A stretch of DNA of 64,000 bases from Streptacidiphilus carbonis (GTDB taxonomy: Bacteria; Actinomycetota; Actinomycetes; Streptomycetales; Streptomycetaceae). The notes beneath the pieces are model-generated. The model had not been told where the DNA came from. It did no database searches and worked only from the letters and a program-made list of their open reading frames with translations. The DNA lies in contig NZ_BBPM01000022.1 in NCBI RefSeq assembly GCF_000787775.1, positions 1-64,000 of the forward strand, in the 5' to 3' direction. The translations under genes and the position numbers were made by a program. Below, in pieces: positions 1 to 64,000 of the stretch. Numbering within the stretch: the first letter of the stretch is position 1; each line of letters starts with the position of its first letter.

Positions 1-331
1 TGGCGTACGCCGCCTCCCACTGCAGGACGACCTGGCTGAGGGAGGATTCGGCGCCGAGGTCGACCTGGATCCACTGCGGGTCGCTGAAGGCGCTGGACCA
101 ACGGGTGCCGGTGTCGCCGTCGACGGCGGCGGAGGCGGGGAAGGTCGCGTTCTCGGTGGAGGAGGCGGTGGCGGGCTTTCCCTGGGAGAGCAGGGTGCCC
201 GCCGCCCGGGCCGGCGACTGGGTCACGGTCACTACGAGGGCGGCGAGTACCGCGACCATCAGGGCGATGAGCAGGTACGGCTTGCGCCTGCCGCGGACGG
301 CGGAGAAGGGGGCGGACGTGCTGGTGGACAT
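1..331 (-). CDS. Secreted F5/8 type C (discoidin/CBM32-like) domain protein, N-terminal part only
   Basis: The gene starts at the ATG at 331 and leaves the window at base 1, so only about 110 residues are visible. Residues 15-43 form a Sec-type signal peptide: basic RGRRK, a hydrophobic stretch (YLLIALMVAVLAALVV), then an ARA-A cleavage region. From about residue 45 the chain reads as the start of a discoidin/F5-8C carbohydrate-binding module (LLSQGKPATASS, AAVDGDTGTRWSS, WIQVDLG). In streptomycetes such modules usually decorate secreted glycoside hydrolases; the catalytic domain, if any, lies outside the window. A 12-bp palindrome 50 bp upstream suggests control by a LacI-type sugar repressor. 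Domain family is clear; substrate is unknown. Confidence 0.8.
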   Translation of the reverse strand, partial: MSTSTSAPFSAVRGRRKPYLLIALMVAVLAALVVTVTQSPARAAGTLLSQGKPATASSTENATFPASAAVDGDTGTRWSSAFSDPQWIQVDLGAESSLSQVVLQWEAAYA

Positions 332-380
332 GGTGTCTCCTTGAACCGGGTGGGGGTCCTGTGGAGCTTCGGCCTCCTCC

Positions 381-396
381 TGAGAGCGCTCTCTGG
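381..396. promoter_or_regulatory. LacI-family-like operator (GAGAGCGCTCTC palindrome)
   Basis: Positions 382-393 are a perfect 12-bp palindrome with AGCGCT at its centre, 50 bp upstream of the secreted discoidin protein start. The centre resembles the CebR-type box TGGGAGCGCTCCCA of streptomycetes (11 of 14 match). The 13 bases GAGCGCTCTCTGG (384-396) recur exactly upstream of the chitinase gene at 20037-20049. Operator function is inferred. Confidence 0.5.
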
Positions 397-470
397 AGAA
401 GGTGGTCGATGTCTACAGCCGTTGATGTACGGGTGTCAATGTTCTTGTGCGCAAACGCAGTTGCGGAACC

Positions 471-515
471 ACGAAGCCCCTCGGGCCCGGTGTGACCGGG
501 TCCGAGGGGCTTCGT
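471..515 (-). terminator. Strong hairpin terminator after the acidic repeat protein gene
   Basis: ACGAAGCCCCTCGG and CCGAGGGGCTTCGT form a 14-bp arm pair, extended by CCCGG/CCGGG after one bulged base on each side, with a TGTGA loop. It lies 21 bases after the stop of the minus-strand gene ending at 536. There is no long U-tract, as is usual for streptomycete terminators. Confidence 0.75.
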
Positions 516-535
516 GCAGCTTTCGGGGAAGAGGA

Positions 536-2170
536 TCAGGCGCGGGCTTCGGCGATGGCCGCGCCGAGCGCCTCCTTGATACGGGGGCCGAGGCGGGAGA
601 AGCCCAGCTCCTTCATGGCGGCGCGGAGGAGTTCGTCCTCGGAGCGGTCGGTGCCGTCGCCGTCGATCCAGCGCACGACCGAGACGAGCTCGTCGGCGGA
701 GTAGGCGGTGACCGGACGGCCGGGGGTGAACGCGGGCTTGCGCGGACGCTTGGTCGCCTTCGGCTCCTCGGCGGCGGGGGGCTCGGTCGCCTCCGGCTCG
801 GCAGTCTCGACCTCGGCCTCGACCTCGGCCGTCGCAGGCTCGGGCTCCACTACGGCCTCGACGGTCTCGACGGCGGCGATCTCGGCCTCGGGGGCCGCGA
901 CCGGCGCGACCTCGGCTTCAGCCTCGACCTCGGCCGATGCGGCCTCGGCTTCAGCCTCCACCTCGGCCACCTCTTGTGCGACCTCGACCTCGACCTCGAC
1001 CTCGACAGCCTCGGCCGATGCCTCGGGCTCGACCTCGGCTTCAGCCTCGACCGGTGCAGCCTCAGCTTCAGCCTCGACCTCGACCGCGTCTTCGACCTGC
1101 GCCTCAACCTCGGCTTCGGCCTCTGCGTCGACCTCAGCCTCGACCGCGACCTCGGCCTCGGCCTCGGCCTCGTCGTCCGTCGCGCGCGGGTTCGGCAGCA
1201 GGTCCGTCGCGGTCGCCGCCGCAGCCGCGGGGGCTGTCGCGGGCTCCGCCTCGGCCGGGAGGCCGAAGGCGCGGTCGCATGCCGCTGCGACGGCGTCCGC
1301 GTCGGCCTGCTGGTCCGTCAGCTCGGCCAGCAGGTCCCCGTTGCCGCGCTCCTCGATGCTGTCGCGCAGCGCCCGCAGGGTGGGCAGCCGGTAGAGGGTG
1401 CCCTCGTCCGCGGCCAGGCGGTCCACCGCCTCGGCGAGCTCGGCGAAGGGCAGCGCGGCGAAGTCCTGGCCGGGCAGCAGCTTGCCGAGTACGACCAGGC
1501 CGGTGCGGACGGTCTCGACCGACGGGGCCGCGCTGTCCAGTACCGCCGCGTCGTCCGGCAGCGCCGGGAGGGTGCCGGGTGCGAGCGCCGCCCAGTCCGC
1601 GCGCTCCGCCGCGGCGGCGTCGATCGCCGCGTGCAGCGTGGCGCGACGGACGCGCTTGGACACCGCGAGCCTGCGGGCGGCCTTGGCCAGCGCACGGCGG
1701 TCGCCCCAGGACAGCTTCACGCCCTGGGCTTTGCGCTCTGCGCCGCTCGCGGTCGCTGCGGAGAGCCGGTCCAGGTCGGCCGACCGGTAGGCGGCGGGGG
1801 CGAGCGTGGCCAGCGTCCCGCGGACCCGGAGCAGCAGCGCGAAGGCCTCGGCCACCGCCGCCACCGTGTCCAGCCCGCTCAGCGGGGTGCCGGCGTCGAG
1901 CTGCTCGGCCGCCTCGCGGACGGTTTCCAGGTCGCGTCCGCGCAGCTCGGCGAGGATGGTCGAGGCGGCGCGGGCGTCCTCGGGGGTCGCCACGGTACCG
2001 GCCGCCGCGTACCAGGCGTTGGTCTCGGCGCTCAGGGTGAAGCCGCCCTGGGCGGAGTACTTGAGCAGGTCGTCGCGGACGCCTGAGAGGACGTCCGACT
2101 GCTCATCGTTCGGAGTGGCCGTGGCGGCCGATGGTGTCTCGTCGGTGTTAGTCAGATCGATCGTCGTCAT
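536..2170 (-). CDS. Acidic Glu/Ala/Val-repeat protein with small C-terminal helical domain, function unknown
   Basis: The predicted protein has 544 residues. The start chosen is the ATG at 2170 (MTTIDLTN); in-frame upstream ATGs give a basic, unlikely leader. Residues about 20-320 are helical and Ala/Leu-rich, without a family I recognise. Residues about 325-468 are a long low-complexity stretch of alternating Glu with Ala or Val, read from GAG-GCC and GAG-GTC codons. The last about 55 residues (ELVSVVRWIDGDG, RSEDELLRAAMKELGF, IKEALGAAI) resemble the small winged-helix-like domain found at the C-terminus of some large bacterial helicase/restriction proteins. That link is from memory of the pattern and is tentative. 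No signal peptide or membrane segment is seen. The acidic tail could bind basic partners such as nucleic-acid-binding proteins. Confidence 0.75.
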   Translation of the reverse strand: MTTIDLTNTDETPSAATATPNDEQSDVLSGVRDDLLKYSAQGGFTLSAETNAWYAAAGTVATPEDARAASTILAELRGRDLETVREAAEQLDAGTPLSGLDTVAAVAEAFALLLRVRGTLATLAPAAYRSADLDRLSAATASGAERKAQGVKLSWGDRRALAKAARRLAVSKRVRRATLHAAIDAAAAERADWAALAPGTLPALPDDAAVLDSAAPSVETVRTGLVVLGKLLPGQDFAALPFAELAEAVDRLAADEGTLYRLPTLRALRDSIEERGNGDLLAELTDQQADADAVAAACDRAFGLPAEAEPATAPAAAAATATDLLPNPRATDDEAEAEAEVAVEAEVDAEAEAEVEAQVEDAVEVEAEAEAAPVEAEAEVEPEASAEAVEVEVEVEVAQEVAEVEAEAEAASAEVEAEAEVAPVAAPEAEIAAVETVEAVVEPEPATAEVEAEVETAEPEATEPPAAEEPKATKRPRKPAFTPGRPVTAYSADELVSVVRWIDGDGTDRSEDELLRAAMKELGFSRLGPRIKEALGAAIAEARA

Positions 2171-2410
2171 GGTGAGGTCCGCTTCGTGGCAGGGAGGACT
2201 GCGGCGTCGGGGCAGAGTCATGCGCAGCGGTGGTCCCGGTGCTGCGTGAACGCACACGATACGGGTGCGCTTGCGAGCGGCGCACGCACCCTGCCAATCC
2301 CCGGCGGAACATGCCGCAGGGTTCGTCCATTCGCCGGACCATGGCAGCTGCGGACCGCACCGGACCGTTGCAGCTCATCACACTATTGCCCCAGAGGAGT
2401 TGGGCGCACC

Positions 2411-4165
2411 TCAGGGCGCGTCTCCCCCGGCGCCACGGCGGTCAGCGGTCGCCCGCCGCAGCTCGGTCTTGAGGATCTTGCCCGCCGCAGAGAGCGGCAG
2501 TGCCGCGCTGAAATGCACCTCACGTACCCGCTGGTAGGGCGTGACCCCGGCGGCGACGTGGGCCATCAGCTGCTCGGCCAGTTCGGGGGAGGGGTCGTAG
2601 CCGGCCCGGAGCACCACATGGGCGACCGGGATCTCCCCGGCCAGCGGGTCGGGGGCGCCCACCACGGCGGCCACAGCCACCGCCGGATGCTGGTGCAGCA
2701 GGTCCTCCAACGGGGCCGGATAGACGTTGTAGCCCTTGTGGATCAGCATGTCCTTCGCCCGGCCGACCAGGTACAGCCAGCCGTCCTGGTCGCTGCGGCC
2801 CAGGTCGCCGGTGCGCAGCCAGCCGTCCTCGAACTGCTCGGCCGTCAGCTCCGGGTGGTTGTGGTAGCCGTCGGCGATCTGCGGGCCGTGCGCCCAGACC
2901 TCGCCGACCTCGCCGACCGGCAGCGGCTCGCGGGTGACCGGGTCCCTGATCTCGATCACGGTGTCGAACACCGGGACGCCGACGCTGCCGATAGGGGCGG
3001 CCACCGGCTGCTCCGGCGGGTGGCCGGTGAGCCCCATGGTGGCCTCGGTGAGCCCGTAGCCCTCGCTGATCTCGGCCTGCGGCAGCAGTTCGCGGAGTCG
3101 GGCCATGGTCTCCGAGTCCAGTGGCGCCGCGCCGGAGCTGACCTGGCGGACCGAGGACAGATCGGCCTTGTGCAGGCCGGGAACTGCGAGCAGTGCGTGG
3201 AACAGGGCGGGCGATCCGGCCAGGTGGGTCACCTGCCACCGGGTCGCCTCGGCGAGGTAGCGGTCCGGGTCGAAGCGGCCGGAGACCACCACGGTGGTCG
3301 CGTTCGCGGTGCAGAGCAGCTGGGTGATCAGGCCCATCGCATGGAACATCGGCGCGACCGAGAGCAGCACGCTCTCGCCGATCGGGACCGTCCCGGCGCC
3401 GACCGCCGCCGGGACCTGCTCCAGGTGCATGGCGCCGTTGTCGTCCAGTCGCGGCAGCGAGGCCCCGCGCCAGCAGCCCATCTGCAGGGCGTTGGCGACG
3501 GCGTGCCGGTGCAGGATCCGGACTGCCTTGGAGCGTCCGGTGGTGCCGCCGGTGAAGGAGAGATGGGCCAGGTCGTCGGGGTGGACCCGGGTCGCCGGCG
3601 CGGGATCGGCGGCGAGCAGTTCGGCCAGCGGGAGGTTGCCGGAGGCGGTGCCCGCGGGTCGGCCCGGGGTCGGTCCCGGGGCCGCGTGGGTGGCGGGGAC
3701 CTCGACGACGAACCAGGGCTTCGGCTTCGGCTGCGGTTCCGGCTGTGACGCCGACGCCGATGACGCCAGCGCCCGTGCCTCTGCCAGGACGGGGGCGACG
3801 GCCGGGTGGGTGATCACCGCGACCGCGGAGACCTCGGTGAGCTGCTCGGCCAGCAGTGCGGCGGGCAGCAGCGGGCTGAACGGGCTGACGACGGCTCCGG
3901 CCAGCAGCACCCCGAAGTAGGTGAGGGTGAAGCGGAGCGAGTTGGGCTGGTGCAGGGCCACCACGTCGCCGGGGCGGACCCCGTGCTGCCGCAGCCCCTG
4001 GGCCAGACGCAGCGCCTGGTCGTACAGCTCGGCGAAGGTCAGTGACTCCTCGCCGTCCCGCAGGGCCACTCGGTCCGGGTGTCGGGGCGCGGTGCCGGCG
4101 AGGATGTCGCCGACGGTGCAGTGCGGATAGTCCAGGCTCTGCGGCATTCCCGGCGGCAGCAGCAT
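2411..4165 (-). CDS. AMP-dependent acyl-CoA synthetase/ligase (ANL superfamily)
   Basis: This 584-residue protein should activate a carboxylic acid as the acyl-adenylate and then probably transfer it to CoA. The phosphate-binding loop FTGGTTGRSKAV, the A5 motif GYGLTEAT, the A7 core GWLRTGDLG, the hinge region GRAKDMLIHKGYNVYP and the catalytic-lysine motif PLSAAGKILK are all present and in order. Length is normal for the medium/long-chain acyl-CoA synthetase group. A Gln/Pro/Lys-rich insert (residues about 165-178) sits in the N-terminal domain. The start at 4165 gives MLLPPGMPQSLDYP, with GGAAAGGGG a little upstream; an in-frame upstream start would add 23 basic residues. The natural acid cannot be read from sequence. 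The neighbouring esterase on the same strand, 151 bp upstream, may belong to the same unit. Confidence 0.88.
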   Translation of the reverse strand: MLLPPGMPQSLDYPHCTVGDILAGTAPRHPDRVALRDGEESLTFAELYDQALRLAQGLRQHGVRPGDVVALHQPNSLRFTLTYFGVLLAGAVVSPFSPLLPAALLAEQLTEVSAVAVITHPAVAPVLAEARALASSASASQPEPQPKPKPWFVVEVPATHAAPGPTPGRPAGTASGNLPLAELLAADPAPATRVHPDDLAHLSFTGGTTGRSKAVRILHRHAVANALQMGCWRGASLPRLDDNGAMHLEQVPAAVGAGTVPIGESVLLSVAPMFHAMGLITQLLCTANATTVVVSGRFDPDRYLAEATRWQVTHLAGSPALFHALLAVPGLHKADLSSVRQVSSGAAPLDSETMARLRELLPQAEISEGYGLTEATMGLTGHPPEQPVAAPIGSVGVPVFDTVIEIRDPVTREPLPVGEVGEVWAHGPQIADGYHNHPELTAEQFEDGWLRTGDLGRSDQDGWLYLVGRAKDMLIHKGYNVYPAPLEDLLHQHPAVAVAAVVGAPDPLAGEIPVAHVVLRAGYDPSPELAEQLMAHVAAGVTPYQRVREVHFSAALPLSAAGKILKTELRRATADRRGAGGDAP

Positions 4166-4316
4166 CGTGGGACGGCCCCTTTCCCGCTGTTCGTCCAGCT
4201 GGCGGGGACGCCCGGTGCGGTGGCGTCCCGTCACAGAAGTCTGGCAAGCGGAGGACGGCCCGGGAAGGGATCTGACAGTGGCGGCACGGCGGCTGCCCTG
4301 GTTTCAGCGACGCGGT

Positions 4317-5870
4317 TCAGCGGCGGCCCCCCCAGAGTTCGCGCTCCCTCGGCCGCGGGTCGTACTGGACCTCGGATTCCAGGTCGAAGCGCATGGTGGC
4401 GCGTCGGTCGCGGTCGTAGGGGGGCCAGCCGGGGTCCCCGGTGGTCGCGAAGGCGACCCAGGCGGCGTGCACCACATCGGCGAGCCGCTGCGGGGGGTCC
4501 GTGCCGAGCAGGCCCGCCATGGACTTGTCGTGCAGGTTGTCGAAGACGAAGGGCAGTTCGGTGACATGGCAGGCGCCGAGCCGGCCGTCGAAGGTCGGCG
4601 GCCGCCAGCCGAACTCGTACACATAAGAAGAACCGTTTCCGCCACCGTCGCCGGCGCTGCCACCATCACCTGCGCCGTGTGCCTCGGCGAGCCGGACGGC
4701 AGGAATGCGGTAGAACCAGTCGGTGGCGAGGGCGGCCAGCAGCTCTCCCGGCGAGGCGTTCGGTTGCCGTTCTCGGTAGACCGCCAGGGCATGCTCCGGG
4801 TCGTCGAGGCCGTATCCGGTGGCGCTCTTCCGGGCCAGTTCCTCCGTCACCAGGTCGAGCAGGCCGGAGGGGGTGAGGTAGAGACGGAACTCGTCGCTGT
4901 TGGAGCCGATCAGCAGGTCGACCCCGGCGGCGGCTCCGGCCGCGACCGCGTCCAGCGGCGCGGTGGGGAGCAGTTCTCCGTCCACCACCGGCTCCAGCGC
5001 CATCAGATTGCGTGCCGCCTCCCCCCACCGGCCCGGTTCCGGATCGGAGGCGATCTCCCCGCGCAGCCCCCGCTGCACGGTGAGCAGCCGGTCCAGCGGT
5101 ACGGCGGCGAACGCCTCGCGGGTGGCCGGAATGCCGAGCCTGTCGGCGATATGACGGGCCACCAGTTCGGCCGTGGCGGGGGAGAGGGTGTGCTGGGCGG
5201 CGCCGCTCTGCAGGACGGCGCGCCGGAACAGTCCACGCGCCCGGGGTACGGCCAGCAGGGTGCCGATGCTCATCGCGCCGGCCGACTGGCCGAAGAGAGT
5301 GACCTGCCCGGGATCCCCGCCGAAGGCGGCGATGTTGTCCCTGACCCACTCCAGCGCGGCGATCTGGTCGAGCAGTCCGAGGTTGGCCGGGGCCGGGTCG
5401 TCGGCGCCGAGGTACAGGAATCCCTCCACACCCAGTCGGTAGTTGACGGTCACACAGACCACGCCGTCGCGGGCGAACCGGGCGCCGTCGTAGCCGGGGA
5501 CGGAGCCCGAGCCGTTGGTGAATCCGCCGCCGTGCAGCCACACCATGACCGGGAAAGGGCGGTTGGCGGGCCCTCCTGCCGGAACCCAGACGTTGAGGTT
5601 GAGGCAGTCCTCGCCCGGGATGTCGACCTCGGGGAGCAGTGCGTCCAGCGGTGCCGGGTACGGCGGCTTGGGCGGCGTCGGACCGTAGGCGGTGGCGTCG
5701 CGCTCACCGCTCCACGGCTCCGGCGGCTCCGGCGGACGGAAGCGGTTGGCGCGGAAGGGGGGCGCGGCATACGGAATGCCCTTGAAGGCCACTCCGCCGC
5801 CCTCGACCCGGTCCCCGCGGACGGCTCCGGCGGCGATTCGCACGACAGTCGGCTCAACAGGCTGCGTCAA
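4317..5870 (-). CDS. Type B carboxylesterase (para-nitrobenzyl esterase family)
   Basis: A 517-residue alpha/beta-hydrolase that should cleave carboxylic esters. The family signature EDCLNLNVWVP is at about residue 95, the oxyanion motif HGGGF at about 115, and the nucleophile elbow FGQSAG at about 194. FIGSNSDEF-like (LIGSNSDEF) carries the acidic member, and a C-terminal His (ACHVTELPFVF) completes the likely triad. No signal peptide is seen, so it is probably cytoplasmic. The start is a TTG at 5870 preceded by ACGGAG six bases upstream; no ATG or GTG suits better. A Gly/Ser-rich insert (GAGDGGSAGDGGGNG) sits in a surface loop at about 405-420. Substrate unknown. Confidence 0.88.
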   Translation of the reverse strand: MTQPVEPTVVRIAAGAVRGDRVEGGGVAFKGIPYAAPPFRANRFRPPEPPEPWSGERDATAYGPTPPKPPYPAPLDALLPEVDIPGEDCLNLNVWVPAGGPANRPFPVMVWLHGGGFTNGSGSVPGYDGARFARDGVVCVTVNYRLGVEGFLYLGADDPAPANLGLLDQIAALEWVRDNIAAFGGDPGQVTLFGQSAGAMSIGTLLAVPRARGLFRRAVLQSGAAQHTLSPATAELVARHIADRLGIPATREAFAAVPLDRLLTVQRGLRGEIASDPEPGRWGEAARNLMALEPVVDGELLPTAPLDAVAAGAAAGVDLLIGSNSDEFRLYLTPSGLLDLVTEELARKSATGYGLDDPEHALAVYRERQPNASPGELLAALATDWFYRIPAVRLAEAHGAGDGGSAGDGGGNGSSYVYEFGWRPPTFDGRLGACHVTELPFVFDNLHDKSMAGLLGTDPPQRLADVVHAAWVAFATTGDPGWPPYDRDRRATMRFDLESEVQYDPRPRERELWGGRR

Positions 5871-6205
5871 GGCGATCTCCGTTGTGATGGGCTCGGCGTG
5901 ACCGGTGATCGGCGGTCGGTAACCGGGTCTTCCGAACCGTAGAGCCGTCCCGCCGGCCCCGCAACCGTTCCGCCGCGCGATCGCCGGCCCGGCGGCGCCG
6001 GGGGTACTGACCCGGCAATGGCGTAGATGTTGGCGCTGGTTCGGGAGGGTTTGTCCGTTTGCGCAGTTCGACGCGGTCTGAGTTCCGGTGGTGCGGCCGC
6101 CGGGCGGCCGGGCTGCTGGAGGGCCGGTCCGGAGCCAGGACTAGGCTCCCCAGCGCGGGTGGGACCACGGGGGCCCCATCCGATCCCAGGGGAGGCCCAC
6201 CCACC
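5871..6205. other. Divergent intergenic region, 335 bp, no gene seen
   Basis: It separates the esterase (minus) from the YbjQ-like gene (plus) and must carry both promoters. GGACTAGGCTCC at 6138-6149 contains a possible -10 element (TAGGCT), but no convincing -35 partner stands at the right distance. GGGGAGG at 6189-6195 is the ribosome binding site for the plus gene. I see no RNA fold or repeat of note. Confidence 0.5.
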
Positions 6206-7015
6206 ATGACCACACCTGCACCCGCTTACGCACCGCTGCCCGACACCGCCCGGGGGCGGCTGGACAACTCACGGAGCGGCAAGCCCTGTTTCACCTCCGA
6301 CCTGTCCGTCAACGAGTTCGTGCTGGTCGGGCAGGCCGGCTTCGAGCCGCTCGGGATGGTGATGGGCACCAGCGTGTTCCACGTCGGCATCCAGTCGGCC
6401 GGCTGGAAGGTCAGCCAGGAGCTCGGCTACATCAGTCAGGCGATGTACAGCGCCCGGGAGTTGGCGATGTCCCGAATGGAGGCCGAAGCGGCGCAGCTCG
6501 GCGCGGACGGGGTGCTGGGGGTGGTGCTGCGCCCGATGGACTATCAGTTCTTCGCCGATGTCATCGAGTTCGTCGCAGTCGGCACGGCCGTGCGCAGCAC
6601 CGACGGCCGCCAGTACCGCAATTCCGACGGCAAGCCGTTCACCACCCCGCTCTCCGGCCAGGACTTCTGGACCCTGTGGCAGCACGGCTGGCTGCCGCGC
6701 CGGCTGGTGCTGGGCACCTGCGTCTACCACGTCGCACACCAGAGCCTGCGGCAGACGCTGTCCCGGATCGGCACCAACGCCGAGCTGCCCAACTTCACCC
6801 AGGCCCTTTACGACGCCCGGGAGTTGGCGATGTCCCGGATGCAGTACGAGGGGCAGCAGGTCGGTGCGGACGGCATCGTCGGGAGCAGGGTCGACGACCA
6901 CCGGTTCTGGGGAGAGCACGCGATCGAGTTCCTGGCGACGGGCACGGCGGTGAACCGGATCCGGCCGGACTCCACCCCGGCCCAGCCGAGCATGACACTG
7001 CCGCTGAGCGGGTGA
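6206..7015 (+). CDS. Tandem YbjQ/heavy-metal-binding-domain-like protein
   Basis: 269 residues made of two homologous halves, about residues 28-130 and 150-245. Each half has the pattern LVLGTCVYHV or LGMVMGTSVFHV, then YDARELAMSRM or YSARELAMSRM, then GADGI/GADGVLGV and an IEFLATGTAV or IEFVAVGTAV strand. This is the layout of the small YbjQ/UPF0145 fold, normally about 100 residues and pentameric; here two copies are fused. The fold is often annotated as heavy-metal binding, but no Cys/His metal cluster is visible, so I do not infer metal binding. The ribosome site GGGGAGG is 10 bases before the ATG. It lies 124 bp upstream of the vWA/AAA operon and may or may not belong with it. Confidence 0.7.
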   Translation: MTTPAPAYAPLPDTARGRLDNSRSGKPCFTSDLSVNEFVLVGQAGFEPLGMVMGTSVFHVGIQSAGWKVSQELGYISQAMYSARELAMSRMEAEAAQLGADGVLGVVLRPMDYQFFADVIEFVAVGTAVRSTDGRQYRNSDGKPFTTPLSGQDFWTLWQHGWLPRRLVLGTCVYHVAHQSLRQTLSRIGTNAELPNFTQALYDARELAMSRMQYEGQQVGADGIVGSRVDDHRFWGEHAIEFLATGTAVNRIRPDSTPAQPSMTLPLSG

Positions 7016-7139
7016 GGACTCACTCGAGCGGGTGACGGGTTCCGACCGGCCGAGGACTTGTCCACAGGCGGCGGAATCCCGCATGCGGTCTGTCGGCCCT
7101 GCTCGATAGCCTTCGGGAGAACGAGGGGGGGCGGTTCGA

Positions 7140-8174
7140 GTGGGGCTGACGATTGCCGACGGACGGAAACTGACCTTTCTGCTGGAGCTGGTCCGCCCGG
7201 ACCAGGCGCGGCGGGTGCTGGGCCGACTCGGGCAGCTCGGTAGCGAGCAGTCCGCACCGACCGAGCTGCGGATGCTGCTGAACGGCCGTCGGCCGCCGCC
7301 GCTCGGGGTGTGGCTGTGGGTGCTGGCCTGCGACCTGCCGGAGCTCAACGCGGTGGTCTTCGAGGTACGTCGCCTGGGTGACGCCATCCGCAGGGACATC
7401 ATCGAGGGAGTGCCGTTCGGTCCGGGGCGGGACCGACGCACCGAGCGGCTTCCGCTGGCGCCGGTACTGGAGCGGCGGCTGGAGCTCGCACGGTTCGAGG
7501 AGGAGTTCGACCTGCCGGACCGGCAGACCGCGAGCCGGCTGCTGCCGAGGCTGCGCGCGGCCGGCGAGGCCAGGCAACTGCGCCGGGCCCGGCAACTGGC
7601 CGGGGCGCTGCCTTACGACGAGTGGGACGAGGTCGCCCGGGCAGACCTTGCCGACCCGCTGCCCGGCTACGCCCGCTGGGCGCTGTCCTGTCATGTCAAC
7701 TGCCCGCCGTCGCTGCGCGGGCAGTTCGGCAGTCATGCGAAGTTCGAGTACCGGCTGCAGCAGGCCGGGGTAGTGGCGGAGCCGAACCGGTACCTGGCCG
7801 AGTACTCGGCCAGAGACGTGCTGCTGACCCTGGGCGCGATCGCGCAGCCCCACGTCCCCGGGGGCAGCAGGTTCAGGGCCGAACTGGAGCCCCTGGTGCG
7901 GGAGCATCTGGGTGGCCACAGCGACGCCTGGGCGGTGCTGGCCCAACTGCTGCCGACCTTCAACGGGTCCCTGCCGGAGCTGATCAGCACCGCTGGTGCG
8001 ATCGTCGGACCGGATCCAGACCCCGGACCGGATCTCGGCGCTGACGGAGCCTACGACGAGGACCGGTTGGATTCGAACCAACGTCCTGCTGATCCGCAGT
8101 CAGCCGCGCCTGCCGCTGCGCTACGGCCCCCGCCGGCACCGACCCTAGCGGTGGAGGGGGTGAGGCGGCCATGA
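7140..8174 (+). CDS. Unrecognised helical protein, first gene of the metallopeptidase-vWA/AAA operon
   Basis: 344 residues, GTG start at 7140 with a purine-rich AGGGGGGG stretch upstream. The protein is Arg/Leu-rich and looks largely alpha-helical (for example LLPRLRAAGEARQLRRARQLAG), with no signal peptide, membrane segment or catalytic motif I recognise. Its stop overlaps the start of the vWA gene (ATGA at 8171-8174), so it is probably an obligate partner of that system. The last about 40 residues are odd: they are read antisense through a tRNA-like gene (8058-8130) and include DSNQRP, the peptide typical of antisense T-arm translation. Real protein function probably ends near residue 305. 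It occupies the place of a third, adaptor-like component; that role is inferred from position only. Confidence 0.7.
   Translation: MGLTIADGRKLTFLLELVRPDQARRVLGRLGQLGSEQSAPTELRMLLNGRRPPPLGVWLWVLACDLPELNAVVFEVRRLGDAIRRDIIEGVPFGPGRDRRTERLPLAPVLERRLELARFEEEFDLPDRQTASRLLPRLRAAGEARQLRRARQLAGALPYDEWDEVARADLADPLPGYARWALSCHVNCPPSLRGQFGSHAKFEYRLQQAGVVAEPNRYLAEYSARDVLLTLGAIAQPHVPGGSRFRAELEPLVREHLGGHSDAWAVLAQLLPTFNGSLPELISTAGAIVGPDPDPGPDLGADGAYDEDRLDSNQRPADPQSAAPAAALRPPPAPTLAVEGVRRP
8058..8130 (-). tRNA. tRNA-like gene with anticodon GCG (codon CGC, Arg), antisense inside a CDS
   Basis: The minus strand folds into a full 73-nt cloverleaf. Acceptor GGGGCCG/CGGTCCT has two G-U pairs. T8-A9 are present. 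The D stem is GCGC/GCGC with loop AGCGGCAG. The anticodon stem is GCTGA/TCAGC with loop CTGCGGA, placing anticodon GCG at 8095-8097. There is a 5-nt variable loop, and the T arm is GTTGG-TTCGAAT-CCAAC. The discriminator is C and CCA is not encoded. Anticodon GCG is unexpected, since bacteria normally read CGC with an ACG anticodon. The D arm matches those of the two tRNA-like genes at 12.9-13.1 kb except for one loop base. It overlaps the 3' end of the plus-strand gene. It could be a functional special tRNA, a decoy or a remnant. Confidence 0.6.
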
Positions 8175-9595
8175 GTTACGAGCGTCCGCGGCTGCATGTG
8201 GTCGATCCCACCGACCGCCGGGCCCTGGCCGAGTTCCGTCCGGCGGCTCCGGCTGTCGTGGCCGAGGCAGGGCGGCTCAAGGAGGCCGCCCTGCTGGACT
8301 TCGGCCTGACCGAGTCGGCCGTCGCCTCCTGGCTGTACGCCAAGTGCCACCACCAACTGCCGACCACGGCGGTGGACACGGCCGCCGTGGTGGCCTCCGG
8401 CGACGGCAGCTGCCTGCTGCTCTACAACCCGGACTTCTTCGTCGCCCTCGGTCTGGACGGGGTCAAGTTCGTGCTCTTCCACGAGGCCCGTCATCTGGTC
8501 CAGCGTCATCTCTACACCGAACCGGAGCTGCGTGAGGACCCGGTGTTCACGATGGCGGCCGAGGTCACCATCAACCATGTCGCCCTGCTCCGGCTCGGCC
8601 GTCAGCGGCTCCCGCTGCTGGACGGCGCCCCGGTGGGCATCGACCCCAGGGAGGTGCACGCCGGCTATCTCGCCGACCTCGACGCCCAGGGGCTGGCGGC
8701 GCTGCCCTACCCGCTGTTCGTACGGACCGACCACGGCTGCTATTCCGAGCTCAAACGGATGCGCAACCCGCCCGTCCCGCAACCGCGCTGCATCCACCTC
8801 GGCGGCGGCGGCGGCGGTGGCGACGGCGGGATCGGTGACGGCGTGCCCTGCGACCAGGAGGCGGTGGACGCCGCCGTCTCGTCAGTGCTGCTCAACGCCC
8901 TGCTCGCGGCCCGGCGCGGTAACCGGACCGCTGAGGAGGAGCTGGTGGAGTTGATGGGCAGCAGCGAAGGCGGCTCCGCCAACGCCTCCAGGGTCTGGGG
9001 CCGGATCGGCGCCGGGGTGCTGCGCGGCGAGACCGTGCGCACCCGGCAGGTCGACTGGTGGCAGCGCTGGCTGGTGGACGTACTGGCGTCCAAGCTGCGC
9101 GAGGGCGAGCGGCTGGTGTACCCGAAGAAGCGCGGCGCAATCCTGGCCGCCCTGGGCCACGACCCGATGCTCTCCAGGCGCGGTCCGGTCCGGGACAAGG
9201 TACTGGCCATCGCCTTCGACACCTCGGGGTCGATGCCCGATCGGGTGGTGCGCCGGCTCACCGAACTGGTCGGGCAGATCGACGGGGTGCAGGCGCACTG
9301 GCTGTCCTTCGACGGTGCGGTGATGCCGTTCAAGCCGGGCGAGCGGGTGCACGGTGGCGGTGGCACCAGCTTCCAGGTGGTCGCCGACTACCTGGAGGGC
9401 CGCTCGGAGATCGACGGACGGTACTTCGAGGAACAACCCGACGCCGTCGTCGTGCTCACCGACGGCTACGCCCCGCACATCACCCCCGCCGAACCCGACA
9501 AGTGGATCTGGCTGATCACCGAGGGCGGCGACGACTGGCCCGAGACCCATACCCCCGCCATGGCCTGCCATCGCGTGACGACAGGAGAACAGTGA
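8171..9595 (+). CDS. Predicted metallopeptidase-vWA fusion protein (DUF2201/COG3864-type)
   Basis: 474 residues in two parts. The N-terminal half carries FHEARHLVQRHL, an HExxH zinc-peptidase motif at residues 104-108, followed by AAEVTINH, which offers further possible ligands. A Gly-rich linker (eight consecutive Gly near residue 216) leads to a C-terminal vWA-like domain with the MIDAS motif DTSGS at 350-354, a downstream GGGGTSF loop and VVLTDGYAP. The ending PDKWIWLITEGGDDW is typical of this family. Such proteins are regularly paired with MoxR-type AAA ATPases, which is exactly what follows. It overlaps the preceding gene by ATGA and the next by GTGA, so the three are translated as one unit. 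Protease activity and target are not shown by sequence alone. Confidence 0.85.
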   Translation: MSYERPRLHVVDPTDRRALAEFRPAAPAVVAEAGRLKEAALLDFGLTESAVASWLYAKCHHQLPTTAVDTAAVVASGDGSCLLLYNPDFFVALGLDGVKFVLFHEARHLVQRHLYTEPELREDPVFTMAAEVTINHVALLRLGRQRLPLLDGAPVGIDPREVHAGYLADLDAQGLAALPYPLFVRTDHGCYSELKRMRNPPVPQPRCIHLGGGGGGGDGGIGDGVPCDQEAVDAAVSSVLLNALLAARRGNRTAEEELVELMGSSEGGSANASRVWGRIGAGVLRGETVRTRQVDWWQRWLVDVLASKLREGERLVYPKKRGAILAALGHDPMLSRRGPVRDKVLAIAFDTSGSMPDRVVRRLTELVGQIDGVQAHWLSFDGAVMPFKPGERVHGGGGTSFQVVADYLEGRSEIDGRYFEEQPDAVVVLTDGYAPHITPAEPDKWIWLITEGGDDWPETHTPAMACHRVTTGEQ

Positions 9596-11487
9596 CCGAG
9601 CAGAGCACGGCGGACCACCACGAGCCGACCGGTCTGCGGGAGCCGACCGGTCTGCGAGAACTGGGCGAACTGCGGGAACTGTCCCCGCTGGAGAAGTTCA
9701 TCGACGCGATGATCGACCTCGGCCAGACCGGCCAGGTCTTCGGCGAGCACGGCATCGGCAAGACGGCGACGTTCTTCTCGCACATCGCCCGCTGCCACCC
9801 GGACACCGAGCTGGTCTTCGTCCCCGCCGCCAACCTCACCCCCGACGACCTGCTCGCCAACGCCCCGGTGCGCGACGCCGACAGTGGGGAACTGGTGCTG
9901 CGCCAGCTGGTGATGCGGCAGCTCCGGCCGGGGAGACGCTTCGTCCTGCTCCTAGACGACTCACTGCAGGCCGGGGAGTCGATCCAGTCGCAGCTGATGC
10001 AGATCGCCTGCAACTGGACCCTGGGCGAGTTCGACCTGCGTGAGCTCGGCTGCGTGGGTGTCTTCCTCACCGACAACGAGTCGCTGGCCGAGACCGCGGC
10101 CAGGCGCAGCGACCTGGCGATCCTGGACCGCATGGTCACCGTGCGGATCACCGCCAACGACACCGCCTGGCGGACCGAGCTCAGCGCCCGCTTCCCCGAG
10201 TGGGACCTCCGGCCGCTGTTCCGGCTCTGGGCCGCGCAGTCCCCGGCGGTGCGGGAGCTGCTGTCCCCGCGCACCCTGGAGCACATCCTGGCCCAGGCCC
10301 GCGAAGGATTCCCGCTGGTCTGGGGCCTGCCGCTGATCAACGGCGAGCGACTGCGGCTGGCCGATCCCGGTCGGGGCGACGACGGCAAGCCGCATCCGAG
10401 CCGCACCAACGAGATCCTGGACCGGATCGCCGCCGCCCTGGGCGTCCGCAACCCCTCCCAGATCCCGGACCCGGTGCGCCAGGTGGTCCGCGCCGCGCTG
10501 CGCAACCGCTGGACCGTGCTGCTTCAGGGGCCGCCCGGCTGCGGCAAGACCGAGATCGTCCGGCAGTTGGTCCGGGAGGAGCTGGGCCGCGAGCCGCTGT
10601 ACTACTCCATGCCGGTCACCAACGTCGAGGACCTCTGCGCGCCCGTGCCGACCCCGGACGGCTCGCTGGACAACCTGCTCGCCGCACACTTCACCGGCGA
10701 CCGGCCGAAGGCCATCGTCTGGGACGAGTACAACCGCCCCAAGGACAAGGCCGCCTTCGCCAAGCTGATGGAGATCACCCAGGAGTGGTCGCTGGCCGGA
10801 CAGCGCATCGCCGGCCTGCGCGCCCAGATCGCCCTGCAGAACCCGCCGTACCACCTGGGCCGCAAGCTCCAGGTGGCCAGGAACAACATCGCCCAGGCGA
10901 CGCGGTTCACCGCCTCGCTGGTCGTCGACCCGGCCGACATCCCCGCCAACGAGTGGCTGATCGACCGCTACGGCGCGGTCGCGGAGACGGTGCTGGAGTG
11001 GTGGAAGAACGACATCGACGAGGACGGCCGCGCCTGGATGACCAAGCGCACCCTGGAACGGCTGATCAAGCTGCACGGCAAGGGCCTGCCGCTGCGGATC
11101 GGCACCGTGTACCTGGGGGACGGCGAGTACGCGCCGGTCCCGCTGACCGCCCTGGAGGAGCGGCTGGAGCACAGGCCGGTGACGGGGCTGCGGGAGCTGG
11201 CCGAGGACCCGGAGGGCTGGGAGCAGCGGCTGCGCCGGGCGGCCGAGCACTCCATCGAGGGCACCAACGACAGCGACCTGGTGCACCAGGCGATCTCCAA
11301 CGCCGAGCTGTCGCAGCTGCGGAGGCACCAGCAGCTGATAGCCCGGCTGGTGGCCTGGCTGCCGCCGAAGCTGCGGTCCACCTATCTGGTGGGGGCCTCG
11401 GACGAGCACCAGCGCTTCTGGATCGAGACCTTCGCGCTGATGCCGCGTCAGCCGAGGCAGCCGGTGGCCGACTCGGTGACTCGGTGA
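9592..11487 (+). CDS. Double AAA+ (MoxR-like) ATPase, partner of the vWA protein
   Basis: 631 residues, GTG start at 9592 inside the previous gene's stop (GTGA), with AGGAG eight bases upstream. Two AAA modules are seen. The first has Walker A GEHGIGKT at residues 51-58 and a Walker-B-like LLLDDS near 120. The second has GPPGCGKT at 313-320 and Walker B IVWDEYN with its Asp at 378. The N-terminus has a short internal repeat (EPTGLREPTGLRELGELREL). MoxR ATPases remodel or insert cofactors into client proteins together with vWA partners, so it is likely the motor of this operon. Most MoxR proteins have one AAA module; two in one chain is the notable point. It ends at 11487 in a short GACTCGGT tandem repeat. 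Confidence 0.85.
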   Translation: MTEQSTADHHEPTGLREPTGLRELGELRELSPLEKFIDAMIDLGQTGQVFGEHGIGKTATFFSHIARCHPDTELVFVPAANLTPDDLLANAPVRDADSGELVLRQLVMRQLRPGRRFVLLLDDSLQAGESIQSQLMQIACNWTLGEFDLRELGCVGVFLTDNESLAETAARRSDLAILDRMVTVRITANDTAWRTELSARFPEWDLRPLFRLWAAQSPAVRELLSPRTLEHILAQAREGFPLVWGLPLINGERLRLADPGRGDDGKPHPSRTNEILDRIAAALGVRNPSQIPDPVRQVVRAALRNRWTVLLQGPPGCGKTEIVRQLVREELGREPLYYSMPVTNVEDLCAPVPTPDGSLDNLLAAHFTGDRPKAIVWDEYNRPKDKAAFAKLMEITQEWSLAGQRIAGLRAQIALQNPPYHLGRKLQVARNNIAQATRFTASLVVDPADIPANEWLIDRYGAVAETVLEWWKNDIDEDGRAWMTKRTLERLIKLHGKGLPLRIGTVYLGDGEYAPVPLTALEERLEHRPVTGLRELAEDPEGWEQRLRRAAEHSIEGTNDSDLVHQAISNAELSQLRRHQQLIARLVAWLPPKLRSTYLVGASDEHQRFWIETFALMPRQPRQPVADSVTR

Positions 11488-11511
11488 CTCGGTGACCGGG
11501 GCCGGGGTCGA

Positions 11512-12894
11512 CTACCACTCGGCGACGCGGTAGTCCTTCAGGAAGACGCCCGACACCGGCTGTCCGGCTTCGCCGCGCACGATCGGGTCGTAGACCCTGG
11601 CGGCCCCGTCGACGATGTCGAGCGGGGTGCGGAACCCCTGACCGGCGATCCACGCCTTCTTGGGCGCCGGGTTCTCGTCGGTGATCCAGCCGGTGTCGAC
11701 GCTGCTGAGGTGCACGCCCCGGGCGGCGAGCTCCTCCGCGCTGGTGCGGGTCAGCATGTTCAGCGCGGCCTTGGCCATATTGGTGTGCGGATGGCCGCCC
11801 GTCTTGTTCCGAACGGCGAAGCGGCCCTCGACCGCCGTCACATTGACGATGTAGCGGCGGGGGTGGGACGAGGCCAGAAGGAGCGGCAGCAGCCGGTCGC
11901 AGAGCAGCGCCGGCGACACGGCGTTGACCAACTGGGTCTCCAGCAGCTCTGCGGGGTCCAGCCCGCCGAGCCGGGCGGACCAGGAGTTCTCCTGTGCGGT
12001 GTCGGGCAGAAGCCCGGCCTCGTCGGTGAGCAGCGCGAGCGCCGACGCCGGCCCGGCGGCGCCGGCGGGCGCCAACTCCTGACCGGTACGGAACCCGGGA
12101 GCGTTCAGCATGCGATGCGCAGCCGCTGCGCGGGGGCTCTCGGCCAGCGCCTCCCGCTCACCGGCCGACAGCACGGCATACGCACCCGGCGGGCGGCGTA
12201 CGGTCTGTGCGGCATTGTTCACCAGGATGTCGAGGGGGCGATCCTCGGCACGCAACTCCTCACACAGTCCCAGCACTTGGCGCGGGTCGCGCAGGTCGAT
12301 GCCGATGACCGTCAGCCGGTCCAGCCAGCCGCAGCTGGCGGGCTCGGCCCGGAAGCGACGCACGGTGTCCTTGGGGAAGCGACTGGTGACGAGCAGCTCG
12401 GCGCCGTCACGCAGCAGCAACAGCCCCAGCTGGAACCCGATCTTCACCCGCCCACCGGTCAGCAGCGCGCGCCGCCCGCGCAGGTCGGCCCGCGCCTCAC
12501 GACGACTCAGGTTCTCGGCCGCGCAGGGCGGGCAGAGCTGGTGGTAGAAGGCATGCGCGAGGGTGTAGACGTCCTTGCAGATGTAGCAGCGTCGCGGTCG
12601 CCGATAACTACCGACGGTGTGGGGCGCTCCGGCACTCGGCAGCAGCGGCGCGTCTTCGCGGCGCTCTCCGTCTCCGGTCGCAGTCGCCCGCACCACCGCC
12701 GCATCCGCCTCGGCCGCCTCAGCCTTCCGCGCCCGCCGTCGCTGCTGCTGCCCGTCCCGCGCGAACGACTCCGCGACCCGCTCGGCCCGGAGCCGCACCG
12801 GGTCCGTGGCGGGAAGCGCCCGCAGCCGGCCGACGGTACGGGTGAACGCGTCGAGCTCGGCGTCGCTGAGCGGGAGGTCGTCGCTGTCGCCCAT
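11512..12894 (-). CDS. Zinc-ribbon SDR-fold protein lacking the catalytic Tyr, downstream of two tRNA-like genes
   Basis: 460 residues. Residues 1-100 are charged and helical. Cys103, 106, 121 and 124 (CYIC...CPPC) form a probable zinc ribbon. An SDR Rossmann domain follows: TGGRVKIG at 146-153 in place of TGxxxGIG, DILVNNAAQT for the NNAG motif, NVTAVEG at the usual Ser strand. In the place of YxxxK stands HTNMAK, so Lys is kept but Tyr is replaced by Thr. I remember a conserved family with this arrangement, including TVRRPPG and HPHTNMAKAALN, so the loss is not a local mutation. Classical dehydrogenase chemistry is therefore doubtful; nucleotide binding is likely. It sits 29 bases downstream of a same-strand tRNA-like gene, probably in one transcript, and converges on the vWA/AAA operon. 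Confidence 0.82.
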   Translation of the reverse strand: MGDSDDLPLSDAELDAFTRTVGRLRALPATDPVRLRAERVAESFARDGQQQRRRARKAEAAEADAAVVRATATGDGERREDAPLLPSAGAPHTVGSYRRPRRCYICKDVYTLAHAFYHQLCPPCAAENLSRREARADLRGRRALLTGGRVKIGFQLGLLLLRDGAELLVTSRFPKDTVRRFRAEPASCGWLDRLTVIGIDLRDPRQVLGLCEELRAEDRPLDILVNNAAQTVRRPPGAYAVLSAGEREALAESPRAAAAHRMLNAPGFRTGQELAPAGAAGPASALALLTDEAGLLPDTAQENSWSARLGGLDPAELLETQLVNAVSPALLCDRLLPLLLASSHPRRYIVNVTAVEGRFAVRNKTGGHPHTNMAKAALNMLTRTSAEELAARGVHLSSVDTGWITDENPAPKKAWIAGQGFRTPLDIVDGAARVYDPIVRGEAGQPVSGVFLKDYRVAEW

Positions 12895-12923
12895 CGCTCC
12901 TGCTCACCCCACGCCCGTTCCTG

Positions 12924-12995
12924 TGGCCCCGGCCGGATTCGAACCGGCGTGTCCTCCCTGAGAAGGAGGCGCGCCTGCCTCTGCGCTACGGGGCC
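12924..12995 (-). tRNA. tRNA-like gene with anticodon CTC (codon GAG, Glu)
   Basis: The minus strand gives a 72-nt cloverleaf without a mismatch. Acceptor GGCCCCG/CGGGGCC is all Watson-Crick. T8-A9 are present. D stem is GCGC/GCGC with loop AGAGGCAG. Anticodon stem CCTCC/GGAGG has loop TTCTCAG, with anticodon CTC at 12960-12962. The variable loop is 4 nt, and the T arm is GCCGG-TTCGAAT-CCGGC. Discriminator is A; CCA is not encoded. The usual streptomycete tRNA-Glu has a different D arm, so this is an additional, atypical gene. It shares D and T arms with the tRNA-like gene at 13012-13084 and lies just upstream of the zinc-ribbon SDR gene. Confidence 0.75.
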
Positions 12996-13011
12996 CTGCT
13001 TCTGCGGACTG

Positions 13012-13084
13012 CCCAGACGGCCGGATTCGAACCGGCGTGTTCTCCCATGCAAAGAGAGGGCGCCTGCCTCTGCGCTACATCCGG
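13012..13084 (-). tRNA. tRNA-like gene with anticodon TGC (codon GCA, Ala) and a G3-U70 pair
   Basis: The minus strand folds into 73 nt. Acceptor is CCGGATG/CGTCTGG, containing G3-U70, the hallmark recognised by alanyl-tRNA synthetase. The acceptor helix can extend three more pairs outward (13085-13087 with 13010-13012). D stem is GCGC/GCGC with loop AGAGGCAG. Anticodon stem is CTCTC/GGGAG with loop TTTGCAT, anticodon TGC at 13049-13051. T arm is GCCGG-TTCGAAT-CCGGC. The predicted discriminator is G, not the usual A for Ala, and position 1 is C. It is 16 bases upstream of the CTC gene, same strand, so a dicistronic tRNA transcript leading into the SDR gene is plausible. Confidence 0.68.
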
Positions 13085-13253
13085 GCATTGACGCTGATCG
13101 TAGCGGTCGAGGGGTGGGGCGCGCGTGGCCCGGCGGGGCGCAGGCGCCCCCTCCCGTAAGACGGCCGCCCGATGCCGGGCAAGGAGGGCGGGTGAGGTCG
13201 CGGCGCGGAGTCTGCCGTTGCAAGCGTGGGACGACACCCACTCGCCAAAGGTG

Positions 13254-14702
13254 TCAACTCCCCGCCCCTGCCCCCGCTTCCACCTCCAGCTCATCAAGCC
13301 GCACCGCGTCCTCGGCCACCACGGCCGCCCGCTCCACCCGCTGTACGGCCGCCCCAGCTGCCGCGCCGACCACCGCCAGCGCTGCGGTCACCCACATCGC
13401 CGCCGTGAAGCCGTGGGTGAAGGCGGCGGGGGAGCCGTAACCGCCGGTCGCGGCGAAGGCTGAGGCGCAGACGGCGATGCCGAAGACGCCGCCCAGTTGA
13501 CGGAGCATGTTGAGCACGCCGGACGCCTGGCCGATCTGCGGTGGGGCCACCGCGCCGACGACGGCCTTCTGGGCGGCGGGCATCGCCAGGGAGATGCCGC
13601 AGCCGTTGATGAGCAGGGGGGCCACCATCTGGTCGTACGGAAGCGAGGGCGTCGCGACCAGCGCCAGCCATATCCCGCCCAGCGCCTGCAGCAGCATCCC
13701 GGTGACGAGCAGGGGGCGCTCGCCGAGGCGGTCGACGAGGATGCCGGCGACGGGCGCGAAGACCATCACGGTCCCGGTCCAGGCCATCATCCGCAGGCCC
13801 GCCGCGAACGGGCCGTGGCCGAGCGCGATCTGCAGGTACTGGGCGAGGAAGAAGAGGGTGCCGTAGAGGCTGGAGGTCACGCAGAAGATGGATGCGTTCG
13901 CCGCCGCGAAGCTGCGGTTGCGGAAGAAGCGCATCGGCAGCATGGGCGCGGCGGTGCGCAGCTCCCAGCGGACGAAGGCGGCTGTCAGCAGCACACCGAC
14001 GGCGAACGCGCCGACGACCTCGGTGCTGCCCCAGCCCGCGTCGTTGCCCCGGACCAGGCCCCAGACCAGGCCGAGTGCTCCACCGGTCGCGAGCAGGACG
14101 CCGCCGAAGTCGAAGCGGACCGAAGGGGCGGTGCTCTCGTCCAGGCGCAGCCGGACCAGTACCACCGCCAGCACGCCGATCGGGATGTTGATCCAGAACA
14201 GCCACTGCCAGGCCAGTCCCTGCGCGACCGCTCCGCCGATGAAGGGGCCGCTGAAGGTCGCCAGGCCGGTCAGCCCGCTGAAGAGGCCGAGGGCGCGGCC
14301 CCGCTGTCGGGGCGGGAAGGCGGCGCTGAGGTGGGTCATGGCCAGCGGCAGCACCAGGGCCGCGCCCGCGCCCTGGACCGCACGGGCGGCGATGAGCGGT
14401 CCCACGCCGGGGGCCAGCGCGCAGGCGGCCGACGCGGTGGTGAACAGGCCGAGGCCGAGCGCGAGCATCCGGCGGCGGCCGAAGCGGTCGCCGAGGGCGG
14501 CACCGGTGAGCAGGAGCACCGCGAAGGTGAGGACGTAGGCGTTGATGGTCCACTGGAGGGTCTCCAGGGACGCGCCCAGGTCGCGCTGAATGGTGCTGAG
14601 CGCGGTGGAGACGGCGGTGGTGTCCAGGGCCATCATGAACGAGGCGGTGGAGGCCAGTGCGAGTACCCAGCGCTGTTCGGGCGTGCTGACGGCGGAGGCC
14701 AT
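13254..14702 (-). CDS. MFS drug exporter, DHA2/EmrB-QacA type with 14 predicted membrane helices
   Basis: 482 residues, start ATG at 14702 with AAGGAG seven bases before it. Hydrophobic segments fit a 14-helix DHA2 transporter. Motif A between helices 2 and 3 reads GDRFGRRRML. Helix 1 has ALDTTAVSTAL, the family's typical Asp-containing segment. LDxTVVNVALP-type and W-rich (WQWLFWINIPIG) signatures follow. It would export hydrophobic drugs using the proton gradient. It is divergent from an ECF sigma factor with about 200 bp between; an 18-bp tandem duplication lies just upstream of the ribosome site. The C-terminus is acidic/hydrophobic (RVERAAVVAEDAVRLDELEVEAG). Substrate unknown. Confidence 0.9.
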   Translation of the reverse strand: MASAVSTPEQRWVLALASTASFMMALDTTAVSTALSTIQRDLGASLETLQWTINAYVLTFAVLLLTGAALGDRFGRRRMLALGLGLFTTASAACALAPGVGPLIAARAVQGAGAALVLPLAMTHLSAAFPPRQRGRALGLFSGLTGLATFSGPFIGGAVAQGLAWQWLFWINIPIGVLAVVLVRLRLDESTAPSVRFDFGGVLLATGGALGLVWGLVRGNDAGWGSTEVVGAFAVGVLLTAAFVRWELRTAAPMLPMRFFRNRSFAAANASIFCVTSSLYGTLFFLAQYLQIALGHGPFAAGLRMMAWTGTVMVFAPVAGILVDRLGERPLLVTGMLLQALGGIWLALVATPSLPYDQMVAPLLINGCGISLAMPAAQKAVVGAVAPPQIGQASGVLNMLRQLGGVFGIAVCASAFAATGGYGSPAAFTHGFTAAMWVTAALAVVGAAAGAAVQRVERAAVVAEDAVRLDELEVEAGAGAGS

Positions 14703-14718
14703 GCGGACTGCTCCTTGG

Positions 14719-14754
14719 TGTGGTGACTGCAGGAACTGTGGTGACTGCAGGAAC
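14719..14754. repeat. 18-bp direct repeat upstream of the MFS exporter
   Basis: TGTGGTGACTGCAGGAAC occurs twice head to tail (14719-14736, 14737-14754), between the divergent exporter and sigma factor genes, starting 17 bp from the exporter start. It may be a duplicated operator or a neutral slippage duplication. Confidence 0.8.
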
Positions 14755-14900
14755 TGGGATGCGGATGGGAGGGTCATCCGGTACCGATCCGGGGCTTCGG
14801 CGCGATTCACCGATGAGTTCCGCTCATCGCAGGGATCAGTACTCGTCGAGAGCCCACACAGCGGGGGCTGACCAGTAGGACCACGAGGAGATGGTTGGCG

Positions 14901-15953
14901 ATGGCGGAGACCATGGAGCGCAGCGAGGACTTCGTCCGGCTCACCGATCCGTTCCGGCGGGAGCTGCTGGCCCACTGCTACCGGATGCTGGGCTCGGTGC
15001 ACGACGCCGAGGATCTGCTGCAGGAGACCATGCTGCGGGCCTGGAAGTCCTTCGAGCGGTTCGAGGGGCGGTCGTCGCTGCGGACCTGGCTGTACCGGAT
15101 CGCGACCAACGCCTGTCTGCGCGCGCTGGAGAACCGCAGTCGGCGTCCGCTGCCGTCGGGGCTGGGAGCGCCCAGCAACGCGCCGGACGGGTCGTTGGGC
15201 CGGGCGCGTCCGGAGGTGCCGTGGCTGCAGCCGATGCCGGACGTGCTGCTCGGGGGCGGGGCCGGCGCGGGGACCGGGTTTGCGGCCGGGGGCGGAGGCG
15301 TCGACCACGGCGACCCCGCCTCGGTCGTCGCCTCGCGGGCCGGGGTGCGGCTGGCGTTGATCGCGGCGCTGCAGCACCTGCCGCCGCGGCAGCGGGCGGT
15401 GCTGATCCTGCGGGAAGTGCTGGCCTGGCGGGCGGCGGAGGTGGCCGACCTGCTCGGGATCTCGGTCTTCGCGGTGAACAGCCTGCTGCAGCGGGCCCGG
15501 GCGCAGATCGACCAGGCCGCGCTCGCGGAGGAGACGGTTCGGGAGCCGAGCGATCCGCGTCGGCGGGCCCTGCTGGACAGCTATGCCGCCGCGTTCGAGG
15601 CGGGGGACATGGCGGCGATCAGCCGACTGCTGGCCGAGGACGTGGTACTGGAGATGCCGCCGTACGCGGACTGGTTCAGCGGGCGTGACGCGGCGGTGCG
15701 GTTCCTGTCCAGTCGCCAGGTGATCGCCGGGGGCCGGGTGCGGGTGGTGCTGACCGGCGCCAACGGCCAGCCGGCGGTGGCCAACTACCACCTCACCGAG
15801 GCCGGGGTGCTGGAGGCCCACTCGATCCAGGTGCTGACGCTCAATCAGGAGGGCGATGAGGTGACCCGGATGAGCGTCTTCCAGGATCTGTCGCTGTTCC
15901 CGGCGTTCGGGTTGGAGACCGCACCGGGGACGCTGCCCGCGCGGGACCGATGA
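14901..15953 (+). CDS. ECF sigma factor with C-terminal SnoaL-like domain (SigG/TIGR02960-type)
   Basis: 350 residues from ATG 14901, with GAGGAG at 14885-14890; an in-frame TTG at 14895 is possible. Sigma region 2 is clear ([24 protein letters not shown], then [17 protein letters not shown]). The family marker [10 protein letters not shown] and a Gly-rich insert follow. Region 4 reads [30 protein letters not shown] with a helix-turn-helix. From about residue 230 a SnoaL-like NTF2-fold domain ([30 protein letters not shown]) is present. This architecture is known for SigG-like sigma factors, where the C-terminal domain modulates activity in place of a separate anti-sigma. No anti-sigma gene is adjacent. 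The divergent MFS exporter is a possible target. Confidence 0.88.
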
Positions 15954-15970
15954 TCCGGGTCCGCGACACG

Positions 15971-16035
15971 GTCCGTGACCTGAGTCCCGGACCTGTGTCC
16001 CTGACCTGTGTCCGTGATCTGTTTCCGCGACCTCA
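15971..16035. repeat. Five tandem 13-bp repeats between convergent genes
   Basis: Units begin at 15971, 15984, 15997, 16010 and 16023, with consensus GTCCSTGACCTGT and one to five differences per unit. They fill the gap between the sigma factor stop (15953) and the end of the secreted beta-helix gene (16125). No clean terminator hairpin is seen here, so the repeat may be a slippage tract. Confidence 0.8.
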
Positions 16036-16124
16036 GCCCGCGACACGGGCACGGGCTCGCGGCGTGGGTCCGCCCCGCCGGGGAGCGGTCCACGGCGGGG
16101 CGGGGTATCAGGGGTCGGTCCTGG

Positions 16125-18338
16125 TCAGGGGTAGCTGACCAGGTCCGCCACATTGCTGGAGGAGTTGGACGGGCCGCCGGTGCTGTTGACGATGTGGCTG
16201 ATCGTGCCCACACCGCCGAGCGAGACGGTGACCATGTCGTGCAGCTTCACGCCGGACACCTGCGGCACCTCGATGGCGTGGTCGGCCACCACCGCGGAGT
16301 TGACGTTGAAGTAGCAGTAGACGCCGAGCCCCCAGGCCTCATGGCTGGTGACGGAGTCGGCCACCTTGTAGGCGGCGTAGCCCCTGGTGCTGCCGTTCAT
16401 CCAGCTCGCCTGGTTCGGCGGGTCGTACGGGAGCTCGTTCTGCAGGAAGTAGGTACGGCCCCCGTTGCCGTTCCACAGCACCGCGTACTGCTGGTAGTGC
16501 TCGGCCGCCAGCCCGTACATGGTGACATTGGCGCCGTTGACCACCAGGCCGTTCTGCGCGGTGTTGGAGGTCCAGCCGACGCCGCTGCCGTGGTCGGCGC
16601 GCCACAGCCAGAAGTCGTCGCCGATCACGTTGTTGCTGTTGACCTGGACGCTGACGGTCGCCTTGCCGACGGCCGCGCCGCCGATGCGGGCGAAGACGTC
16701 GGAGAGCACGGTCGGGTCGGCGCTGTGGTCGGCGGTCGAGCCGGTCGGACCGACCTGGAGCAGCACCGGGGAGTTGGTGGTCCCGGCGTCGAACAGCAGG
16801 CCGCCGATCCGGACGCCGCTGACGTCGGCCGTCGACATCGCGGTGACGCCGTTGTCGGCCTCCAGCGTGGCCAGGCCGAGGCCCAGCACGACGGTGTCGG
16901 CGCGGGTCACCCTGATGGTGTCGGTGAGGTGGTAGACGCCCGGGGTGAACAGCAGGTTCTGTCCGGCCGCCAGCGCGGCGTTGATGGTCGCGGCGGTGTC
17001 GCCGGGCTTCGCGATGTAGAACTGGCTGATCGGGAGCGAGGTCCCGGCGGTGTTGCCGCTCGCGGACCAGGTGGTGCCGGTGGCGTTGGTCCGGTCACCG
17101 GGGACGAAGACCTGGTAGTTGCCGGAGGAGTCGATGTAGAGGTACGGCTTCTCCGCGATGGTCGGGGTCGACCCGACCGTGGTGTAGGGCGGGTTGGGGA
17201 AGCTGTTCGACGGGGCGTTGGTGTCGCCCACGAAGACCATGTTCCAGTTGGAGCCGGTCCAGCTGCCCCAACTGCTGTTGCGGGACAGCCACTGCTGCTG
17301 GCTGCCGGAGTTGACCTGCCCGTTGATCTGCGAGTCGCTGAGCGAACCGCCGCTGGACCAGCCGCCGTTGTCGTCCAGCACCATGTTGCCGGTGACGTGC
17401 ACCCGGCGCATCGGCGAGGCCTGCGAGACGGCCCACTTCACCGTCCCGCTGGAGGGGCTGTCGGTGAGGTTCTCGACGGAGCGCCAGAAGTTCTGGGTGG
17501 CGTTGCCGCCGTCCCACTGGGCGTCCGCGTTGACGCCGCCGCCGCTGATGGTGACCTGGTTGGGGTTCTGGCCGAGGCCCAGCACCTGGGTGTAGTAGCC
17601 GACCGGGACGTTGACGTTGTAAGAGCCGGGCTTGAACAGCAGGGCGTAGCGCTGGGTGCCGAACTGGTTGGTCTGCTGGGTGTTGTAGACCGAGTCGATC
17701 TGGTTCTGGATGGTGGAGCTGGACATCGACGGGTCGAAGGTCAGCACATTGGGACCGAGGTCCGGGGTGCCGGCCGGCGGGGTGGTGGTCCCGCCCCCGG
17801 CGGTGGTGGAGAGGTTGAACGACTGGGCGGCCGTGCCGTTGCAGGTGTACTGCTGCAGCTGGACGCTGTCGGCGGTGGAGGCCGACGGGGTGTCCAGGCA
17901 CTTGCCGCTGTTGCGGTTGACGAAGTGGTAGCTGCCGCTCGCCTCGGCGACCGGCTGCCACTGCTGGTTGTTGCCGCCGCCGTAGGTCCACAGCTGGATC
18001 GGGGCGCTGTCGGCGGTGGAGACATTGGTGACGTCCCACACCTGCGCGGCGCTGTTGGCGCTGCCGATCTGGAAGTAGCCGCCGCTGGTGGCGGTGAAGA
18101 CCCACTGCTGGGCGGTGGTGCCGTTGCAGGTGTACTGCTGGACGACGGTCCCGTTGGCGGTGGCCGCGGCCGCGGCGTCGACGCACTTGCCGCTGTTGGC
18201 GTTGGTGACGGTGTAGGTGGTGCCGGAGGTGACGGCCGCCGAGGCGGCCGTCGCGGACGGCACGAGGGCGACCGTCAGGCCGCCCGCGAACAGCGCGGAC
18301 GCGGCAATCGCCGCTCGCGCCTTCTGAGCTCTTCTCAT
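16125..18338 (-). CDS. Secreted ricin-B-lectin plus right-handed beta-helix protein
   Basis: 737 residues, ATG 18338 with GGAGGA seven bases upstream. A signal peptide spans residues 1-32 (basic start, ALFAGGLTVALVPSATAASA). Residues about 38-175 form a ricin-type lectin module: repeated GKCVD/GKCLD, VQLQQYTCNGTAAQ and QQWQ motifs, CBM13-like. A Thr/Pro/Gly linker follows, then about 540 residues of Gly/Asn/Val-rich strands (YALLFKPGSYNVNVPVGYYTQ, LLFTPGVYHLTDTIRV, GVRIGGLLFDAG). These fit a double beta-helix as in polysaccharide lyases and GH55-like enzymes. Close homologues are often named adenylyl cyclase, which the sequence does not support. It should act outside the cell on a polysaccharide; the bond cut is unknown. 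It follows the chitinase gene but is separated from it by a terminator. Confidence 0.8.
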   Translation of the reverse strand: MRRAQKARAAIAASALFAGGLTVALVPSATAASAAVTSGTTYTVTNANSGKCVDAAAAATANGTVVQQYTCNGTTAQQWVFTATSGGYFQIGSANSAAQVWDVTNVSTADSAPIQLWTYGGGNNQQWQPVAEASGSYHFVNRNSGKCLDTPSASTADSVQLQQYTCNGTAAQSFNLSTTAGGGTTTPPAGTPDLGPNVLTFDPSMSSSTIQNQIDSVYNTQQTNQFGTQRYALLFKPGSYNVNVPVGYYTQVLGLGQNPNQVTISGGGVNADAQWDGGNATQNFWRSVENLTDSPSSGTVKWAVSQASPMRRVHVTGNMVLDDNGGWSSGGSLSDSQINGQVNSGSQQQWLSRNSSWGSWTGSNWNMVFVGDTNAPSNSFPNPPYTTVGSTPTIAEKPYLYIDSSGNYQVFVPGDRTNATGTTWSASGNTAGTSLPISQFYIAKPGDTAATINAALAAGQNLLFTPGVYHLTDTIRVTRADTVVLGLGLATLEADNGVTAMSTADVSGVRIGGLLFDAGTTNSPVLLQVGPTGSTADHSADPTVLSDVFARIGGAAVGKATVSVQVNSNNVIGDDFWLWRADHGSGVGWTSNTAQNGLVVNGANVTMYGLAAEHYQQYAVLWNGNGGRTYFLQNELPYDPPNQASWMNGSTRGYAAYKVADSVTSHEAWGLGVYCYFNVNSAVVADHAIEVPQVSGVKLHDMVTVSLGGVGTISHIVNSTGGPSNSSSNVADLVSYP

Positions 18339-18391
18339 GGGTCCTCCATGGGGACGTCGGGGTGGTGACGCCGGGGTGGTGAAGCGGGAGC

Positions 18392-18424
18392 AGCGGGCCG
18401 ACCGGCTCAGCCGGTCGGCCCGCT
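18392..18424 (-). terminator. Hairpin terminator after the chitinase gene
   Basis: AGCGGGCCGACCGGC and GCCGGTCGGCCCGCT form a perfect 15-bp stem with a TCA loop, 13 bases after the chitinase stop and 54 bases before the start of the beta-helix gene. It implies separate transcription of the two secreted proteins. Confidence 0.85.
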
Positions 18425-18437
18425 CAGCGCGGGCTGA

Positions 18438-19874
18438 TCAACTCGGCAGGTTCCACTGCTGGTTGGCGCTGTCGGCGCAGGTCCAGATCTGCAGCCGGGT
18501 GCCGTTGGCCGAGCTGGGGCCGGTGGCGTCCAGGCACTTCCCCGAGCCGGTGTTGACCAGCTCGCCGTTGCTCTGGTGCTGCCACTGCTGGGCGGCGGTG
18601 CCGTTGCAGTCGTACAGCTGGATCTGGGTGCCGTCGGCGGTGCCGGCCGCGGTGACGTCCATGCACTTGCCCAGCGCCTGCAGCGAGCCGTTGGAGGCGA
18701 CGGTCCAGCTCTGCGCGCCGGTGCCGTTGCAGTCGTAGAGCTGGACGGCGGTGCCGTTGGCGCTGTTGGCGCCGGCGATGTCCACGCACTTGCCGCCGTA
18801 GCCGGTGATCGCGCCGGTCGGCGTGGTGCCGCCGCCACCGCCGGTGGTGGTCCCGGTCAGCTGGTTGAAGATGCTCGCGAACTGGTACGCGCTCTCCGGG
18901 GTGCCGCTGCAGGTGTCCGAGTAGGTGCCCGTAGCACAGGTCTTGTCACGGCCCAGGGACCAGTAGGACAGCTCCTGGATGCCGTTGGACGCGGCGAAGC
19001 TCTCCAGGGCGGACGCGTTGCCGGTGCTGAACACCTCGTTGGTGGAGTCGTTCACGCCGACCATCGGGGTGTTCCCCTCCATGCCCCAGAGCTGGGCGGA
19101 GGACTTGCCGGTCCAGATCGCGCCGAGCTGGCTGTGCAGCCCGTTGGCGGCGCTGATCGCGGCCTGGCCCATGTCCTCGTTGGGGCCGTAGTCCATGGTC
19201 ATGATGTTGACCAGGTTCACGTTGAGGTTGTGGCTCTTGGCGTTGTTCAGCAGGCTGAGCGAGTTCGACTCGAGACCGGACGGGTCGACCGGAAGGGTGT
19301 AGTCGACGGAGAGCGTTTTCCCGGCCGCGGCGTACTGGGTCTGCAGGTTGGCCAGCGCCTGGTTGCGGCGGTCGTTGGCGGCGGTGTCGTCCAGCGCGGC
19401 GCCCTCGACGTCCAGGTCGACCCTGGTCAGGTTGAGGGTGTCGATCACGGCCTGGTACTGCGCCTGCAGCGACGACACCGAGGTGCAGGCCTGGGCCAGT
19501 TCGGTGCCGGAGGCGCCGCCGAAGGAGGCGATGACGTCGCCGCCGGAGGCCCGCAGGGTGTTGATGGCGCCGGTCCAGCCGGCGTCGGAGATCGAGGTGC
19601 TGCCGTTGAAGGTGGCCTGGCAGCCGCTTCCGGCGATGACGAAGGCCAGCGTGTAGTACTTCAGGCCGGTGGCCGCCTCGGCAGAGGCCATCGCGGAGGG
19701 GGAGTTCCAGGTCTCCACGTAGGGGGCGGCGTAGTGGGCGGGGAAGCCGGGGCCGGCGTTGGCGGCGGCGTGGGCGGCGCCGCTGCCGCTGAGCACCAGT
19801 CCGGCCGCGGTCAGCGGGACGACGAGTGCCGCGGTCACGGCCGATCGGGCTCTGGGCATGCTGAACCTGGGCAT
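18438..19874 (-). CDS. Secreted GH18 chitinase with C-terminal ricin-type lectin domain
   Basis: 478 residues, ATG 19874 with AGGAGG eight bases upstream. The signal peptide covers residues 1-37 (VVPLTAAGLVLSGSGAAHAAA). The GH18 barrel runs about 40-335. VIASFGG is the conserved SxGG strand, and RVDLDVEG is a good match to the catalytic DxxDxDxE strand with the Glu acid kept. MTMDYG supplies the Met-x-Tyr/Asp substrate strand. A Gly/Thr linker is followed by about 125 residues of ricin-type lectin repeats (GKCVDIAG, VQLYDCNGTGAQSW, GKCLDATG). It should hydrolyse chitin or chito-oligomers outside the cell. A DasR-like box and two LacI-type palindromes lie upstream, fitting regulation by aminosugars. 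Confidence 0.9.
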   Translation of the reverse strand: MPRFSMPRARSAVTAALVVPLTAAGLVLSGSGAAHAAANAGPGFPAHYAAPYVETWNSPSAMASAEAATGLKYYTLAFVIAGSGCQATFNGSTSISDAGWTGAINTLRASGGDVIASFGGASGTELAQACTSVSSLQAQYQAVIDTLNLTRVDLDVEGAALDDTAANDRRNQALANLQTQYAAAGKTLSVDYTLPVDPSGLESNSLSLLNNAKSHNLNVNLVNIMTMDYGPNEDMGQAAISAANGLHSQLGAIWTGKSSAQLWGMEGNTPMVGVNDSTNEVFSTGNASALESFAASNGIQELSYWSLGRDKTCATGTYSDTCSGTPESAYQFASIFNQLTGTTTGGGGGTTPTGAITGYGGKCVDIAGANSANGTAVQLYDCNGTGAQSWTVASNGSLQALGKCMDVTAAGTADGTQIQLYDCNGTAAQQWQHQSNGELVNTGSGKCLDATGPSSANGTRLQIWTCADSANQQWNLPS

Positions 19875-20036
19875 GGCGTGTCCTCCTGGGGACGGTGGGG
19901 GTCTGCGCCCGGGCAGGGCTCCGATCTCCCGGGAACGGCCCTCCTGAACCCCACGCAACCCGCAGACGGCGAGTGTGGGGGCGGGCAGGCCTCTCCTTGG
20001 TCGATCGGAGTAAAACGTTCAAGAAGTGAACTCAGT

Positions 20037-20049
20037 GAGCGCTCTCTGG
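20037..20049. promoter_or_regulatory. LacI-type operator candidate shared with the gene at base 331
   Basis: GAGCGCTCTCTGG lies 163 bp upstream of the chitinase start and is identical to 384-396. Its core GAGCGCTC is a palindrome of the kind bound by streptomycete LacI-family sugar repressors. Function inferred. Confidence 0.4.
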
Positions 20050-20096
20050 GCGACTGTGTTCAGAGCATGATTGAACTCATGTCACATGGCCACGTC

Positions 20097-20112
20097 AATG
20101 GTCTGGGCCAAT
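20097..20112. promoter_or_regulatory. Candidate DasR-responsive element (dre)
   Basis: AATGGTCTGGGCCAAT matches the DasR consensus ACTGGTCTAGACCAGT at 12 of 16 positions, including both TGGTCT and the CCA arm. It lies about 220 bp upstream of the chitinase gene, as expected for the aminosugar regulon of streptomycetes. Binding is not proven. Confidence 0.5.
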
Positions 20113-20214
20113 TTGGGTCGGAGCAACGGGTCTTGTCGACGGTGTCTGCGCAGGTCAGTGCAGGTGTTGTGAAGTTTTACCAGCGCCGCCCGCACTGCCG
20201 CGCCGTCAAGAGTT

Positions 20215-20232
20215 GTTGGGAGGGCTCCCAAC
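20215..20232. promoter_or_regulatory. 18-bp palindrome resembling a CebR box
   Basis: GTTGGGAG-GG-CTCCCAAC has perfect 8-bp arms. Its inner 14 bases differ at one position from TGGGAGCGCTCCCA, the cello-oligosaccharide repressor box of streptomycetes. It stands 64 bp before the NAD(P)-binding protein gene and 341 bp upstream of the divergent chitinase gene, so it could act on either. Confidence 0.5.
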
Positions 20233-20295
20233 GGTCACATCGCCGGAATCTCCGACGTCAGAGTGGGTGAGCGGTCACCGACTCAGGGAGAAGCC

Positions 20296-20931
20296 ATGAA
20301 ACTCACCGTCTTCGGCGCCACCGGCGGGGTCGGCGGACAGATCGTCCGCCAGGCACTGGACGCCGGGCACGAGGTCACCGCCGTGGTACGGGACAGTGCC
20401 CGGCTGACGCTGGTCGCCCCCGGGCTCCGGATCGTCACCGCCGACGTCACCGACCCCGCGGCGCTGGTCCCGCAGGTCACCGGACGGGACGCGGTGCTCT
20501 CCGGTCTCGGGCCGCACGGCCGCAAGTCGCCAGGCATCGCCGGGGCGGCCACCACGGCCATCGTCCAGGCCATGGACGCAGCCGGGGTCCGCCGGATCGT
20601 GGTGGTCAGCGCCGCGCCGCTGTTCCCGATCCCGGAGCACGAGGCGCTGCTGATGCGCTGTCTGGCCACCCCGATCGTCCGAAAGGTGCTCAAGGACGCC
20701 TACGCGGACCTCGCCGACATGGAGGCGGCGCTGGCCGCCGGCGACCTGGAGTGGACCTCGTTCCGGCCGCCGCAGCTCAAGGACGCCCCGCTGACCGGCG
20801 TCTACCGGCGGATCGTCGGATCCGCCGTGCCCAAGGGCTGGTCGATCTCCCGGGCCGACCTGGCCCACGCCATGCTCGCCGCCGTGGACGACCCGTCGAC
20901 GGTCAAGCAGGCGGTGGGGGTCGCCCACTGA
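20296..20931 (+). CDS. NAD(P)-binding protein, NmrA/atypical SDR family
   Basis: 211 residues from ATG 20296, with GGGAGAAG upstream. The N-terminal dinucleotide fold is clear: LTVFGATGGVGGQIVRQAL, then DVTDPAAL and DAVLSGLG. IVVVSAAPLF follows, and FRPPQL occurs in the place where this family has RPxxL. It lacks the YxxxK motif, as atypical SDRs of the NAD(P)H-binding (YwnB/BLVRB-like) type do. It probably reduces a small molecule or senses redox state; no more can be said. It is monocistronic, divergent from the chitinase and followed by a tandem repeat. Confidence 0.8.
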   Translation: MKLTVFGATGGVGGQIVRQALDAGHEVTAVVRDSARLTLVAPGLRIVTADVTDPAALVPQVTGRDAVLSGLGPHGRKSPGIAGAATTAIVQAMDAAGVRRIVVVSAAPLFPIPEHEALLMRCLATPIVRKVLKDAYADLADMEAALAAGDLEWTSFRPPQLKDAPLTGVYRRIVGSAVPKGWSISRADLAHAMLAAVDDPSTVKQAVGVAH

Positions 20932-21000
20932 CGACGCCCCGCCGAACGACGCCCCGCCGAACGACGCCCCGCCGAACGACGCCCCGCCGAACGGCGCCCC
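20932..21000. repeat. 15-bp tandem repeat after the NAD(P)-binding gene
   Basis: GCCGAACGACGCCCC occurs three times exactly and once with one change (20941-21000), preceded by a partial copy that begins at the stop codon. It sits between convergent genes. No protein frame uses it. Confidence 0.85.
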
Positions 21001-21046
21001 GCTGACAGCACTCCGCTGCGACGCCCCGGTGACGACGACCTACTGG

Positions 21047-21742
21047 CTACTGGCTGCCCGCCAGCAGGTCGTCGGTGCGCGCCTGGAGCCACTGCTCCAC
21101 CGCCGAGACATGCAGCATGGCGGCGGCGGCCGCGAGTTGGCCGTCGTGGGCCTCCAGGGCGCGCAGGATGGACTCGTGCTCGCGGTGCACCGACTCCAGG
21201 GCGGTGGCGAGGTGTGCGCCGCGGACGATGCGGACCCGCTGGGTGTGCGTGGAGAGGGTGTCCAGCAGCAGCGACAGCACCGGATTGCCGACGGTGTCGA
21301 CGATCGCCCGGTGGAAGGCCACGTCCCACTCGATGAAGGACTCCACGCTGTCCGCCTGCATGCTGCTCTCCAGGATCGCCCGCAGCGCGGCCAGGCCCTC
21401 GTCGCTGATCCGGTGCGCGGCCAGCGCGGTGGCCTGCGGCTCCAGCAGCCGCCGCACCTCCAGCAGCTGCGCGGCCGAATCGCCGTGCGACACGTCGGCG
21501 ACGAACGACAGCTCCTCCAGCAGCAGATGCGGTTCCAGGCTGGAGACATAGGTGCCGTCGCCCTGCCTGCTGATCAGGATCCGCATCGCGGTGAGGGCCC
21601 GGACCGCCTCCCGCAGGGAGTTGCGGGAGATGCCGAGCTGGACCGCCAGGTCCTCCTCGCGCGGCAGTCGGGCGCCGGCCGGCAGCAGGCCGGAGACGAT
21701 CATCTCCTTGATCCTGGCGATCGCCTCGTCCGTGACGGCCAT
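21047..21742 (-). CDS. GntR-family (FadR/FCD type) transcriptional regulator of the sugar cluster
   Basis: 231 residues, ATG 21742. The winged HTH spans residues 5-70: IKEMIVSGLLPAGARLPREEDLAVQLGISRNSLREAVRAL. The FCD ligand domain from about residue 85 keeps the metal/ligand pattern (EVRRLLEPQATALAA, DVAFHRAIV, HREHESILRALEAHD), with the Asp and His residues that bind a metal-coordinated sugar acid. It is the last gene of the ABC importer operon, 23 bp after the permease. A pathway intermediate such as fuconate or 2-keto-3-deoxy-fuconate would be the expected inducer (inference). Confidence 0.88.
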   Translation of the reverse strand: MAVTDEAIARIKEMIVSGLLPAGARLPREEDLAVQLGISRNSLREAVRALTAMRILISRQGDGTYVSSLEPHLLLEELSFVADVSHGDSAAQLLEVRRLLEPQATALAAHRISDEGLAALRAILESSMQADSVESFIEWDVAFHRAIVDTVGNPVLSLLLDTLSTHTQRVRIVRGAHLATALESVHREHESILRALEAHDGQLAAAAAMLHVSAVEQWLQARTDDLLAGSQ

Positions 21743-21765
21743 GGCACTCCTCGGGTCGGTCGGGT

Positions 21766-22824
21766 CTACTCCTGCTGCTCGCCGGCGGCGAAGCGGGAGA
21801 TGATCAGCGCAAGGATGATGATCGCGCCGTTCAGGAACTGGTTCCACAGCGGGGGCACCCCGGCCAGGGTCATCACATTGACGACGAGCTGCAGAGTGAG
21901 GACCCCGGTCAGCGCGCCGAACAGGGTGCCGCGGCCGCCGTTCAGGCTGACCCCGCCGATCACCGTCGCCGCGAAGACCTGGAAGATCCAGCCGCTGCCC
22001 TGGTCCGCCGAGATCGAGCCGTAGTGGCCGGTGTAGAGGATACCGGCGAAAGCCGCCAGCACCCCGCCGATGACCAGCACCGTCCACACCGCCCGGTCCA
22101 CCCTGATGCCGGCGGTGCGGGCCGCCTCGGTGTTGCCGCCGATGGCGTAGAGCGCGCGGCCGTGCCGGAGCCAGGCCATGGCCAGTCCGCCGACCAGGAA
22201 CAGCAGCGCGCAGATCCAGATCGAGGCGGGGGCTCCCAGCCACGAGGACCGGCCCAGATAGGTGAAGGAGCTGGGCAGTTCCACGATGGACTGGCCGCGG
22301 GAGACCGCGATCTGCAGCCCGCGGAGCATGGTGAGCCCGCCCAGGGTGACGATGAAGCCGTTCAGCCGCAGCTTCAGGATCAGGAAGCCGTTGAACGCCC
22401 CGATCAGCGCGCCCACCAGCAGGCACAGCGGGATCGCGGTCCAGCCAGGCAGCAGGCCCAGGCCCTGGAAGCGGCCGCCGTGCTCGGGCAGCACCAGCCA
22501 GACCGCGATCACCGGGGCGACGCCGATGGTCGACTCCAGCGACAGGTCCATCCGCCCGGAGATCAGGATCAGCGCCTCGGCCAGCACCAGCAGGCTCAGC
22601 TCGGTGGCCTGTTGGGCCACCCCGAGGAGATTCGCCGAGGTCAGGAAGGCGGGCGAGACGATGAAGCCGATCACGCACATCACCAGCAGCACCGGGATCA
22701 GCGACAGCTCCCGGTAGCGGGCGAAGGAGAAGCCGTCCCGGGCCGACCCGGGGTCGGCGGCCGGCGCCGACAGCGCCGCGGCGGTCGCCTCCGCCTGCGG
22801 GGCGAGGTCACTGCTGCTGGACAT
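21766..22824 (-). CDS. ABC sugar permease, RbsC type
   Basis: 352 residues with about 8-10 hydrophobic segments and the BPD_transp_2 pattern: ISGRMDLSLESTIGV, LNGFIVTLGGLTMLRGL and the coupling motif ALYAIGGNTEAARTAGI, where the ATPase docks. The family normally forms a homodimeric channel. The first 17 bases of the gene overlap the end of the ATPase gene, showing translational coupling. The substrate is expected to be the sugar degraded by the divergent operon, probably L-fucose or a related aldose. Confidence 0.88.
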   Translation of the reverse strand: MSSSSDLAPQAEATAAALSAPAADPGSARDGFSFARYRELSLIPVLLVMCVIGFIVSPAFLTSANLLGVAQQATELSLLVLAEALILISGRMDLSLESTIGVAPVIAVWLVLPEHGGRFQGLGLLPGWTAIPLCLLVGALIGAFNGFLILKLRLNGFIVTLGGLTMLRGLQIAVSRGQSIVELPSSFTYLGRSSWLGAPASIWICALLFLVGGLAMAWLRHGRALYAIGGNTEAARTAGIRVDRAVWTVLVIGGVLAAFAGILYTGHYGSISADQGSGWIFQVFAATVIGGVSLNGGRGTLFGALTGVLTLQLVVNVMTLAGVPPLWNQFLNGAIIILALIISRFAAGEQQE

Positions 22825-24502
22825 CGTCGTTCTCCCTCTCGTTCCGGTTCTCGGTCGGTCGGCCGTTCCGGTCGGCGACCGTCATCCCCTCCATGGCCGC
22901 CACCAGTTGCTCGTCGGTCCAGTCCGGACCGAACTCGGCGACCACTTCGCCGTGGAACATGGCCACCACCCGGTCGCAGCCGCGCAGGTCGTCCAGTTCG
23001 TCGGAGACCACCAGTGCGGCCCGGCCCCGGTCGGCCACCCTGCCGATCCTGGCCAGCAGGAACTCCTTGGACTTCACGTCGACCCCGTTGGTGGGCCGGA
23101 TCGCCACCAGCACCTGCGGGTCGGTGGCGAGCGCCCGGGCGACCACGACCTTCTGCTGGTTGCCACCGGACAGGGCCGAGACCGGAGTGTCCGACCTCGG
23201 CGTCTTGATGTCGAGGTCCTTGACCATCCGCTGGGCGAAGGCCCTGGTCCGCGACGGCAGCACGGTGCCGTAGGGGCCGAGCTGGTCGCTGACGGTCAGG
23301 GTGGCGTTCTCCGCCACGCTGCGCTGCAGCACCAGGCCCTGCGCCCGGCGGTCCTCGGGGACCAGGCCGATCCCGGCCGCCAGCGCCGCGGGGACGTCGC
23401 CGCCGCGGACCGGGCGCCCGGCCACCTCGACCGTTCCGGACCTGGCACGGTGCAGTCCGGCCAGGGTCTCGCCCAGCCGGACGTTGCCGCTGGCCGCGCC
23501 GCCGGCCAGGCCGAGCACCTCGCCGGCGTGCAGCGAGAGCGTGATGTCGTGGAAGGCGCCGGGGACGCCGAGACCGGTGACCCGGAGCAGTTCGGCGCCG
23601 CGGCCCGTCCCGCCGGCGGCCGGCCCGCCTGCGGCCGTCCTGGCGGCGGCAGACGCGGCCGGGGCGGTGGCCGCCGGGGCGGCCTGCTCGCCGGTCATCG
23701 CCTCCACCAGGGCGTCCGGGCTGAGCCCGGCCACCTGGGTGGTGAGGATGTGCCGGGCGTCCCGGTAGACGGTGACCGTGGTGCACAGCTCGAACACCTC
23801 GGCCAGGTGGTGCGAGATGAACAGGAAGGCCACGCCCCGCTGCTGGAGCTCGCGGAGCTTGCCGAAGAGCCGGTCGATACCCCTGGCGTCCAGCTTGGCG
23901 GTGGGCTCGTCCAGCACGATGAAGCGGGCGCCGAACGACAGCGCCCGCGCGATCTCCACGAACTGCCGCTGCTCCACCGTCAGTTCGCGGGCCCGCCGGG
24001 ACGAGTCGATGTCGACGCCGTACTCGGTGAGCAGTTCGGCGGCGCGGCGGCGCAGCTCCTTCCAGCGGATCGCCCGCAGGGCGGTGGGGCTCTGCCGGTT
24101 CAGGAACAGGTTCTCGGTGACGCTCAGGTCGGGAAGGATCGTGGAGTGCTGGTAGACGCACGCCACCCGGGCCCGCCAGGCGTCGGTGTCGCCGACGGCG
24201 GGCGCGGGCGCGCCGTGGAACTGCAGGCTGCCGCTGTCGGGGCGCTGCAGCCCGGTGAGGATGGAGACCAGGGTCGACTTGCCGGCCCCGTTCCGGCCCA
24301 CCAGCGCATGCGACTCGCCCGGCCGCACGGTGATCCGGGCCTGGTGCAGGGCGACGGTGGCGCCGTAGCGCTTGGAGATCCCGGTGGCCTCCACGACCGG
24401 GGCGGCCGGATCGGTCCCGGGGTCGGTCGGGTGATCCGGGCCGGGATCCGGGCGGGGATCGGGTCGGGGGTCGGGTCGGGGGTCCGGCTGTGGGTCCGGC
24501 AC
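22808..24502 (-). CDS. ABC sugar ATPase, RbsA/MglA type with two nucleotide-binding domains
   Basis: 564 residues. It starts with a short PDPRPDPRPDP repeat that is not part of the family fold. NBD1 has Walker A GRNGAGKS, Q-loop YQHST, signature LTVEQRQ and Walker B FIVLDEPT. NBD2 keeps the signature LSGGNQQK, but its Walker A is degraded (GGAASGNVRLGE) and Walker B reads VLVAIRPTNG. One degenerate site is normal for this family, so this is not a pseudogene. A Gly/Ala-rich linker (about 275-305) joins the two. It lies between the binding-protein and permease genes in a minus-strand operon. Confidence 0.9.
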   Translation of the reverse strand: MPDPQPDPRPDPRPDPRPDPGPDHPTDPGTDPAAPVVEATGISKRYGATVALHQARITVRPGESHALVGRNGAGKSTLVSILTGLQRPDSGSLQFHGAPAPAVGDTDAWRARVACVYQHSTILPDLSVTENLFLNRQSPTALRAIRWKELRRRAAELLTEYGVDIDSSRRARELTVEQRQFVEIARALSFGARFIVLDEPTAKLDARGIDRLFGKLRELQQRGVAFLFISHHLAEVFELCTTVTVYRDARHILTTQVAGLSPDALVEAMTGEQAAPAATAPAASAAARTAAGGPAAGGTGRGAELLRVTGLGVPGAFHDITLSLHAGEVLGLAGGAASGNVRLGETLAGLHRARSGTVEVAGRPVRGGDVPAALAAGIGLVPEDRRAQGLVLQRSVAENATLTVSDQLGPYGTVLPSRTRAFAQRMVKDLDIKTPRSDTPVSALSGGNQQKVVVARALATDPQVLVAIRPTNGVDVKSKEFLLARIGRVADRGRAALVVSDELDDLRGCDRVVAMFHGEVVAEFGPDWTDEQLVAAMEGMTVADRNGRPTENRNERENDDVQQQ

Positions 24503-24554
24503 GGGGGTGGCCGTCCTTTCGCTGGGTGCTGCGAGGGGGTGGGCGAGGCGCCGG

Positions 24555-25607
24555 TCACTTGCCGATGTTGTTGCCCCACAGCGTCTTGTCGTCGACGTTG
24601 GTCTTGGTCACCAGCGGTGCCGGCAGCTGGTCCTCCAGGCCGTTGGGCAACTGGATGATGGTCGAGTTGTGGTCGGTCGGGCCCGGCTTGAAGGTCTTGC
24701 CCTGGACCGCGGCCTCCGCGTAGTACAGCGCGTACTTGGCGTAGAGGTCGGCCGGCTGGGAGATGGTCGCGTCGATCTGGCCCTTGCGGATGGCGTCGAA
24801 CTCGGCCGGGATGCCGTCGTTGGAGATGATGGTGATGTGCCCGGCGGTGCCGGCCGGCTTGAGCAGGCCCTTCTGCTGCAGCAGGGCCAGGGTGGGCTGC
24901 AGGAACACCCCGCCGGCCTGCATGTAGAGGCCGTTGATGTCGGGGTGCTGGGCGAGCAGGGTCTGCAGCTTGCTGGAGGCGACCGAGCCGTCCCAGTTGG
25001 TCACCAGCGGGTAGACGGTGATGCCGGGGAAGTTCGCCTTCATGCAGGAGGCGAAGGCCTCGGAGCGGTCGCGGCCGTTGATCGAGGTGAGGTCGCCCTC
25101 GAACTCGGCGACCTTGCCCTTGCCGGCGAGCTGCTTGCCCAGGAACTGGCAGGCGTTGGTGCCGTACGCGCGGTTGTCGGCGCGCACCACCATGTAGACC
25201 TTGCCCTTGTCGGGCCGGGTGTCCACGCTGACCACCGGGATGTTCTTGGCCGAGAGCGCGTCCAGGGTGGAGGCGATCGCGCCGGTGTCCTGCGGCGCCA
25301 TCACCACGGCCTTGGCCCCGGTGTTCTCGAAGACCTGGACGTTGGCGACCAGCTTGGTGATGTCGTTCTGCGAGTTGCTGACGGGCAGGGTGGCGTCGCC
25401 GTCGGCGGACACGTCCTTGTTGATGTACTGGGCGTAGGAGTTCCAGAAGTCCGAGTCGGAGCGCGGCAGGTCGATGCCTATCGGCGACTTGCCCGAACTC
25501 CCGGACGCGGAGCTGGTGGTACTGCCCCGGTTGCAGGCCGTGGCGAGGGCGGCGACGGCGAGGACGGTGGCTGCGGCGGCCGTGGTGCGGGATCGTGCGA
25601 GCTTCAT
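24555..25607 (-). CDS. Sugar-binding lipoprotein of the ABC importer (periplasmic-binding protein type 1)
   Basis: 350 residues, ATG 25607. A lipoprotein signal ends in ALATAC, with the lipid-carrying Cys at residue 25. The mature part is a class B sugar-binding fold: IGIDLPRSDSDFWNSY, AVVMAPQDTGAIASTL, VVSVDTRPDKG, GDLTSINGRDRSEAFASC, then DGIPAEFDAIRKGQIDATISQP. This matches the RbsB/XylF group. As first gene of the operon it is made in excess for capture. Two identical CCTCCGATGAAT boxes lie upstream. Ligand by context: L-fucose or a similar sugar. Confidence 0.88.
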   Translation of the reverse strand: MKLARSRTTAAAATVLAVAALATACNRGSTTSSASGSSGKSPIGIDLPRSDSDFWNSYAQYINKDVSADGDATLPVSNSQNDITKLVANVQVFENTGAKAVVMAPQDTGAIASTLDALSAKNIPVVSVDTRPDKGKVYMVVRADNRAYGTNACQFLGKQLAGKGKVAEFEGDLTSINGRDRSEAFASCMKANFPGITVYPLVTNWDGSVASSKLQTLLAQHPDINGLYMQAGGVFLQPTLALLQQKGLLKPAGTAGHITIISNDGIPAEFDAIRKGQIDATISQPADLYAKYALYYAEAAVQGKTFKPGPTDHNSTIIQLPNGLEDQLPAPLVTKTNVDDKTLWGNNIGK

Positions 25608-25947
25608 TGCCCACTCTTCTCTGCCTGTGCGGTCGGTGTGCGCTGGGCGAGACGGAGAATACGAGGGCTGAACCGGGGGCGACAAGGGCTAACCTCCGAT
25701 GAATTTGAGCACTTCTGGAACGATCTCCTCCGGAAACCCCCGGACCTGCGGACAAACCATGGAACGCCCAGGAAAATGGCAAGGCGGATGTCGGGCGGCC
25801 TCGCCGCAGCCGAAGATTCCGACGGAGTCCTCCGATGAATGCTTGTGGGAGGGCGGAAGGCTGGGTAGAGTCACCGGCAGTCGCGGACCGTGCTGGTGAA
25901 ACCGCCTCCCGGCCTTTCTGATGGAACCTCAAGAATGGGCACACAGC
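25608..25947. promoter_or_regulatory. Divergent control region of the sugar uptake and catabolic operons with repeated boxes
   Basis: CCTCCGATGAAT occurs exactly twice, at 25693-25704 and 25829-25840. The second copy forms one arm of an imperfect inverted repeat at 25816-25840 (ATTCCGACGGAG-TC-CTCCGATGAAT). The region is lower in GC than its surroundings. I take these as candidate operators for the GntR regulator at 21047-21742; that is an inference from position. No gene is seen in these 340 bp. Confidence 0.5.
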
Positions 25948-26799
25948 GTGAAGTTGATGCGCGTAGGACCGGTCGGTCTGGAGCGTCCGGCGCTCCTCGG
26001 TGCGGACGGCGTGCTCCGGGACCTCTCCGGTCTCACCCCCGACATCGACGGCGCCTTCCTGGCCGGCGGCGGGATCGAACGGGTACGGACGGCCGTCGCG
26101 GCGGGGACGCTGCCCCAGCTGGACGGTGCGGGGGCGCGCGTCGGCGCGCCGCTGGCCCGTCCGGGCAAGGTCGTCTGCATCGGGCTGAACTACCGGGACC
26201 ACGCCGAGGAGACCGGCGCGGCCATCCCGAGCAGGCCGGTGGTCTTCATGAAGGACCCGGGCACGGTCGTCGGCCCGCAGGACCAGGTGCTGATCCCCAG
26301 GGGTTCGGTGAAGACCGACTGGGAGGTGGAGCTCGCGGTGGTGATCGGCAGCCGGGCCCGCTACCTGGACTCGCCGGAGCAGGCGCTGCGGGCCGTCGCC
26401 GGATACGCCGTCAGCAACGACGTGTCCGAGCGGGAGTTCCAACTGGAGTACTCGGGCCAGTGGGACCTCGGCAAGTCCTGCGAGACCTTCAATCCGCTGG
26501 GCCCCTGGCTGGTCACCGCGGACGAGGTCGCCGACCCCCAGGACCTGGGGCTGACGCTGTCGGTGAACGGCGTCGAGCGGCAGCGCTCCGGCACCAAGAA
26601 CATGATCTTCGGGGTGGCCCACATCGTGCACTACCTGAGCCAGTACCTGGTGCTGGAGCCCGGGGACGTGATCAACACCGGCACCCCGGCGGGCGTCGCC
26701 CTCGGCCTGCCCGACCACCCCTATCTGCGCCCCGGCGACGTCATGGAGCTCTCCATCGACGGCCTCGGCAGCCAGCGCCAGACCCTCGGCCGAGCATGA
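25948..26799 (+). CDS. Fumarylacetoacetate-hydrolase-family enzyme, probable 2,4-diketo-3-deoxy-L-fuconate hydrolase
   Basis: 283 residues from the GTG at 25948 ([15 protein letters not shown]); an ATG at 25921 would add nine unconserved residues. The FAH domain spans about 65-280: [15 protein letters not shown], then the metal ligands in [20 protein letters not shown] and [13 protein letters not shown], ending in [15 protein letters not shown]. The family cleaves C-C bonds in beta-diketo acids using Mg2+. In the oxidative L-fucose route it would split the diketo acid to pyruvate and L-lactate. It is first in a six-gene plus-strand operon, and the next possible start overlaps its stop (ATGA). 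Confidence 0.85.
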
Positions 26800-26800
26800 C

Positions 26801-26890
26801 CCCCGGCCCTTCGCCCAGCCCCGGCCCTTCGGCCAGCCCCGGCCCTTCGCCCAGCCCCCGTCCGTCCGCCAGCCCTCGTCCGTCCGCCAG
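26801..26890. repeat. Five 18-bp tandem units between the hydrolase and dehydratase genes
   Basis: Units of 18 bp start at 26801, 26819, 26837, 26855 and 26873. The first three differ by one base; the last two are more diverged. If translation began at the ATG at 26796 they would encode a Pro/Ser-rich leader on the dehydratase, ([12 protein letters not shown])-like. Confidence 0.8.
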
Positions 26891-26966
26891 TCCCAGCCCG
26901 ACCTCCGGCCCCAGCCCGAGCCCGAGTCCCAGCCCCCGCCCGAGCACCAGCCCGAGAGGCCCCAGC

Positions 26967-28313
26967 ATGCCGGCAGCACCAGCGGCGCGCATCGTCGCCG
27001 TCGACACCCACGACATCCGCTTCCCCACCTCGCGGTCGCTGGACGGTTCGGACGCGATGAACCCCGACCCCGACTACTCCGCCGCCTATGTCGTGCTGCG
27101 CACCGACGCCGGAGACGGCCTTGAGGGCCACGGCTTCTCCTTCACCATCGGGCGCGGCAACGACGTCCAGGTCGCGGCGATCGAGGCGCTGCGCCCGCAT
27201 GTGCTCGGACGCTCCGTCAGCGAGCTGTGCGCCGACCCGGGGACGCTGTCCCGCGCGCTGATCGGCGACAGCCAGCTGCGCTGGCTCGGCCCGGAGAAGG
27301 GGGTGATGCACATGGCCATCGGCGCTGTGGTCAACGCCGTCTGGGACCTCGCCGCCAAGGCCGCGGGGAAGCCGCTGTGGCAGTTCCTCGCCGACGCCGA
27401 GCCGGAGTGGCTGGTCGGCCAGATCGACTTCCGCTACATCGCCGACGCGCTCACCCCCGCCGAGGCGCTGGAGCTGCTGACCCGCGGCCGGGCCGGCCGG
27501 GCCGAACGCGAGTCGGTGCTGCGCGCCGAGGGCTACCCCGCCTACACCACCTCGCCGGGCTGGCTCGGCTACTCCGACGAGAAGCTGACCAGGCTGGCGC
27601 ACCAGGCGCTGGAGGACGGCTTCACCCAGATCAAGCTGAAGGTCGGCGCCGACCTGGCGGACGACGTCCGCCGCTGCCGCGCCGCCAGGGCGGCCGTGGG
27701 TCCCGACATCCGAATGGCGATCGACGCCAACCAGCGCTGGAACGTCGACGAGGCGGTCCGGTGGACCCGGGCGCTGGGCGAGTTCGACCCGTACTGGATC
27801 GAGGAGCCCACCAGCCCCGACGACGTCCTCGGGCATGCGGCGATCAGGGCCGCGGTCGCCCCGGTGAAGGTGGCCACCGGCGAGCATGTGCAGAATCGGA
27901 TCGTGTTCAAGCAGCTGCTCCAGGCCGGGGCGATCGACGTGCTGCAGCTGGACGCGGCCCGGGTCGGCGGGGTCAACGAGAACCTGGCGATCCTGCTGCT
28001 GGCCGCCAGGTTCGGGGTCCCGGTCTGCCCGCACGCGGGCGGGGTGGGGCTGTGCGAGCTGGTCCAGCACCTGTCCATGTTCGACTTCGTGGCCCTGTCC
28101 GGGACCACCGAGGACCGGGTGATCGAGTACGTCGACCATCTGCACGAGCACTTCGTCGACCCGGTCCGGATCCGGCGCGGCCGCTACCTGGCCCCCACCG
28201 GGCCCGGCTTCTCGGCCCGGATGCACCCCGGGTCGATCGCCCGCTTCAGCTACCCCGACGGCGCCTTCTGGGCCGCCGACCTGCACAGCCAACCCGAGGA
28301 GCTGCCCGTATGA
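26967..28313 (+). CDS. Enolase-superfamily dehydratase, probable L-fuconate dehydratase
   Basis: 448 residues from ATG 26967, with GAGAGG 10 bases upstream; the alternative ATG 26796 adds a 57-residue Pro/Ser leader. The barrel catalytic set of mandelate-racemase-type enzymes is present: FTQIKLKVG (Lys base), AIDANQRW (Asp ligand), [10 protein letters not shown] (Glu ligand), [10 protein letters not shown] (Glu ligand) and [15 protein letters not shown] (His base). The N-terminal cap reads [31 protein letters not shown], which is the L-fuconate dehydratase pattern as I know it. It would convert L-fuconate to 2-keto-3-deoxy-L-fuconate. Its stop overlaps the next start. Confidence 0.88.
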
Positions 28314-29098
28314 GCGAACCGACCGGCCCGCGCGAACTCACCGGGCTCCGCGCCCTGGTCACCGGCGGGGCCTCCGGCATCGGCCTGGCGACGGCGCGGC
28401 TGCTGGCCGAACGCGGCGCGGCCGTCGCCGTACTGGACCGCGGCACTGGCGGACTGCCGGACGACCTGCCCAAGGAACTGCTGGGCTTCACCGCAGACGT
28501 CACCGACGACGCCGCGGTGCGCGCCGCCGTCACGGCCGCCGCCGAGGCGCTGGGCGGGCTGGACCTGCTGGTCAACAACGCCGGCATCGGCGCGGCCGGG
28601 ACCGTCGAGGACAATCCGGACGAGCAGTGGCACCAGGTGCTGGACGTCAATGTGCTCGGCATCGTGCGCACCAGCCGCGCCGCGCTGCCGTACCTGCGCG
28701 CCTCCGCGCACGCCGCCGTGGTCAACACCTGCAGCATCGCGGCCACCGCCGGGCTGCCGCAACGCGCCCTCTACAGCGCGAGCAAGGGCGCGGTGCTGTC
28801 GCTCACCCTGGCCATGGCCGCCGACCACATCCGCGAGGGCATCCGGGTCAACTGCGTCAACCCCGGGACGGCGGACACCCCCTGGATCAGCAGACTGCTC
28901 GACTCCGCCGACGACCCGGCGGCCGAGCGGGCCGCGCTGATGGCGCGTCAGCCGCACGGCCGGCTGGTCAGCGCCGAGGAGGTGGCCGCCGCCATCGCCT
29001 ACCTGCTCAGCCCTGCCGCCGGGTCGGTCACGGGTACCGCGCTGGCCGTGGACGGTGGTATGCAGGGCCTGCGGCTCCGGCCGCCGAGCGGGAACTGA
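28310..29098 (+). CDS. SDR dehydrogenase, probable 2-keto-3-deoxy-L-fuconate dehydrogenase
   Basis: 262 residues; ATG 28310 overlaps the dehydratase stop. Classical [11 protein letters not shown] cofactor loop, D in [14 protein letters not shown], Ser in [10 protein letters not shown], and YSASKGAV with catalytic Tyr and Lys. The C-terminal part ([11 protein letters not shown], then [14 protein letters not shown]) is standard. AVLDRG after beta-2 suggests NAD(H) preference, since the Asp would contact the ribose. In the cluster it would oxidise the C4 hydroxyl of the keto-deoxy acid to feed the diketo-acid hydrolase. Confidence 0.85.
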
Positions 29099-29137
29099 GC
29101 CGCCGAACACCCATCGACGACCACGAGAGCAGGAACG

Positions 29138-30094
29138 ATGCGAGCGCACCCGCTGGGCCGCAGCAGCACCGAAGTGACCGAGCTGTCCTTCGGCGCGGCC
29201 GCGATCGGCAACCTGTTCGCCGAGGTCAGCGACCAGGACGCGGCCGAGGCCGTGGCGGCGGCCTGGGACGGGGGCATCCGCTCCTTCGACACCGCGCCGC
29301 ACTACGGCCTGGGCCTGTCCGAGCGCCGGCTCGGCGCCGCCCTGCGGGACCGTCCGCGCGCCGAGTACACCCTCTCCACCAAGGTCGGGCGGCTGCTGGT
29401 GCCCGACCCCGGCGCGACCGGCAGGGACGACCAGGGCTTCATGGTCCCCGCCACGCAGCGGCGGGTCTGGGACTTCAGCGCCGACGGGGTGCGCCGCAGC
29501 CTGGAGCAGAGCCTGGTCCGGCTGGGTCTGGACCGGGTCGACACCGTCTTCATCCACGACCCCGACGACCACGCCGACCAGGCCCTCGCCGAGGCCTATC
29601 CGGCGCTGGAGCAGCTGCGCACGGAGGGCGTCGTGGGCGCCATCGGCGTCGGCATGAACCAGAACGCGCTGCCGGCCAGGTTCGTCCGGGAGACCGACCT
29701 GGACGTGGTGCTGCTGGCCGGCCGCTGTTCGCTGCTGGACGGCAGCAGCCTGGACGAACTGCTGCCGGAGGCGGCCCGGCGCGGGGTCTCCGTGGTCGTC
29801 GGCGGGGTCTTCAACTCCGGCCTGCTGGCCGACCCGCGCCCCGACGCCACCTACGACTACCTCCCGGCACCGGAACAGACCCTGGCCAGGGCGCTGCGGC
29901 TGCAGCAGCTCTGCGAGCGGCACGGCGTCCCGCTGCGCGCCGCCGCCGCCCGCTACCCGCTGCGCCAGCCCGCCGTCGCCGGGGTGCTGCTGGGGCTGCG
30001 GGACGCGGCCCAGGTCGAGGACGCACTGGCGCAGTACCGCCGGGAGATCCCGGCGGCGCTCTGGGCCGAGCTCGCCGAGGAGGGGGTGCGCTGA
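29138..30094 (+). CDS. Aldo-keto reductase, probable L-fucose (D-threo-aldose) 1-dehydrogenase
   Basis: 318 residues, ATG 29138 with GAGCAGGA upstream. The AKR barrel has the catalytic tetrad in FDTAPHYG (Asp, Tyr), STKVGRLL (Lys) and VFIHDPDDH (His). It is the D-threo-aldose dehydrogenase subgroup by pattern (FGAAAIGNLFAEVS, GLSERRLGAAL, VVVGGVFNSGLL). It would oxidise the sugar at C1 to the lactone, the first committed step before the lactonase encoded downstream. Confidence 0.85.
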   Translation: MRAHPLGRSSTEVTELSFGAAAIGNLFAEVSDQDAAEAVAAAWDGGIRSFDTAPHYGLGLSERRLGAALRDRPRAEYTLSTKVGRLLVPDPGATGRDDQGFMVPATQRRVWDFSADGVRRSLEQSLVRLGLDRVDTVFIHDPDDHADQALAEAYPALEQLRTEGVVGAIGVGMNQNALPARFVRETDLDVVLLAGRCSLLDGSSLDELLPEAARRGVSVVVGGVFNSGLLADPRPDATYDYLPAPEQTLARALRLQQLCERHGVPLRAAAARYPLRQPAVAGVLLGLRDAAQVEDALAQYRREIPAALWAELAEEGVR

Positions 30095-30149
30095 TGCCCG
30101 GGCCGGCAGCGCCATGGAACCCGACGCCCGTCGAATGGGAGCCGACCGT

Positions 30150-30461
30150 ATGAGAGTCGCCCTGCACACCAGGGTCCGCGCCGACCGGATCGAGGCCTAC
30201 GAGCAGGCCCACCGCGAGGTGCCGCCCGAGCTCAGCGCCGCGATCCGGGCGGCCGGAGCCACCTCCTGGACGATCTGGCGCAGCGGCACCGACCTGTTCC
30301 ACCTGCTGGAGTGCGCGGACTACCCGGGCCTGCTGGCCGCGCTGGAGCGGTTGCCGGTCAACATCGCCTGGCAGGCCAGGATGGCCGGACTGCTGGACGT
30401 GGCCCATGACTACTCGTCCGACGGTGCCTCGGCGGTGCTCCCGGTGGTGTGGGAACTGTGA
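30150..30461 (+). CDS. L-rhamnose/L-fucose mutarotase family protein
   Basis: 103 residues, start ATG 30150 with GGGAG eight bases upstream; in-frame upstream ATGs lack a ribosome site. The ferredoxin-like mutarotase pattern is present: VALHTRVRADRIEAYEQAHREV, TSWTIWRSGTDLFHLLEC and WQARMAGLLD. It should interconvert sugar anomers so that the dehydrogenase gets its preferred form. Its TGA overlaps the GTG of the lactonase (GTGA). Confidence 0.85.
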   Translation: MRVALHTRVRADRIEAYEQAHREVPPELSAAIRAAGATSWTIWRSGTDLFHLLECADYPGLLAALERLPVNIAWQARMAGLLDVAHDYSSDGASAVLPVVWEL

Positions 30462-31336
30462 GCCGCACCGACCCGTTCGGCGCCGTCGACGCCCACCACC
30501 ATGTCTGGGACCTCTCGGTCCGCGACCAGGACTGGCTGACCGGCGCTGAACTGGCGCCGCTGCGCCGCGACTTCACCGTGTCCGAACTGGAGCCGCAGGC
30601 GCGGGCGGCGGGGGTCGGCGCCAGTGTGCTGGTGCAGACGGTCACCGTGGCCGAGGAGACCCCGGAGCTGCTCGCCATGGCGGCGGACAGCAGCCTGGTC
30701 GCCGGGGTGGTCGGCTGGACCGACCTCACCGCGCCCTCCGTCGCCGACGTCCTCGCCGCGCTGCGGGAGGGGCCCGGCGGCGCGTACCTGGTCGGCGTCC
30801 GGCACCAGGTCCAGGGCGAGCCCGACCCCGACTGGCTGGTCCGTCCCGAGGTGCTGCGCGGCCTGGCCGCCGTCGCCGGGGCCGGGTTGGCCTACGACCT
30901 GCTGGTGCTGCCGCACCAGCTCCCGGCGGCGGCCCGGGCCGCGGAACTTCTGCCCGGGCTCACCTTCGTCCTGGACCACCTGGCCAAACCGCCGGTTGCG
31001 GCGGGCGAGTTGGAGCCCTGGGCGGGTCTGCTGCGCGAGCTGGCGCGCCGTCCCAACGTCCATGCCAAGCTCTCCGGCCTGGTCACCGAGGCCGACTGGG
31101 ACAGCTGGACCCCTGCCGACCTGCGTCCCTACGCCGAAACGGCTCTGGACGCCTTCGGCCCGGACCGGCTGATGGCCGGCTCCGACTGGCCGGTCTGCAC
31201 CCTCGCGGCGGACTACGGCCGGGTCATGGACACCAACCGCGCCCTGGTCGCAGCGCTCGGCGCCGACGAGCGCCGGGCGGTGCTGGCCGGCACCGCCGTC
31301 CGCGCCTACGGGCTGCCCACGGCGCCGACAGCATGA
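30458..31336 (+). CDS. Amidohydrolase-2 family lactonase, probable L-fuconolactonase
   Basis: 292 residues from GTG 30458, overlapping the previous stop; a GTG nine bases earlier is also in frame. TIM-barrel amidohydrolase of the COG3618 lactonase group: DAHHHVWDL near the start, DWLTGAELAPLRRDF, TFVLDHLAKPP, AKLSGLVTEADWDSW and LMAGSDWPVCTL, carrying the His and Asp residues of the active site. It would open the aldonolactone to L-fuconate. It is the last gene of the catabolic operon and is followed at once by a terminator. Confidence 0.87.
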   Translation: MSRTDPFGAVDAHHHVWDLSVRDQDWLTGAELAPLRRDFTVSELEPQARAAGVGASVLVQTVTVAEETPELLAMAADSSLVAGVVGWTDLTAPSVADVLAALREGPGGAYLVGVRHQVQGEPDPDWLVRPEVLRGLAAVAGAGLAYDLLVLPHQLPAAARAAELLPGLTFVLDHLAKPPVAAGELEPWAGLLRELARRPNVHAKLSGLVTEADWDSWTPADLRPYAETALDAFGPDRLMAGSDWPVCTLAADYGRVMDTNRALVAALGADERRAVLAGTAVRAYGLPTAPTA

Positions 31337-31368
31337 GGGGCCCGCCGTCCGAGGACGGCGGGCCCCTC
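31335..31368. terminator. Bidirectional hairpin terminator between the catabolic operon and the cold-shock gene
   Basis: GAGGGGCCCGCCGTCC and GGACGGCGGGCCCCTC form a perfect 16-bp stem with a two-base GA centre. It begins within the lactonase stop codon and ends 11 bases before the cold-shock gene stop, serving two converging genes. Confidence 0.9.
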
Positions 31369-31379
31369 ACCACATCGGA

Positions 31380-31583
31380 CTACAGCGGGCGGATGTTCTC
31401 CGCCTGCGGGCCCTTGGGGCCCTGCGTGACGTCGAACTCGACCTTCTGGCCCTCGAGCAGCTCGCGGAAGCCCTGGGCGTTGATGTTCGAGTAGTGCGCG
31501 AAGACGTCGGCGCCGCCGCCGTCCTGCTCGATGAAGCCGAAACCCTTTTCGGCGTTGAACCACTTCACGGTTCCACTGGCCAT
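31380..31583 (-). CDS. cspA: Cold-shock protein, CspA family
   Basis: 67 residues, ATG 31583. The whole chain is one cold-shock OB-fold domain: [20 protein letters not shown] with RNP1 (KGFGFI), then DVFAHYSNI (RNP2), [20 protein letters not shown]. It binds single-stranded RNA/DNA in the cytoplasm as an RNA chaperone. Ribosome site GAAGGAGA precedes the start. A U-tract terminator hairpin lies 122 nt upstream in the leader (see 31705-31751). Confidence 0.95.
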
Positions 31584-31704
31584 GATCTGTCTCCTTCAGG
31601 GGCAGAGTTCGGGCGCCGCGACGTGCGGTGTCCGAGTCGCCGCGATGATCGCCCCGCTCCGGCTGCGACAAGACACAGATCTGCGACATGGCACAGAGGG
31701 CCGG

Positions 31705-31751
31705 AAAAAACAAAAGTGCGCCTGCGGTCACTGTCGACCCGCCAGGCGCAC
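31705..31751 (-). terminator. Canonical U-tract hairpin in the cold-shock gene leader, possible attenuator
   Basis: Read on the minus strand: GTGCGCCTG (31751-31743), a loop with an inner GGTC/GACC pair, CAGGCGCAC (31724-31716), then TTTTGTTTTTT (31715-31705). This is an intrinsic terminator with a real U-tract, rare in such GC-rich DNA. No minus-strand gene ends nearby other than one ending at 32246, beyond a plus-strand gene. Its place 122 nt before the cold-shock start suggests premature termination control. The rest of the 31584-31911 gap holds no gene I can support; a 65-codon frame at 31565-31762 runs through the hairpin and may be a leader peptide. Confidence 0.65.
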
Positions 31752-31911
31752 ACAACGTTCATGGGAACACCAAAACTGCAACGCCTCCAAAGCTAGCACA
31801 CGCCGCGCCGACGCAGCCGTTCTTTCCGTCCGGGGCAGGCTGTGCAAGGCTGGCAGGTACGGACGCCACCCCCGTCCCCCCAGACATCCCTCCCCCCGAC
31901 TGCGAGGCACG

Positions 31912-32205
31912 ATGCGCGTCACCATCGCCGGCTGCTCCTTCTATCTACAGGCGAGCGAAGTCGTCGCGCTGATGAAGGACGTGAAGGCCGAGCCGGTCAC
32001 CGGCGAGTCCGTCCGGATCGGGCGCCGCACCTACCCGGTCAAGCAGGTCGGCGCCGTGATCACCAAGCAGGACCGGCGCGACTTCAGCGCCGCCGACGTC
32101 ACCCGGGCGATGGAGAAGCTCGGCTTCACCTGCACCCCGGCGCCCGCGCCGGAGCCCGCTCCGGCCGCCGAGCCGGAGACCGGCGCCGAACAGCTCTGGC
32201 AGTAG
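31912..32205 (+). CDS. Small conserved streptomycete protein next to the cold-shock gene, function unknown
   Basis: 97 residues, ATG 31912 with GAGG 6 bases upstream. The first about 75 residues (MRVTIAGCSFYLQASEV, SVRIGRRTYPVKQVGAVITKQDRRDFSAADVTRAMEKLGFTC) look like a compact alpha/beta domain. The tail is a Pro/Ala/Glu-rich stretch (APAPEPAPAAEPE). I recall a similar small protein beside cold-shock genes in other streptomycetes, so it may work with CspA. No enzymatic motif, signal or membrane segment is seen. Confidence 0.75.
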   Translation: MRVTIAGCSFYLQASEVVALMKDVKAEPVTGESVRIGRRTYPVKQVGAVITKQDRRDFSAADVTRAMEKLGFTCTPAPAPEPAPAAEPETGAEQLWQ

Positions 32206-32245
32206 CCTCGGACGGCAGTTCCGGGAACGGGGGCGCGCAAGCGCC

Positions 32246-32791
32246 TCAGCCGCGCCCCGGCCGGTCCGGAAGCGCGTCCAGATAGACCCACATGCCGCCC
32301 TCGCGGATGAACCTGCTGTGCTCGTGCAGCACGCCCTCCTCGCCGCCCTCGGCGAAGCGGGCCCGGAACTCCACCGTGCCCGCGAGGTGGAACGGGCCGC
32401 CCTCGCCGCTGCCCAGGACCTCCAGCCCGAGCCAGCGCTGCTCCGGGTCCAGGGCCAGCAGCGGCGGCCGGGTGCTGGAGTGCCAGCTGCGCAGCAGGTA
32501 CGCGGTGTCGCCGACGGCGAAGGCGCTGTAGCGGGAGCGCATCAGCAGCTCCGCGGTGGCGGGGGCGGGCACGGGGGCCCGGCCCGGCTCGGGCGTGGTG
32601 GCGGCGTGGAAGGGCCCGCAGCACTCCCCGTACGGCTTGCCGAAGCCGCAGGGGCAGTCGGCGTCCAGAGGGAACGTTGCTGCGGGGGCAGCCGCCGTCC
32701 TGCGCGCGCCGGCCTTCGCCGTGCCGCTGCCGCTGCGGCTGCTGCTGCTGGTGCGTGCCTTGCTGTTGCGGGCTTTGCTGCGTCGGGACAT
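32246..32791 (-). CDS. SEC-C motif protein, YchJ-like (UPF0225)
   Basis: 181 residues, ATG 32791. Residues 1-40 are Ser/Arg/Ala-rich and basic. The zinc-binding SEC-C motif follows (CPCGFGKPYGECCGPFH, residues about 46-62), then the YchJ core: TAELLMRSRYSAFAVGDTAYLLRSWHSSTRP, LGLEVL, GTVEFRARF and LHEHSRFIREGGMWVYLDA. YchJ-family proteins have an NTF2-like fold and no established reaction. Convergent with the preceding small gene, 40 bp apart. Confidence 0.85.
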   Translation of the reverse strand: MSRRSKARNSKARTSSSSRSGSGTAKAGARRTAAAPAATFPLDADCPCGFGKPYGECCGPFHAATTPEPGRAPVPAPATAELLMRSRYSAFAVGDTAYLLRSWHSSTRPPLLALDPEQRWLGLEVLGSGEGGPFHLAGTVEFRARFAEGGEEGVLHEHSRFIREGGMWVYLDALPDRPGRG

Positions 32792-32920
32792 CCCTCGATT
32801 GTGCACGCTTCGCCGACCCGGGCGGGCCCAGGAGTGCGCCGGGTCACCCGCAGGTGTATCCCGTCCCGGGGCGGTGAGACGAGTCCCCGACATCAGCCAC
32901 CCTGGTGAGGAGTCCCGGAC

Positions 32921-34000
32921 GTGCACTTCCTGACAGCACTGCGACCGCTGGCGGTGATCACGGGCGCGATTCTCGCCGCCCTGGTCCTCAACAGGATCGC
33001 CGAGGCCGTCGTGGGCAGACTCACCGCCCGTCGCCCCGACACACCGCTGTGGGTGCTGCTGCGCCGCTGCCGGATGCCGTTCCTGCTCACCCTGGTCAGC
33101 ACGATCGCACTGCTCGGCGAGCCGGGGGCCGGACTGGCCGAGGGTTTGCGCGGCCCGGCCCGGCACATGCTGGTGCTGGCCGCCATCATGAGTTCGTCCT
33201 GGCTGGTGGCCAGGGTGATCGCGCTGACCATCGACCTCAGCCTCAACTCCTATGCGACCGGCCCCCGGGACCCGGCCCGGATCCGCCGGGTCCGGACCCA
33301 GGCGGACCTGATGCGCCGGATATCCGGCGCGGCCACCGCGGTCGTCGCCATCGCCGCGATGCTGCTGACCTTCCCGGGCGTGCGGACCGTCGGCGCCAGC
33401 CTGCTGGCCTCGGCCGGGCTGATCGGCCTGGTCGCCGGGGTCGCCGCGCAGAGCACGCTGGCCAACCTGTTCGCCGGACTCCAGTTGGCTTTCGGCGACA
33501 TGGTCAGGATCGGGGACTCGGTGGTGGTCGCCGGGGACTGGGGCACCGTCGAGGAGATCACCCTCACCTATGTGGTCATCGCCACCTGGGACCAGCGGCG
33601 CATCGTCATGCCGGTGTCCTACTTCGCCGGCAAGCCGTTCGAGAACTGGTCCCGCAACGATCCCAGCATGACCGGCACGGTGCTGCTCCACCTCGACCAC
33701 ACCACCCCGGTGGAACCGCTGCGGGCGGAGTTCCTGGCCCTGCTGCGCAAGAGCGAGCTGTGGGACGGCAGAGGGCAGGCGTTGCAGGTGGTGGACACCA
33801 CCCCGAGCACCATCGTGGTCCGGGCGCTGATGACGGCCAGGGACGCCCCGGAGGCCTTCGACCTGCGCTGCTGGATCCGCGAGGGGCTGATCGCCTTCCT
33901 CCGCGACCACCACCCGCAGGCCCTGCCCCGGGTCGCCGTCGGCCGCGGACCGGAGCAGCCGGCCGACGCCGCGCCGCCGCGGGACCGCGCCCCGTCCTAG
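32921..34000 (+). CDS. MscS-family mechanosensitive ion channel
   Basis: 359 residues, GTG 32921 with GAGGAG 13 bases upstream. Four hydrophobic segments lie at about 5-25, 48-68, 85-105 and 135-160. The pore-lining TM3 and beta domain follow: LLASAGLIGLVAGVAAQSTLANLFAGLQLAFGDMVRIGDSVVV, GTVEEITLTYVVIATWDQRRIVMPVSYF. These are strong MscS signatures. The C-terminal half is the cytoplasmic vestibule. It should open under membrane tension to release solutes on hypo-osmotic shock. The TAG stop lies inside a 16-bp tandem repeat. Confidence 0.9.
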   Translation: MHFLTALRPLAVITGAILAALVLNRIAEAVVGRLTARRPDTPLWVLLRRCRMPFLLTLVSTIALLGEPGAGLAEGLRGPARHMLVLAAIMSSSWLVARVIALTIDLSLNSYATGPRDPARIRRVRTQADLMRRISGAATAVVAIAAMLLTFPGVRTVGASLLASAGLIGLVAGVAAQSTLANLFAGLQLAFGDMVRIGDSVVVAGDWGTVEEITLTYVVIATWDQRRIVMPVSYFAGKPFENWSRNDPSMTGTVLLHLDHTTPVEPLRAEFLALLRKSELWDGRGQALQVVDTTPSTIVVRALMTARDAPEAFDLRCWIREGLIAFLRDHHPQALPRVAVGRGPEQPADAAPPRDRAPS

Positions 34001-34062
34001 GCACTCTGCGTCCCAGACGCTCTGCGTCCTAGGCACTCTGCGTCCCAGGCACTCTGCGTCCT
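33999..34062. repeat. Four 16-bp tandem repeats at the end of the MscS gene
   Basis: AGGCACTCTGCGTCCY occurs at 33999, 34031 and 34047, with a diverged copy (AGACGCTCTGCGTCCT) at 34015. It starts at the MscS stop codon and ends 16 bp before the end of the convergent YihY gene. Confidence 0.88.
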
Positions 34063-34077
34063 GGGTCGATCGGCCCC

Positions 34078-35094
34078 TCAGGCGGTCTCCTTGCCGGACG
34101 GCTGCTCCCCGGTGTCCTCGTCCTTGAAGGAGGTGCGCACCTGCTGCTCGGGCCGCCGTTCCTCCTGCTTCACGATGGCGTCCAGCACCTCCCGGTCCGC
34201 GCGGTTCAGCGGCGGCTGCATCAGGGTGCGCGGCCACAGCCGGCGGGCCCGCACCACATTGGCCTCGGCGGCGTACATGGTGATCTGAGCGGCGAGGTAG
34301 AGCCAGGAGATCAGTCCGAGGACAGTGCCGAAGAAGCCGTAGACCTGGGTGGAGTGCCGGAGTTGATGGGCCACCAGGATCCCGCCGAAGGTCTGCAGCG
34401 CGGTCCAGGCCGGGCCCGCGACCAGGCAGCCGGGCAGGAGCTGGGCCAGCGTCACCTCTTCCGGGGTGAGGATCCGGAAGCAGATCAGGTAGAGGCCGAT
34501 GTTGACGGCGACCGAGCCCAGCAGGCCGCCGATCCAGGCCAGGGCGCCGTGGGCGAGGAAGCCGACCAGGCCGGCCGTGGCGGTGCTCAGGGCCAGGCCG
34601 AGGCCCAGGGCCACCAGCATCAGCAGCCCGCGTCCCATCCGGGGGAAGAAGCCGGGCCGTTCGGTGCCGGGGATGTTCCACACCTCGGCCATGGCGAACT
34701 GCAGGATCTGGGTCATCCCCAGCGAGCCGTAGAGCAGGCCGAGGACGCCGATGGCCACGGCGGCGCCGGTGCCCTGCAGCGAGTGCACGTTGTCCTGCAA
34801 CTGGTTGCCGATGATGGGGAAGTCGGCGAGCGCCGAGTGCAGCACCGCCCGCTGGGCGGCCGGGTTGCCGTGCAGGACGAAGCCCAGGCTGGTGGTGAGC
34901 AGCAGGAGCAGCGGGAACACCGCGGCGAAGGCGTAGTAGGTGATCAGCGCGGCGAGCTGGCCGCCCCGGTCGTCGCCGAACTTCTTGACCACGCCGACGG
35001 TGAACGCTGTTGCGCGGTGATTCTGTTGGGCCCCGTCCACGGAGCGCAGGGCCCGTTCGAAGATGTTCACCGTGGCTCCCCCGCCCGTCCTCAT
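34078..35094 (-). CDS. YihY/UPF0761 (BrkB-like) integral membrane protein
   Basis: 338 residues with six strong hydrophobic segments: about 45-70, 105-125, 155-180, 187-210, 225-245 and 255-280. Family markers are QLAALITYYAFAAVFPLLLLL, GLLYGSLGMTQILQFAMAEVWNIP, and FFGTVLGLISWLYLAAQITMYAAEANVVRAR. The C-terminal tail is charged. Proteins of this family are often misnamed ribonuclease BN; no nuclease motif is present. Role unknown; envelope stress or transport is plausible. The start at 35094 overlaps no gene; a GTG eight codons downstream is possible. Confidence 0.88.
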   Translation of the reverse strand: MRTGGGATVNIFERALRSVDGAQQNHRATAFTVGVVKKFGDDRGGQLAALITYYAFAAVFPLLLLLTTSLGFVLHGNPAAQRAVLHSALADFPIIGNQLQDNVHSLQGTGAAVAIGVLGLLYGSLGMTQILQFAMAEVWNIPGTERPGFFPRMGRGLLMLVALGLGLALSTATAGLVGFLAHGALAWIGGLLGSVAVNIGLYLICFRILTPEEVTLAQLLPGCLVAGPAWTALQTFGGILVAHQLRHSTQVYGFFGTVLGLISWLYLAAQITMYAAEANVVRARRLWPRTLMQPPLNRADREVLDAIVKQEERRPEQQVRTSFKDEDTGEQPSGKETA

Positions 35095-35182
35095 GAGCAG
35101 TTCGGATCACCTGTCCATCCGTTCACCTGCCCTGATCCGCGGGTACGACACCGGCCCGGACGGCGGCCCACCGGAAGGCGGC

Positions 35183-36916
35183 CTACCGGAAGCGGGAGAG
35201 CCTGCGCTTCGCGGCCTTGCGCCGACAGGCGGGGAACCGGCGGTCCACCTCGGCCACCGCGGCCCGCTGGCCCGCGTAGAGGACGCCGTAGCCGAAGCCT
35301 TCCTCGCCGGCCCGGTGCGCGACGGCTGCCAGCTCCGGCAGCGCGGAGCAGGCCAGCAGTGCGTCCTGGCGTTCGCCGAGCAGCTGCTGCAGCCGCTTCA
35401 TCGCCTTGGCCATCCGCTTGGCGGGCTTCCCCACCGCTGGCCGGGCGCCCTCGGCGGCGTACCGGGCCCGCTTGGCCGCCTTGCGGGTCGCGTGCAGCGC
35501 CTGGTCGCGCTGCGATCCGGCCGGTGCGGCCGCCGCCGCGTCGGCTCGCGCCGTCACCCGGCGCTGCTCCCGGCGGGCGATGCGGCGGAACTCCGCGACC
35601 GCGCCGCGACGGGCCCGGCCGCGCAGCGGCGGCCTGGCGGCCAACTCCTCCAGGCCGTCCAGCAGGGTGAAGTAGCGGGGGCCGTCCAGGGTGGCGACTG
35701 CGCGCTTCCAGGAGCGGCGGTACTCGGCCGAGGCCCAGCTGTCGATCCGCTCGCGCACCGGGCCCGGGCACTCCGCGGCCGGCAGCCGTCCGATCTCCGC
35801 GCCCAGCCTGGCCCCCAGCACCTCCCGGTCCCGGGCCTCGCCCAGTACCGCGCCGAGCCAGCGCAGCTCCTCGGCCAGTGCCCGGCCGGGCTCCTCGGCG
35901 AGCAGCCGCCGATGGGTGCGCAGGGTGCTCCGGAGCCGCCGCACCGCGACGCGCATCTGGTGCACGGCGTCGGCCTCGTCCGCGCGGACGGCCGGGTCCA
36001 GGGCGATCAGCTGCTGGACCTGCGCGCGGAGCAGCGCGGTGACGGCGGCCCCGACGGTGCCGGCGCCGAGCCTGGCAGCCTGCTTCCGGCCCATGCCCTT
36101 GTCCTGCCCTTTGCCGTCCTGCCCTTTGCCGTCCTGCCCTTTGCCGTCCTGCCCTTTGCCGTCCTGGCCCTTGCCCCGGGCGCGGCGGCCGGGCGCTGCT
36201 TCCATGGTCCCCCGTCCCATGGTGTCCCGGCCCAGTGCCCGGGCCAGTTTGGAGGGGCTGGAGGAGCGGCGCAGGCCTGCGCGGAAGAAGCGCTGCTCCA
36301 CCGCGTCCAGCAGGTCGGCGCCGCCCTCCACGAGTTCGGCCTCGACCTCGGTCCACGAGGTCAGCACCGCGGAGCTGCCGCCGCCCCGGTGCCGGCTGTG
36401 ACCTTCGCGCTGGGTGGGGACGGCGGGCTGTGCCTGCTCCGCGGCCTCCGGTGCGAACCGCTCCGGCGCCAGCACCTGGGCCGACACGGCGTCCTGCGCC
36501 ACTTCGGCCAGCGACCGGTGCTCGGAGTCCAGCAGCAGTCGGCGGCGCCGCTGGGTGCGCAGGTGCACGATCGGGATCAGCGCCTGACCGCGCGCGTACG
36601 CCCGGGTGCGCTGGGTGAGCACGCGGGGCACCCGCCCTGGCGCGCCGGCGTTGAGCGGCAGGTGCACCTCATGGCGCTCGTCCGGTCCGACCGGCAGCTT
36701 CAGGTGCCAGCCGGAGTCATGGCCGCCGGTGCGCCGCCGCAGCGTGATGCCGTGCTCCAGCAGCCTCAGATCAGCGGTGTCGTAGTAGACCGCGTCGAGG
36801 TTCTCGACGTCCGGGTCGGATATCTCGGAGACGCCGGGGAGCCCGTCCAGGGCGGGGAGAGCCGCGTCCACCATGCCGTCGAACTTGCGTTCCTTCTCGA
36901 TATGGCTGCTCGTCAT
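35183..36916 (-). CDS. CYTH-CHAD domain protein
   Basis: 577 residues, ATG 36916 (MTSSHIEKERKFD), with AGGGAA six bases upstream; an in-frame ATG 30 codons earlier gives an unconserved leader. The N-terminal CYTH triphosphate tunnel domain shows ExExK (EKERK) and several basic strand residues (GITLRRRTGG, WHLKLPVG). The C-terminal CHAD domain has DAVHQMRVAVRRLRSTLRTHRRLL and HATRKAAKRARYAAE, basic helices that bind polyphosphate. Between them lies a Gly-Lys-Gln-Asp repeat encoded by a minisatellite. The protein probably acts on inorganic polyphosphate or triphosphate. Confidence 0.88.
   Translation of the reverse strand: MTSSHIEKERKFDGMVDAALPALDGLPGVSEISDPDVENLDAVYYDTADLRLLEHGITLRRRTGGHDSGWHLKLPVGPDERHEVHLPLNAGAPGRVPRVLTQRTRAYARGQALIPIVHLRTQRRRRLLLDSEHRSLAEVAQDAVSAQVLAPERFAPEAAEQAQPAVPTQREGHSRHRGGGSSAVLTSWTEVEAELVEGGADLLDAVEQRFFRAGLRRSSSPSKLARALGRDTMGRGTMEAAPGRRARGKGQDGKGQDGKGQDGKGQDGKGQDKGMGRKQAARLGAGTVGAAVTALLRAQVQQLIALDPAVRADEADAVHQMRVAVRRLRSTLRTHRRLLAEEPGRALAEELRWLGAVLGEARDREVLGARLGAEIGRLPAAECPGPVRERIDSWASAEYRRSWKRAVATLDGPRYFTLLDGLEELAARPPLRGRARRGAVAEFRRIARREQRRVTARADAAAAAPAGSQRDQALHATRKAAKRARYAAEGARPAVGKPAKRMAKAMKRLQQLLGERQDALLACSALPELAAVAHRAGEEGFGYGVLYAGQRAAVAEVDRRFPACRRKAAKRRLSRFR
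36101..36175. repeat. In-frame 15-bp minisatellite in the CYTH-CHAD linker
   Basis: GTCCTGCCCTTTGCC is repeated five times (36101-36175), the first four identical and the last with one change. It encodes five copies of GKGQD on the minus strand. Because the unit is a multiple of three, copy number can change without breaking the frame. Confidence 0.92.
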
Positions 36917-36998
36917 AGCGGTTCCCTGCCCACCAGCGGTGGCCGCATACCGTGCGCACTGAGGTTTCAGCAGACTCCTTGCGGCCCAAGAGACCTGC

Positions 36999-37754
36999 AT
37001 GAACAAACTCGCGGTCCGTGTCGAGATGCGACGGGGCCTTCGCTACGGCCCCAGCGGGCAGCTGCTCGACGTCTACCGGCCGGCCTCCCCGCCCGGGGAC
37101 CTGGTCCCCACCGTGCTGCTGTGGCACGGCCGCCCCGCCGACAACCGGGCGGTGATGGCCACGCTGGCCCGGGAGGTGGCCGGCCACGGCCTGCTGGTCC
37201 TGGTCCCCGACTGGCGCACGGACGCACCGGACGGCGGCTGGGGGCAGTTGCGCGAGTCCCTCGCCTACGCGCGCACCCGCGCGGCCCGGCACGGCGGCGA
37301 CGCCGGGCGGATGGTGCTGGCCGGCTGGTCCCTGGGCGGCCGCGCCGCCCTGGCGACCGCGCTGCGGCCGTCCGCGGCGAGCGCCGACGGCTGGCGGCCG
37401 GCCGCCGTCGTCGGCCTCGGCAGCAACTACAACTCCGAGGACGAGCTGATGTACCCGACCGTGATGGCGGAGCTGGCCCGCTCCCGGGCCACCCCGGTCC
37501 CGGTCCGGCTGCACCACGGCACCGCCGACGCCGTCGTCGACGTCGCCCGCTCCCGCGAGTTCGCCGCCGCGCTGCGGTCGCGGGGCTGGCCGGTCACCCT
37601 CACCGAGTCGGACTCGGACCACTCCGGCGTGGTGATGGCCGAGTACGACCGCGGCCTGGGCCGCTGCCGCGGCGCCACCGCGGACCACGCCCTGCGGGCC
37701 GGGGAGGTGACCGCCCGCCTGATCGCGGAGGCGGCCGGGGTCCGGGTGTCCTGA
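36999..37754 (+). CDS. Alpha/beta hydrolase (BD-FAE/dienelactone-hydrolase-like)
   Basis: 251 residues, ATG 36999. The order of motifs is that of a compact esterase: LDVYRPA, VLLWHGRP (oxyanion strand), LVLVPDWR, nucleophile elbow GWSLGG, HHGTADAVVDVARSREFA (Asp) and SDSDHSGVV (His). It has no signal peptide. It is divergent from the CYTH-CHAD gene, with 82 bp between starts. It probably hydrolyses a small ester; substrate unknown. Confidence 0.82.
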   Translation: MNKLAVRVEMRRGLRYGPSGQLLDVYRPASPPGDLVPTVLLWHGRPADNRAVMATLAREVAGHGLLVLVPDWRTDAPDGGWGQLRESLAYARTRAARHGGDAGRMVLAGWSLGGRAALATALRPSAASADGWRPAAVVGLGSNYNSEDELMYPTVMAELARSRATPVPVRLHHGTADAVVDVARSREFAAALRSRGWPVTLTESDSDHSGVVMAEYDRGLGRCRGATADHALRAGEVTARLIAEAAGVRVS

Positions 37755-37812
37755 GCCGCCCCGAGCCGCCCCGAGCCGCCGTGCCCCGCGCGGAACCGCA
37801 TAGGCTGGCCCG

Positions 37813-38526
37813 ATGGACGCGGTACGGGTGTGGCTGGGGTGGGCCGACGGCAGTGCGGCCGGCGGGGACGCGGACCGGAGTTTCACCGACCGGGCCGCCG
37901 TGCTGGACCCGGAGGAACGGGCCAGGGCGGCCGCCTTCGCCCGTCCCGGGCTGCGGAACCGCTACACCGCCGCCCATGTGATGCTGCGCCAGGTCCTCGG
38001 CGAGTGCCTGGGCCTGGACCCCGCGCTGGTGTGCTTCGACCGGGACGCCTGCCCCTGCTGCGGCGGCCCGCACGGGCGGCCGGTGCTCGCGGGGGAGCAG
38101 CGGTCCCTGGAGTTCTCGCTGTCCCACGCCGGGGCCCTGGTCGCGATCGCCGTGGCCGCGGCTCCGGTCGGCGTGGACGTCGAGACCCTGCCCGGGCCCG
38201 GAACCGTCGCCGACGTCGCCTCCGCACTGCACCCCGCCGAACGCGCGGAGATCGCCGCAGCGGCCGACCCCGCGGTGGCCTTCGCCCGGCTCTGGACCCG
38301 CAAGGAGGCCTACCTCAAGGGCCTCGGCACCGGCCTGGGCCGCGGCCTCGACCTCGACTACGTCGGCAGCGAGCAGCCCGGCCCCCCGGACTGGGCGATG
38401 GCCGACCTGCCCGCCCCCGACGGCCACGCCGTCGCCGTCGCCGTGCGGCAGCCGGAACCGGTTGTGGCAGGGTTGACCTGGCTGACCCCGGAAGCGGAGC
38501 CGGCGACCCGGCACGACCAGGACTGA
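37813..38526 (+). CDS. 4'-phosphopantetheinyl transferase, Sfp type
   Basis: 237 residues, ATG 37813. It transfers phosphopantetheine from CoA to a Ser of carrier proteins of polyketide, nonribosomal peptide or fatty-acid synthases. The magnesium-binding core GVDVETL and the helix LWTRKEAYLKGLGTGL are diagnostic, and FSLSHAGALVAIAVA is the preceding strand. A CPCCGGPHGRPVL segment sits at the usual G-x-KP position. Its neighbour 15 bp downstream is a RibD-like deaminase-reductase, so the pair may serve a specialised pathway, but no synthase gene is in the window. Confidence 0.9.
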   Translation: MDAVRVWLGWADGSAAGGDADRSFTDRAAVLDPEERARAAAFARPGLRNRYTAAHVMLRQVLGECLGLDPALVCFDRDACPCCGGPHGRPVLAGEQRSLEFSLSHAGALVAIAVAAAPVGVDVETLPGPGTVADVASALHPAERAEIAAAADPAVAFARLWTRKEAYLKGLGTGLGRGLDLDYVGSEQPGPPDWAMADLPAPDGHAVAVAVRQPEPVVAGLTWLTPEAEPATRHDQD

Positions 38527-38540
38527 GGACCAGCGCCGCC

Positions 38541-39671
38541 ATGACCGACACCCGCCCCTACGTCCTGCTCAGCGCCGCCATGTCGGTGGACGGCCGGATC
38601 GACGACACCTCGCCGGAACGGCTGCTGCTGTCCTCCCCGGAGGACTTCGACCGGGTGGACGGGCTGCGCGCGGACAGCGACGCGATCCTGATCGGCGCCG
38701 GGACCCTCCGCGGCGACGACCCCCGGCTGCTGGTCAACAGCCCTGACCGGCGCGCCGGGCGCAGTGCCGGGGGCCGTCCCGAGCAGCCGCTGCGGGTGGT
38801 GCTGACCGGCAGCGGCGACCTCGATCCGGACCAGCGCTTCTGGCACCACGGCGTCGCCAGGGTCGCCTACGCCCCGGACGCCGTCGCCCCGGCCCTCGCC
38901 GCGCGGCTGGGGCCGCTCGCGGACGTGGTGGGCACCGGCGCACGGCTGAACCCCGGCGCCGTCCTGGACGACCTGGGCGCCCGTGGCGTGCGCCGGCTGA
39001 TGGTCGAGGGCGGGGGAGCGGTGCACACCCTGTTCCTGACGGCGGGTCTGGTGGACGAGATCCAACTCGCCGTCGCCCCCTTCTTCGTCGGCGACGCAGC
39101 GGCCCCCGGCTTCGTCCGCCCCGGCCTGTTCCCCCAGGACGCCGCCCACCGGATGACCCTCGCCGGGACCCGCGCCCTCGGCGACACCGCCCTGCTCCGC
39201 TACCTGGTGGACCGCCCCCCGCTGACCCCGGCCGACCGCCGCCTGCTGGCCGAGGCCATCGCGGAGTCCCGCCTCTGCCCGCCCTCCGACACCGCCTACT
39301 CCGTCGGCGCGCTGATCATCGCCGAGGACGGCACCGAACTGGCGCGCGGCCACTCCCGCGAGGGCGGCGACCCCAAGGTCCACGCCGAAGAGGCAGCCCT
39401 CGCCAAGCTCTCCCCCGACGACCCCCGGCTCCCGGGTGCCACCCTCTACACCACCCTGGAACCCTGCAGCACCCGCGCTTCCCGCCCCACCCCCTGCGCC
39501 CAGCTCGTCCTGGCCTCCGGCATCCGCCGCATCGTCCTCGCCTGGCGCGAACCCGCCCGCTTCGTCGCCGACTGCCAGGGCGTCGAACTCCTCCAGCAGT
39601 CCGGCCGCACCGTCCTCGAATGCCCGGAACTGGCCCCCGAGGCCCGCGCCGTCAACGCCCACCTGGCCTGA
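38541..39671 (+). CDS. RibD-like reductase-deaminase with swapped domain order
   Basis: 376 residues, ATG 38541. Residues about 5-225 form a RibD C-terminal/DHFR-type reductase: PYVLLSAAMSVDGRIDD, DAILIGAGTLRGDDPRLL and GVRRLMVEGGGAVHTLFL. Residues about 235-375 are a cytidine-deaminase-fold domain with zinc motifs VHAEEAAL and TLEPCSTRASRPTPCAQ. Classical RibD has the deaminase first, so the order is reversed. It could still do both riboflavin-pathway steps, or make a pyrimidine-derived specialised metabolite. It follows the phosphopantetheinyl transferase by 15 bp, probably in one transcript. The last third is poor in G at third positions and rich in C. Confidence 0.87.
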   Translation: MTDTRPYVLLSAAMSVDGRIDDTSPERLLLSSPEDFDRVDGLRADSDAILIGAGTLRGDDPRLLVNSPDRRAGRSAGGRPEQPLRVVLTGSGDLDPDQRFWHHGVARVAYAPDAVAPALAARLGPLADVVGTGARLNPGAVLDDLGARGVRRLMVEGGGAVHTLFLTAGLVDEIQLAVAPFFVGDAAAPGFVRPGLFPQDAAHRMTLAGTRALGDTALLRYLVDRPPLTPADRRLLAEAIAESRLCPPSDTAYSVGALIIAEDGTELARGHSREGGDPKVHAEEAALAKLSPDDPRLPGATLYTTLEPCSTRASRPTPCAQLVLASGIRRIVLAWREPARFVADCQGVELLQQSGRTVLECPELAPEARAVNAHLA

Positions 39672-39763
39672 TCCGGGCCCAGCCCGGTCCCCGGCGGTCT
39701 CGGCGGAGCTCCGTACGCGGCGATCCAGGCGGGCGGTCCGGGCGCCTTCGCCCAGGCACAGCC

Positions 39764-40792
39764 TCAGCCGTCGGTGTCGGCGTCGTCGCTGCCGGCGCCG
39801 TCGGCGGCGCGTTGTTCCTCCGGCCAGACGCCCACGTGGTCCGGTTCCAGGGAGACGCCGACGCGGTGTTCCATGCCGAGGGCTTCGAGGAACTGGCGGG
39901 GGAGTTGGATGCGGCCGGTGCGGTCGAGCATGGCGTACTCGCGTTCCTCCAGGGACTCCTCGCCGTGTTCGTCGGTGGCGAGGCGGCGGAGCACCTCGGA
40001 GCTGGCGCGGCCGTCGCGGATGGCCACGGTGCGGCGGACCTCGCCGGCGACCATGAGGTCGTGGGTGACGATGACCACCGTCGCGCCCAGTTCGCGGTTG
40101 ACGGTGCGGAATGCCTCGAAGATCTGCGCGCCGGTCTCGGAGTCCAGCTCGCCCGTGGGCTCGTCGGCGAGCACCACCGAGGGCTGGTTGGCCAGGGCGA
40201 CGGCGATGGCGACGCGCTGCTGCTCGCCCCCGGACATCTGCTGGGGTCGCTTGTCGCCGCAGTGCGCCACGCCGAGCAGGTCCAGCAGTTCGCCGGCCCG
40301 CTCGCCTTGGCTGCGCTTCAGCCTCCGCCCCCGGCCACCGGTCAACTGCATCGGCAGCGCCACGTTCTGGCGGCCCGTCAGGAACGGCATCAGATTGCGG
40401 GCGGTCTGCTGCCAGACGAAGCCGACCACCTCCCGGCGGTACGCCAGCCGCTCCTTGGCGCCCATCGCCATCAGGTCGCGGCCGGCCACGGTGGCCTTGC
40501 CCGCGGTGGGCACGTCCAGGCCGGCCAGGATCTGCAGCAGCGTGGACTTGCCGCTGCCCGAGGCGCCGACCAGGGCCATCAGGTCGCCCTGAGTGACCGT
40601 CAGGTCCAGCCCCTGCAGGGCCTGGACCTCCACCCCGTCGGAGGAGAAGATCCGGACCAGCCGGTCGCAGGCGATCACCGCGTCGTGCCCGTAGGCGGGC
40701 CGCTCCCGGGCGGCGGCGGCCCTGCCGCGGAGCTCGTCCAGGCTGGGCATGGCCTCGGAGCCGCCGGCGGTGCTCTCCGCGGTGGTGCTCAT
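39764..40792 (-). CDS. ABC exporter ATPase (MacB/LolD-like) with C-terminal AbrB-like domain
   Basis: 342 residues, ATG 40792, overlapping the permease stop. The ATPase core is complete: Walker A GASGSGKS, Q-loop VWQQTARNL, signature MSGGEQQR, Walker B VVLADEPTGELD and the H-loop VTHD. Residues 286-327 (LDRTGRIQLPRQFLEALGM, VGVSLEPDHVGVWPE) have the pattern of a SpoVT/AbrB swapped-hairpin DNA-binding domain, an unusual fusion. With two FtsX-type permeases upstream it forms a complete exporter or a MacB-like mechanotransmission complex. The AbrB-like part could aid dimerisation or sense transport state at the DNA; both ideas are inference. Confidence 0.88.
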   Translation of the reverse strand: MSTTAESTAGGSEAMPSLDELRGRAAAARERPAYGHDAVIACDRLVRIFSSDGVEVQALQGLDLTVTQGDLMALVGASGSGKSTLLQILAGLDVPTAGKATVAGRDLMAMGAKERLAYRREVVGFVWQQTARNLMPFLTGRQNVALPMQLTGGRGRRLKRSQGERAGELLDLLGVAHCGDKRPQQMSGGEQQRVAIAVALANQPSVVLADEPTGELDSETGAQIFEAFRTVNRELGATVVIVTHDLMVAGEVRRTVAIRDGRASSEVLRRLATDEHGEESLEEREYAMLDRTGRIQLPRQFLEALGMEHRVGVSLEPDHVGVWPEEQRAADGAGSDDADTDG

Positions 40793-43659
40793 CGTTGGTC
40801 CCCCACTCTCAACTCGACACCGATCTGGCGTTTGCCGATCACTGCTGCTTCGACCACGACCACCGCCACGGCGAGGACCAGCAGCACCAGTCCCGGGCCG
40901 AGCACGGGCAGCGCGGTGGCCCGCAGCCCGGCGTCGACGGTCACGCCCACCAGCGCCGACAGGTCCACCGAGGGACCCAGCAACGGGACGGCCGCCAGGC
41001 CCAGCGCGGTGCCGGCCAGCACCGCCGCGACCACCTGCGGCAGCGCCTCCACCAGGATCAGCCGGTAGCCCTGACGGGGGGTCATCCCCATGGTGCGCAA
41101 CCGTACCAGCAGGGCTGCGCGCCCCGGCGCGGCCTGCAGCAGCGACAGCAGCACCGCCAGCACCGCGAGCGCGGCGCCCGCCAGCACGGTGGCCAGGTAG
41201 AGCGTGGCCGCCCCGTCGGACAGCCGGTCGCCGTGCAACGTGGCCAGCGCCTCGGTGCGGAGGTCGACGGTGAGGGCTGTCGACCCGGCGGCGCGGGACA
41301 CCGCTGATCGCAGTGCCCTTCCGTCCACCGGGCCGGTGACGTAGAGCGTCAGCGGCGCGTCGGCGGCGGCGGACGCGTGCGGCTGGGCGTCCAGTGCCTC
41401 GCTGGAGGCGAGCAGGAACGGATTCTTGCCCATCAGCACCGAGTCCAGTACTCCGGCGACCCTGATCCGGAAGGTGCCGAAGTCGTTCTGCACCTCCATC
41501 GGTGCCGAGCCCATGGTCGCGGCCACGTCCGCGGAGACCAGGACCGGGATCGGGCCGCTGCCGCTGTAGTGCAGCAGCCCGGCCGGGAAGGACCCGCCGT
41601 CCACCCGGTCCGAGACGCCCCGGTAGCCGGACGGGTCCACCGCGTAGAAGTCGGCCACCGCGTCGTTCTGCGGGAACTGGACCCGGCTCTGCGCCACCGG
41701 CAGCACGCTGCGCACGCCCGGCGAGCTGCGTACCGCCGCGACCACGGCCGCGGGGATCTGCGCGCCCGTACCGCTCACCTGGGCGTCCGCGCCGACCTCG
41801 GCCAGGGCGGCCTGTTCGCGGCCTTCGCCGATGCCGCTGAGCACCTCGCTGCCGAACACGGCCACGGTCAGCGCCAGCAGCAGGGCCATCAGCGGCAGCA
41901 CCGAGGCGGTCGAGGAGGCGCGCCCGGCCCTGGCCAGGCCGAGGAAGCCGACGGCGCCACCGCGCCGCTGCGAGGGGCGCGCAGCCAGCCGCAGCGGCCA
42001 GGGGTAGAGCCGCATCAGCAGGAACGCCCCGGCCAGGCCCATCAGCAGCGGTGCACCGGTCAGCAGCAGGTCGACGCCGCCGCTCGACACCAGCCCCTGG
42101 CGCCGTACCGCGACCACGGCGGCGACCGCCACCAGCACCACTGCCAGTTCGGCGACGGTGCGCCGACGGCTGGGCCGGGCCGTGGTCACGTCCTCGGGAC
42201 GCCCCGCGGCCCGGATCCTGCGGTGCCGGAACAGCCCGCGCAGCGGCATCGCGGCGGTGGCGACCGCCCAGACCGCGAGGCCCGCGGTGAGCGCGGGCAG
42301 GGTCCGGCCGGTGGGCAGGAGCAGCAGGGCCAGGCCGATGCCGGCGACGGCGCCCGGCGTGGTGCAGCACAGTGCCTCACCGAGTAGCCGGCGGCCCAGC
42401 GCGGGCATGCTGCCGCCGCGCGCCCGCAGCAGCCGCAGTTCGCCGTCCCGCCGGTCCGCCGCCAGCCCGGCGGCCATCAGCAGCACCGCGCCGGCGATCC
42501 CGGCCGTGCCGGCCAGGCCCACCGTGAGCACCGGGGCGATGGCGTCCGCCTCGGACGTGAACTGGGTGAGGGCGTCGGGCAGGCCGGAGCTGAACTGCTG
42601 GCCCTGCGGGAACCCGGCACCGGGCGCCTTCGCCGCCGCCTGCCCGTCGCCGGTCAGCACGTTCGCCAGTCGGCTCTGCAGCCCCGGGATGTCGTGCGCG
42701 TGCAGAACCCCCTGCTGCGGAAGGAACCACCAGTAGGCCTCCATCGTGCCGACGGCGGGGAAGTACGGGACGGTGCCGGCCGCCACCAGCGCCTCGACGT
42801 GCCAGGTGCTGGCGGGGTCGAGGCCGCCGGTCGGGGGCAGGGTGAAGGTGGAGACCGGGGCGATCAGGCGCGGCTCCGCGCTCCAGTAGTCCTGGTTCGG
42901 GTTGAGCGGCTGGTAGACGCCGACCACGTGGAGCAGCACCGGCGAGCCCCGCTGCGGCGCCAGGTGCAGCACCTGGCCGAGCCGGATGTGGACGGTGCCC
43001 GCGGTCGCGGCGCTGACCGCGATCTCCAGCTCGTGCGGCGCAGCGGTGCCGGCGCGGGGCGGCTGCGGCATCCGGCCCCGGACCACTTTCAGCCGGGAGG
43101 CTTCGCCGTCCTGCCAGTCCAGGGTCATCAGCGGCGGGATGCCCTCGGGCCGGGCCAGGCCGGGGTCCATGAGGAAGTCCCTGACCCCGGTGGTGTGCAC
43201 GCCGGTGCTGCCGCCGGAGGTCTCGGCGGGCACCTCGGTGAGGATGCCCGCGAGCTTGGCGCGGACGGCCGCGAGGTTCGACGGCGACACCGTGGACGCG
43301 TCGTCAAGCTTCGTAAGGGTGCCGTCGCGGGCGAAGCCGGCGACGGCCTCCACCGCCGAACCCGACACTCCGGCCTTGGCCAGCTCGCTGTGCAGCGCGC
43401 CGTCCTGGTAGCGGTCGTACCAGCGCGGGAAGCCGGCCGCGATGAAGGTGGTGGCCAGCACCAGCACCACCAGGGCCAGCGCCGCTCCCATGGCGGACCG
43501 CAGCCTGGTCCGGGTCCAGGGCGCCACGGCCGGCGGCCGGGCGGCGCCCGACCCCGACCCCGACCCCGGTCCGGGCCCGGACCGGTACCCGCGACGCAGG
43601 CCCGGAAGCCGTCCCCGGCGCGGCTCCTGACGCTCGCTCACCTGCTGCTCCCCGCTCAT
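40789..43659 (-). CDS. Large FtsX/MacB-type ABC permease
   Basis: 956 residues, ATG 43659, overlapping the stop of the preceding permease gene by ATGA. A basic Gly/Ser-rich cytoplasmic leader precedes TM1 (AALALVVLVLATTFIAAGF). An extracellular domain of about 300 residues follows. Then come two sets of FtsX helices separated by a second extracellular domain (SEVLSGIGEGREQ... to LSDGAATLYLATVLAGAA). Motifs such as LLRARGGSMPALGRRLLGEAL and LVRLRTMGMTPRQGYRLILVEALP are the typical cytoplasmic coupling helices. It should work with the ATPase downstream to move a lipid, peptide or drug, or to transmit force to the cell surface. Confidence 0.85.
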   Translation of the reverse strand: MSGEQQVSERQEPRRGRLPGLRRGYRSGPGPGSGSGSGAARPPAVAPWTRTRLRSAMGAALALVVLVLATTFIAAGFPRWYDRYQDGALHSELAKAGVSGSAVEAVAGFARDGTLTKLDDASTVSPSNLAAVRAKLAGILTEVPAETSGGSTGVHTTGVRDFLMDPGLARPEGIPPLMTLDWQDGEASRLKVVRGRMPQPPRAGTAAPHELEIAVSAATAGTVHIRLGQVLHLAPQRGSPVLLHVVGVYQPLNPNQDYWSAEPRLIAPVSTFTLPPTGGLDPASTWHVEALVAAGTVPYFPAVGTMEAYWWFLPQQGVLHAHDIPGLQSRLANVLTGDGQAAAKAPGAGFPQGQQFSSGLPDALTQFTSEADAIAPVLTVGLAGTAGIAGAVLLMAAGLAADRRDGELRLLRARGGSMPALGRRLLGEALCCTTPGAVAGIGLALLLLPTGRTLPALTAGLAVWAVATAAMPLRGLFRHRRIRAAGRPEDVTTARPSRRRTVAELAVVLVAVAAVVAVRRQGLVSSGGVDLLLTGAPLLMGLAGAFLLMRLYPWPLRLAARPSQRRGGAVGFLGLARAGRASSTASVLPLMALLLALTVAVFGSEVLSGIGEGREQAALAEVGADAQVSGTGAQIPAAVVAAVRSSPGVRSVLPVAQSRVQFPQNDAVADFYAVDPSGYRGVSDRVDGGSFPAGLLHYSGSGPIPVLVSADVAATMGSAPMEVQNDFGTFRIRVAGVLDSVLMGKNPFLLASSEALDAQPHASAAADAPLTLYVTGPVDGRALRSAVSRAAGSTALTVDLRTEALATLHGDRLSDGAATLYLATVLAGAALAVLAVLLSLLQAAPGRAALLVRLRTMGMTPRQGYRLILVEALPQVVAAVLAGTALGLAAVPLLGPSVDLSALVGVTVDAGLRATALPVLGPGLVLLVLAVAVVVVEAAVIGKRQIGVELRVGDQR

Positions 43660-46600
43660 GAGTCCTCCGGCTGCCGCAGCTGCCGGGCCGGGTCGCCGCC
43701 GCGCAGCCCCGCCACCACCGCCGTCAGCAGCGGCACCGCCGCGACCGCCACCAGCAGCAGCACCAGCCGTTCGCCGGGTATCCGCACCAGTACCTGGGGG
43801 ACCGGTCGGTGCGCCACCGGGGTGATCACCAGCAGCGGCGTCACCAGCCGGGTCAGCGCCAGCCCCAGACCGGCGCCCACGCCGACCCCCACCACCACCG
43901 GCAGCGCCAACTCCGCGGCGGTGCCGCGGACCAGCTGCCACCGTCCGGCGCCCAGCGCCCGCAGCACCGCCACCTCGCCCGTCCGCCGCCGCACCGCGCC
44001 GGCCGCGTCGGCGCTGAAGCCCACCGCGGCCAGGGCGACGGCCAGGGCGACCGCGGCGAGCAGAGCCGCCTGCGGTCCGGTGCCCAGCGGGTCGGACAGG
44101 GCGGCCGCGGAGACCTGGTCGCGGACGTACACCGCCGCCACTCCCTGCAGACTCCGCAGCGCCGTGCCGACCCGGTCGGCGGTGCCGGGGGCGGAGGCGA
44201 CGGACAGCCACCACTCGGCGGCCGGCAGCGGGGTGGCCTGGTCGGCCAGCGCCCGGCGGTTGTAGGAGGCCAGGTCCACCAGCAGGGCTCCGCCGTACTC
44301 GCTCGGGTCGGTGCTGCCGTACCCCGAACCCTGCACCAGCGCCGATCCGTTGATCCCCTGTTCGGCTGCGCTCCCGGTGCCGGGGAGCGCCTCGACCGAG
44401 GCGGTGATGACGACCTGCACCGAGCCCGACCCTGAGGGAAGGGCCAGCTGCGAGCCGATACGGGTGCCGGTGGAGGAGAGGAACTGGTGGTCGGCCACGG
44501 CCGGCAGCGCGCCGGTCGGGGTGCCGGCGGGGCGGAGGGTCAGCGTTCCGGAAGGTGTGTCGCTGCCCGGACCGGCGCGGAAGGTGCCGCTGTCGATGAC
44601 GGCGGTCAGCAGCGCCCCGCGGCCGGACGCCATGCTGAGCACCTTCCCGTCGACGTAGCCGGCGGCACCGTCGGCCGGGCCGTAGGAGATGTTGTTCTCG
44701 CCCGCGTCGAAGGACGCCTTCCAGTCGGCGCCCTGCGGCAGGGCGGCCGCGGCGCCGCCCTGTCCCTGCCCGCGCACCGCGTGCACGGTGAACGTCTGGG
44801 TGACCGCCTGCCCCAGCGAGACCGGAGTGGTGACGGTCACTCCGCTCACCCACAGCGGGTAGGCGGGAGCGCCGCCGCCGGTGGCGGCGGCCAGGTCGAA
44901 GACGACCGGGTGGGTGGCTCCGTCGGCCTCGACCGATCCCGCCGCGAGTGTGTAGGGGAGGCCGTAGCGGTCGGTGACCTGGATCGCGACCCCGTCGGTC
45001 GAGCCGCTCATCTGCGGCAGGCCTGTCGCCCCCGCTGCCCCCGACCCGCGCAGGGCCAGCCCGGCGCTGAGGTCCAGCACGATGCTGTCGGGCCGGCCCG
45101 GGACCTGGATGCCCTGGGCGGCCGCGGGCAGCGCCTTGTCCGCCAGCGAGGACAGCAGTTGGCGGGCGCTGCGGTCGGCCAGGTCGGCACGCAGCGGGTA
45201 CCGGTCGGCCTCCTGCCGGGTGTCCAGGGCGACCAGCTCGGCGGAGCGGCCGGAGGTCGCCGACACCGAGCCGCGGCCCACCGGGACCGCTCCGGTCACC
45301 CCCGGGACCGCGGTGTACTGCCCGCCCTGGCCGAACGGCGGGGTGCTGTTGGCCGCCACCCGGATCTGGCCGCCGGTGTTGAACGCGGCCTGGTCGGTCT
45401 GCGACTGCTGCCAGGTGGCGGTCTGCCCGATCGAGAGGGTGCCGATGGCGGTGGCCAGTGCCAGTACCAGCACCGGTCCTGCGCCCTGCTGCGGCCGCCG
45501 GGCCAGCTGCCAGCCCACCATGGCGGCCGGCAGCGAGCGTCCGCGTGCGGTGAGCCGTTCGGCGGCCTTGGCGGCCATCGGTATCAGACGCAGCGTCAGC
45601 ACCGTTCCCGCGCACAGCGCCAGGGTCGGCGCGGCGACCAGCACCGGGTCGATGCCCAGCTTGCCGCCGCTGTCCGCGGTGAGCACCCCGCTGCCGTCGC
45701 CCTGGGCGGCGTAGTGGTTCAACTGCCAGTAGGCGCCCACCGCCAGGCAGAGCAGGGCCAGGTCCGAGCCGCCGCGCAGCAGCCCGGGCAGCGCCGCCCG
45801 GCGGGCCCGGCCGCGCCGGTGCTCGGACCAGCTCCTGGCCCGCACCAGGGTCGGGCCGAGCACCACCAGCGCGCTGGCGAAGGCGGCGGCCAGCGCGGCC
45901 CACCAGGCGCTGTTCGGCAACGGCCCGTCCAGCCGTACTCCCGAGCGGGCCAGCGGGCCGTAGCTGCCGAGCAGCCGGATCAGCGGGGAGGCGAGCAGCG
46001 GCGCGAACGCGGCAGCGGGGAGCACCAGCAGCACGGCCTCGGCGGCGGCCAGCAGGGTCAACCGGCGCGGGGCGGCGCCGCGGGCCCGCAGCAGCGCGTT
46101 CTCCGACTCCCGCTCCTCGGCCAGCAGTCGCGCCGCGAGCAGCAGCGTCATCATCGCCAGCAGGCACAGCTGCAGCACCGCCACCAGCAGCGTGGCGCGG
46201 GCCACCAACAGCGAGTTCTGCAACTGGTCCAGCAGCGAGGGCAGGACGCAGGTGGCGGAGAAGGGGCCGGCGCCGCTGCCGGCGGACCGGTCGCCGATGC
46301 CGTTCACCACCGCGCGCAGGCTCTGCGCCAGCACAGGCAGGTGCGCGCTGCCCAGGCCGCCGAAGTCGGCGACGACCTGCCAGGACTCCTGGTACTGCGG
46401 GACGGCGCCGTTGCCGAAGTCGGCGTCGTCGACCAGCAGCGGCCCGTAGGCGGTGCTGCTGTTGCCCGAGCCGCGCGAGGCGCCCTTGCCGAGCAGCGGA
46501 TCGAGCTGCCAGTAGCGGTCGGTGCCGCTGCGCGGGGTGTAGACGCCGGTGATCCGCAGCCGCACCTGCTTGCCGCTGATCCGGTCCTTGACGGTGACGA

Positions 46601-47087
46601 CGGGGGTGCGGCCGCCGGTGGCGCCGAAGCGCCGGGCCGCGGCCTGCGGAACCGCGACCGGAATCGGTGCGCCGGGCGTCGCCGTTCCCGGCCAGGCCCC
46701 GCTGAGCAGGCGCAGCCGGGCGCGGTCCGGCGAGCCGAGCGTGGCGGTGTCCGGGTCGGCTCCCTCGGCCGCGCCCGGCAGTGCGTAGGGGTCGGACAGC
46801 GCCAGCGCCAGCGTGCCGGTGGGCAGCCCGGGGAAGGCGTCGGCGGCGAGCTGCCGGACCGCGGCGTCGTTCCTGGTCCGGTCCGCCTGGCCCGCGGCGC
46901 GGGTCAGCAGCAGCGGGGTGCCGGCGGCGTCCGTGGTGGCGAGCGTGCGGCGGACCCCGGCGTCGCCGACCGAGGAGGTGAAACCGGCCAGCGCGGCCAG
47001 CACCGTGGTGGTGAGCAGCACGGTGAGCAGCGCGGCGGTGATCAGCAGGCGGTGGGCCCGCACCCGCAGCAGGACGAAGCCACCCAC
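43656..47087 (-). CDS. Very large FtsX-type ABC permease
   Basis: 1143 residues. TM1 is HRLLITAALLTVLLTTTVLAALAG. Two big extracellular domains flank central membrane helices (LLVAVLQLCLLAMMTLLLAARLLAEERESENALLRARGAAPRRLTLLAAAEAVLLVLPAA), and the protein ends with the FtsX helices AALLAAVALAVALAAVGFSADAAGAVRRRTGEVAVLRALGAG. It is the first gene of the three-gene exporter operon. Size is at the upper end for the family, which is common in streptomycetes. Cargo unknown. Confidence 0.85.
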   Translation of the reverse strand: MGGFVLLRVRAHRLLITAALLTVLLTTTVLAALAGFTSSVGDAGVRRTLATTDAAGTPLLLTRAAGQADRTRNDAAVRQLAADAFPGLPTGTLALALSDPYALPGAAEGADPDTATLGSPDRARLRLLSGAWPGTATPGAPIPVAVPQAAARRFGATGGRTPVVTVKDRISGKQVRLRITGVYTPRSGTDRYWQLDPLLGKGASRGSGNSSTAYGPLLVDDADFGNGAVPQYQESWQVVADFGGLGSAHLPVLAQSLRAVVNGIGDRSAGSGAGPFSATCVLPSLLDQLQNSLLVARATLLVAVLQLCLLAMMTLLLAARLLAEERESENALLRARGAAPRRLTLLAAAEAVLLVLPAAAFAPLLASPLIRLLGSYGPLARSGVRLDGPLPNSAWWAALAAAFASALVVLGPTLVRARSWSEHRRGRARRAALPGLLRGGSDLALLCLAVGAYWQLNHYAAQGDGSGVLTADSGGKLGIDPVLVAAPTLALCAGTVLTLRLIPMAAKAAERLTARGRSLPAAMVGWQLARRPQQGAGPVLVLALATAIGTLSIGQTATWQQSQTDQAAFNTGGQIRVAANSTPPFGQGGQYTAVPGVTGAVPVGRGSVSATSGRSAELVALDTRQEADRYPLRADLADRSARQLLSSLADKALPAAAQGIQVPGRPDSIVLDLSAGLALRGSGAAGATGLPQMSGSTDGVAIQVTDRYGLPYTLAAGSVEADGATHPVVFDLAAATGGGAPAYPLWVSGVTVTTPVSLGQAVTQTFTVHAVRGQGQGGAAAALPQGADWKASFDAGENNISYGPADGAAGYVDGKVLSMASGRGALLTAVIDSGTFRAGPGSDTPSGTLTLRPAGTPTGALPAVADHQFLSSTGTRIGSQLALPSGSGSVQVVITASVEALPGTGSAAEQGINGSALVQGSGYGSTDPSEYGGALLVDLASYNRRALADQATPLPAAEWWLSVASAPGTADRVGTALRSLQGVAAVYVRDQVSAAALSDPLGTGPQAALLAAVALAVALAAVGFSADAAGAVRRRTGEVAVLRALGAGRWQLVRGTAAELALPVVVGVGVGAGLGLALTRLVTPLLVITPVAHRPVPQVLVRIPGERLVLLLVAVAAVPLLTAVVAGLRGGDPARQLRQPEDS

Positions 47088-47222
47088 CTGAGCCCCCGTG
47101 CCCTCGCCCGATCACCGCTGATTCGCGGGCGATCCTGTCACGGAGGCCAGTGGTGGCGGAAGGGCCTTGGGCAAATCGTGTCCGACCCGGGAGTGGACGG
47201 GAGCTTGATCAGCGTGTACAGG

Positions 47223-47624
47223 TCAGGGAGTGTTGACCATCGACGCGGCCGCGTACACCAGGTAGTCCCAGAGCTGCTGCCGGTGCTCCTCGGCCAGCCC
47301 GAGTCCGTCCACCGCCGCCTTCATATGGCGCAGCCAGGCGTCGTGGGCGGCCCGGTCCACGGTGAACGGCGCGTGCCGCATCCGCAGTCGCGGGTGGCCC
47401 CGCTCGTCGCTGTAGGTGCGCGGGCCGCCCCAGTACTGCATCAGGAACAGCGCGAGCCGCTCCTCGGCCGGCCCGAGGTCCTGCTCCGGGTACATCGGCC
47501 GCAGCAGCGGGTCCTCGGCGACGCCCTGGTAGAAGCTGTGCACCAGGCGCCGGAACACCGGCTCTCCGCCGACCTGCTCGAAGAACGTCCGGGTGTCAGG
47601 GGTGCCTCGCTTGATCTGCTCCAC
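47223..47624 (-). CDS. glbO: Truncated haemoglobin, group II (trHbO type)
   Basis: 133 residues from the GTG at 47624 (MEQIKRGTPDTRTFFEQVGG); an upstream in-frame ATG overlaps the divergent gene and lacks a ribosome site. The two-over-two globin fold has FYQGVAEDPLLRPMYPEQDLGPAEERLALFLMQYWGGPRTYSDERGHPRLRMRHAPF. The proximal His is in RMRHAPF and the CD1 Tyr in MYPEQ. The conserved Trp at G8 is in DAWLRHM. Such globins bind O2/NO and help detoxify or deliver O2. The stop lies 135 bp after the exporter operon start region. Confidence 0.9.
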   Translation of the reverse strand: MEQIKRGTPDTRTFFEQVGGEPVFRRLVHSFYQGVAEDPLLRPMYPEQDLGPAEERLALFLMQYWGGPRTYSDERGHPRLRMRHAPFTVDRAAHDAWLRHMKAAVDGLGLAEEHRQQLWDYLVYAAASMVNTP

Positions 47625-47673
47625 AGCCCCATATTCGCAGACGCCAGCAGCGGCCATCCGACATACTCGGCGG

Positions 47674-48027
47674 ATGATCGCACCGCGCGCACTGCTGCAG
47701 GCCCATCTGGACGCCTTCAACGCCGGCGACCTCGACGCGCTGATGGCCGGGTTCGCCGACGACGCGGTCTGGCGTACCGGCTCCGACACCGCCGCCGGGC
47801 GGCCCGAGTTGACCGAGCTGTTCGGCTGGGCGATGGCCAACATCATGCCGAAGCTGACCGTCCGCAGCGTGGTGGCCGAGGGTGAGTCCGCCGCCTGCGA
47901 GCTCACCGAGACGCTCACGCACGACGGCGTGACCAGCGCCGTCCCGATCGCGGGGTTCTTCCGCTTCCGCGACGGGCTGATCGTTTCGGCGACGGTCTAC
48001 CGCGAGGGCAGCGCCGACCTGGCCTGA
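47674..48027 (+). CDS. SnoaL-like (NTF2-fold) protein
   Basis: 117 residues, ATG 47674. One SnoaL-like domain covers the chain: LLQAHLDAFNAGDLDALMAGFADDAVWRTG, TELFGWAMANIMPKLTVRSVVAEGESAACELTETL and IAGFFRFRDGLIVSATVYREG. Members bind hydrophobic small molecules or act as isomerases/hydroxylases. It is divergent from the globin, sharing a 49-bp promoter gap, and convergent with the FHA gene. Specific role unknown. Confidence 0.82.
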   Translation: MIAPRALLQAHLDAFNAGDLDALMAGFADDAVWRTGSDTAAGRPELTELFGWAMANIMPKLTVRSVVAEGESAACELTETLTHDGVTSAVPIAGFFRFRDGLIVSATVYREGSADLA

Positions 48028-48051
48028 ACCGGGCGCGCTGCCCGACGCCGC

Positions 48052-49047
48052 TCAGGCGTGGTGCACGGTGATGGTGGTCCAGGCGCCGACGTGGATCCGG
48101 TCGCCGTCCTTCAACGGGATCGGGGTGTGCGCCGGGATCGAGTCCGGCGCGCCGTTGAGGGTGGTGCCGTTGGTGGAGTCCTGGTCGATCACCACCCAGC
48201 CGCCGTCCGGCTGCTCCTGCAGCAGGGCGTGCTGGTGCGAGGCGCCCGGGTCCTCGGGGGCCGTGGACAGGTCGATCTCCGGCACGGTGCCGCGCTGGTT
48301 GCTGCGGCGGCCGATCCGGAGCTGCCCGCGCCCGGTCATCGGCACCCGCCGCTCCTGCGAGTACGGCGGGTAGTACAGTCCGGCGGCGTCCGGGCCGCTG
48401 CGCGCCATCATGTCGTTGAAGTAGTCGCGGTCGGCGGCGACGCTGGCCACCCAGGTGACCCGGCCGGCCGGCTGCTGCGGCTGGGACTGCTGGGACTGCT
48501 GCTGCTGTTCCGGCGGCGGCAGGAAGTAGTCGGTACCGAAGCCCCCGCTGGTGTCGCCGGTGGAGTACTGCACCCCGCCGTAGTTCCCCGGCTGCGGCTG
48601 CGGCTGCTGGGGCTGCGGCTGGCCGGGCTGGGCGTAGCCGCCGGGCTGCTGCCCGTAGCCCTGCTGCTGTCCGTAACCGGGCTGCGGCTGCTGACCGTAG
48701 GGCTGGGGCTGCTGCGGCTGCTGGGGTTGCTGTTGCTGCGGAGGCTGCTGCTGGAAGTGCGGCGGCACCGGGGACTGCTGCTGCTGCTGCGGCTGCTGGG
48801 CGCGCCGGGAGGGGGAGGCCAGGTCGTAGTCGTACCCGCACTCCTCGCAGTAGCGGCCGGTCTGCGGGGTGCTGCAGATCGGACACATCTCCAGCCCGGC
48901 GGTCTGCGGTGCCGGTTCCGGGGCCCCCCACTGCTGCTGGGGCTGCTGCTGATGCTGCGGCTGGGCAGCCTGTGGTTGCATGGGCCAGCCGCAGTAGTCG
49001 CAGTAGTCGGCGGCTGTCGAATCATGTCCCTGCGGGCAGATCGGCAT
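48052..49047 (-). CDS. Zinc-ribbon, Gln/Pro-rich FHA-domain protein of the PknG locus
   Basis: 331 residues, ATG 49047. The N-terminus has a short zinc-ribbon-like CPQGHD...CDYCGWP, and CPICSTPQTGRYCEECGYDYD follows at about residues 54-75. A Gln/Pro/Gly-rich linker of about 120 residues (PQQQQ, GYGQQ) leads to the FHA domain: LRIGRRSNQRG, DPGASHQHALLQ, VVIDQDSTNGTTLNG, with the Arg, Ser and Asn that bind phospho-Thr. In mycobacteria the PknG substrate GarA is also an FHA protein, but it is small and lacks these parts. Here it may recruit phosphorylated partners or be the kinase output. Last gene of the seven-gene operon. Confidence 0.85.
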   Translation of the reverse strand: MPICPQGHDSTAADYCDYCGWPMQPQAAQPQHQQQPQQQWGAPEPAPQTAGLEMCPICSTPQTGRYCEECGYDYDLASPSRRAQQPQQQQQSPVPPHFQQQPPQQQQPQQPQQPQPYGQQPQPGYGQQQGYGQQPGGYAQPGQPQPQQPQPQPGNYGGVQYSTGDTSGGFGTDYFLPPPEQQQQSQQSQPQQPAGRVTWVASVAADRDYFNDMMARSGPDAAGLYYPPYSQERRVPMTGRGQLRIGRRSNQRGTVPEIDLSTAPEDPGASHQHALLQEQPDGGWVVIDQDSTNGTTLNGAPDSIPAHTPIPLKDGDRIHVGAWTTITVHHA

Positions 49048-49133
49048 AGGGAGCCCCCCTCTGGCTCGTGGGTGCAGCGCCCGGCCGGGCGGCCTGCTTC
49101 TTCAGGACGCGTGGTGCTCTGATGCGGGTCTGA

Positions 49134-50480
49134 TCAGGGCGTCTTCTTGACCCGGACCGTCTTGGTGGACCGGGTCTCCAGTGTCATCGAGTCGGCCTCG
49201 CTGACGTTCTTACGGAATCGAACGGTACCTTCCTTCGGGTTCACCACGTCCACCACCTTCGCCAACAGCCGGAAGGTGTCCTCATTGCCCGATTCGTGCG
49301 CCAGCTGGACGGCCTTGCCCAGCTTGGACGTCGCGCTGTCCAGATCGCCGCGCCGGTGGGCCTCCATGCCCTCCTGGATCGCGTTGGCCAGGTCGGCCTG
49401 GCCGGTGTAGTGCGCCACCTGCGGGCTGATCTTGGTGGAGGCGGCGATGTCGTCCGTCCACACCGCCTTGACCAGGCCCTGGGACAGCACCTCGGTGCTC
49501 CCGTCGGGCTGCGGCACCACCAGGCTGATCCGTCCGGCCAGCATCTCGCTGCCCACGGCCGCCGAGGGCACCTCGATGCACACGTGGTAGTCGCGGCTCT
49601 CGTCGCCCCAGGAGCCGGTGGGGTAGTCCCCGGCGCGCGGCCCGGACTCCTTGCGGCGGCCGCTCAGGTCCTCGACGGTCGGGGCGACCTGCTTGACGAA
49701 CTTCACCGCGGCATTGGCCGGCGTCCACACCCGCAGGGCCACGTCCGCCACCTCCTTGCCCATGGCGTTCTCCATCATGGCGCGGAAGTCGTCGGCGAGA
49801 GCCGCGGGGTCGGCGACGATGTCGACCGTGCCCAGCAGCGCCGAAGAGATCCGGCGCAGCTCCTGGACCTCCCAGTCGGTGCCCACGCCGCGGCAGTCCG
49901 CGGTGAAGTGGCCCTGCACCCGGTCCAGGGTGCGCTGCAGGTCGTTGGGGTTCTCGTGCTCGTTGCGGCCGTCGGTGAGCAGGATGCCGTGGCGGATGGA
50001 TATGTCCCGGCGGGAGTGGAACAGCTGCTCCGCCTTGCTCAGCCAGGTGCCGATGGCGGTCCCGCCGCTGGGGGTGAGCCGCCGCAGCGACTGCTTGGCC
50101 TCCTCACGGCTGCCGGCGTGCGCCACCGCGAGCTGTCCGCCGCCCGGGTAGACCTCCTTGGCCTCGTGCGTCCCGGCCACCACGGCGAAGGCGACCCCGT
50201 CCCTGACCGCGTCGATCGCGGCGGCGGTGGCCTCACGGGCGGCGCGGATCTTGTCGGAGGGGTAGTCCATGGATCCCGAGCAGTCCACCATGATCACTAC
50301 CGCCGCGTCCGGTCCGTCGGCGTAGTTGACCGGCTGGGAGCCGACGCTGCCGCTGGTCCCTCCGCCGGTCGCGGTGACCGTGACGATCGCGTTGACCTCC
50401 CGGGCCCCCTCGGCCAGGTACTCGTTCTGGAAGATGTCGACGGCGAACTGGGGCAGGTTGGACTTGGCGAGCCTGGCCAT
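49134..50480 (-). CDS. vWA-domain protein of the PknG locus
   Basis: 448 residues, ATG 50480. The vWA domain (about 55-230) has a full MIDAS: DCSGS, then GGTAIG and LLTDGRNEH. Following beta-rich regions (DVALRVWTPANAAVKFVKQV, RISLVVPQPDGS) fit the structure of Ca-activated-channel-like vWA proteins. A C-terminal helical part (ANAIQEGMEAHRRGDLDSATSKLGKAVQLAHESG) looks like a TPR pair. No signal peptide. It is translated three bases after the phosphatase gene, and probably scaffolds the kinase-phosphatase complex in the cytoplasm. Confidence 0.85.
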   Translation of the reverse strand: MARLAKSNLPQFAVDIFQNEYLAEGAREVNAIVTVTATGGGTSGSVGSQPVNYADGPDAAVVIMVDCSGSMDYPSDKIRAAREATAAAIDAVRDGVAFAVVAGTHEAKEVYPGGGQLAVAHAGSREEAKQSLRRLTPSGGTAIGTWLSKAEQLFHSRRDISIRHGILLTDGRNEHENPNDLQRTLDRVQGHFTADCRGVGTDWEVQELRRISSALLGTVDIVADPAALADDFRAMMENAMGKEVADVALRVWTPANAAVKFVKQVAPTVEDLSGRRKESGPRAGDYPTGSWGDESRDYHVCIEVPSAAVGSEMLAGRISLVVPQPDGSTEVLSQGLVKAVWTDDIAASTKISPQVAHYTGQADLANAIQEGMEAHRRGDLDSATSKLGKAVQLAHESGNEDTFRLLAKVVDVVNPKEGTVRFRKNVSEADSMTLETRSTKTVRVKKTP

Positions 50481-50483
50481 GGG

Positions 50484-51953
50484 TCAGATCTCCCGCTTCT
50501 CTCCCGCGCCCATGACGGGCAGCGAGAGCTCGGTGGGTGTGTACGAGGTGGACAGAGGGGAGGGCAGGCAGGGCAGTACGGCGACCGTGATGTTGTCGTG
50601 CCCGCCCCGCTCGCAGGCGAACCTGACGAGTTCCTGGGCCGCCTCCAGCGGGCGGGTCCGCGCGTCCGCGGGGACCACGGCGCCCAGGTCGGCGGCCGAC
50701 TCCCAGTAGTTCCACAGGCCGTCGGTGCAGATCAGCACCACCCCTGCGGAGGGGGGCGCGAAGACGGTGGTGTGCGGCTCGACCTCGACGGCGTCCGCCC
50801 CCAGCCAGCCGGTGATCGCATGGGCGCGGGCGTCGGCGTAGGCCTCGGCCTCCTCCATCAGCCCCGCCTCGACCATCCTGGCCGCCCAGGAGTCGTCCAC
50901 GGTCAGCCGTTCGGAGCCGACCCGGTCGTCCGGGAACCAGTAGGCCCGGCTGTCGCCGACCCAGCCCACGGTGACCTCGCCGCCGGCCGCGATGGCGCTG
51001 ACGATGGTGCAGGCGGGGGAGTTGCGGCTGGGCTCCAGCGGGCCCTCGTTGGCCAGGTCCTCGACCCGCTGGGCCGCGGCCATGATCGCGGCGTGCATCG
51101 CCGGCTTGGGGTCGGCGCCGGACTCCAGCGCCTCCAGCAGGTACTCGCTCGCCGTGTCGGCGGCGGCCTGTGACGCCTCGTCAGGACGGGTCGCCGAGGA
51201 CACCCCGTCGCACACCACCGCGACCACGGCCGGGGAGCCGCCGGGACGGGAGGTGGCGGCGACCGCGAAGGCGTCCTCGTTGCGGTGGTGCCGGTGGCCG
51301 CGGTCGCTGACCCCGGTGACCCCCGCCAGCGCGCGCTCCTGATGGTCCCTCGGACGCGGCTGCGCCCGCCCGCAGGCCTCGCAGTACCCGTCCGCGTCGA
51401 TCCGCTGGGCCCCGCACCCCACACACACCGGACCGCTGCCCGGAGCGATCACCACCACGGGGTTGGGCTCGGTCGGCGCGTGGTCCGGCTCCGGGTCCAG
51501 GTCGTCCTCGCTGACCAGCAGTTGCGAGGGCGCCGCCAGCAGGAAGTCCCCCGTCGCTCCCGGCACATGCGCCGGCGCCTGCGGCGCGGCAGAGGCCTCC
51601 GCGACACCGCGGCCCAACCCGGCCCGGGGATCCACCCCCACCGCCGGCGGCCCGGGAGGCATGGGCGGCACTCCGCCCGGGGCCCCCGACTCCGGACCGC
51701 CACCGTGTCCGCTCGCTCCCACGGGTTCCTCCGCCCGATAGGCCTGCCCCTGCTCCGCAGCTCCGTCCGCCCCCGACGCCCGGCCGGCCGCAGGCGCAGC
51801 CCCGCTGTACCCGTGCCCCGCGGGGCCGCCGGGCGCGGCCCCGGAGGGCGGGTTGACCGCGGCCGTCAGGTCGCGCCCGCACTGCTCGCAGAAGCGGTCG
51901 CTCTCGCTCACCGGCTGCGCGCAGTTCGGACAGGAAAGGGTCAACTGGTCCAT
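50484..51953 (-). CDS. PP2C-type Ser/Thr phosphatase with N-terminal zinc ribbons
   Basis: 489 residues, ATG 51953. A first zinc ribbon is CPNC...CEQCGRDL (residues 9-30). A Gly/Pro/Ala linker and a second one follow (CVGCGAQRIDADGYCEACG, about 182-200). The PP2C domain occupies about 210-480: GVSDRGHRHHRNEDAFAVA, VVAVVCDGVSS, VGWVGDSRAYWF, ICTDGLWNYW and GGHDNITVAVL, holding the metal-binding Asp residues. It should reverse phosphorylation by the kinase encoded just upstream (6 bp gap). The DADGYC-type ribbon is shared with the kinase's N-terminus. Confidence 0.9.
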   Translation of the reverse strand: MDQLTLSCPNCAQPVSESDRFCEQCGRDLTAAVNPPSGAAPGGPAGHGYSGAAPAAGRASGADGAAEQGQAYRAEEPVGASGHGGGPESGAPGGVPPMPPGPPAVGVDPRAGLGRGVAEASAAPQAPAHVPGATGDFLLAAPSQLLVSEDDLDPEPDHAPTEPNPVVVIAPGSGPVCVGCGAQRIDADGYCEACGRAQPRPRDHQERALAGVTGVSDRGHRHHRNEDAFAVAATSRPGGSPAVVAVVCDGVSSATRPDEASQAAADTASEYLLEALESGADPKPAMHAAIMAAAQRVEDLANEGPLEPSRNSPACTIVSAIAAGGEVTVGWVGDSRAYWFPDDRVGSERLTVDDSWAARMVEAGLMEEAEAYADARAHAITGWLGADAVEVEPHTTVFAPPSAGVVLICTDGLWNYWESAADLGAVVPADARTRPLEAAQELVRFACERGGHDNITVAVLPCLPSPLSTSYTPTELSLPVMGAGEKREI

Positions 51954-51959
51954 GCGCGC

Positions 51960-54725
51960 TTACACCCACGTCCTGGGCCGGGTGCGGTTCGCCCGCTCCA
52001 CCCACTCGATCCGCTTCTCGGGCTGCTCCGCGAGACGCGCCAGCACCCGGTACGACTGTTCCAGCGCGAAGCGCAGTTCCCGTTCCTCCGCCGGATGGCC
52101 CAGCAGCAAAATCGGTCCTGCACCTGCCGGCCCGTCAGGACGCCCGGCCAGCACCCAGCCCAGGGCCTTGCCCAGCACCTCGACGGAGAGCTCCTCGCGC
52201 CGCCGCGCGTCCAGGCCGAGCCCGGTGAGCTGGGTCGAGCAGGCGTCCAGATCGCCCTTGAGCGGCTCCGCCGCCGACCGCTCGCGCAGTCGCGCCCGTA
52301 CCGCCGCGACCCGGGCCGCCACATAGTGGTTGGAGGTCTCCGGCACCGACTCCAGCGCGGCCACCGCGCCCACCCGGTCGCCGGAGGCCAACCGAACCCG
52401 GGCCAGCCCGAACGCCGCGCTGACGTACGAACGGTCGGTGGTCCACACCAGCCGGTAGAACTCGGCGGCGTCCTCGCGCGAGCCCAGCACCTCGGCGCAG
52501 ATGGCCAGCGCCAGCTTGGGCGCGGCCTCGCCCGGGAACGCGTCGTAGACGGCGTCGAAGGAGTCGGCCGCGGCCCGAGCCGCAGCCAGCGGCTCCGGCC
52601 CGCCGGCGGTGCCCGCCGCGACCAGCGCGGACAGCCCGCGGTACCAGACCACCCGCCAGTCGTCGGGGTGGTCGGCCGACAGCGAGTTCAACGCCGCGTC
52701 CACCGCGGCCAGGTCGCCGATCTCGATCAGTGCGCGCAGCTCCCGCAGCCGCAGCTCGACCGAGCTCACCGGTGCGGACCGCAGCGCCGCTATGACATCG
52801 GCCGGAGCGGTCGCCATCAGCGCCGCCAGGAACCCGGCGTTGGGGTCGCCCACGTCGATCCGGGGCACCGGCAGCGCCAGCGCGGCCGGCCGCGGGTCCA
52901 GCGCCAGCACCCGCGGCGCGGCGTCGCCGCCCGGCTGGAACGGCAGCGCCGGGCCCACTCCGGGGATGGTCGCCGGGTGCGTCCCGTTGGCGCCGGCGCC
53001 GGGAACCCCGACCGCGGCCGCGGGCGCCGCACCCGGCGCAGCGTGCACCGGCATCGGCCCGCGCGGCGCAGGCACACCCTTGCGTCCGCGTCCACGCCGC
53101 CCGGCGCCGTCCCTGCCGGGCGCGTCGAAGGCCGCAGGGCCCACCAACTCGGTGTCGACCACCCGCAGTTCCGCGCCGAACAGGGTGGACAGGGCCGGCC
53201 GCGGCCGGTTGTCCTGGAGCGCCAGGATCTCCCGGAGCACCCCGGTGAGCTGCTCCGCCATCTCCTGCGCCGAGGAGAAGCGCTTGTCCGGGTCCGGGTC
53301 GGTGGCCCGGACCAGCAGCCGGTAGAAGGACTCGTAGCGGTCGAAGACCTCCACGTCCTCCGGGCCCGGCAGGGAGTCCCGGTAGACGGTGGAGAAGCCC
53401 TGGAAGTCGAAGGTCAGCACGGCCAGCGAGCGGGCCACGGTGTAGAGGTCGGAGGCGGGCGAGACGCCGTCGGTGGCGATCTCGGGGGCCTGGTAGCCGA
53501 TGGTGCCGTAGATCGCGCCGTCGTCGTCCTGGCGGCGCACCGCGCCCATGTCGATGATCTTCAGCGTGTCCTCGGACTGGATCACGTTGTCCAGCTTGAA
53601 GTCGCAGTAGATCAGGCCCCGACTGTGCAGGTAGCCCAGCGCCGGCAGTGCCTCCAGCGCATAGGCGATGGCCTGTTCGACCGGCAGCGGGACGCGCCGC
53701 CCGTCCGCGCCGCGGCGGCTGTCCGCGATGTCCTTGAGCGACTTGCCGCCGACGTACTCCATCACGATGTAGCCGTCGGTGCTGCCCTTGGCCAGGTCCG
53801 GGTGCTCGACGAAGTTGATGATGCGGACGATGTTGGGATGGTCGACCTCGGCCAGGTAGCGGCGCTCGGCGATGGCGACCGCCAGCGCCTCCTCGTCGCC
53901 GGTGTCCAGCAGGCCCTTGAGGACCACCCACTTGTCGTTGACCCTGCGGTCGATGCCCAGGTAGATCCAGCCCAGGCCGCCGTGCGCGATGCAGCCGACC
54001 ACCTCGTACTGGCCGCCGACCAGGTCGCCGGCGAACAGCTTGGGGCTGAACGAGTACTCGGTGCCGCACTTGGTGCAGAAGCCCTCCGGGCGGCCCGCGT
54101 TGCCGTTGCGCGAACGGCCCACCGGGGCCTCGCACTTGCTGCAGTAGCGCTTGCGCTCGGGGACCTCGGGGTGCTCCTGCACCATGCTGCGCGGATCGGT
54201 GGTGGGAATCGGAGGCACCGTCACCAGCCCGGCGCCGAGGGCGCCCCGGCTGGACTGCCCGGTGCTGCTGCGGGTGCTGCGCACCGACACCGAGCGGGTG
54301 GATCCGCTGCGCACCGACCGGGAACGGCCCGACAGCGAGCGCGAGGAGCCGCGGGTGCTGCCGGTGCGGGCCGACCGGGACGACCCCTGCTCCGGTACGC
54401 CTGCGCCGGACAGCGCGCCCGGCAGCACGGAGGACGCCGCCGGGGCGACGACGACCGGCGCGGGCGCCAGTCCGCACTCGGTGCAGTAGCCGTCTGCGTC
54501 GATCACTCCGCCGCCGGTGCAGTCCGGCCGGGTGCAGGGCGAACCGGGGCCCGCCGCCCTGCCCGGTGCGGCCTGTGCCGGCGCCGACGCCTGTGCCGGA
54601 GCCGCCGCCTGGGCGGGAACCGCGGCCGGAGCCAGTCCGCACTCGGTGCAGTAGCCGTCGGCGTCGATCACCCCGCCACCGGTGCAATCGGGCCGCGTGC
54701 ACGGTGTGCCCGTCATGGACGTCAT
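51960..54725 (-). CDS. pknG: PknG-type Ser/Thr protein kinase with TPR tail
   Basis: 921 residues from ATG 54725, with a GGGGGG ribosome site eight bases upstream; ATGs at 54734 and 54716 are alternatives. Two near-identical Cys motifs (CTRPDCTGGGVIDADGYCTECGL) open the chain, followed by an Ala/Pro linker and a Ser/Arg-rich stretch. A rubredoxin-like CSKCEAPVG...CTKCGTEYSF precedes the kinase. The kinase has VVLKG (Lys), YIVMEYVGG, LIYCDFKLDN in place of HRD, and IDMGAVR in place of DFG, exactly the PknG pattern. The C-terminal about 300 residues are TPR-like helices. PknG in mycobacteria controls TCA flux through GarA in response to GlnH/GlnX; both partners are encoded here. Confidence 0.92.
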   Translation of the reverse strand: MTSMTGTPCTRPDCTGGGVIDADGYCTECGLAPAAVPAQAAAPAQASAPAQAAPGRAAGPGSPCTRPDCTGGGVIDADGYCTECGLAPAPVVVAPAASSVLPGALSGAGVPEQGSSRSARTGSTRGSSRSLSGRSRSVRSGSTRSVSVRSTRSSTGQSSRGALGAGLVTVPPIPTTDPRSMVQEHPEVPERKRYCSKCEAPVGRSRNGNAGRPEGFCTKCGTEYSFSPKLFAGDLVGGQYEVVGCIAHGGLGWIYLGIDRRVNDKWVVLKGLLDTGDEEALAVAIAERRYLAEVDHPNIVRIINFVEHPDLAKGSTDGYIVMEYVGGKSLKDIADSRRGADGRRVPLPVEQAIAYALEALPALGYLHSRGLIYCDFKLDNVIQSEDTLKIIDMGAVRRQDDDGAIYGTIGYQAPEIATDGVSPASDLYTVARSLAVLTFDFQGFSTVYRDSLPGPEDVEVFDRYESFYRLLVRATDPDPDKRFSSAQEMAEQLTGVLREILALQDNRPRPALSTLFGAELRVVDTELVGPAAFDAPGRDGAGRRGRGRKGVPAPRGPMPVHAAPGAAPAAAVGVPGAGANGTHPATIPGVGPALPFQPGGDAAPRVLALDPRPAALALPVPRIDVGDPNAGFLAALMATAPADVIAALRSAPVSSVELRLRELRALIEIGDLAAVDAALNSLSADHPDDWRVVWYRGLSALVAAGTAGGPEPLAAARAAADSFDAVYDAFPGEAAPKLALAICAEVLGSREDAAEFYRLVWTTDRSYVSAAFGLARVRLASGDRVGAVAALESVPETSNHYVAARVAAVRARLRERSAAEPLKGDLDACSTQLTGLGLDARRREELSVEVLGKALGWVLAGRPDGPAGAGPILLLGHPAEERELRFALEQSYRVLARLAEQPEKRIEWVERANRTRPRTWV

Positions 54726-54765
54726 CCCCGCCATCCCCCCATCGATCGACTGTTCGCCATCATGG

Positions 54766-56160
54766 TCAACCCCTGTAAGGGCGCCCGTCCACCGGACCCG
54801 CCCCGCCGCCGTTGAGATCACCGTCAAAACCGCCGCCGCCCGCCGAACCGCCGGCCGGCGCACCGTTGCCCGGGGGCCGGAGCGCGTCCTGGTAGCGCCG
54901 TACCGCGTACTCCGCGGCCCGAAGGTCGCAGGGTGCGCTCCAGAGCATCCGCCGGGCCTGGTCGTAACGCTCGATCAGTTCCGGGTCCTCCGCGACGCCC
55001 CGCCGGGCGGCCATCGCCTTGTAGGCGTCCAGCCGTCCGCGCAGTTCCGCGCGTATCGCCAGCGGTGCGGTGACCGCCGTCAGCGATTCCCTGGCCCGCT
55101 CCAACTCCCGCTGGGCCGCGCCCTCCAGGGTGTCCAGCAGCGGGCCGAGCCGGTGCCACTGCCCGTGCCGCCGCAACTGGTCGGCCTGGGCCAGCCGCTC
55201 GCGCATGGCGCTGGCCGGTCCCGGCACCGCCGGGACCTCGGTGGAAGCGATCTTCGCCAGCACCTCGCCGCGCGCCCGCCGGGCCTCGGCCAGTGTGGCG
55301 TCCGCTCTGGCCAGCGTCTCGCCGACGCCCTCCAGCCGTTCGTCGGCGTCGTCCCGCAGCCGCAGCAGGTCCTCCAGCTCCAGTCGGAGGTCGTCCACGG
55401 TGCGGGCGCCGCGGTCGTAGCGTCCGGTGTCGACGCTGCCGGGGACCGCGCCCCGGGCCGTCTCCTGGCCGGCGGCCGCCGGGTGGGGCGTCCAGAAGGC
55501 GAGCGGGTCGGAGACCACCTCGCCGCGCAGCGCGGCCAGTTCCTTGGCCATCTCCTCCAGCGCGTCGCCGGCCGGGTGCTCGCCGGGATGCACGCCGACC
55601 GAGCGGGCCAGCGCCCGTACCCGGCCCAACTCGGCGGTGAGCAGGTCTATCCGGGCCGGCAGCGCGGACCAGACCGCGTCGGCGGCCGAGGCCACCTCCA
55701 TGACCCGCCCGTACCAGCCGTTCATCCGGTCGACCAGTTCGGTCAGGCTGACCTGCTCGCTCATCCGGGCGCCACCGGTGATCCCGACGACGGTGTGGCC
55801 GCCCTGCGGCAGCCGCCCGGCCGAGACGGTGACACCCCGTCCGCGCAGCAGTTCGGTCAGCTCGTACAGCTCGGCCTGGCCCGGCCGGGTCCGCCGGGAG
55901 CGCACCGCGCGGGCGGCGGCCAGCGCCTCCGAGTAGGTGTCGAACATCGACCAGAGCAGGCCCAGGCCCGGTTCGGCCTGCGCCCAGCGCTCCCGGGTGC
56001 GGCCGTTCAACTCGGCGCCCTCCAGCAGCCGGCGGCCCGGGTGGTCCTGCAGCGCCAGCAACGACGCCTCCACGGCGTCGCGTTCGGCACCGAGCCTGGT
56101 CAGGGTGCGGTCCACCTCCTCCCGGGTCATCACGGGACCGTTGGGTCCTGTCAACGCCAT
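54766..56160 (-). CDS. Coiled-coil protein of the PknG operon, function unknown
   Basis: 464 residues, ATG 56160 (MALTGPNGPVMTREEVDRTL); a second ATG is ten codons on. The chain is mostly charged helices with coiled-coil character (RTVDDLRLELEDLLRLRDDADERLEGVGETLARADATLAEARRARGEVLAKIA). It ends in a Gly-rich tail. No catalytic motif, signal or membrane helix. It stands between the GlnH-like and PknG genes, so it may link the membrane sensor to the kinase; that is inference from position. Confidence 0.78.
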   Translation of the reverse strand: MALTGPNGPVMTREEVDRTLTRLGAERDAVEASLLALQDHPGRRLLEGAELNGRTRERWAQAEPGLGLLWSMFDTYSEALAAARAVRSRRTRPGQAELYELTELLRGRGVTVSAGRLPQGGHTVVGITGGARMSEQVSLTELVDRMNGWYGRVMEVASAADAVWSALPARIDLLTAELGRVRALARSVGVHPGEHPAGDALEEMAKELAALRGEVVSDPLAFWTPHPAAAGQETARGAVPGSVDTGRYDRGARTVDDLRLELEDLLRLRDDADERLEGVGETLARADATLAEARRARGEVLAKIASTEVPAVPGPASAMRERLAQADQLRRHGQWHRLGPLLDTLEGAAQRELERARESLTAVTAPLAIRAELRGRLDAYKAMAARRGVAEDPELIERYDQARRMLWSAPCDLRAAEYAVRRYQDALRPPGNGAPAGGSAGGGGFDGDLNGGGAGPVDGRPYRG

Positions 56161-56292
56161 CCGTCCGCCATTCGTTCTTCGGTCCCCGTCGTCGTGCCCT
56201 GTTCCGACCCGCTCGGTCCCAACCTGCCTGACCCGACCCGCCCTGACCGCCCAGACCCGACCCGACCCGCCCTGAGCCGATCTGCCTGTCGC

Positions 56293-57273
56293 TCAGCCGG
56301 CGAAGTGCGGAACGGGCGCCCCCGGGGAGGATCCCAGCGGCTTCAACCACTTGTTGTACTCCGTGACCCACTGGTTCGCCAGGAAGTCCTGCATCGCCGC
56401 GTTGACCCTGCGTACCAGGTCAGTGGAGCCCAGCTTCATGGCCACACCGTAGACCTCCTGGTCCAGCAGGCCGCCGACCAGATGAATGGTCGGGTCCTGG
56501 GCCACTTGTCCGGCGCCCAGGGCGTTGTCGGTGACGGTGGCGTCGACATTGCCCAACTGCATCTGCACCAGGCAGTCCAGCTGGTTGGCGACCTGCATCA
56601 CCTTGGCGCCGTGCTTGTCGGCGTTCAACTGGTCGAGGCCGGTGGAGCCGGACGCCGCGCAGACCGTCCTGCCCTTGAGCGTGTCGTTCAGGCCGGTGAT
56701 CGACGAGGACTTGGGCGCCACCACCTCCTGCCCGGCGTAGAAGTAGGGCACCGAGAAGGACACCTGCTTCAGCCGGTCACAGGTGATCGTCATGGTCCGG
56801 ACCACCACGTCCACCTGGCCGCTCTGCAGCGCGGTGATCCGGTTGGCGGTCGGCACCGCGAGGAACTCGACCGCGTTGGCGTCGCCCAGGATCGATTTCG
56901 CCAGGGCGTGCACCAGGTCGATGTCGAAGCCCTGCAGGTTCCCGGTCACCGGGTCGCGGAAGCCCCACAGGTCGCTGTTGGTGTCGATGCCGGCGATCAG
57001 CTTCCCGCGCTTCACGATCTTCTGCACGTTCGCGCCGCTGTCGTCCGTACTGGGCGTCAGGCCGGTGGTGGTGTTGCAGGACGCGGCAGCGGGCGCGAGC
57101 GCCGGAGTCCCGCCGACGATCCGCACGCTCTGCGGCCGCGGCTCTGCCGCCGAACTGCCCGGCAGCGCCAGCGAGCCCAGCAGCACCGCGGCCGCCGCCA
57201 GCACGGTCACCCGGGTCCGCCTGCCCGTTCCCATGGCCATCAGTAGCTTCCCCATGTTCTGCCGCCCCCTCAC
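56293..57273 (-). CDS. glnH: Amino-acid-binding protein, GlnH type (sensor input of the PknG locus)
   Basis: 326 residues from GTG 57273, overlapping the GlnX-like stop; ATG 57255 is the alternative. A signal sequence is seen (RVTVLAAAAVLLGSLALPGSSAA). The type 2 binding-protein fold follows: VKRGKLIAGIDTNSDLWGFRDPVTGNLQGFDIDLVHALAKSI, QSGQVDVVVRTMTITCDR, VCAASGSTGLDQLN and VDATVTDNALGAG. In mycobacteria GlnH binds Asp/Glu and signals through GlnX. There is no permease or ATPase here, which supports sensing over transport. Confidence 0.88.
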   Translation of the reverse strand: MRGRQNMGKLLMAMGTGRRTRVTVLAAAAVLLGSLALPGSSAAEPRPQSVRIVGGTPALAPAAASCNTTTGLTPSTDDSGANVQKIVKRGKLIAGIDTNSDLWGFRDPVTGNLQGFDIDLVHALAKSILGDANAVEFLAVPTANRITALQSGQVDVVVRTMTITCDRLKQVSFSVPYFYAGQEVVAPKSSSITGLNDTLKGRTVCAASGSTGLDQLNADKHGAKVMQVANQLDCLVQMQLGNVDATVTDNALGAGQVAQDPTIHLVGGLLDQEVYGVAMKLGSTDLVRRVNAAMQDFLANQWVTEYNKWLKPLGSSPGAPVPHFAG

Positions 57274-58709
57274 CGGTACTCCGCCGCACGGCGGTTGATG
57301 CCCAGCAGGGCCCCGGCCGCAGCCAGCGCCGCCAGCACGCCCGCGCCCTCGGCCAGCAGCGCGGTCGCGTTGCGCCCGTCCGCGGCCAGCGAGGCGAAGT
57401 TCGCCTGCTCATGGCTGATGGCTGCGGCCAGGCTGGAGTTCAGACTGGTGAACGCCGCATCCGTGGTGTTCGTGGACCCGGCCCCCGGCACTCCGATGGT
57501 GTCCTTGACCGCGGTGGCGTAGTCGCCGTCGTTGTTGGCGGTCCCGGCGACTTCGTGCCGCTGGTCCCAGGTGCTGAACGCCGCCACGGCCGCCCGCACC
57601 TGCTGCTGGGCCGCGGCGTCGCCGCCGGTCATCCGCGCGGCCTGGTCGAGATACCCGCCCTGGCCGGCCAGCTCCTTGCTGACCTGGGCCCAGAGGGTCT
57701 GGTAGTCGGTGGTGGAACCGCGGGCCACCAGGTTGAGGTTCTCCGCGCCGCGGCACTGCAGCGCGGTGATCTGAGCCTCGTTCAGTATCTGCAGTGGCGC
57801 AGCGCCGCGGGTGTTGCTGTCCCGCAGGTCGGACGCGGCCAGGCTCTGCGCGGTGCCGAGCCAGATCAGCGCGACGGCGGTGAAGGCGCTGGCTGCCAGC
57901 AGGCCGACGTTGAACACCCGGTTGGTGCCCCGGAACAGCCGGACCTGCGCCCACACCAGCGCTGCCAGCAGCACCAGGCCCAGGCCGATCGAGGCCCAGG
58001 GCAGCGCCTGCGCGTCCGCGTAGTCGTGGTGCAGCCGGTCGGTCTCGGTGGCGTAGAGCTGCTTCGCCTCCTTCAGCATCGCGTTCTGCAACTGCGAGGA
58101 GGCGAACCGCAGATAGGCGCCGCCCAGCGGCAGGCCCTGTCGGTCGTCGGCCCTGGCCGTCTCCACCAGGCCGGTGTAGACCGGGAGTTGCGAGTTGAGC
58201 TGCCGGATCTGGGCCTGGCCGGGATCATCGGAGGCGGTGCTGCCGGCGGCCTTGGCCAGCAGCGTGGAGGCCATCGCGATGTCGTCGTTGTACTGCTTCT
58301 GCACGGCCGAGGTCTCATCGCCGGCCTGCAGGAAACCGGTCGCCGCGGTGGTGTCCGCGTCGGCCAGGGAGTGGAAGATCTGCGCGGCGTCGTCACTCAG
58401 CGGCTGGCTGTGCTCCACCACGCTGGTGGCGGCGTCGGCGCTCTGCACGACCTGGGTCACCGTCAGCACGCCGAACACCACGGCCAGCAGGGCCAGCACC
58501 GTCCCCATGGTCCACAACCGCCGGAGCGGGGAGGCGGCCAGGCGACCACGCCCGCCCCGGCCCGGAGCGCGTCCGTCGCTGCCAGGACCACGGCTGTCGC
58601 TGCTCGGCGTACCCCCTCGGGCCGCCGGCCGTGCGACGGCCGGCGGCGACGGCGGCGCCATGGCCACCGCCCCTCCGCCCTGCCCGTACCCCTGTCCCGG
58701 CGTCGTCAT
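57270..58709 (-). CDS. glnX: GlnX-like membrane sensor protein
   Basis: 479 residues. A Pro/Gly/Arg-rich cytoplasmic leader (about 1-60) precedes TM1 (LWTMGTVLALLAVVFGVLTVTQVV). An extracellular helical domain follows (about 85-235, QPLSDDAAQIFHSLADADTTAATGFLQ), then two closely spaced helices (ASIGLGLVLLAALVWAQV; VGLLAASAFTAVALIWLG). A second extracellular helical domain and a final TM (LAEGAGVLAALAAAGALLGI) complete it. This is the arrangement expected of GlnX, which passes the ligand state of GlnH to PknG. It is the first gene of the operon. Confidence 0.8.
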   Translation of the reverse strand: MTTPGQGYGQGGGAVAMAPPSPPAVARPAARGGTPSSDSRGPGSDGRAPGRGGRGRLAASPLRRLWTMGTVLALLAVVFGVLTVTQVVQSADAATSVVEHSQPLSDDAAQIFHSLADADTTAATGFLQAGDETSAVQKQYNDDIAMASTLLAKAAGSTASDDPGQAQIRQLNSQLPVYTGLVETARADDRQGLPLGGAYLRFASSQLQNAMLKEAKQLYATETDRLHHDYADAQALPWASIGLGLVLLAALVWAQVRLFRGTNRVFNVGLLAASAFTAVALIWLGTAQSLAASDLRDSNTRGAAPLQILNEAQITALQCRGAENLNLVARGSTTDYQTLWAQVSKELAGQGGYLDQAARMTGGDAAAQQQVRAAVAAFSTWDQRHEVAGTANNDGDYATAVKDTIGVPGAGSTNTTDAAFTSLNSSLAAAISHEQANFASLAADGRNATALLAEGAGVLAALAAAGALLGINRRAAEYR

Positions 58710-58850
58710 CAGGCGCGCCCCCTTCCCCCGTCGCTCCCCTGCTGCGGTCCTTTGGGAGCAGTATGGCCAACGCCCGGGGCATCCACACGGGACTTGCGTC
58801 GATCTTGAGGTTTCGTCGCCCAGCTGTGACGAGAACGGGGCATCGCCGCC

Positions 58851-59303
58851 TCACCAGCTCGGCCGGATCGGCCCCCTCGGGGCGAGTCGGGCCAGGTCGG
58901 CGACCAGGGCGTGGAAACGTTCCGGGCCCAGCTCCGCGATCCAGGGGGCGACCGTCTCCTCCGCCGCCCGGTCCGCGGCGCGGGTGCAGGCCCAGCCGCG
59001 GTCGGTCAGGACGACCAGGCGGGCGCGGGCGTCGCGGGGGTGCGGGCGGCGTTCGACGTAGCCCTTGCGGACGAGTTCGTCGACCAGCTGGCTGGCGGCC
59101 TGCTTGGTGAAGCCGAGGTGCTCGGCCAGTTCGCCGATGGTCGCGCCGTCGGGGGCCAGCCGCGCGAAGGCATAGCCGTGCGCCGGGCGAATGTCGCCGA
59201 ATCCCCGTGCGACGGCGCCGGCCTGGATGCCGGCGACCAGTTCGCCGCTGAGGGAGAGCAGCAGTGCGGTGAGGGCCCCGGCTTCGGCAGAGGTGTCGTT
59301 CAT
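58851..59303 (-). CDS. MarR-family transcriptional regulator
   Basis: 150 residues, ATG 59303. The winged helix is clear: IGELAEHLGFTKQAASQLVDELVRKGYVERRPHPRDARARLVVLTDRG. Flanking helices make the dimer interface. It is divergent from a cupin gene, and three palindromic boxes lie in the 105-bp gap, so it almost certainly represses itself and the cupin. The ligand is unknown. No Cys that would suggest oxidant sensing stands in the first helix. Confidence 0.9.
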   Translation of the reverse strand: MNDTSAEAGALTALLLSLSGELVAGIQAGAVARGFGDIRPAHGYAFARLAPDGATIGELAEHLGFTKQAASQLVDELVRKGYVERRPHPRDARARLVVLTDRGWACTRAADRAAEETVAPWIAELGPERFHALVADLARLAPRGPIRPSW

Positions 59304-59326
59304 GGGCCAAGTCTGCCACAGAAGGA

Positions 59327-59389
59327 CAAGCTGCTTGACTATCGATGGGCAAGCAGCTTGACTGTCCCCAGAAGGACAAGCCACTTGAC
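59327..59389. promoter_or_regulatory. Three CAAGC-N-GCTTGAC operators between the marR and cupin genes
   Basis: CAAGCTGCTTGAC (59327-59339), CAAGCAGCTTGAC (59350-59362) and CAAGCCACTTGAC (59377-59389). The first two contain a perfect CAAGC-N-GCTTG palindrome; the third has CAAG/CTTG arms. Boxes 1 and 3 sit in a longer 20-bp repeat beginning AGAAGGA. Spacings are 23 and 27 bp. The layout is that of a MarR operator set. Confidence 0.75.
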
Positions 59390-59408
59390 CATTCTTTGGG
59401 GAGTCACC

Positions 59409-59783
59409 ATGCCCGTCATCCGCAGCGCCGACGCCGCCGTCCACGAGATCCACGGAGTCCGGTTCGTCGCCCATGCCAACCCCGGCACCGGCAGCAAGGA
59501 GATCTGCGCCTGGCGCGGCGAGATCCCGGCCGGTACCGCCGGCGTCCCGCACACCATCAGCCGCGAGGAGGTCATCCACGTCCTCACCGGAGCCCTGCGC
59601 TTCACCGTGGACGGCGAGGCGGCCGACCTGTCGTCGGGCGACACGGTGGTGGCCCCGGCCGGGGCGCTGTTCCAGGTCGACAACCTCAGCGGCGGACCCG
59701 CCGCCATGTGGACCGTCACCACGGTCGGCCTGACCGCCACCCTCCCGGACGGCAGCACCCTCGCCCCGCCCTGGGCCAACTGA
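59409..59783 (+). CDS. Single-domain cupin protein
   Basis: 124 residues, ATG 59409, with GGGGAG five bases upstream. Beta-barrel cupin motifs: VPHTISREEVIHVLTGALRFTVDG (motif 1, with His and Glu ligands) and GDTVVAPAGALFQVDN (motif 2). The His of motif 2 is replaced, so metal binding, if any, is incomplete. It probably binds a small molecule that is also the MarR effector. Divergent from marR and followed by a hairpin terminator. Confidence 0.85.
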   Translation: MPVIRSADAAVHEIHGVRFVAHANPGTGSKEICAWRGEIPAGTAGVPHTISREEVIHVLTGALRFTVDGEAADLSSGDTVVAPAGALFQVDNLSGGPAAMWTVTTVGLTATLPDGSTLAPPWAN

Positions 59784-59820
59784 GCCGCTGCACGGAACGG
59801 CAGACACAAGAACGGCAGGC

Positions 59821-59847
59821 GGCCCGGCGGAGTCCGTCCGCCGGGCC
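59821..59847. terminator. Hairpin terminator between the cupin gene and the sugar kinase gene
   Basis: GGCCCGGCGGA and TCCGCCGGGCC form an 11-bp stem with a GTCCG loop. It lies between convergent genes and can serve both. Confidence 0.75.
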
Positions 59848-59873
59848 GTCCGCCGGGTACGCGCCCGGCCCCC

Positions 59874-61148
59874 TCAGACCACGCGCGCGCCCCCCTCGGC
59901 CGCCGAGGGCCGCCGCAGCGCGTAGGAGGCGCGGAGCCGCTCCTGCGCGTCGGGCGCACCGCCCAGGCCGACCGCGGCCAGGTGGTCCAGGCCCAGCAGG
60001 GCCGCGCCCACCACCGGCGGGGTGGTCACGATCCGCGGCACGGCCTTCGGCGCGTCCGCGGCCAGCCGGGCCTTGACGCCGTCCAGCAGCAACGGCTGCC
60101 GGGAGGCCAGCACCCCGCCGCCCAGCACCACGTCGGCGGGGGAGTCCAGCAGGTCCAGCCGCCGCAGCGCGACCACCGCGAGCCGGACCACCTCCTCCGC
60201 CTGACGGTCCACCAGCTCCAGCGCGATCGGGTCGCCCGCCTCGGCGGTGGCGAAGAGCACCGGCACCAGCTCGTGCAGCCGGGCCTCGGCCAGGCTGCCC
60301 AGGTGCACCGCCTCCGCCACGGCCAGCGCCGTCGGCAGGCCGAAGTGCTCGGCCGCTGCGGCGGCGAGCGCGGTCTGCGGGCCGCGCCCGTCCTCCGCCC
60401 TGGCGGCGGCCCACATCACCTCGTTGGCCAGGCCCCCGCCCCCTCCCCAGTCCCCGGTGATCATGCCGAGGGCAGGGAAGCGCGCGGTACGTCCGTCCGG
60501 GAGCAGCCCAACGCAGTTGATGCCCGCGCCGCAGACCACGGCGACCCCTCGCGGGGCGTCGGTGCCGGAACGCAGCAGCGCGAAGGTGTCGTTGGCGACG
60601 ACCGTGGTCCGCGACCAGCCGTAGCCGGCGATCAGCTCCTGCAGCCGCTGCTCCTCCACCGGCAGGTCGGCGTTGGCCAGGCAGGCCGACACATGGGTGG
60701 CCAGCGGTCCCCGTCCGGCGCCGAGGTCGATCCGCGCCTCGGCGGCGGCGGCCGCCACCAGCGGTGCCAGCCCGGCCACCGCCGTCTCGCTGCCGACCAC
60801 GTGCGGGACGAAGCCGCCGCCGCGGGCGGTGCCGAGCACCTGCCCGTCGGCGCCGACCAGGGCCACGTCCGTCTTGCTGTTCCCGGCGTCGATGGCGAGC
60901 ACCCCGGGGACCAGCTCGCGCCCGCCGGCCCCCCGGCTGCCGGCTCCCAACGGGTTGCCGACCGTGCTCTCCTCTTCACACACCTGCTGCTGCCCCACTG
61001 GGTCGTCCTCTGCTTCTGCACGTAGTAGCCACCCGCCGCCCATCGACCCCCCGGGGTTCGCGTGGGAATCCCGGGGGTCGTCCCCCGGATGATCGGAGTC
61101 GCTCTCCGTACCGGTAGTCGGCCGCTCGTCGGTCGTGGTCACGCCCAT
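59874..61148 (-). CDS. BadF/BadG-type N-acetylglucosamine-kinase-like ATPase
   Basis: 424 residues. The ASKHA kinase fold is clear from about residue 83: LAIDAGNSKTDVALV (phosphate-1), VVANDTFALLRSG, VAVVCGAGINCVGL (phosphate-2), MITGDWGGGGGLANEVM, and VVLGGGVL near the end. The first about 80 residues are polar and not part of the family, so a later start, for example ATG 61043 after GGGGGG, is possible. The 61148 start overlaps the GH4 stop by 10 bases. It should phosphorylate an aminosugar or hexose released by the GH4 enzyme. Confidence 0.85.
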   Translation of the reverse strand: MGVTTTDERPTTGTESDSDHPGDDPRDSHANPGGSMGGGWLLRAEAEDDPVGQQQVCEEESTVGNPLGAGSRGAGGRELVPGVLAIDAGNSKTDVALVGADGQVLGTARGGGFVPHVVGSETAVAGLAPLVAAAAAEARIDLGAGRGPLATHVSACLANADLPVEEQRLQELIAGYGWSRTTVVANDTFALLRSGTDAPRGVAVVCGAGINCVGLLPDGRTARFPALGMITGDWGGGGGLANEVMWAAARAEDGRGPQTALAAAAAEHFGLPTALAVAEAVHLGSLAEARLHELVPVLFATAEAGDPIALELVDRQAEEVVRLAVVALRRLDLLDSPADVVLGGGVLASRQPLLLDGVKARLAADAPKAVPRIVTTPPVVGAALLGLDHLAAVGLGGAPDAQERLRASYALRRPSAAEGGARVV

Positions 61149-62464
61149 GCCAGATGTTCATGGTTGTGCGCGATCAGACGGTCGGTCAGGCCGTCGGCGA
61201 GGTCGATCTGGCCGACCAGCGGGTGCGCCAGCAGGGCCTGGAAGACCCGGTCCCGGCCGCCGCGCAGGGCCGCGTCCAGGGCGAGCTGCTCATAGGCCGT
61301 CACATGGGCGATCAGCCCGGCGTACAGCGGCTCGACGGCGGGGACGGGAAGCGGGGTCGCCCCGCCGCGGTCCACCGTCGCCGGCACCTCGATCACCGCA
61401 TCGTCCGGGAGGAACGGCAGGGTGCCGTCGTTGGGGACGTTCACCACCTGCACCGCCCCGGCGGGCGAGCCGGTTCCCAGCAGCGAGGCCACCAGGTTCA
61501 CCGCCGCCTCGGAGTAGAACGCGCCGCCCCGCTTCGCCAGCAGTTCGGGCTTCTCGTCAAGTTCCGGGTCCCCGTACATCTCCAACAGCTGCCGCTCGAT
61601 CGCGGCCACCTCGGACGCGCGCGAGCCCTTGACCCTGAGCTCCTCCACCACCCGGTCGTGCTCGTAGAAGTAGCGCAGGTAGTAGGACGGCACCGTGCCC
61701 AACTGCTGTACCAGCGACAGCGGCAGCTCCAGGTCGGCGGCGATCTCCGGCCCGAACCGCTCCAGCAGCTCGGGCAGCACGTCCCGCCCGGTGCCGCCGC
61801 CCGGCTCGTCCAGCAGGTGGACGCCGCGCTCCCAGGTGAGGTGGTTGAGCCCGACGTGGTCCAGCCGGATCCGCTCCGGCACCACGCCCAGCAGCGAGGC
61901 GAACCTGCGCTGGAACCCGATGGCGACGTTGCACAGCCCGACCGCCCGGTGGCCGGCGGTCTGCAGGGCCCGGGTGACGATGCCGACCGGGTTGGTGAAG
62001 TCGACGATCCAGGCGTCCGGGTTGGCCCCGCGGACCCGCTCGGCGATGTCCAGGACTACCGGCACGGTGCGCAGCGCCTTGGCCAACCCGCCCGCGCCGG
62101 TGGTCTCCTGGCCGATGCAGCCGCACTCCAGCGGCCAGGTCTCGTCCTGGTTGCGCGCGGCCTGGCCGCCGACCCGCAGCTGCAGCAGCACCGCGTCGGC
62201 GCCCTGGACCGAGGCGTCCAGGTCGGTGCTGGTGGTGATGGTGCCGGGGTGCCCCTGCTTGGCGAAGATCCGCCGGGCCAGCCCGCCGACCAGTTCCAGC
62301 CGGTCCGCGGCCGGGTCGACCAGCACCAGTTCGCCGATCGGGAGGCTGTCCCTGAGCCGGGCGAAGCCGTCGATGAGTTCCGGCGTGTAGGTCGACCCGC
62401 CGCCGACGACGACGAGCTTGAGCAGGCCGGGAGTGGCCGGGCTTGTTGTGGACGTGCGGCTCAT
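61139..62464 (-). CDS. Glycoside hydrolase family 4 (6-phospho-beta-glucosidase type)
   Basis: 441 residues, ATG 62464. NAD+ and Mn2+-dependent GH4 enzyme: VVVGGGSTYTPELIDGF is the dinucleotide loop, VLLQLRVGG follows, GLCNVAIGFQ holds the metal-binding Cys, DHVGLNHLTW the metal His, and AKRGGAFYSEAAVNLV closes the fold. It would cleave a disaccharide by a redox-assisted elimination. Streptomycetes lack PTS uptake for most such sugars, so the true substrate could be non-phosphorylated. The start overlaps the permease stop. Confidence 0.9.
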   Translation of the reverse strand: MSRTSTTSPATPGLLKLVVVGGGSTYTPELIDGFARLRDSLPIGELVLVDPAADRLELVGGLARRIFAKQGHPGTITTSTDLDASVQGADAVLLQLRVGGQAARNQDETWPLECGCIGQETTGAGGLAKALRTVPVVLDIAERVRGANPDAWIVDFTNPVGIVTRALQTAGHRAVGLCNVAIGFQRRFASLLGVVPERIRLDHVGLNHLTWERGVHLLDEPGGGTGRDVLPELLERFGPEIAADLELPLSLVQQLGTVPSYYLRYFYEHDRVVEELRVKGSRASEVAAIERQLLEMYGDPELDEKPELLAKRGGAFYSEAAVNLVASLLGTGSPAGAVQVVNVPNDGTLPFLPDDAVIEVPATVDRGGATPLPVPAVEPLYAGLIAHVTAYEQLALDAALRGGRDRVFQALLAHPLVGQIDLADGLTDRLIAHNHEHLAWA

Positions 62465-63462
62465 CAGCCCTTGACCCCTGTCAGTGTCACGCCTTCGATG
62501 AAGGCTTTCTGTGCGAAGAAGAAGACGACGATCACCGGTGCCATGACCAGCAGGGTTGCTGCCATGGTCATGTTCCAGTTGGTCTGGTGCGCCCCGTGGA
62601 AGGACTGGAGCCCGTAGGAGAGGGTCCAGGCGGCGGGGTTGTCGGAGGCGTAGATCTGCGGGCCGAAGTAGTCGTTCCAGCAGGAGAAGAACTGGAACAG
62701 GGCGACTGCCGAGATGGCCGGCTTGGCCATCGGCAGCACCACCTTGAGCAGGGTGCGGACCTCGCCGCAGCCGTCCACCTTGGCCGCGTCCAGGTATTCC
62801 TTGGGGATGGTCAGCAGGAACTGCCGGAGCAGGAAGATGGAGTAGGCGTCACCGAACGCCATCGGGATGATCAGCGGCCAGAGGGTGCCGTCCAGGTGCA
62901 TCTGCTTCGCCCAGAACAGGTACATCGGGATGATGATGACCTGCGGCGGCAGCATCATCATCGAGATGACCGCCAGCATCGCCACCCGGCGGCCGGGGAA
63001 GCGGAACTTGGCCAGCGCGTAGGCGACCGGCACCGAGGAGAGCACGGTGAGCGCGGTGCCGAGCACCGCGTACTCGATGGTGTTCTTCCACCAGGTTCCG
63101 AAACCCGGGACGTTGAAGACGGTCCGGTAGTTGCTCCAGACCCAGTGCTGCGGCCAGAAGTTGGTGGTGAGCGCCTGACTGTCCGTCATCACCGAAGTGA
63201 GGAACAGGAAGACGAACGGCAGGATGAAGATCAGCGCCAGTGCGATGGCGACCGAGTGGACCGCGATCCACTCCAGCCGCTTCTGCCGCTTGGCCCTGCG
63301 CCAGGCCGCGGCCGAGCTGGACGGGACTCCGCTGCGGGAGCGGACGGTGGCCGGGGCGCTGCCGGGGGTGTCGCCCGGGGTCTGGACTGCTGTGTCGCTC
63401 ATGGCGGGGGCACCCGTCCTTTCGGGGGAGTGGGCAGAGGACTGCGGATTGCCGGTGGACAC
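62464..63462 (-). CDS. Carbohydrate ABC permease, MalG type
   Basis: 332 residues from GTG 63462, seven bases after the previous stop; ATG 63402 is an alternative that removes 20 residues. Six hydrophobic helices and the coupling motif EYLDAAKVDGCGEVRTLLKVVLPMAKPAISAVALFQF identify a MalG-like inner permease. The N-terminus is long and polar. It pairs with the MalF-like permease upstream to import an oligosaccharide for the GH4 enzyme. No ATPase is in the operon, as is usual where a shared MsiK-type ATPase is used. Confidence 0.88.
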   Translation of the reverse strand: MSTGNPQSSAHSPERTGAPAMSDTAVQTPGDTPGSAPATVRSRSGVPSSSAAAWRRAKRQKRLEWIAVHSVAIALALIFILPFVFLFLTSVMTDSQALTTNFWPQHWVWSNYRTVFNVPGFGTWWKNTIEYAVLGTALTVLSSVPVAYALAKFRFPGRRVAMLAVISMMMLPPQVIIIPMYLFWAKQMHLDGTLWPLIIPMAFGDAYSIFLLRQFLLTIPKEYLDAAKVDGCGEVRTLLKVVLPMAKPAISAVALFQFFSCWNDYFGPQIYASDNPAAWTLSYGLQSFHGAHQTNWNMTMAATLLVMAPVIVVFFFAQKAFIEGVTLTGVKG

Positions 63463-63468
63463 AGCGGA

Positions 63469-64000
63469 TCAGTCCTCGCCCACGAGGCCGGCCCGGCGGC
63501 GCATGAGCAGGGCGGTGAAGGCCATCGCGACCACGAACAGGATGATCGAGATGACGCACGCGGAGCCGTAGTCGAAGTTCTGGAAGCCGATGTTGTAGAC
63601 CAGCTGCGGCAGCGTCCAGGTCGAGCCGCTCGGGTAGCCGGGCTGGAACGGCTGGCCGGAGTTGCCGACCACCCCCGAGGCGACCTGTCCGGCGACGATC
63701 GCCTGGGTGTAGAACTGCATGGTCTGGATGACCCCGGTGACCACCGCGAACATGATGATCGGGGTGATGTTGGGCAGGGTGACGTAGCGCCAGCGCTGGA
63801 ACGAGTTGGCGCCGTCGAGCGACGCCGCTTCGTACTGCTCGGTCGGCACGTCCAGCAGCGAGGCCATGAAGATGACCATCAGGTCGCCGATGCCCCACAG
63901 GGTGAGCAGCACCAGCGAGGGCTTGGACCAGGTGGGGCTGGTGAACCAGCCCGGCTGCGGCAGCCCCAGCTCGCCCAGGAAGTGGTTCACCGGACCGGTG
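63469..64000 (-). CDS. Carbohydrate ABC permease, MalF type, C-terminal part only
   Basis: The frame is open to the right edge, so the N-terminus is missing. The visible about 176 residues contain three to four membrane helices and the coupling motif EQYEAASLDGANSFQRWRYVTLPNITPIIMFAVVTG. The last helix is followed by LLMRRRAGLVGED. It is the partner of the MalG-type permease; a binding protein gene is expected further right. Confidence 0.88.
   Translation of the reverse strand, partial: TGPVNHFLGELGLPQPGWFTSPTWSKPSLVLLTLWGIGDLMVIFMASLLDVPTEQYEAASLDGANSFQRWRYVTLPNITPIIMFAVVTGVIQTMQFYTQAIVAGQVASGVVGNSGQPFQPGYPSGSTWTLPQLVYNIGFQNFDYGSACVISIILFVVAMAFTALLMRRRAGLVGED

Follow-up and report, generated by a model that had tools for sequence, protein, structure and literature searches.

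The window, a stretch of 64,000 nucleotides of Streptacidiphilus carbonis DNA, has exactly three tRNA genes called by ARAGORN. A preliminary description of the locus placed tRNA-like genes beside genes for a HExxH-vWA protein, a double-AAA ATPase and an SDR without the catalytic Tyr, and it was confirmed that all three are good cloverleaf genes. I call them tRLs. On the forward strand, g1 (7140-8033) encodes an all-helical protein to which no family was assigned. It is followed on the same strand by the gene for the vWA protein (8171-9595), which has an N-terminal HExxH domain (DUF2201_N; PF13203, E 9.7e-8), and by the gene for the double-AAA ATPase (9592-11487), whose second domain is AAA_5 (PF07728, E 1.2e-7) and whose start codon overlaps the vWA stop codon. 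On the reverse strand lies the gene for a zinc-ribbon SDR (11512-12894; PF13561/PF00106, E 3.3e-14), which has the motif TGGRVKIG and a Thr where the catalytic Tyr would be.

Two tRLs precede the SDR gene on the reverse strand. Right tRL 1 (13011-13084; ARAGORN Ala(tgc)) is the first of the array, and right tRL 2 (12923-12995; ARAGORN Glu(ctc)) ends 28 nt ahead of the SDR start codon. A putative -10 box for this array (TACGAT, 13097-13102, reverse strand) can be read from the sequence. The left tRL (8057-8131, reverse strand; ARAGORN Arg(gcg), loop CTGCGGA) is antisense to the g1-vWA junction and has a putative -10 box of its own (TAGGGT, 8142-8147, reverse strand), read in the same way. The Rfam RF00005 scores are 60.7 bits for the left tRL, 60.8 for right tRL 2, and 47.7 for right tRL 1 (cut-off 29). 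The g1 ORF runs on to 8174, reading through the antisense tRL, and most relatives end near 8033. Thus, the left tRL does overlap the g1 frame here, as had been described, but this overlap was found in only 3 of 42 relatives; the normal position in relatives is antisense within the g1-vWA gap. A gene for an LRR protein, frequent in relatives, is missing from the window.

A tRNA-like gene family whose D and T arms are constant

The D arm GTAGCGCAGnGGCAGGCGC is common to all three window tRLs, and a search of the genome for the D-arm plus T-arm pattern matched only these three. Among 61 distinct other tRNA sequences called by ARAGORN in the G000 stretches, none matches the tRL D arm with two or fewer mismatches. 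The tRNA finders call the tRLs ordinary tRNAs. In relatives, a total of 236 raw tRL matches was obtained, with the window excluded. Loop counts were based on the 203 of these that were unique and had a D-T spacer of 23-28 nt, and anticodon counts on the 197 among them with 7-nt loops; the long-loop Catenulispora forms and the L217 form were left out of both.

While the D and T arms are constant across the tRLs, the cloverleaf covaries. Both sides had changed in 13 of 20 pairs, with a score of 0.556 vs 0.157 for shuffled sequences, in a set of 36 rows that share one length class and have six or seven of the seven acceptor pairs (35 of 36 listed relatives and one window tRL, whose anticodon arm is off by one column). 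In this set, 97.9% of cells in the acceptor, D, anticodon, and T stems are paired, a figure that is favoured for the acceptor because the rows were chosen beforehand for their acceptor pairs; a further 36 rows, of Trp type with a bulged acceptor, were kept out of the count. Across all 203 tRLs, taken without the acceptor filter, several pair types occur at each of the five anticodon-stem pairs. The acceptor bulge was seen in 42 of 52 Trp-type tRLs. Minimum-energy folding gave no cloverleaf for the left tRL of the window or for the Trp-type example L102, and the folding z-scores were modest, from -0.8 to -2.4. In the tRLs of Catenulispora, the D-T spacer is 36 nt long, compared with the usual length of about 26.

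A -10 box (TAnnnT) precedes 139 of 158 first-in-array tRLs of relatives, compared with 0 of 158 in a far control and 6 of 66 inner tRLs. As far as sequences can tell, the tRL family is a dedicated component of an actinobacterial gene cassette, with constant D and T arms and a predicted -10 box of its own.

Linkage of the tRLs to two gene modules

Scanning with the D-arm/T-arm pattern matched at least 116 stretches, and all of the 80 titles listed were those of actinomycetes. Cassette genes are present in 113 of the 116 pattern-selected stretches, and the pattern is absent from all 354 sampled class members outside Streptomycetaceae (0 matches). On these counts, chance linkage was rejected. The linkage was seen in Streptomycetaceae, Pseudonocardiaceae, Catenulisporaceae, and Actinospicaceae and in single members of other families. 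The earlier proposal of tRNA genes dedicated to the proteins next to them is strongly supported and holds in several actinomycete families.

Module 1 consists of one to five tRLs, the SDR gene, and often a gene for a ribonuclease-inhibitor-type LRR protein, on one strand. Module 2 consists of the g1, vWA, and AAA genes and one antisense tRL, usually of Trp type. Either module was found without the other, and the tRL-SDR combination is known without vWA-AAA. Among loci mostly chosen by their tRL, 43 of 46 with g1 and vWA genes have an antisense tRL in between, of which 35 have a CTCCA loop of Trp(CCA) type, and 82 of 84 SDR genes with at least 400 nt of upstream sequence have one to five tRLs no more than 600 nt away, always on the strand of the SDR gene. 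Loci selected by the vWA protein (n = 18) offer a less circular direction: all ten with a cassette SDR have a tRL, compared with one of the eight without an SDR. That single locus is on a Catenulispora-type contig (L090), and one of the other seven (L088) is cut by the contig end. Of 18 cassette-type SDRs that were chosen by protein and lack the exact pattern, 14 have a tRL, and two of the four exceptions (L273 and L274) have less than 130 nt of upstream sequence. An SDR paralogue with 48-53% identity has a tRL in 0 of 8 cases. Among 297 Streptomycetaceae genomes, the exact tRL pattern was found in 43, a strong match to the vWA protein in 32, and both in 21.

The preliminary description had envisaged one system of four proteins and tRNAs. 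The linkage holds, but the system divides into two separable modules, and the LRR protein is a fifth protein. That the parts occur apart speaks against the single system; a neighbourhood free of tRNA genes is the rule for lone vWA-AAA pairs but not for the cassette-type SDR.

The flanking ORF families recur (presumably desaturase, amidinohydrolase-like, ABC-F, and LacI-type families), which suggests a conserved chromosomal place in many Streptomyces; no obvious defence island was seen. As regards mobile-element attachment sites, the recurrent flanking ORFs look chromosomal by eye.

The cassette proteins

For g1, Pfam gave nothing above chance, NCBIfam and PADLOC nothing at E <= 0.1, and the PDB sequences nothing at E <= 5. 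Its AF2 model is good (pLDDT 89), and fold comparison gave a best Foldseek E of 2.1 and VIA Z of 4.4 or less, to HEAT/MIF4G-like pieces. The g1-like Catenulispora relatives reached an hhalign probability of 12% at most, and one vWA-AAA-only locus 96%. The vWA protein of the window has the motifs HEARH and DTSGSM; H104, E105, and H108 and the MIDAS (DxSxS) residues D350, S352, and S354 are invariant (n = 32). Pfam matches only the DUF2201_N part of this protein, and its vWA part is assigned by the motif and a weak AF2 model (pLDDT 68). The double-AAA protein has two Walker A motifs, both invariant in 31 sequences, and PADLOC matches were confined to this protein (best E 1.2e-7).

In the SDR, the C2-C2 ribbon (C103, C106, C121, and C124), T371, and K375 are invariant in 43 sequences. 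T371 is paired with K375, and the Tyr of the YxxxK motif of catalytic classical SDRs is absent. The LRR protein has its best PDB-sequence match in 1dfj_I (E 3.2e-22). Domain, profile, and PADLOC searches recognised no RNA-binding or RNase domain in the cassette proteins, and domain searches found no transferase or LanB-like domain.

The anticodon loop and charging

A CA step is present at positions 35-36, 36-37, or 37-38 in 183 of 197 tRL loops vs 14 of 43 native isoacceptors, although any NNC anticodon followed by A37 gives CA at 36-37, so that the motif may reflect GNN-codon identity. The step is absent from the left tRL of the window and from 14 of the 197 others. The anticodons are of the Trp, Ala, Gly, Asp, Glu, Cys, or Ser(GCU) type in 190 of 197 tRLs (Ala 40, Ser 15), and 192 are found in the native set of this genome. 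U33 is kept in 169 of 197 and replaced in 28. Position 37 is C in 34 and U in 3, so part of the family departs from the purine-37 rule of decoding tRNAs. The 32-38 pairing is coupled, with standard pairs in 113 of 145 vs 81 after shuffling.

Neither AlaRS nor SerRS uses the anticodon to recognise its tRNA. The G3:U70 pair occurs in 2 of 30 Ala-type tRLs with at least six acceptor pairs (30 of the 40 being readable), and the variable loop of Ser-type tRLs is 4-5 nt in 15 of 15, with a long variable arm in none. Ordinary decoding and charging are argued against by C37, by the partial loss of U33, and by the absence of these AlaRS and SerRS identity elements. It is very probable that the tRLs are a dedicated, non-decoding RNA component.

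To assess the divergence of the loop, 12 disjoint species pairs were chosen, of which 9 yielded 15 tRL comparisons. The loop differs at 26 of 105 sites vs 31 of 885 in the acceptor, D, anticodon-stem, and T regions (p 2e-12), about seven times faster than the other arms, although the demand for near-equal acceptors in these comparisons lowers the divergence of the acceptor and hence of the rest. Compared with the fourfold sites of the SDR gene, the loop is not faster (0.248 vs 0.21, p 0.39), and 7 of the 15 compared loops are identical; thus, the loops may simply drift under the CA/U33 constraint.

A possible sensor of tRNA attack

The cassette points to an unrecognised RNA-protein system. The tRLs look like a separate RNA family in which the specificity loop turns over and the rest is held, as would be expected of a recognition element in conflict. 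My tentative reading is that they are decoys or sensors for anticodon-loop attack, to which I would give a probability of about 0.35 to 0.4. The tRLs would take no part in translation. Their constant elbow would be gripped by a cassette protein, the likeliest being one of the SDR/LRR pair, and the anticodon loop of each tRL, tRNA-like and with a CA step, would bait ribonucleases that cut such loops, whether these come from a phage, a competitor, or a partner toxin. Once a tRL is cut or lost, the protein part might be released or triggered. The AAA/HExxH-vWA pair, where present, may act as a remodeller or protease, and the turnover of the loop would track the tRNAs locally under attack. Slightly more tentative is the scheme as a whole, a new bacterial immune or conflict system in which tRNA mimics with a constant elbow and fast-swapped loops sense or bait tRNA-cutting toxins, the SDR/RNI-LRR proteins read them, and the HExxH-vWA/double-AAA proteins execute or reset. 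If this is true, tRNA mimicry serves bacteria as a sensor or bait within a compact RNP.

It is rather improbable that the tRLs instead act as substrates or form the RNA part of a ribonucleoprotein intrinsic to the cassette, with the SDR or g1 being toxin-like or RNA-modifying. The tight tRL-SDR coupling and the invariant Thr at the place of the catalytic Tyr would suit such a complex, and some proteins of the SDR fold are known to bind or cut RNA, such as HSD17B10 in mitochondrial RNase P and CSP41. However, no catalytic RNase signature was found in the cassette proteins, and the motifs TGGR(V/A)KIG and HTNMAK are not specific to tRLs, since a general SDR paralogue has both without a tRL.

I hold it equally doubtful that the tRLs are regulatory RNAs, the leader tRLs being processed from the SDR mRNA and setting its level, the antisense tRL limiting g1-vWA-AAA, and the loop being nearly free to drift. 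The array promoter and the tRLs directly 5' of the SDR gene on the same strand (82/84), the antisense position at the g1-vWA junction (43/46), and a loop divergence near that of fourfold sites are what this would predict, but a free loop would lose the CA step, U33, and the 32-38 coupling, and the antisense place would hardly keep a mostly Trp-type loop (35/43).

A little less probable still, charged tRLs may feed a cassette enzyme, for example in an SDR-dependent reaction on aminoacyl-RNA, so that a switch of anticodon is a switch of amino acid. The set of amino acids is narrow (W, A, G, E, D, S, and C), U33 is mostly kept with 32-38 coupled, and a Rossmann-type protein is closely linked. This revives the earlier suggestion of aminoacyl donors, which the missing identity elements disfavour: Ala and Ser types are common even though their synthetases ignore the anticodon, G3:U70 and the long variable arm are rare or absent, and domain searches of the cassette proteins recognised no transferase or LanB-like domain. 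That the tRLs are ordinary extra decoding tRNAs, there by coincidence or because a mobile element inserts at them, is very improbable, for despite their Rfam and ARAGORN scores and native anticodons they have the 113/116 linkage, a private constant D arm, a CA step more often than native isoacceptors, C37 and non-U33 forms, missing identity elements, and the 36-nt spacers of Catenulispora.

Comparison with known systems

The decoy or sensor reading has analogies in tRNA-cutting enzymes. The anticodon nucleases include PrrC, RloC, colicins D and E5, and VapC, with angiogenin-RNH1 in animals; angiogenin has a preference for CA steps and is inhibited by an LRR protein of the RNI type. The anticodon loop, the CA step, and the RNI-type LRR protein are themes shared with the cassette, by what may be only an analogy, but the cassette has no recognised nuclease.

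Bacterial Y RNAs mimic parts of tRNA. In the Ro60 (Rsr)-YrlA system, the rsr-yrlBA-rtcBA operon likewise combines a non-coding RNA with a vWA-containing protein and is linked to tRNA damage (PMC7790460), and the vWA MIDAS is present in the cassette, by motif (n = 32), as in Ro60. The cassette differs in having full cloverleaves, often in arrays and with changing loops, and in combining HExxH-vWA and double-AAA proteins with an SDR and an LRR protein and no Rtc gene. At the sequence level, Pfam gave no TROVE match in 36 g1 proteins (E <= 1) or in the window vWA protein (E <= 0.001).

The MoxR-vWA ternary conflict systems of multicellular actinobacteria also have an AAA-vWA pair and extra module proteins (PMC7159879). 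In the cassette, Pfam and fold comparisons of g1 recognised no third component of VMAP, iSTAND, or FtsH type, the partners are g1 and the SDR/LRR proteins from another operon, and RNA has a central part. RavA-ViaA, NorQ-NorD, and other MoxR-vWA chaperones share the AAA-vWA gene pair; the cassette differs in having two AAA domains per protein, HExxH before vWA, and tRL neighbours, and no known metalloenzyme client was recognised alongside in the window.

No published description of the tRL cassette was found in the literature searched, most subscription papers being beyond reach, and no role in tRNA biology was found for this SDR, the RNI-type LRR protein, the HExxH-vWA protein, or the double-AAA protein. 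The cassette is small, is present in soil Streptomyces and Kitasatospora strains that are kept in collections, and is open to direct testing.

Matches in plasmids and phages

The vWA protein had no match among plasmids. The phage matches of the right tRL pair of the window are partial and mostly to annotated phage tRNAs. A phage search with the viral contig L217 gave a best E of 0.9, and no cassette match was found on this contig. It does carry a full match to the tRL pattern, with a 7-bp anticodon stem, together with T7-like internal-virion and tail-fibre genes.

tRNA-like genes and their neighbours

Three tRNA genes were detected in the window by ARAGORN and Rfam, every one of them a tRNA-like gene (tRL) of the present family; the whole genome (8.46 Mb, 139 contigs) has 71 Rfam tRNA matches. 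All three lie on the minus strand: the left tRL (Arg gcg) at 8057-8131 and the right tRLs at 12923-12995 (Glu ctc) and 13011-13084 (Ala tgc). On the plus strand, the g1 ORF for an all-helical protein runs from 7140 to about 8033 in a frame open to 8174. It is followed by the HExxH-vWA gene (8171-9595; a PF13203 match, with the vWA part recognized by a DTSGSM motif) and the double-AAA ATPase gene (9592-11487; two Walker A motifs). The SDR gene (11512-12894, minus strand), identified by a profile match and motifs, is convergent to these three. Across aligned relatives, HExxH, DxSxS and both Walker A motifs are invariant, as are the four ribbon Cys residues of the SDR and the Thr at the place of its catalytic Tyr. 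The LRR gene of the cassette is absent from the window. A YbjQ-type gene (6059-7015) lies immediately upstream of g1; among the matches listed for 20 related loci, there was no YbjQ.

Are these tRNA genes tied to the neighbouring protein genes? A private D arm is common to all three. The 61 other distinct tRNA sequences read from the genome all differ from it by more than two mismatches, and three Leu tRNAs differ by three. Among 61 relatives compared, many genomes have the D-arm pattern together with the vWA protein. A scan of 84,980 species genomes with the D-arm and T-arm pattern gave at least 116 stretches, and among the matches listed all 80 of 80 titles were actinomycetes. At least one of the g1, vWA, AAA, SDR and LRR genes is present in 113 of the 116 pattern stretches listed (up to 8 kb each). 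Thus, the linkage proposed in the preliminary description was borne out. The exceptions are L148, L173 and L184; L148 comes from a record that also contains the cassette loci L128 and L168, and the L173 tRL is identical to one of genome G127, where an SDR gene lies 9 kb off. The pattern occurs in 6 of 394 class genomes, all six from the window's own family, and in 0 of the 354 among them from outside that family, so the other families among the scan matches carry it sparsely. On a phage contig (L217) that carries T7-like internal virion, tail fibre and PAPS reductase genes, the exact D- and T-arm pattern occurs in a tRNA-like gene at 8605-8668; the anticodon stem of this gene is 7 bp, and ARAGORN calls it Pro(cgg).

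Two modules

A single system of four proteins and tRNAs had been suggested. In 297 family genomes, the exact tRL pattern was found in 43 and a strong vWA match in 32 (leaving out a 33rd match, E 8e-4), with both in 21. Ten of 18 vWA-selected loci have the cassette SDR, and all ten have a tRL. Among the eight without the SDR, only L090, of the Catenulispora type, has a tRL; the other seven (L084, L086, L087, L088, L089, L092 and L097) have none, L088 ending at a contig end and three of the seven having an ordinary Ser tRNA farther away. In L097, the C-terminal part of a 903-aa protein is similar to g1 (hhalign probability 96%).

SDR loci lacking the exact pattern were chosen by protein, and a tRL was sought by a relaxed scan or ARAGORN. 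A tRL was found for 14 of 18 cassette-type SDRs (65-69% identity), the exceptions being L250, L265, and L273 and L274, which have less than 130 nt upstream. It was found for one of two SDRs at 56-57% identity and for 0 of 8 members of the general paralogue (48-53% identity), which forms one supported clade. These protein-selected results thus define a first module of tRL array, SDR and LRR. The second module is g1, an antisense tRL, vWA and AAA. The tie between SDR and tRL therefore stood, while the single unit gave way to two modules. The informative linkage figures are 113/116 among the listed stretches, 10/10 against 1/8, and 14/18 against 0/8. As descriptive counts from mostly tRL-selected loci, tRLs lie within 600 nt upstream of the SDR and on its strand in 82 of 84 SDRs, all 57 loci showing both genes have the LRR gene downstream of the SDR and co-directional with it, and a tRL lies between g1 and vWA in 43 of 46 loci, always antisense; its loop is the Trp-type CTCCA in 35. 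By sequence, the LRR protein belongs to the ribonuclease-inhibitor type.

The Catenulispora loci (L091, L093-L096, L098 and L090) have one tRL after AAA, on the same strand and before the SDR, which L090 lacks. This tRL has a long anticodon loop, with a D-T spacer of 36 nt, and varies little across these loci. Split or truncated vWA, AAA or SDR matches lie beside tRLs in L111, L147, L166, L174, L178, L202, L206 and G254:C93; such copies look broken, and module decay may be frequent. At G011:C1:5699589-5701009 (L081, L062), the vWA match is broken near its N-terminus into two pieces that overlap but lie in different frames; a frameshift, a different start or a sequencing error could account for this.

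The Rossmann, HTNMAK and Cys features of the cassette SDR also occur in the common paralogue without tRNA neighbours, and hence are not specific to the tRL system. This second zinc-ribbon, Tyr-less SDR is common in the family, with at least one match to an N-terminal query in 270 of 297 genomes; in L268 it adjoins lipase-maturation-factor and MFS genes. One ORF family, presumably desaturase-like, often flanks the cassette. The Streptomycetaceae-type locus L250 has a match to the mycobacterial sRNA family ASdes of Rfam (5598-5665, 66.5 bits).

Promoter, fold and anticodon loop

A TAnnnT box (consensus TAgGATC) precedes the 5′ end at a nearly fixed distance in 139 of 158 first-in-array tRLs, against 6 of 66 inner tRLs and 0/158 and 3/158 in two upstream controls. 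In the cloverleaf alignment, whose rows were pre-chosen for acceptor pairing, 97.9% of cells are paired (shuffled, 76.6%; slid, 31-50%), and 13 of 20 pairs have two-sided changes, chiefly in the acceptor and anticodon stems. The D and T arms hardly vary. Without the acceptor filter, the anticodon stems of 203 tRLs have four to six standard pair types per position and 36 of 1015 cells unpaired. By energy-only folding, two of the window's three RNAs formed a cloverleaf, and the left tRL and a Trp-type example did not; z-scores were -0.8 to -2.4. At the level of sequence, these results show the tRLs to be tRNA mimics of conserved structure that have promoter boxes and are coupled to SDR/LRR and to g1-vWA-AAA.

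Of the 203 unique tRLs, 197 have 7-nt loops; the window's three are outside this count. The anticodons of the 197 are CCA (52), GGC (26), GCC (26), CUC (20), GUC (17), GCU (15), CGC (11), GCA (11) and a few others, including four for Val and three for Arg. None of the 197 is for Leu, Ile, Met, Phe, Tyr, His, Gln, Asn, Lys, Thr or Pro. Of these loops, 56 are identical to the loop of a native tRNA in the window's genome, and 183 have a CA step at 35-36, 36-37 or 37-38. Outside the Trp type, positions 32 and 38 covary (113 standard pairs in 145; shuffled mean 81, maximum 97), as is also typical of real tRNA loops. C37 is found in 34 of 197 tRLs and a residue other than U at position 33 in 28.

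Species with SDRs 96-98% identical have acceptors and nearly the whole stem in common and differ in their loops; CTGCACA, TTGCTCA and TTCGCAT are same-place variants of close species. Nine of 12 disjoint species pairs (SDR identity at least 90%) gave 15 tRL comparisons. In these, 26 of 105 loop sites differ, against 31 of 885 in the other regions compared (acceptor, D, anticodon stem and T); seven of the 15 loops are identical. Since SDR fourfold sites diverge by 0.21, the loop is the fast part and evolves at about the neutral rate, yet U33 and CA are mostly kept. G3:U70 is present in 2 of 30 readable Ala-type tRLs, and none of 15 Ser-type tRLs has a long variable arm. Like C37 and the loss of U33, these features set the family apart from ordinary tRNAs. 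By the known identity rules for Ala and Ser, a change of anticodon to either type therefore cannot mean a changed charged amino acid. What changes is the loop itself.

Possible function

The constant elbow might be a handle for a cassette protein, the loop a surface that baits or senses attackers of anticodon loops, and the AAA/HExxH-vWA pair an effector or reset machine. Angiogenin cleaves tRNA loops at CA and is bound by an inhibitor of the RNI type; the CA step and the RNI-type LRR protein recall this pair by analogy, not homology. It is rather unlikely that the tRLs, placed beside the cassette genes, are instead cis-regulators, and equally doubtful that they are part of a cassette-intrinsic RNP. 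Less likely still, the tRLs would serve as aminoacyl donors, a role against which the largely missing Ala and Ser identity elements speak. The literature search found no report of a tRL cassette. The nearest published ideas are MoxR-vWA ternary conflict systems (PMC7159879) and an RNA repair operon sensing tRNA fragments (PMC7790460), both of which differ from the cassette.
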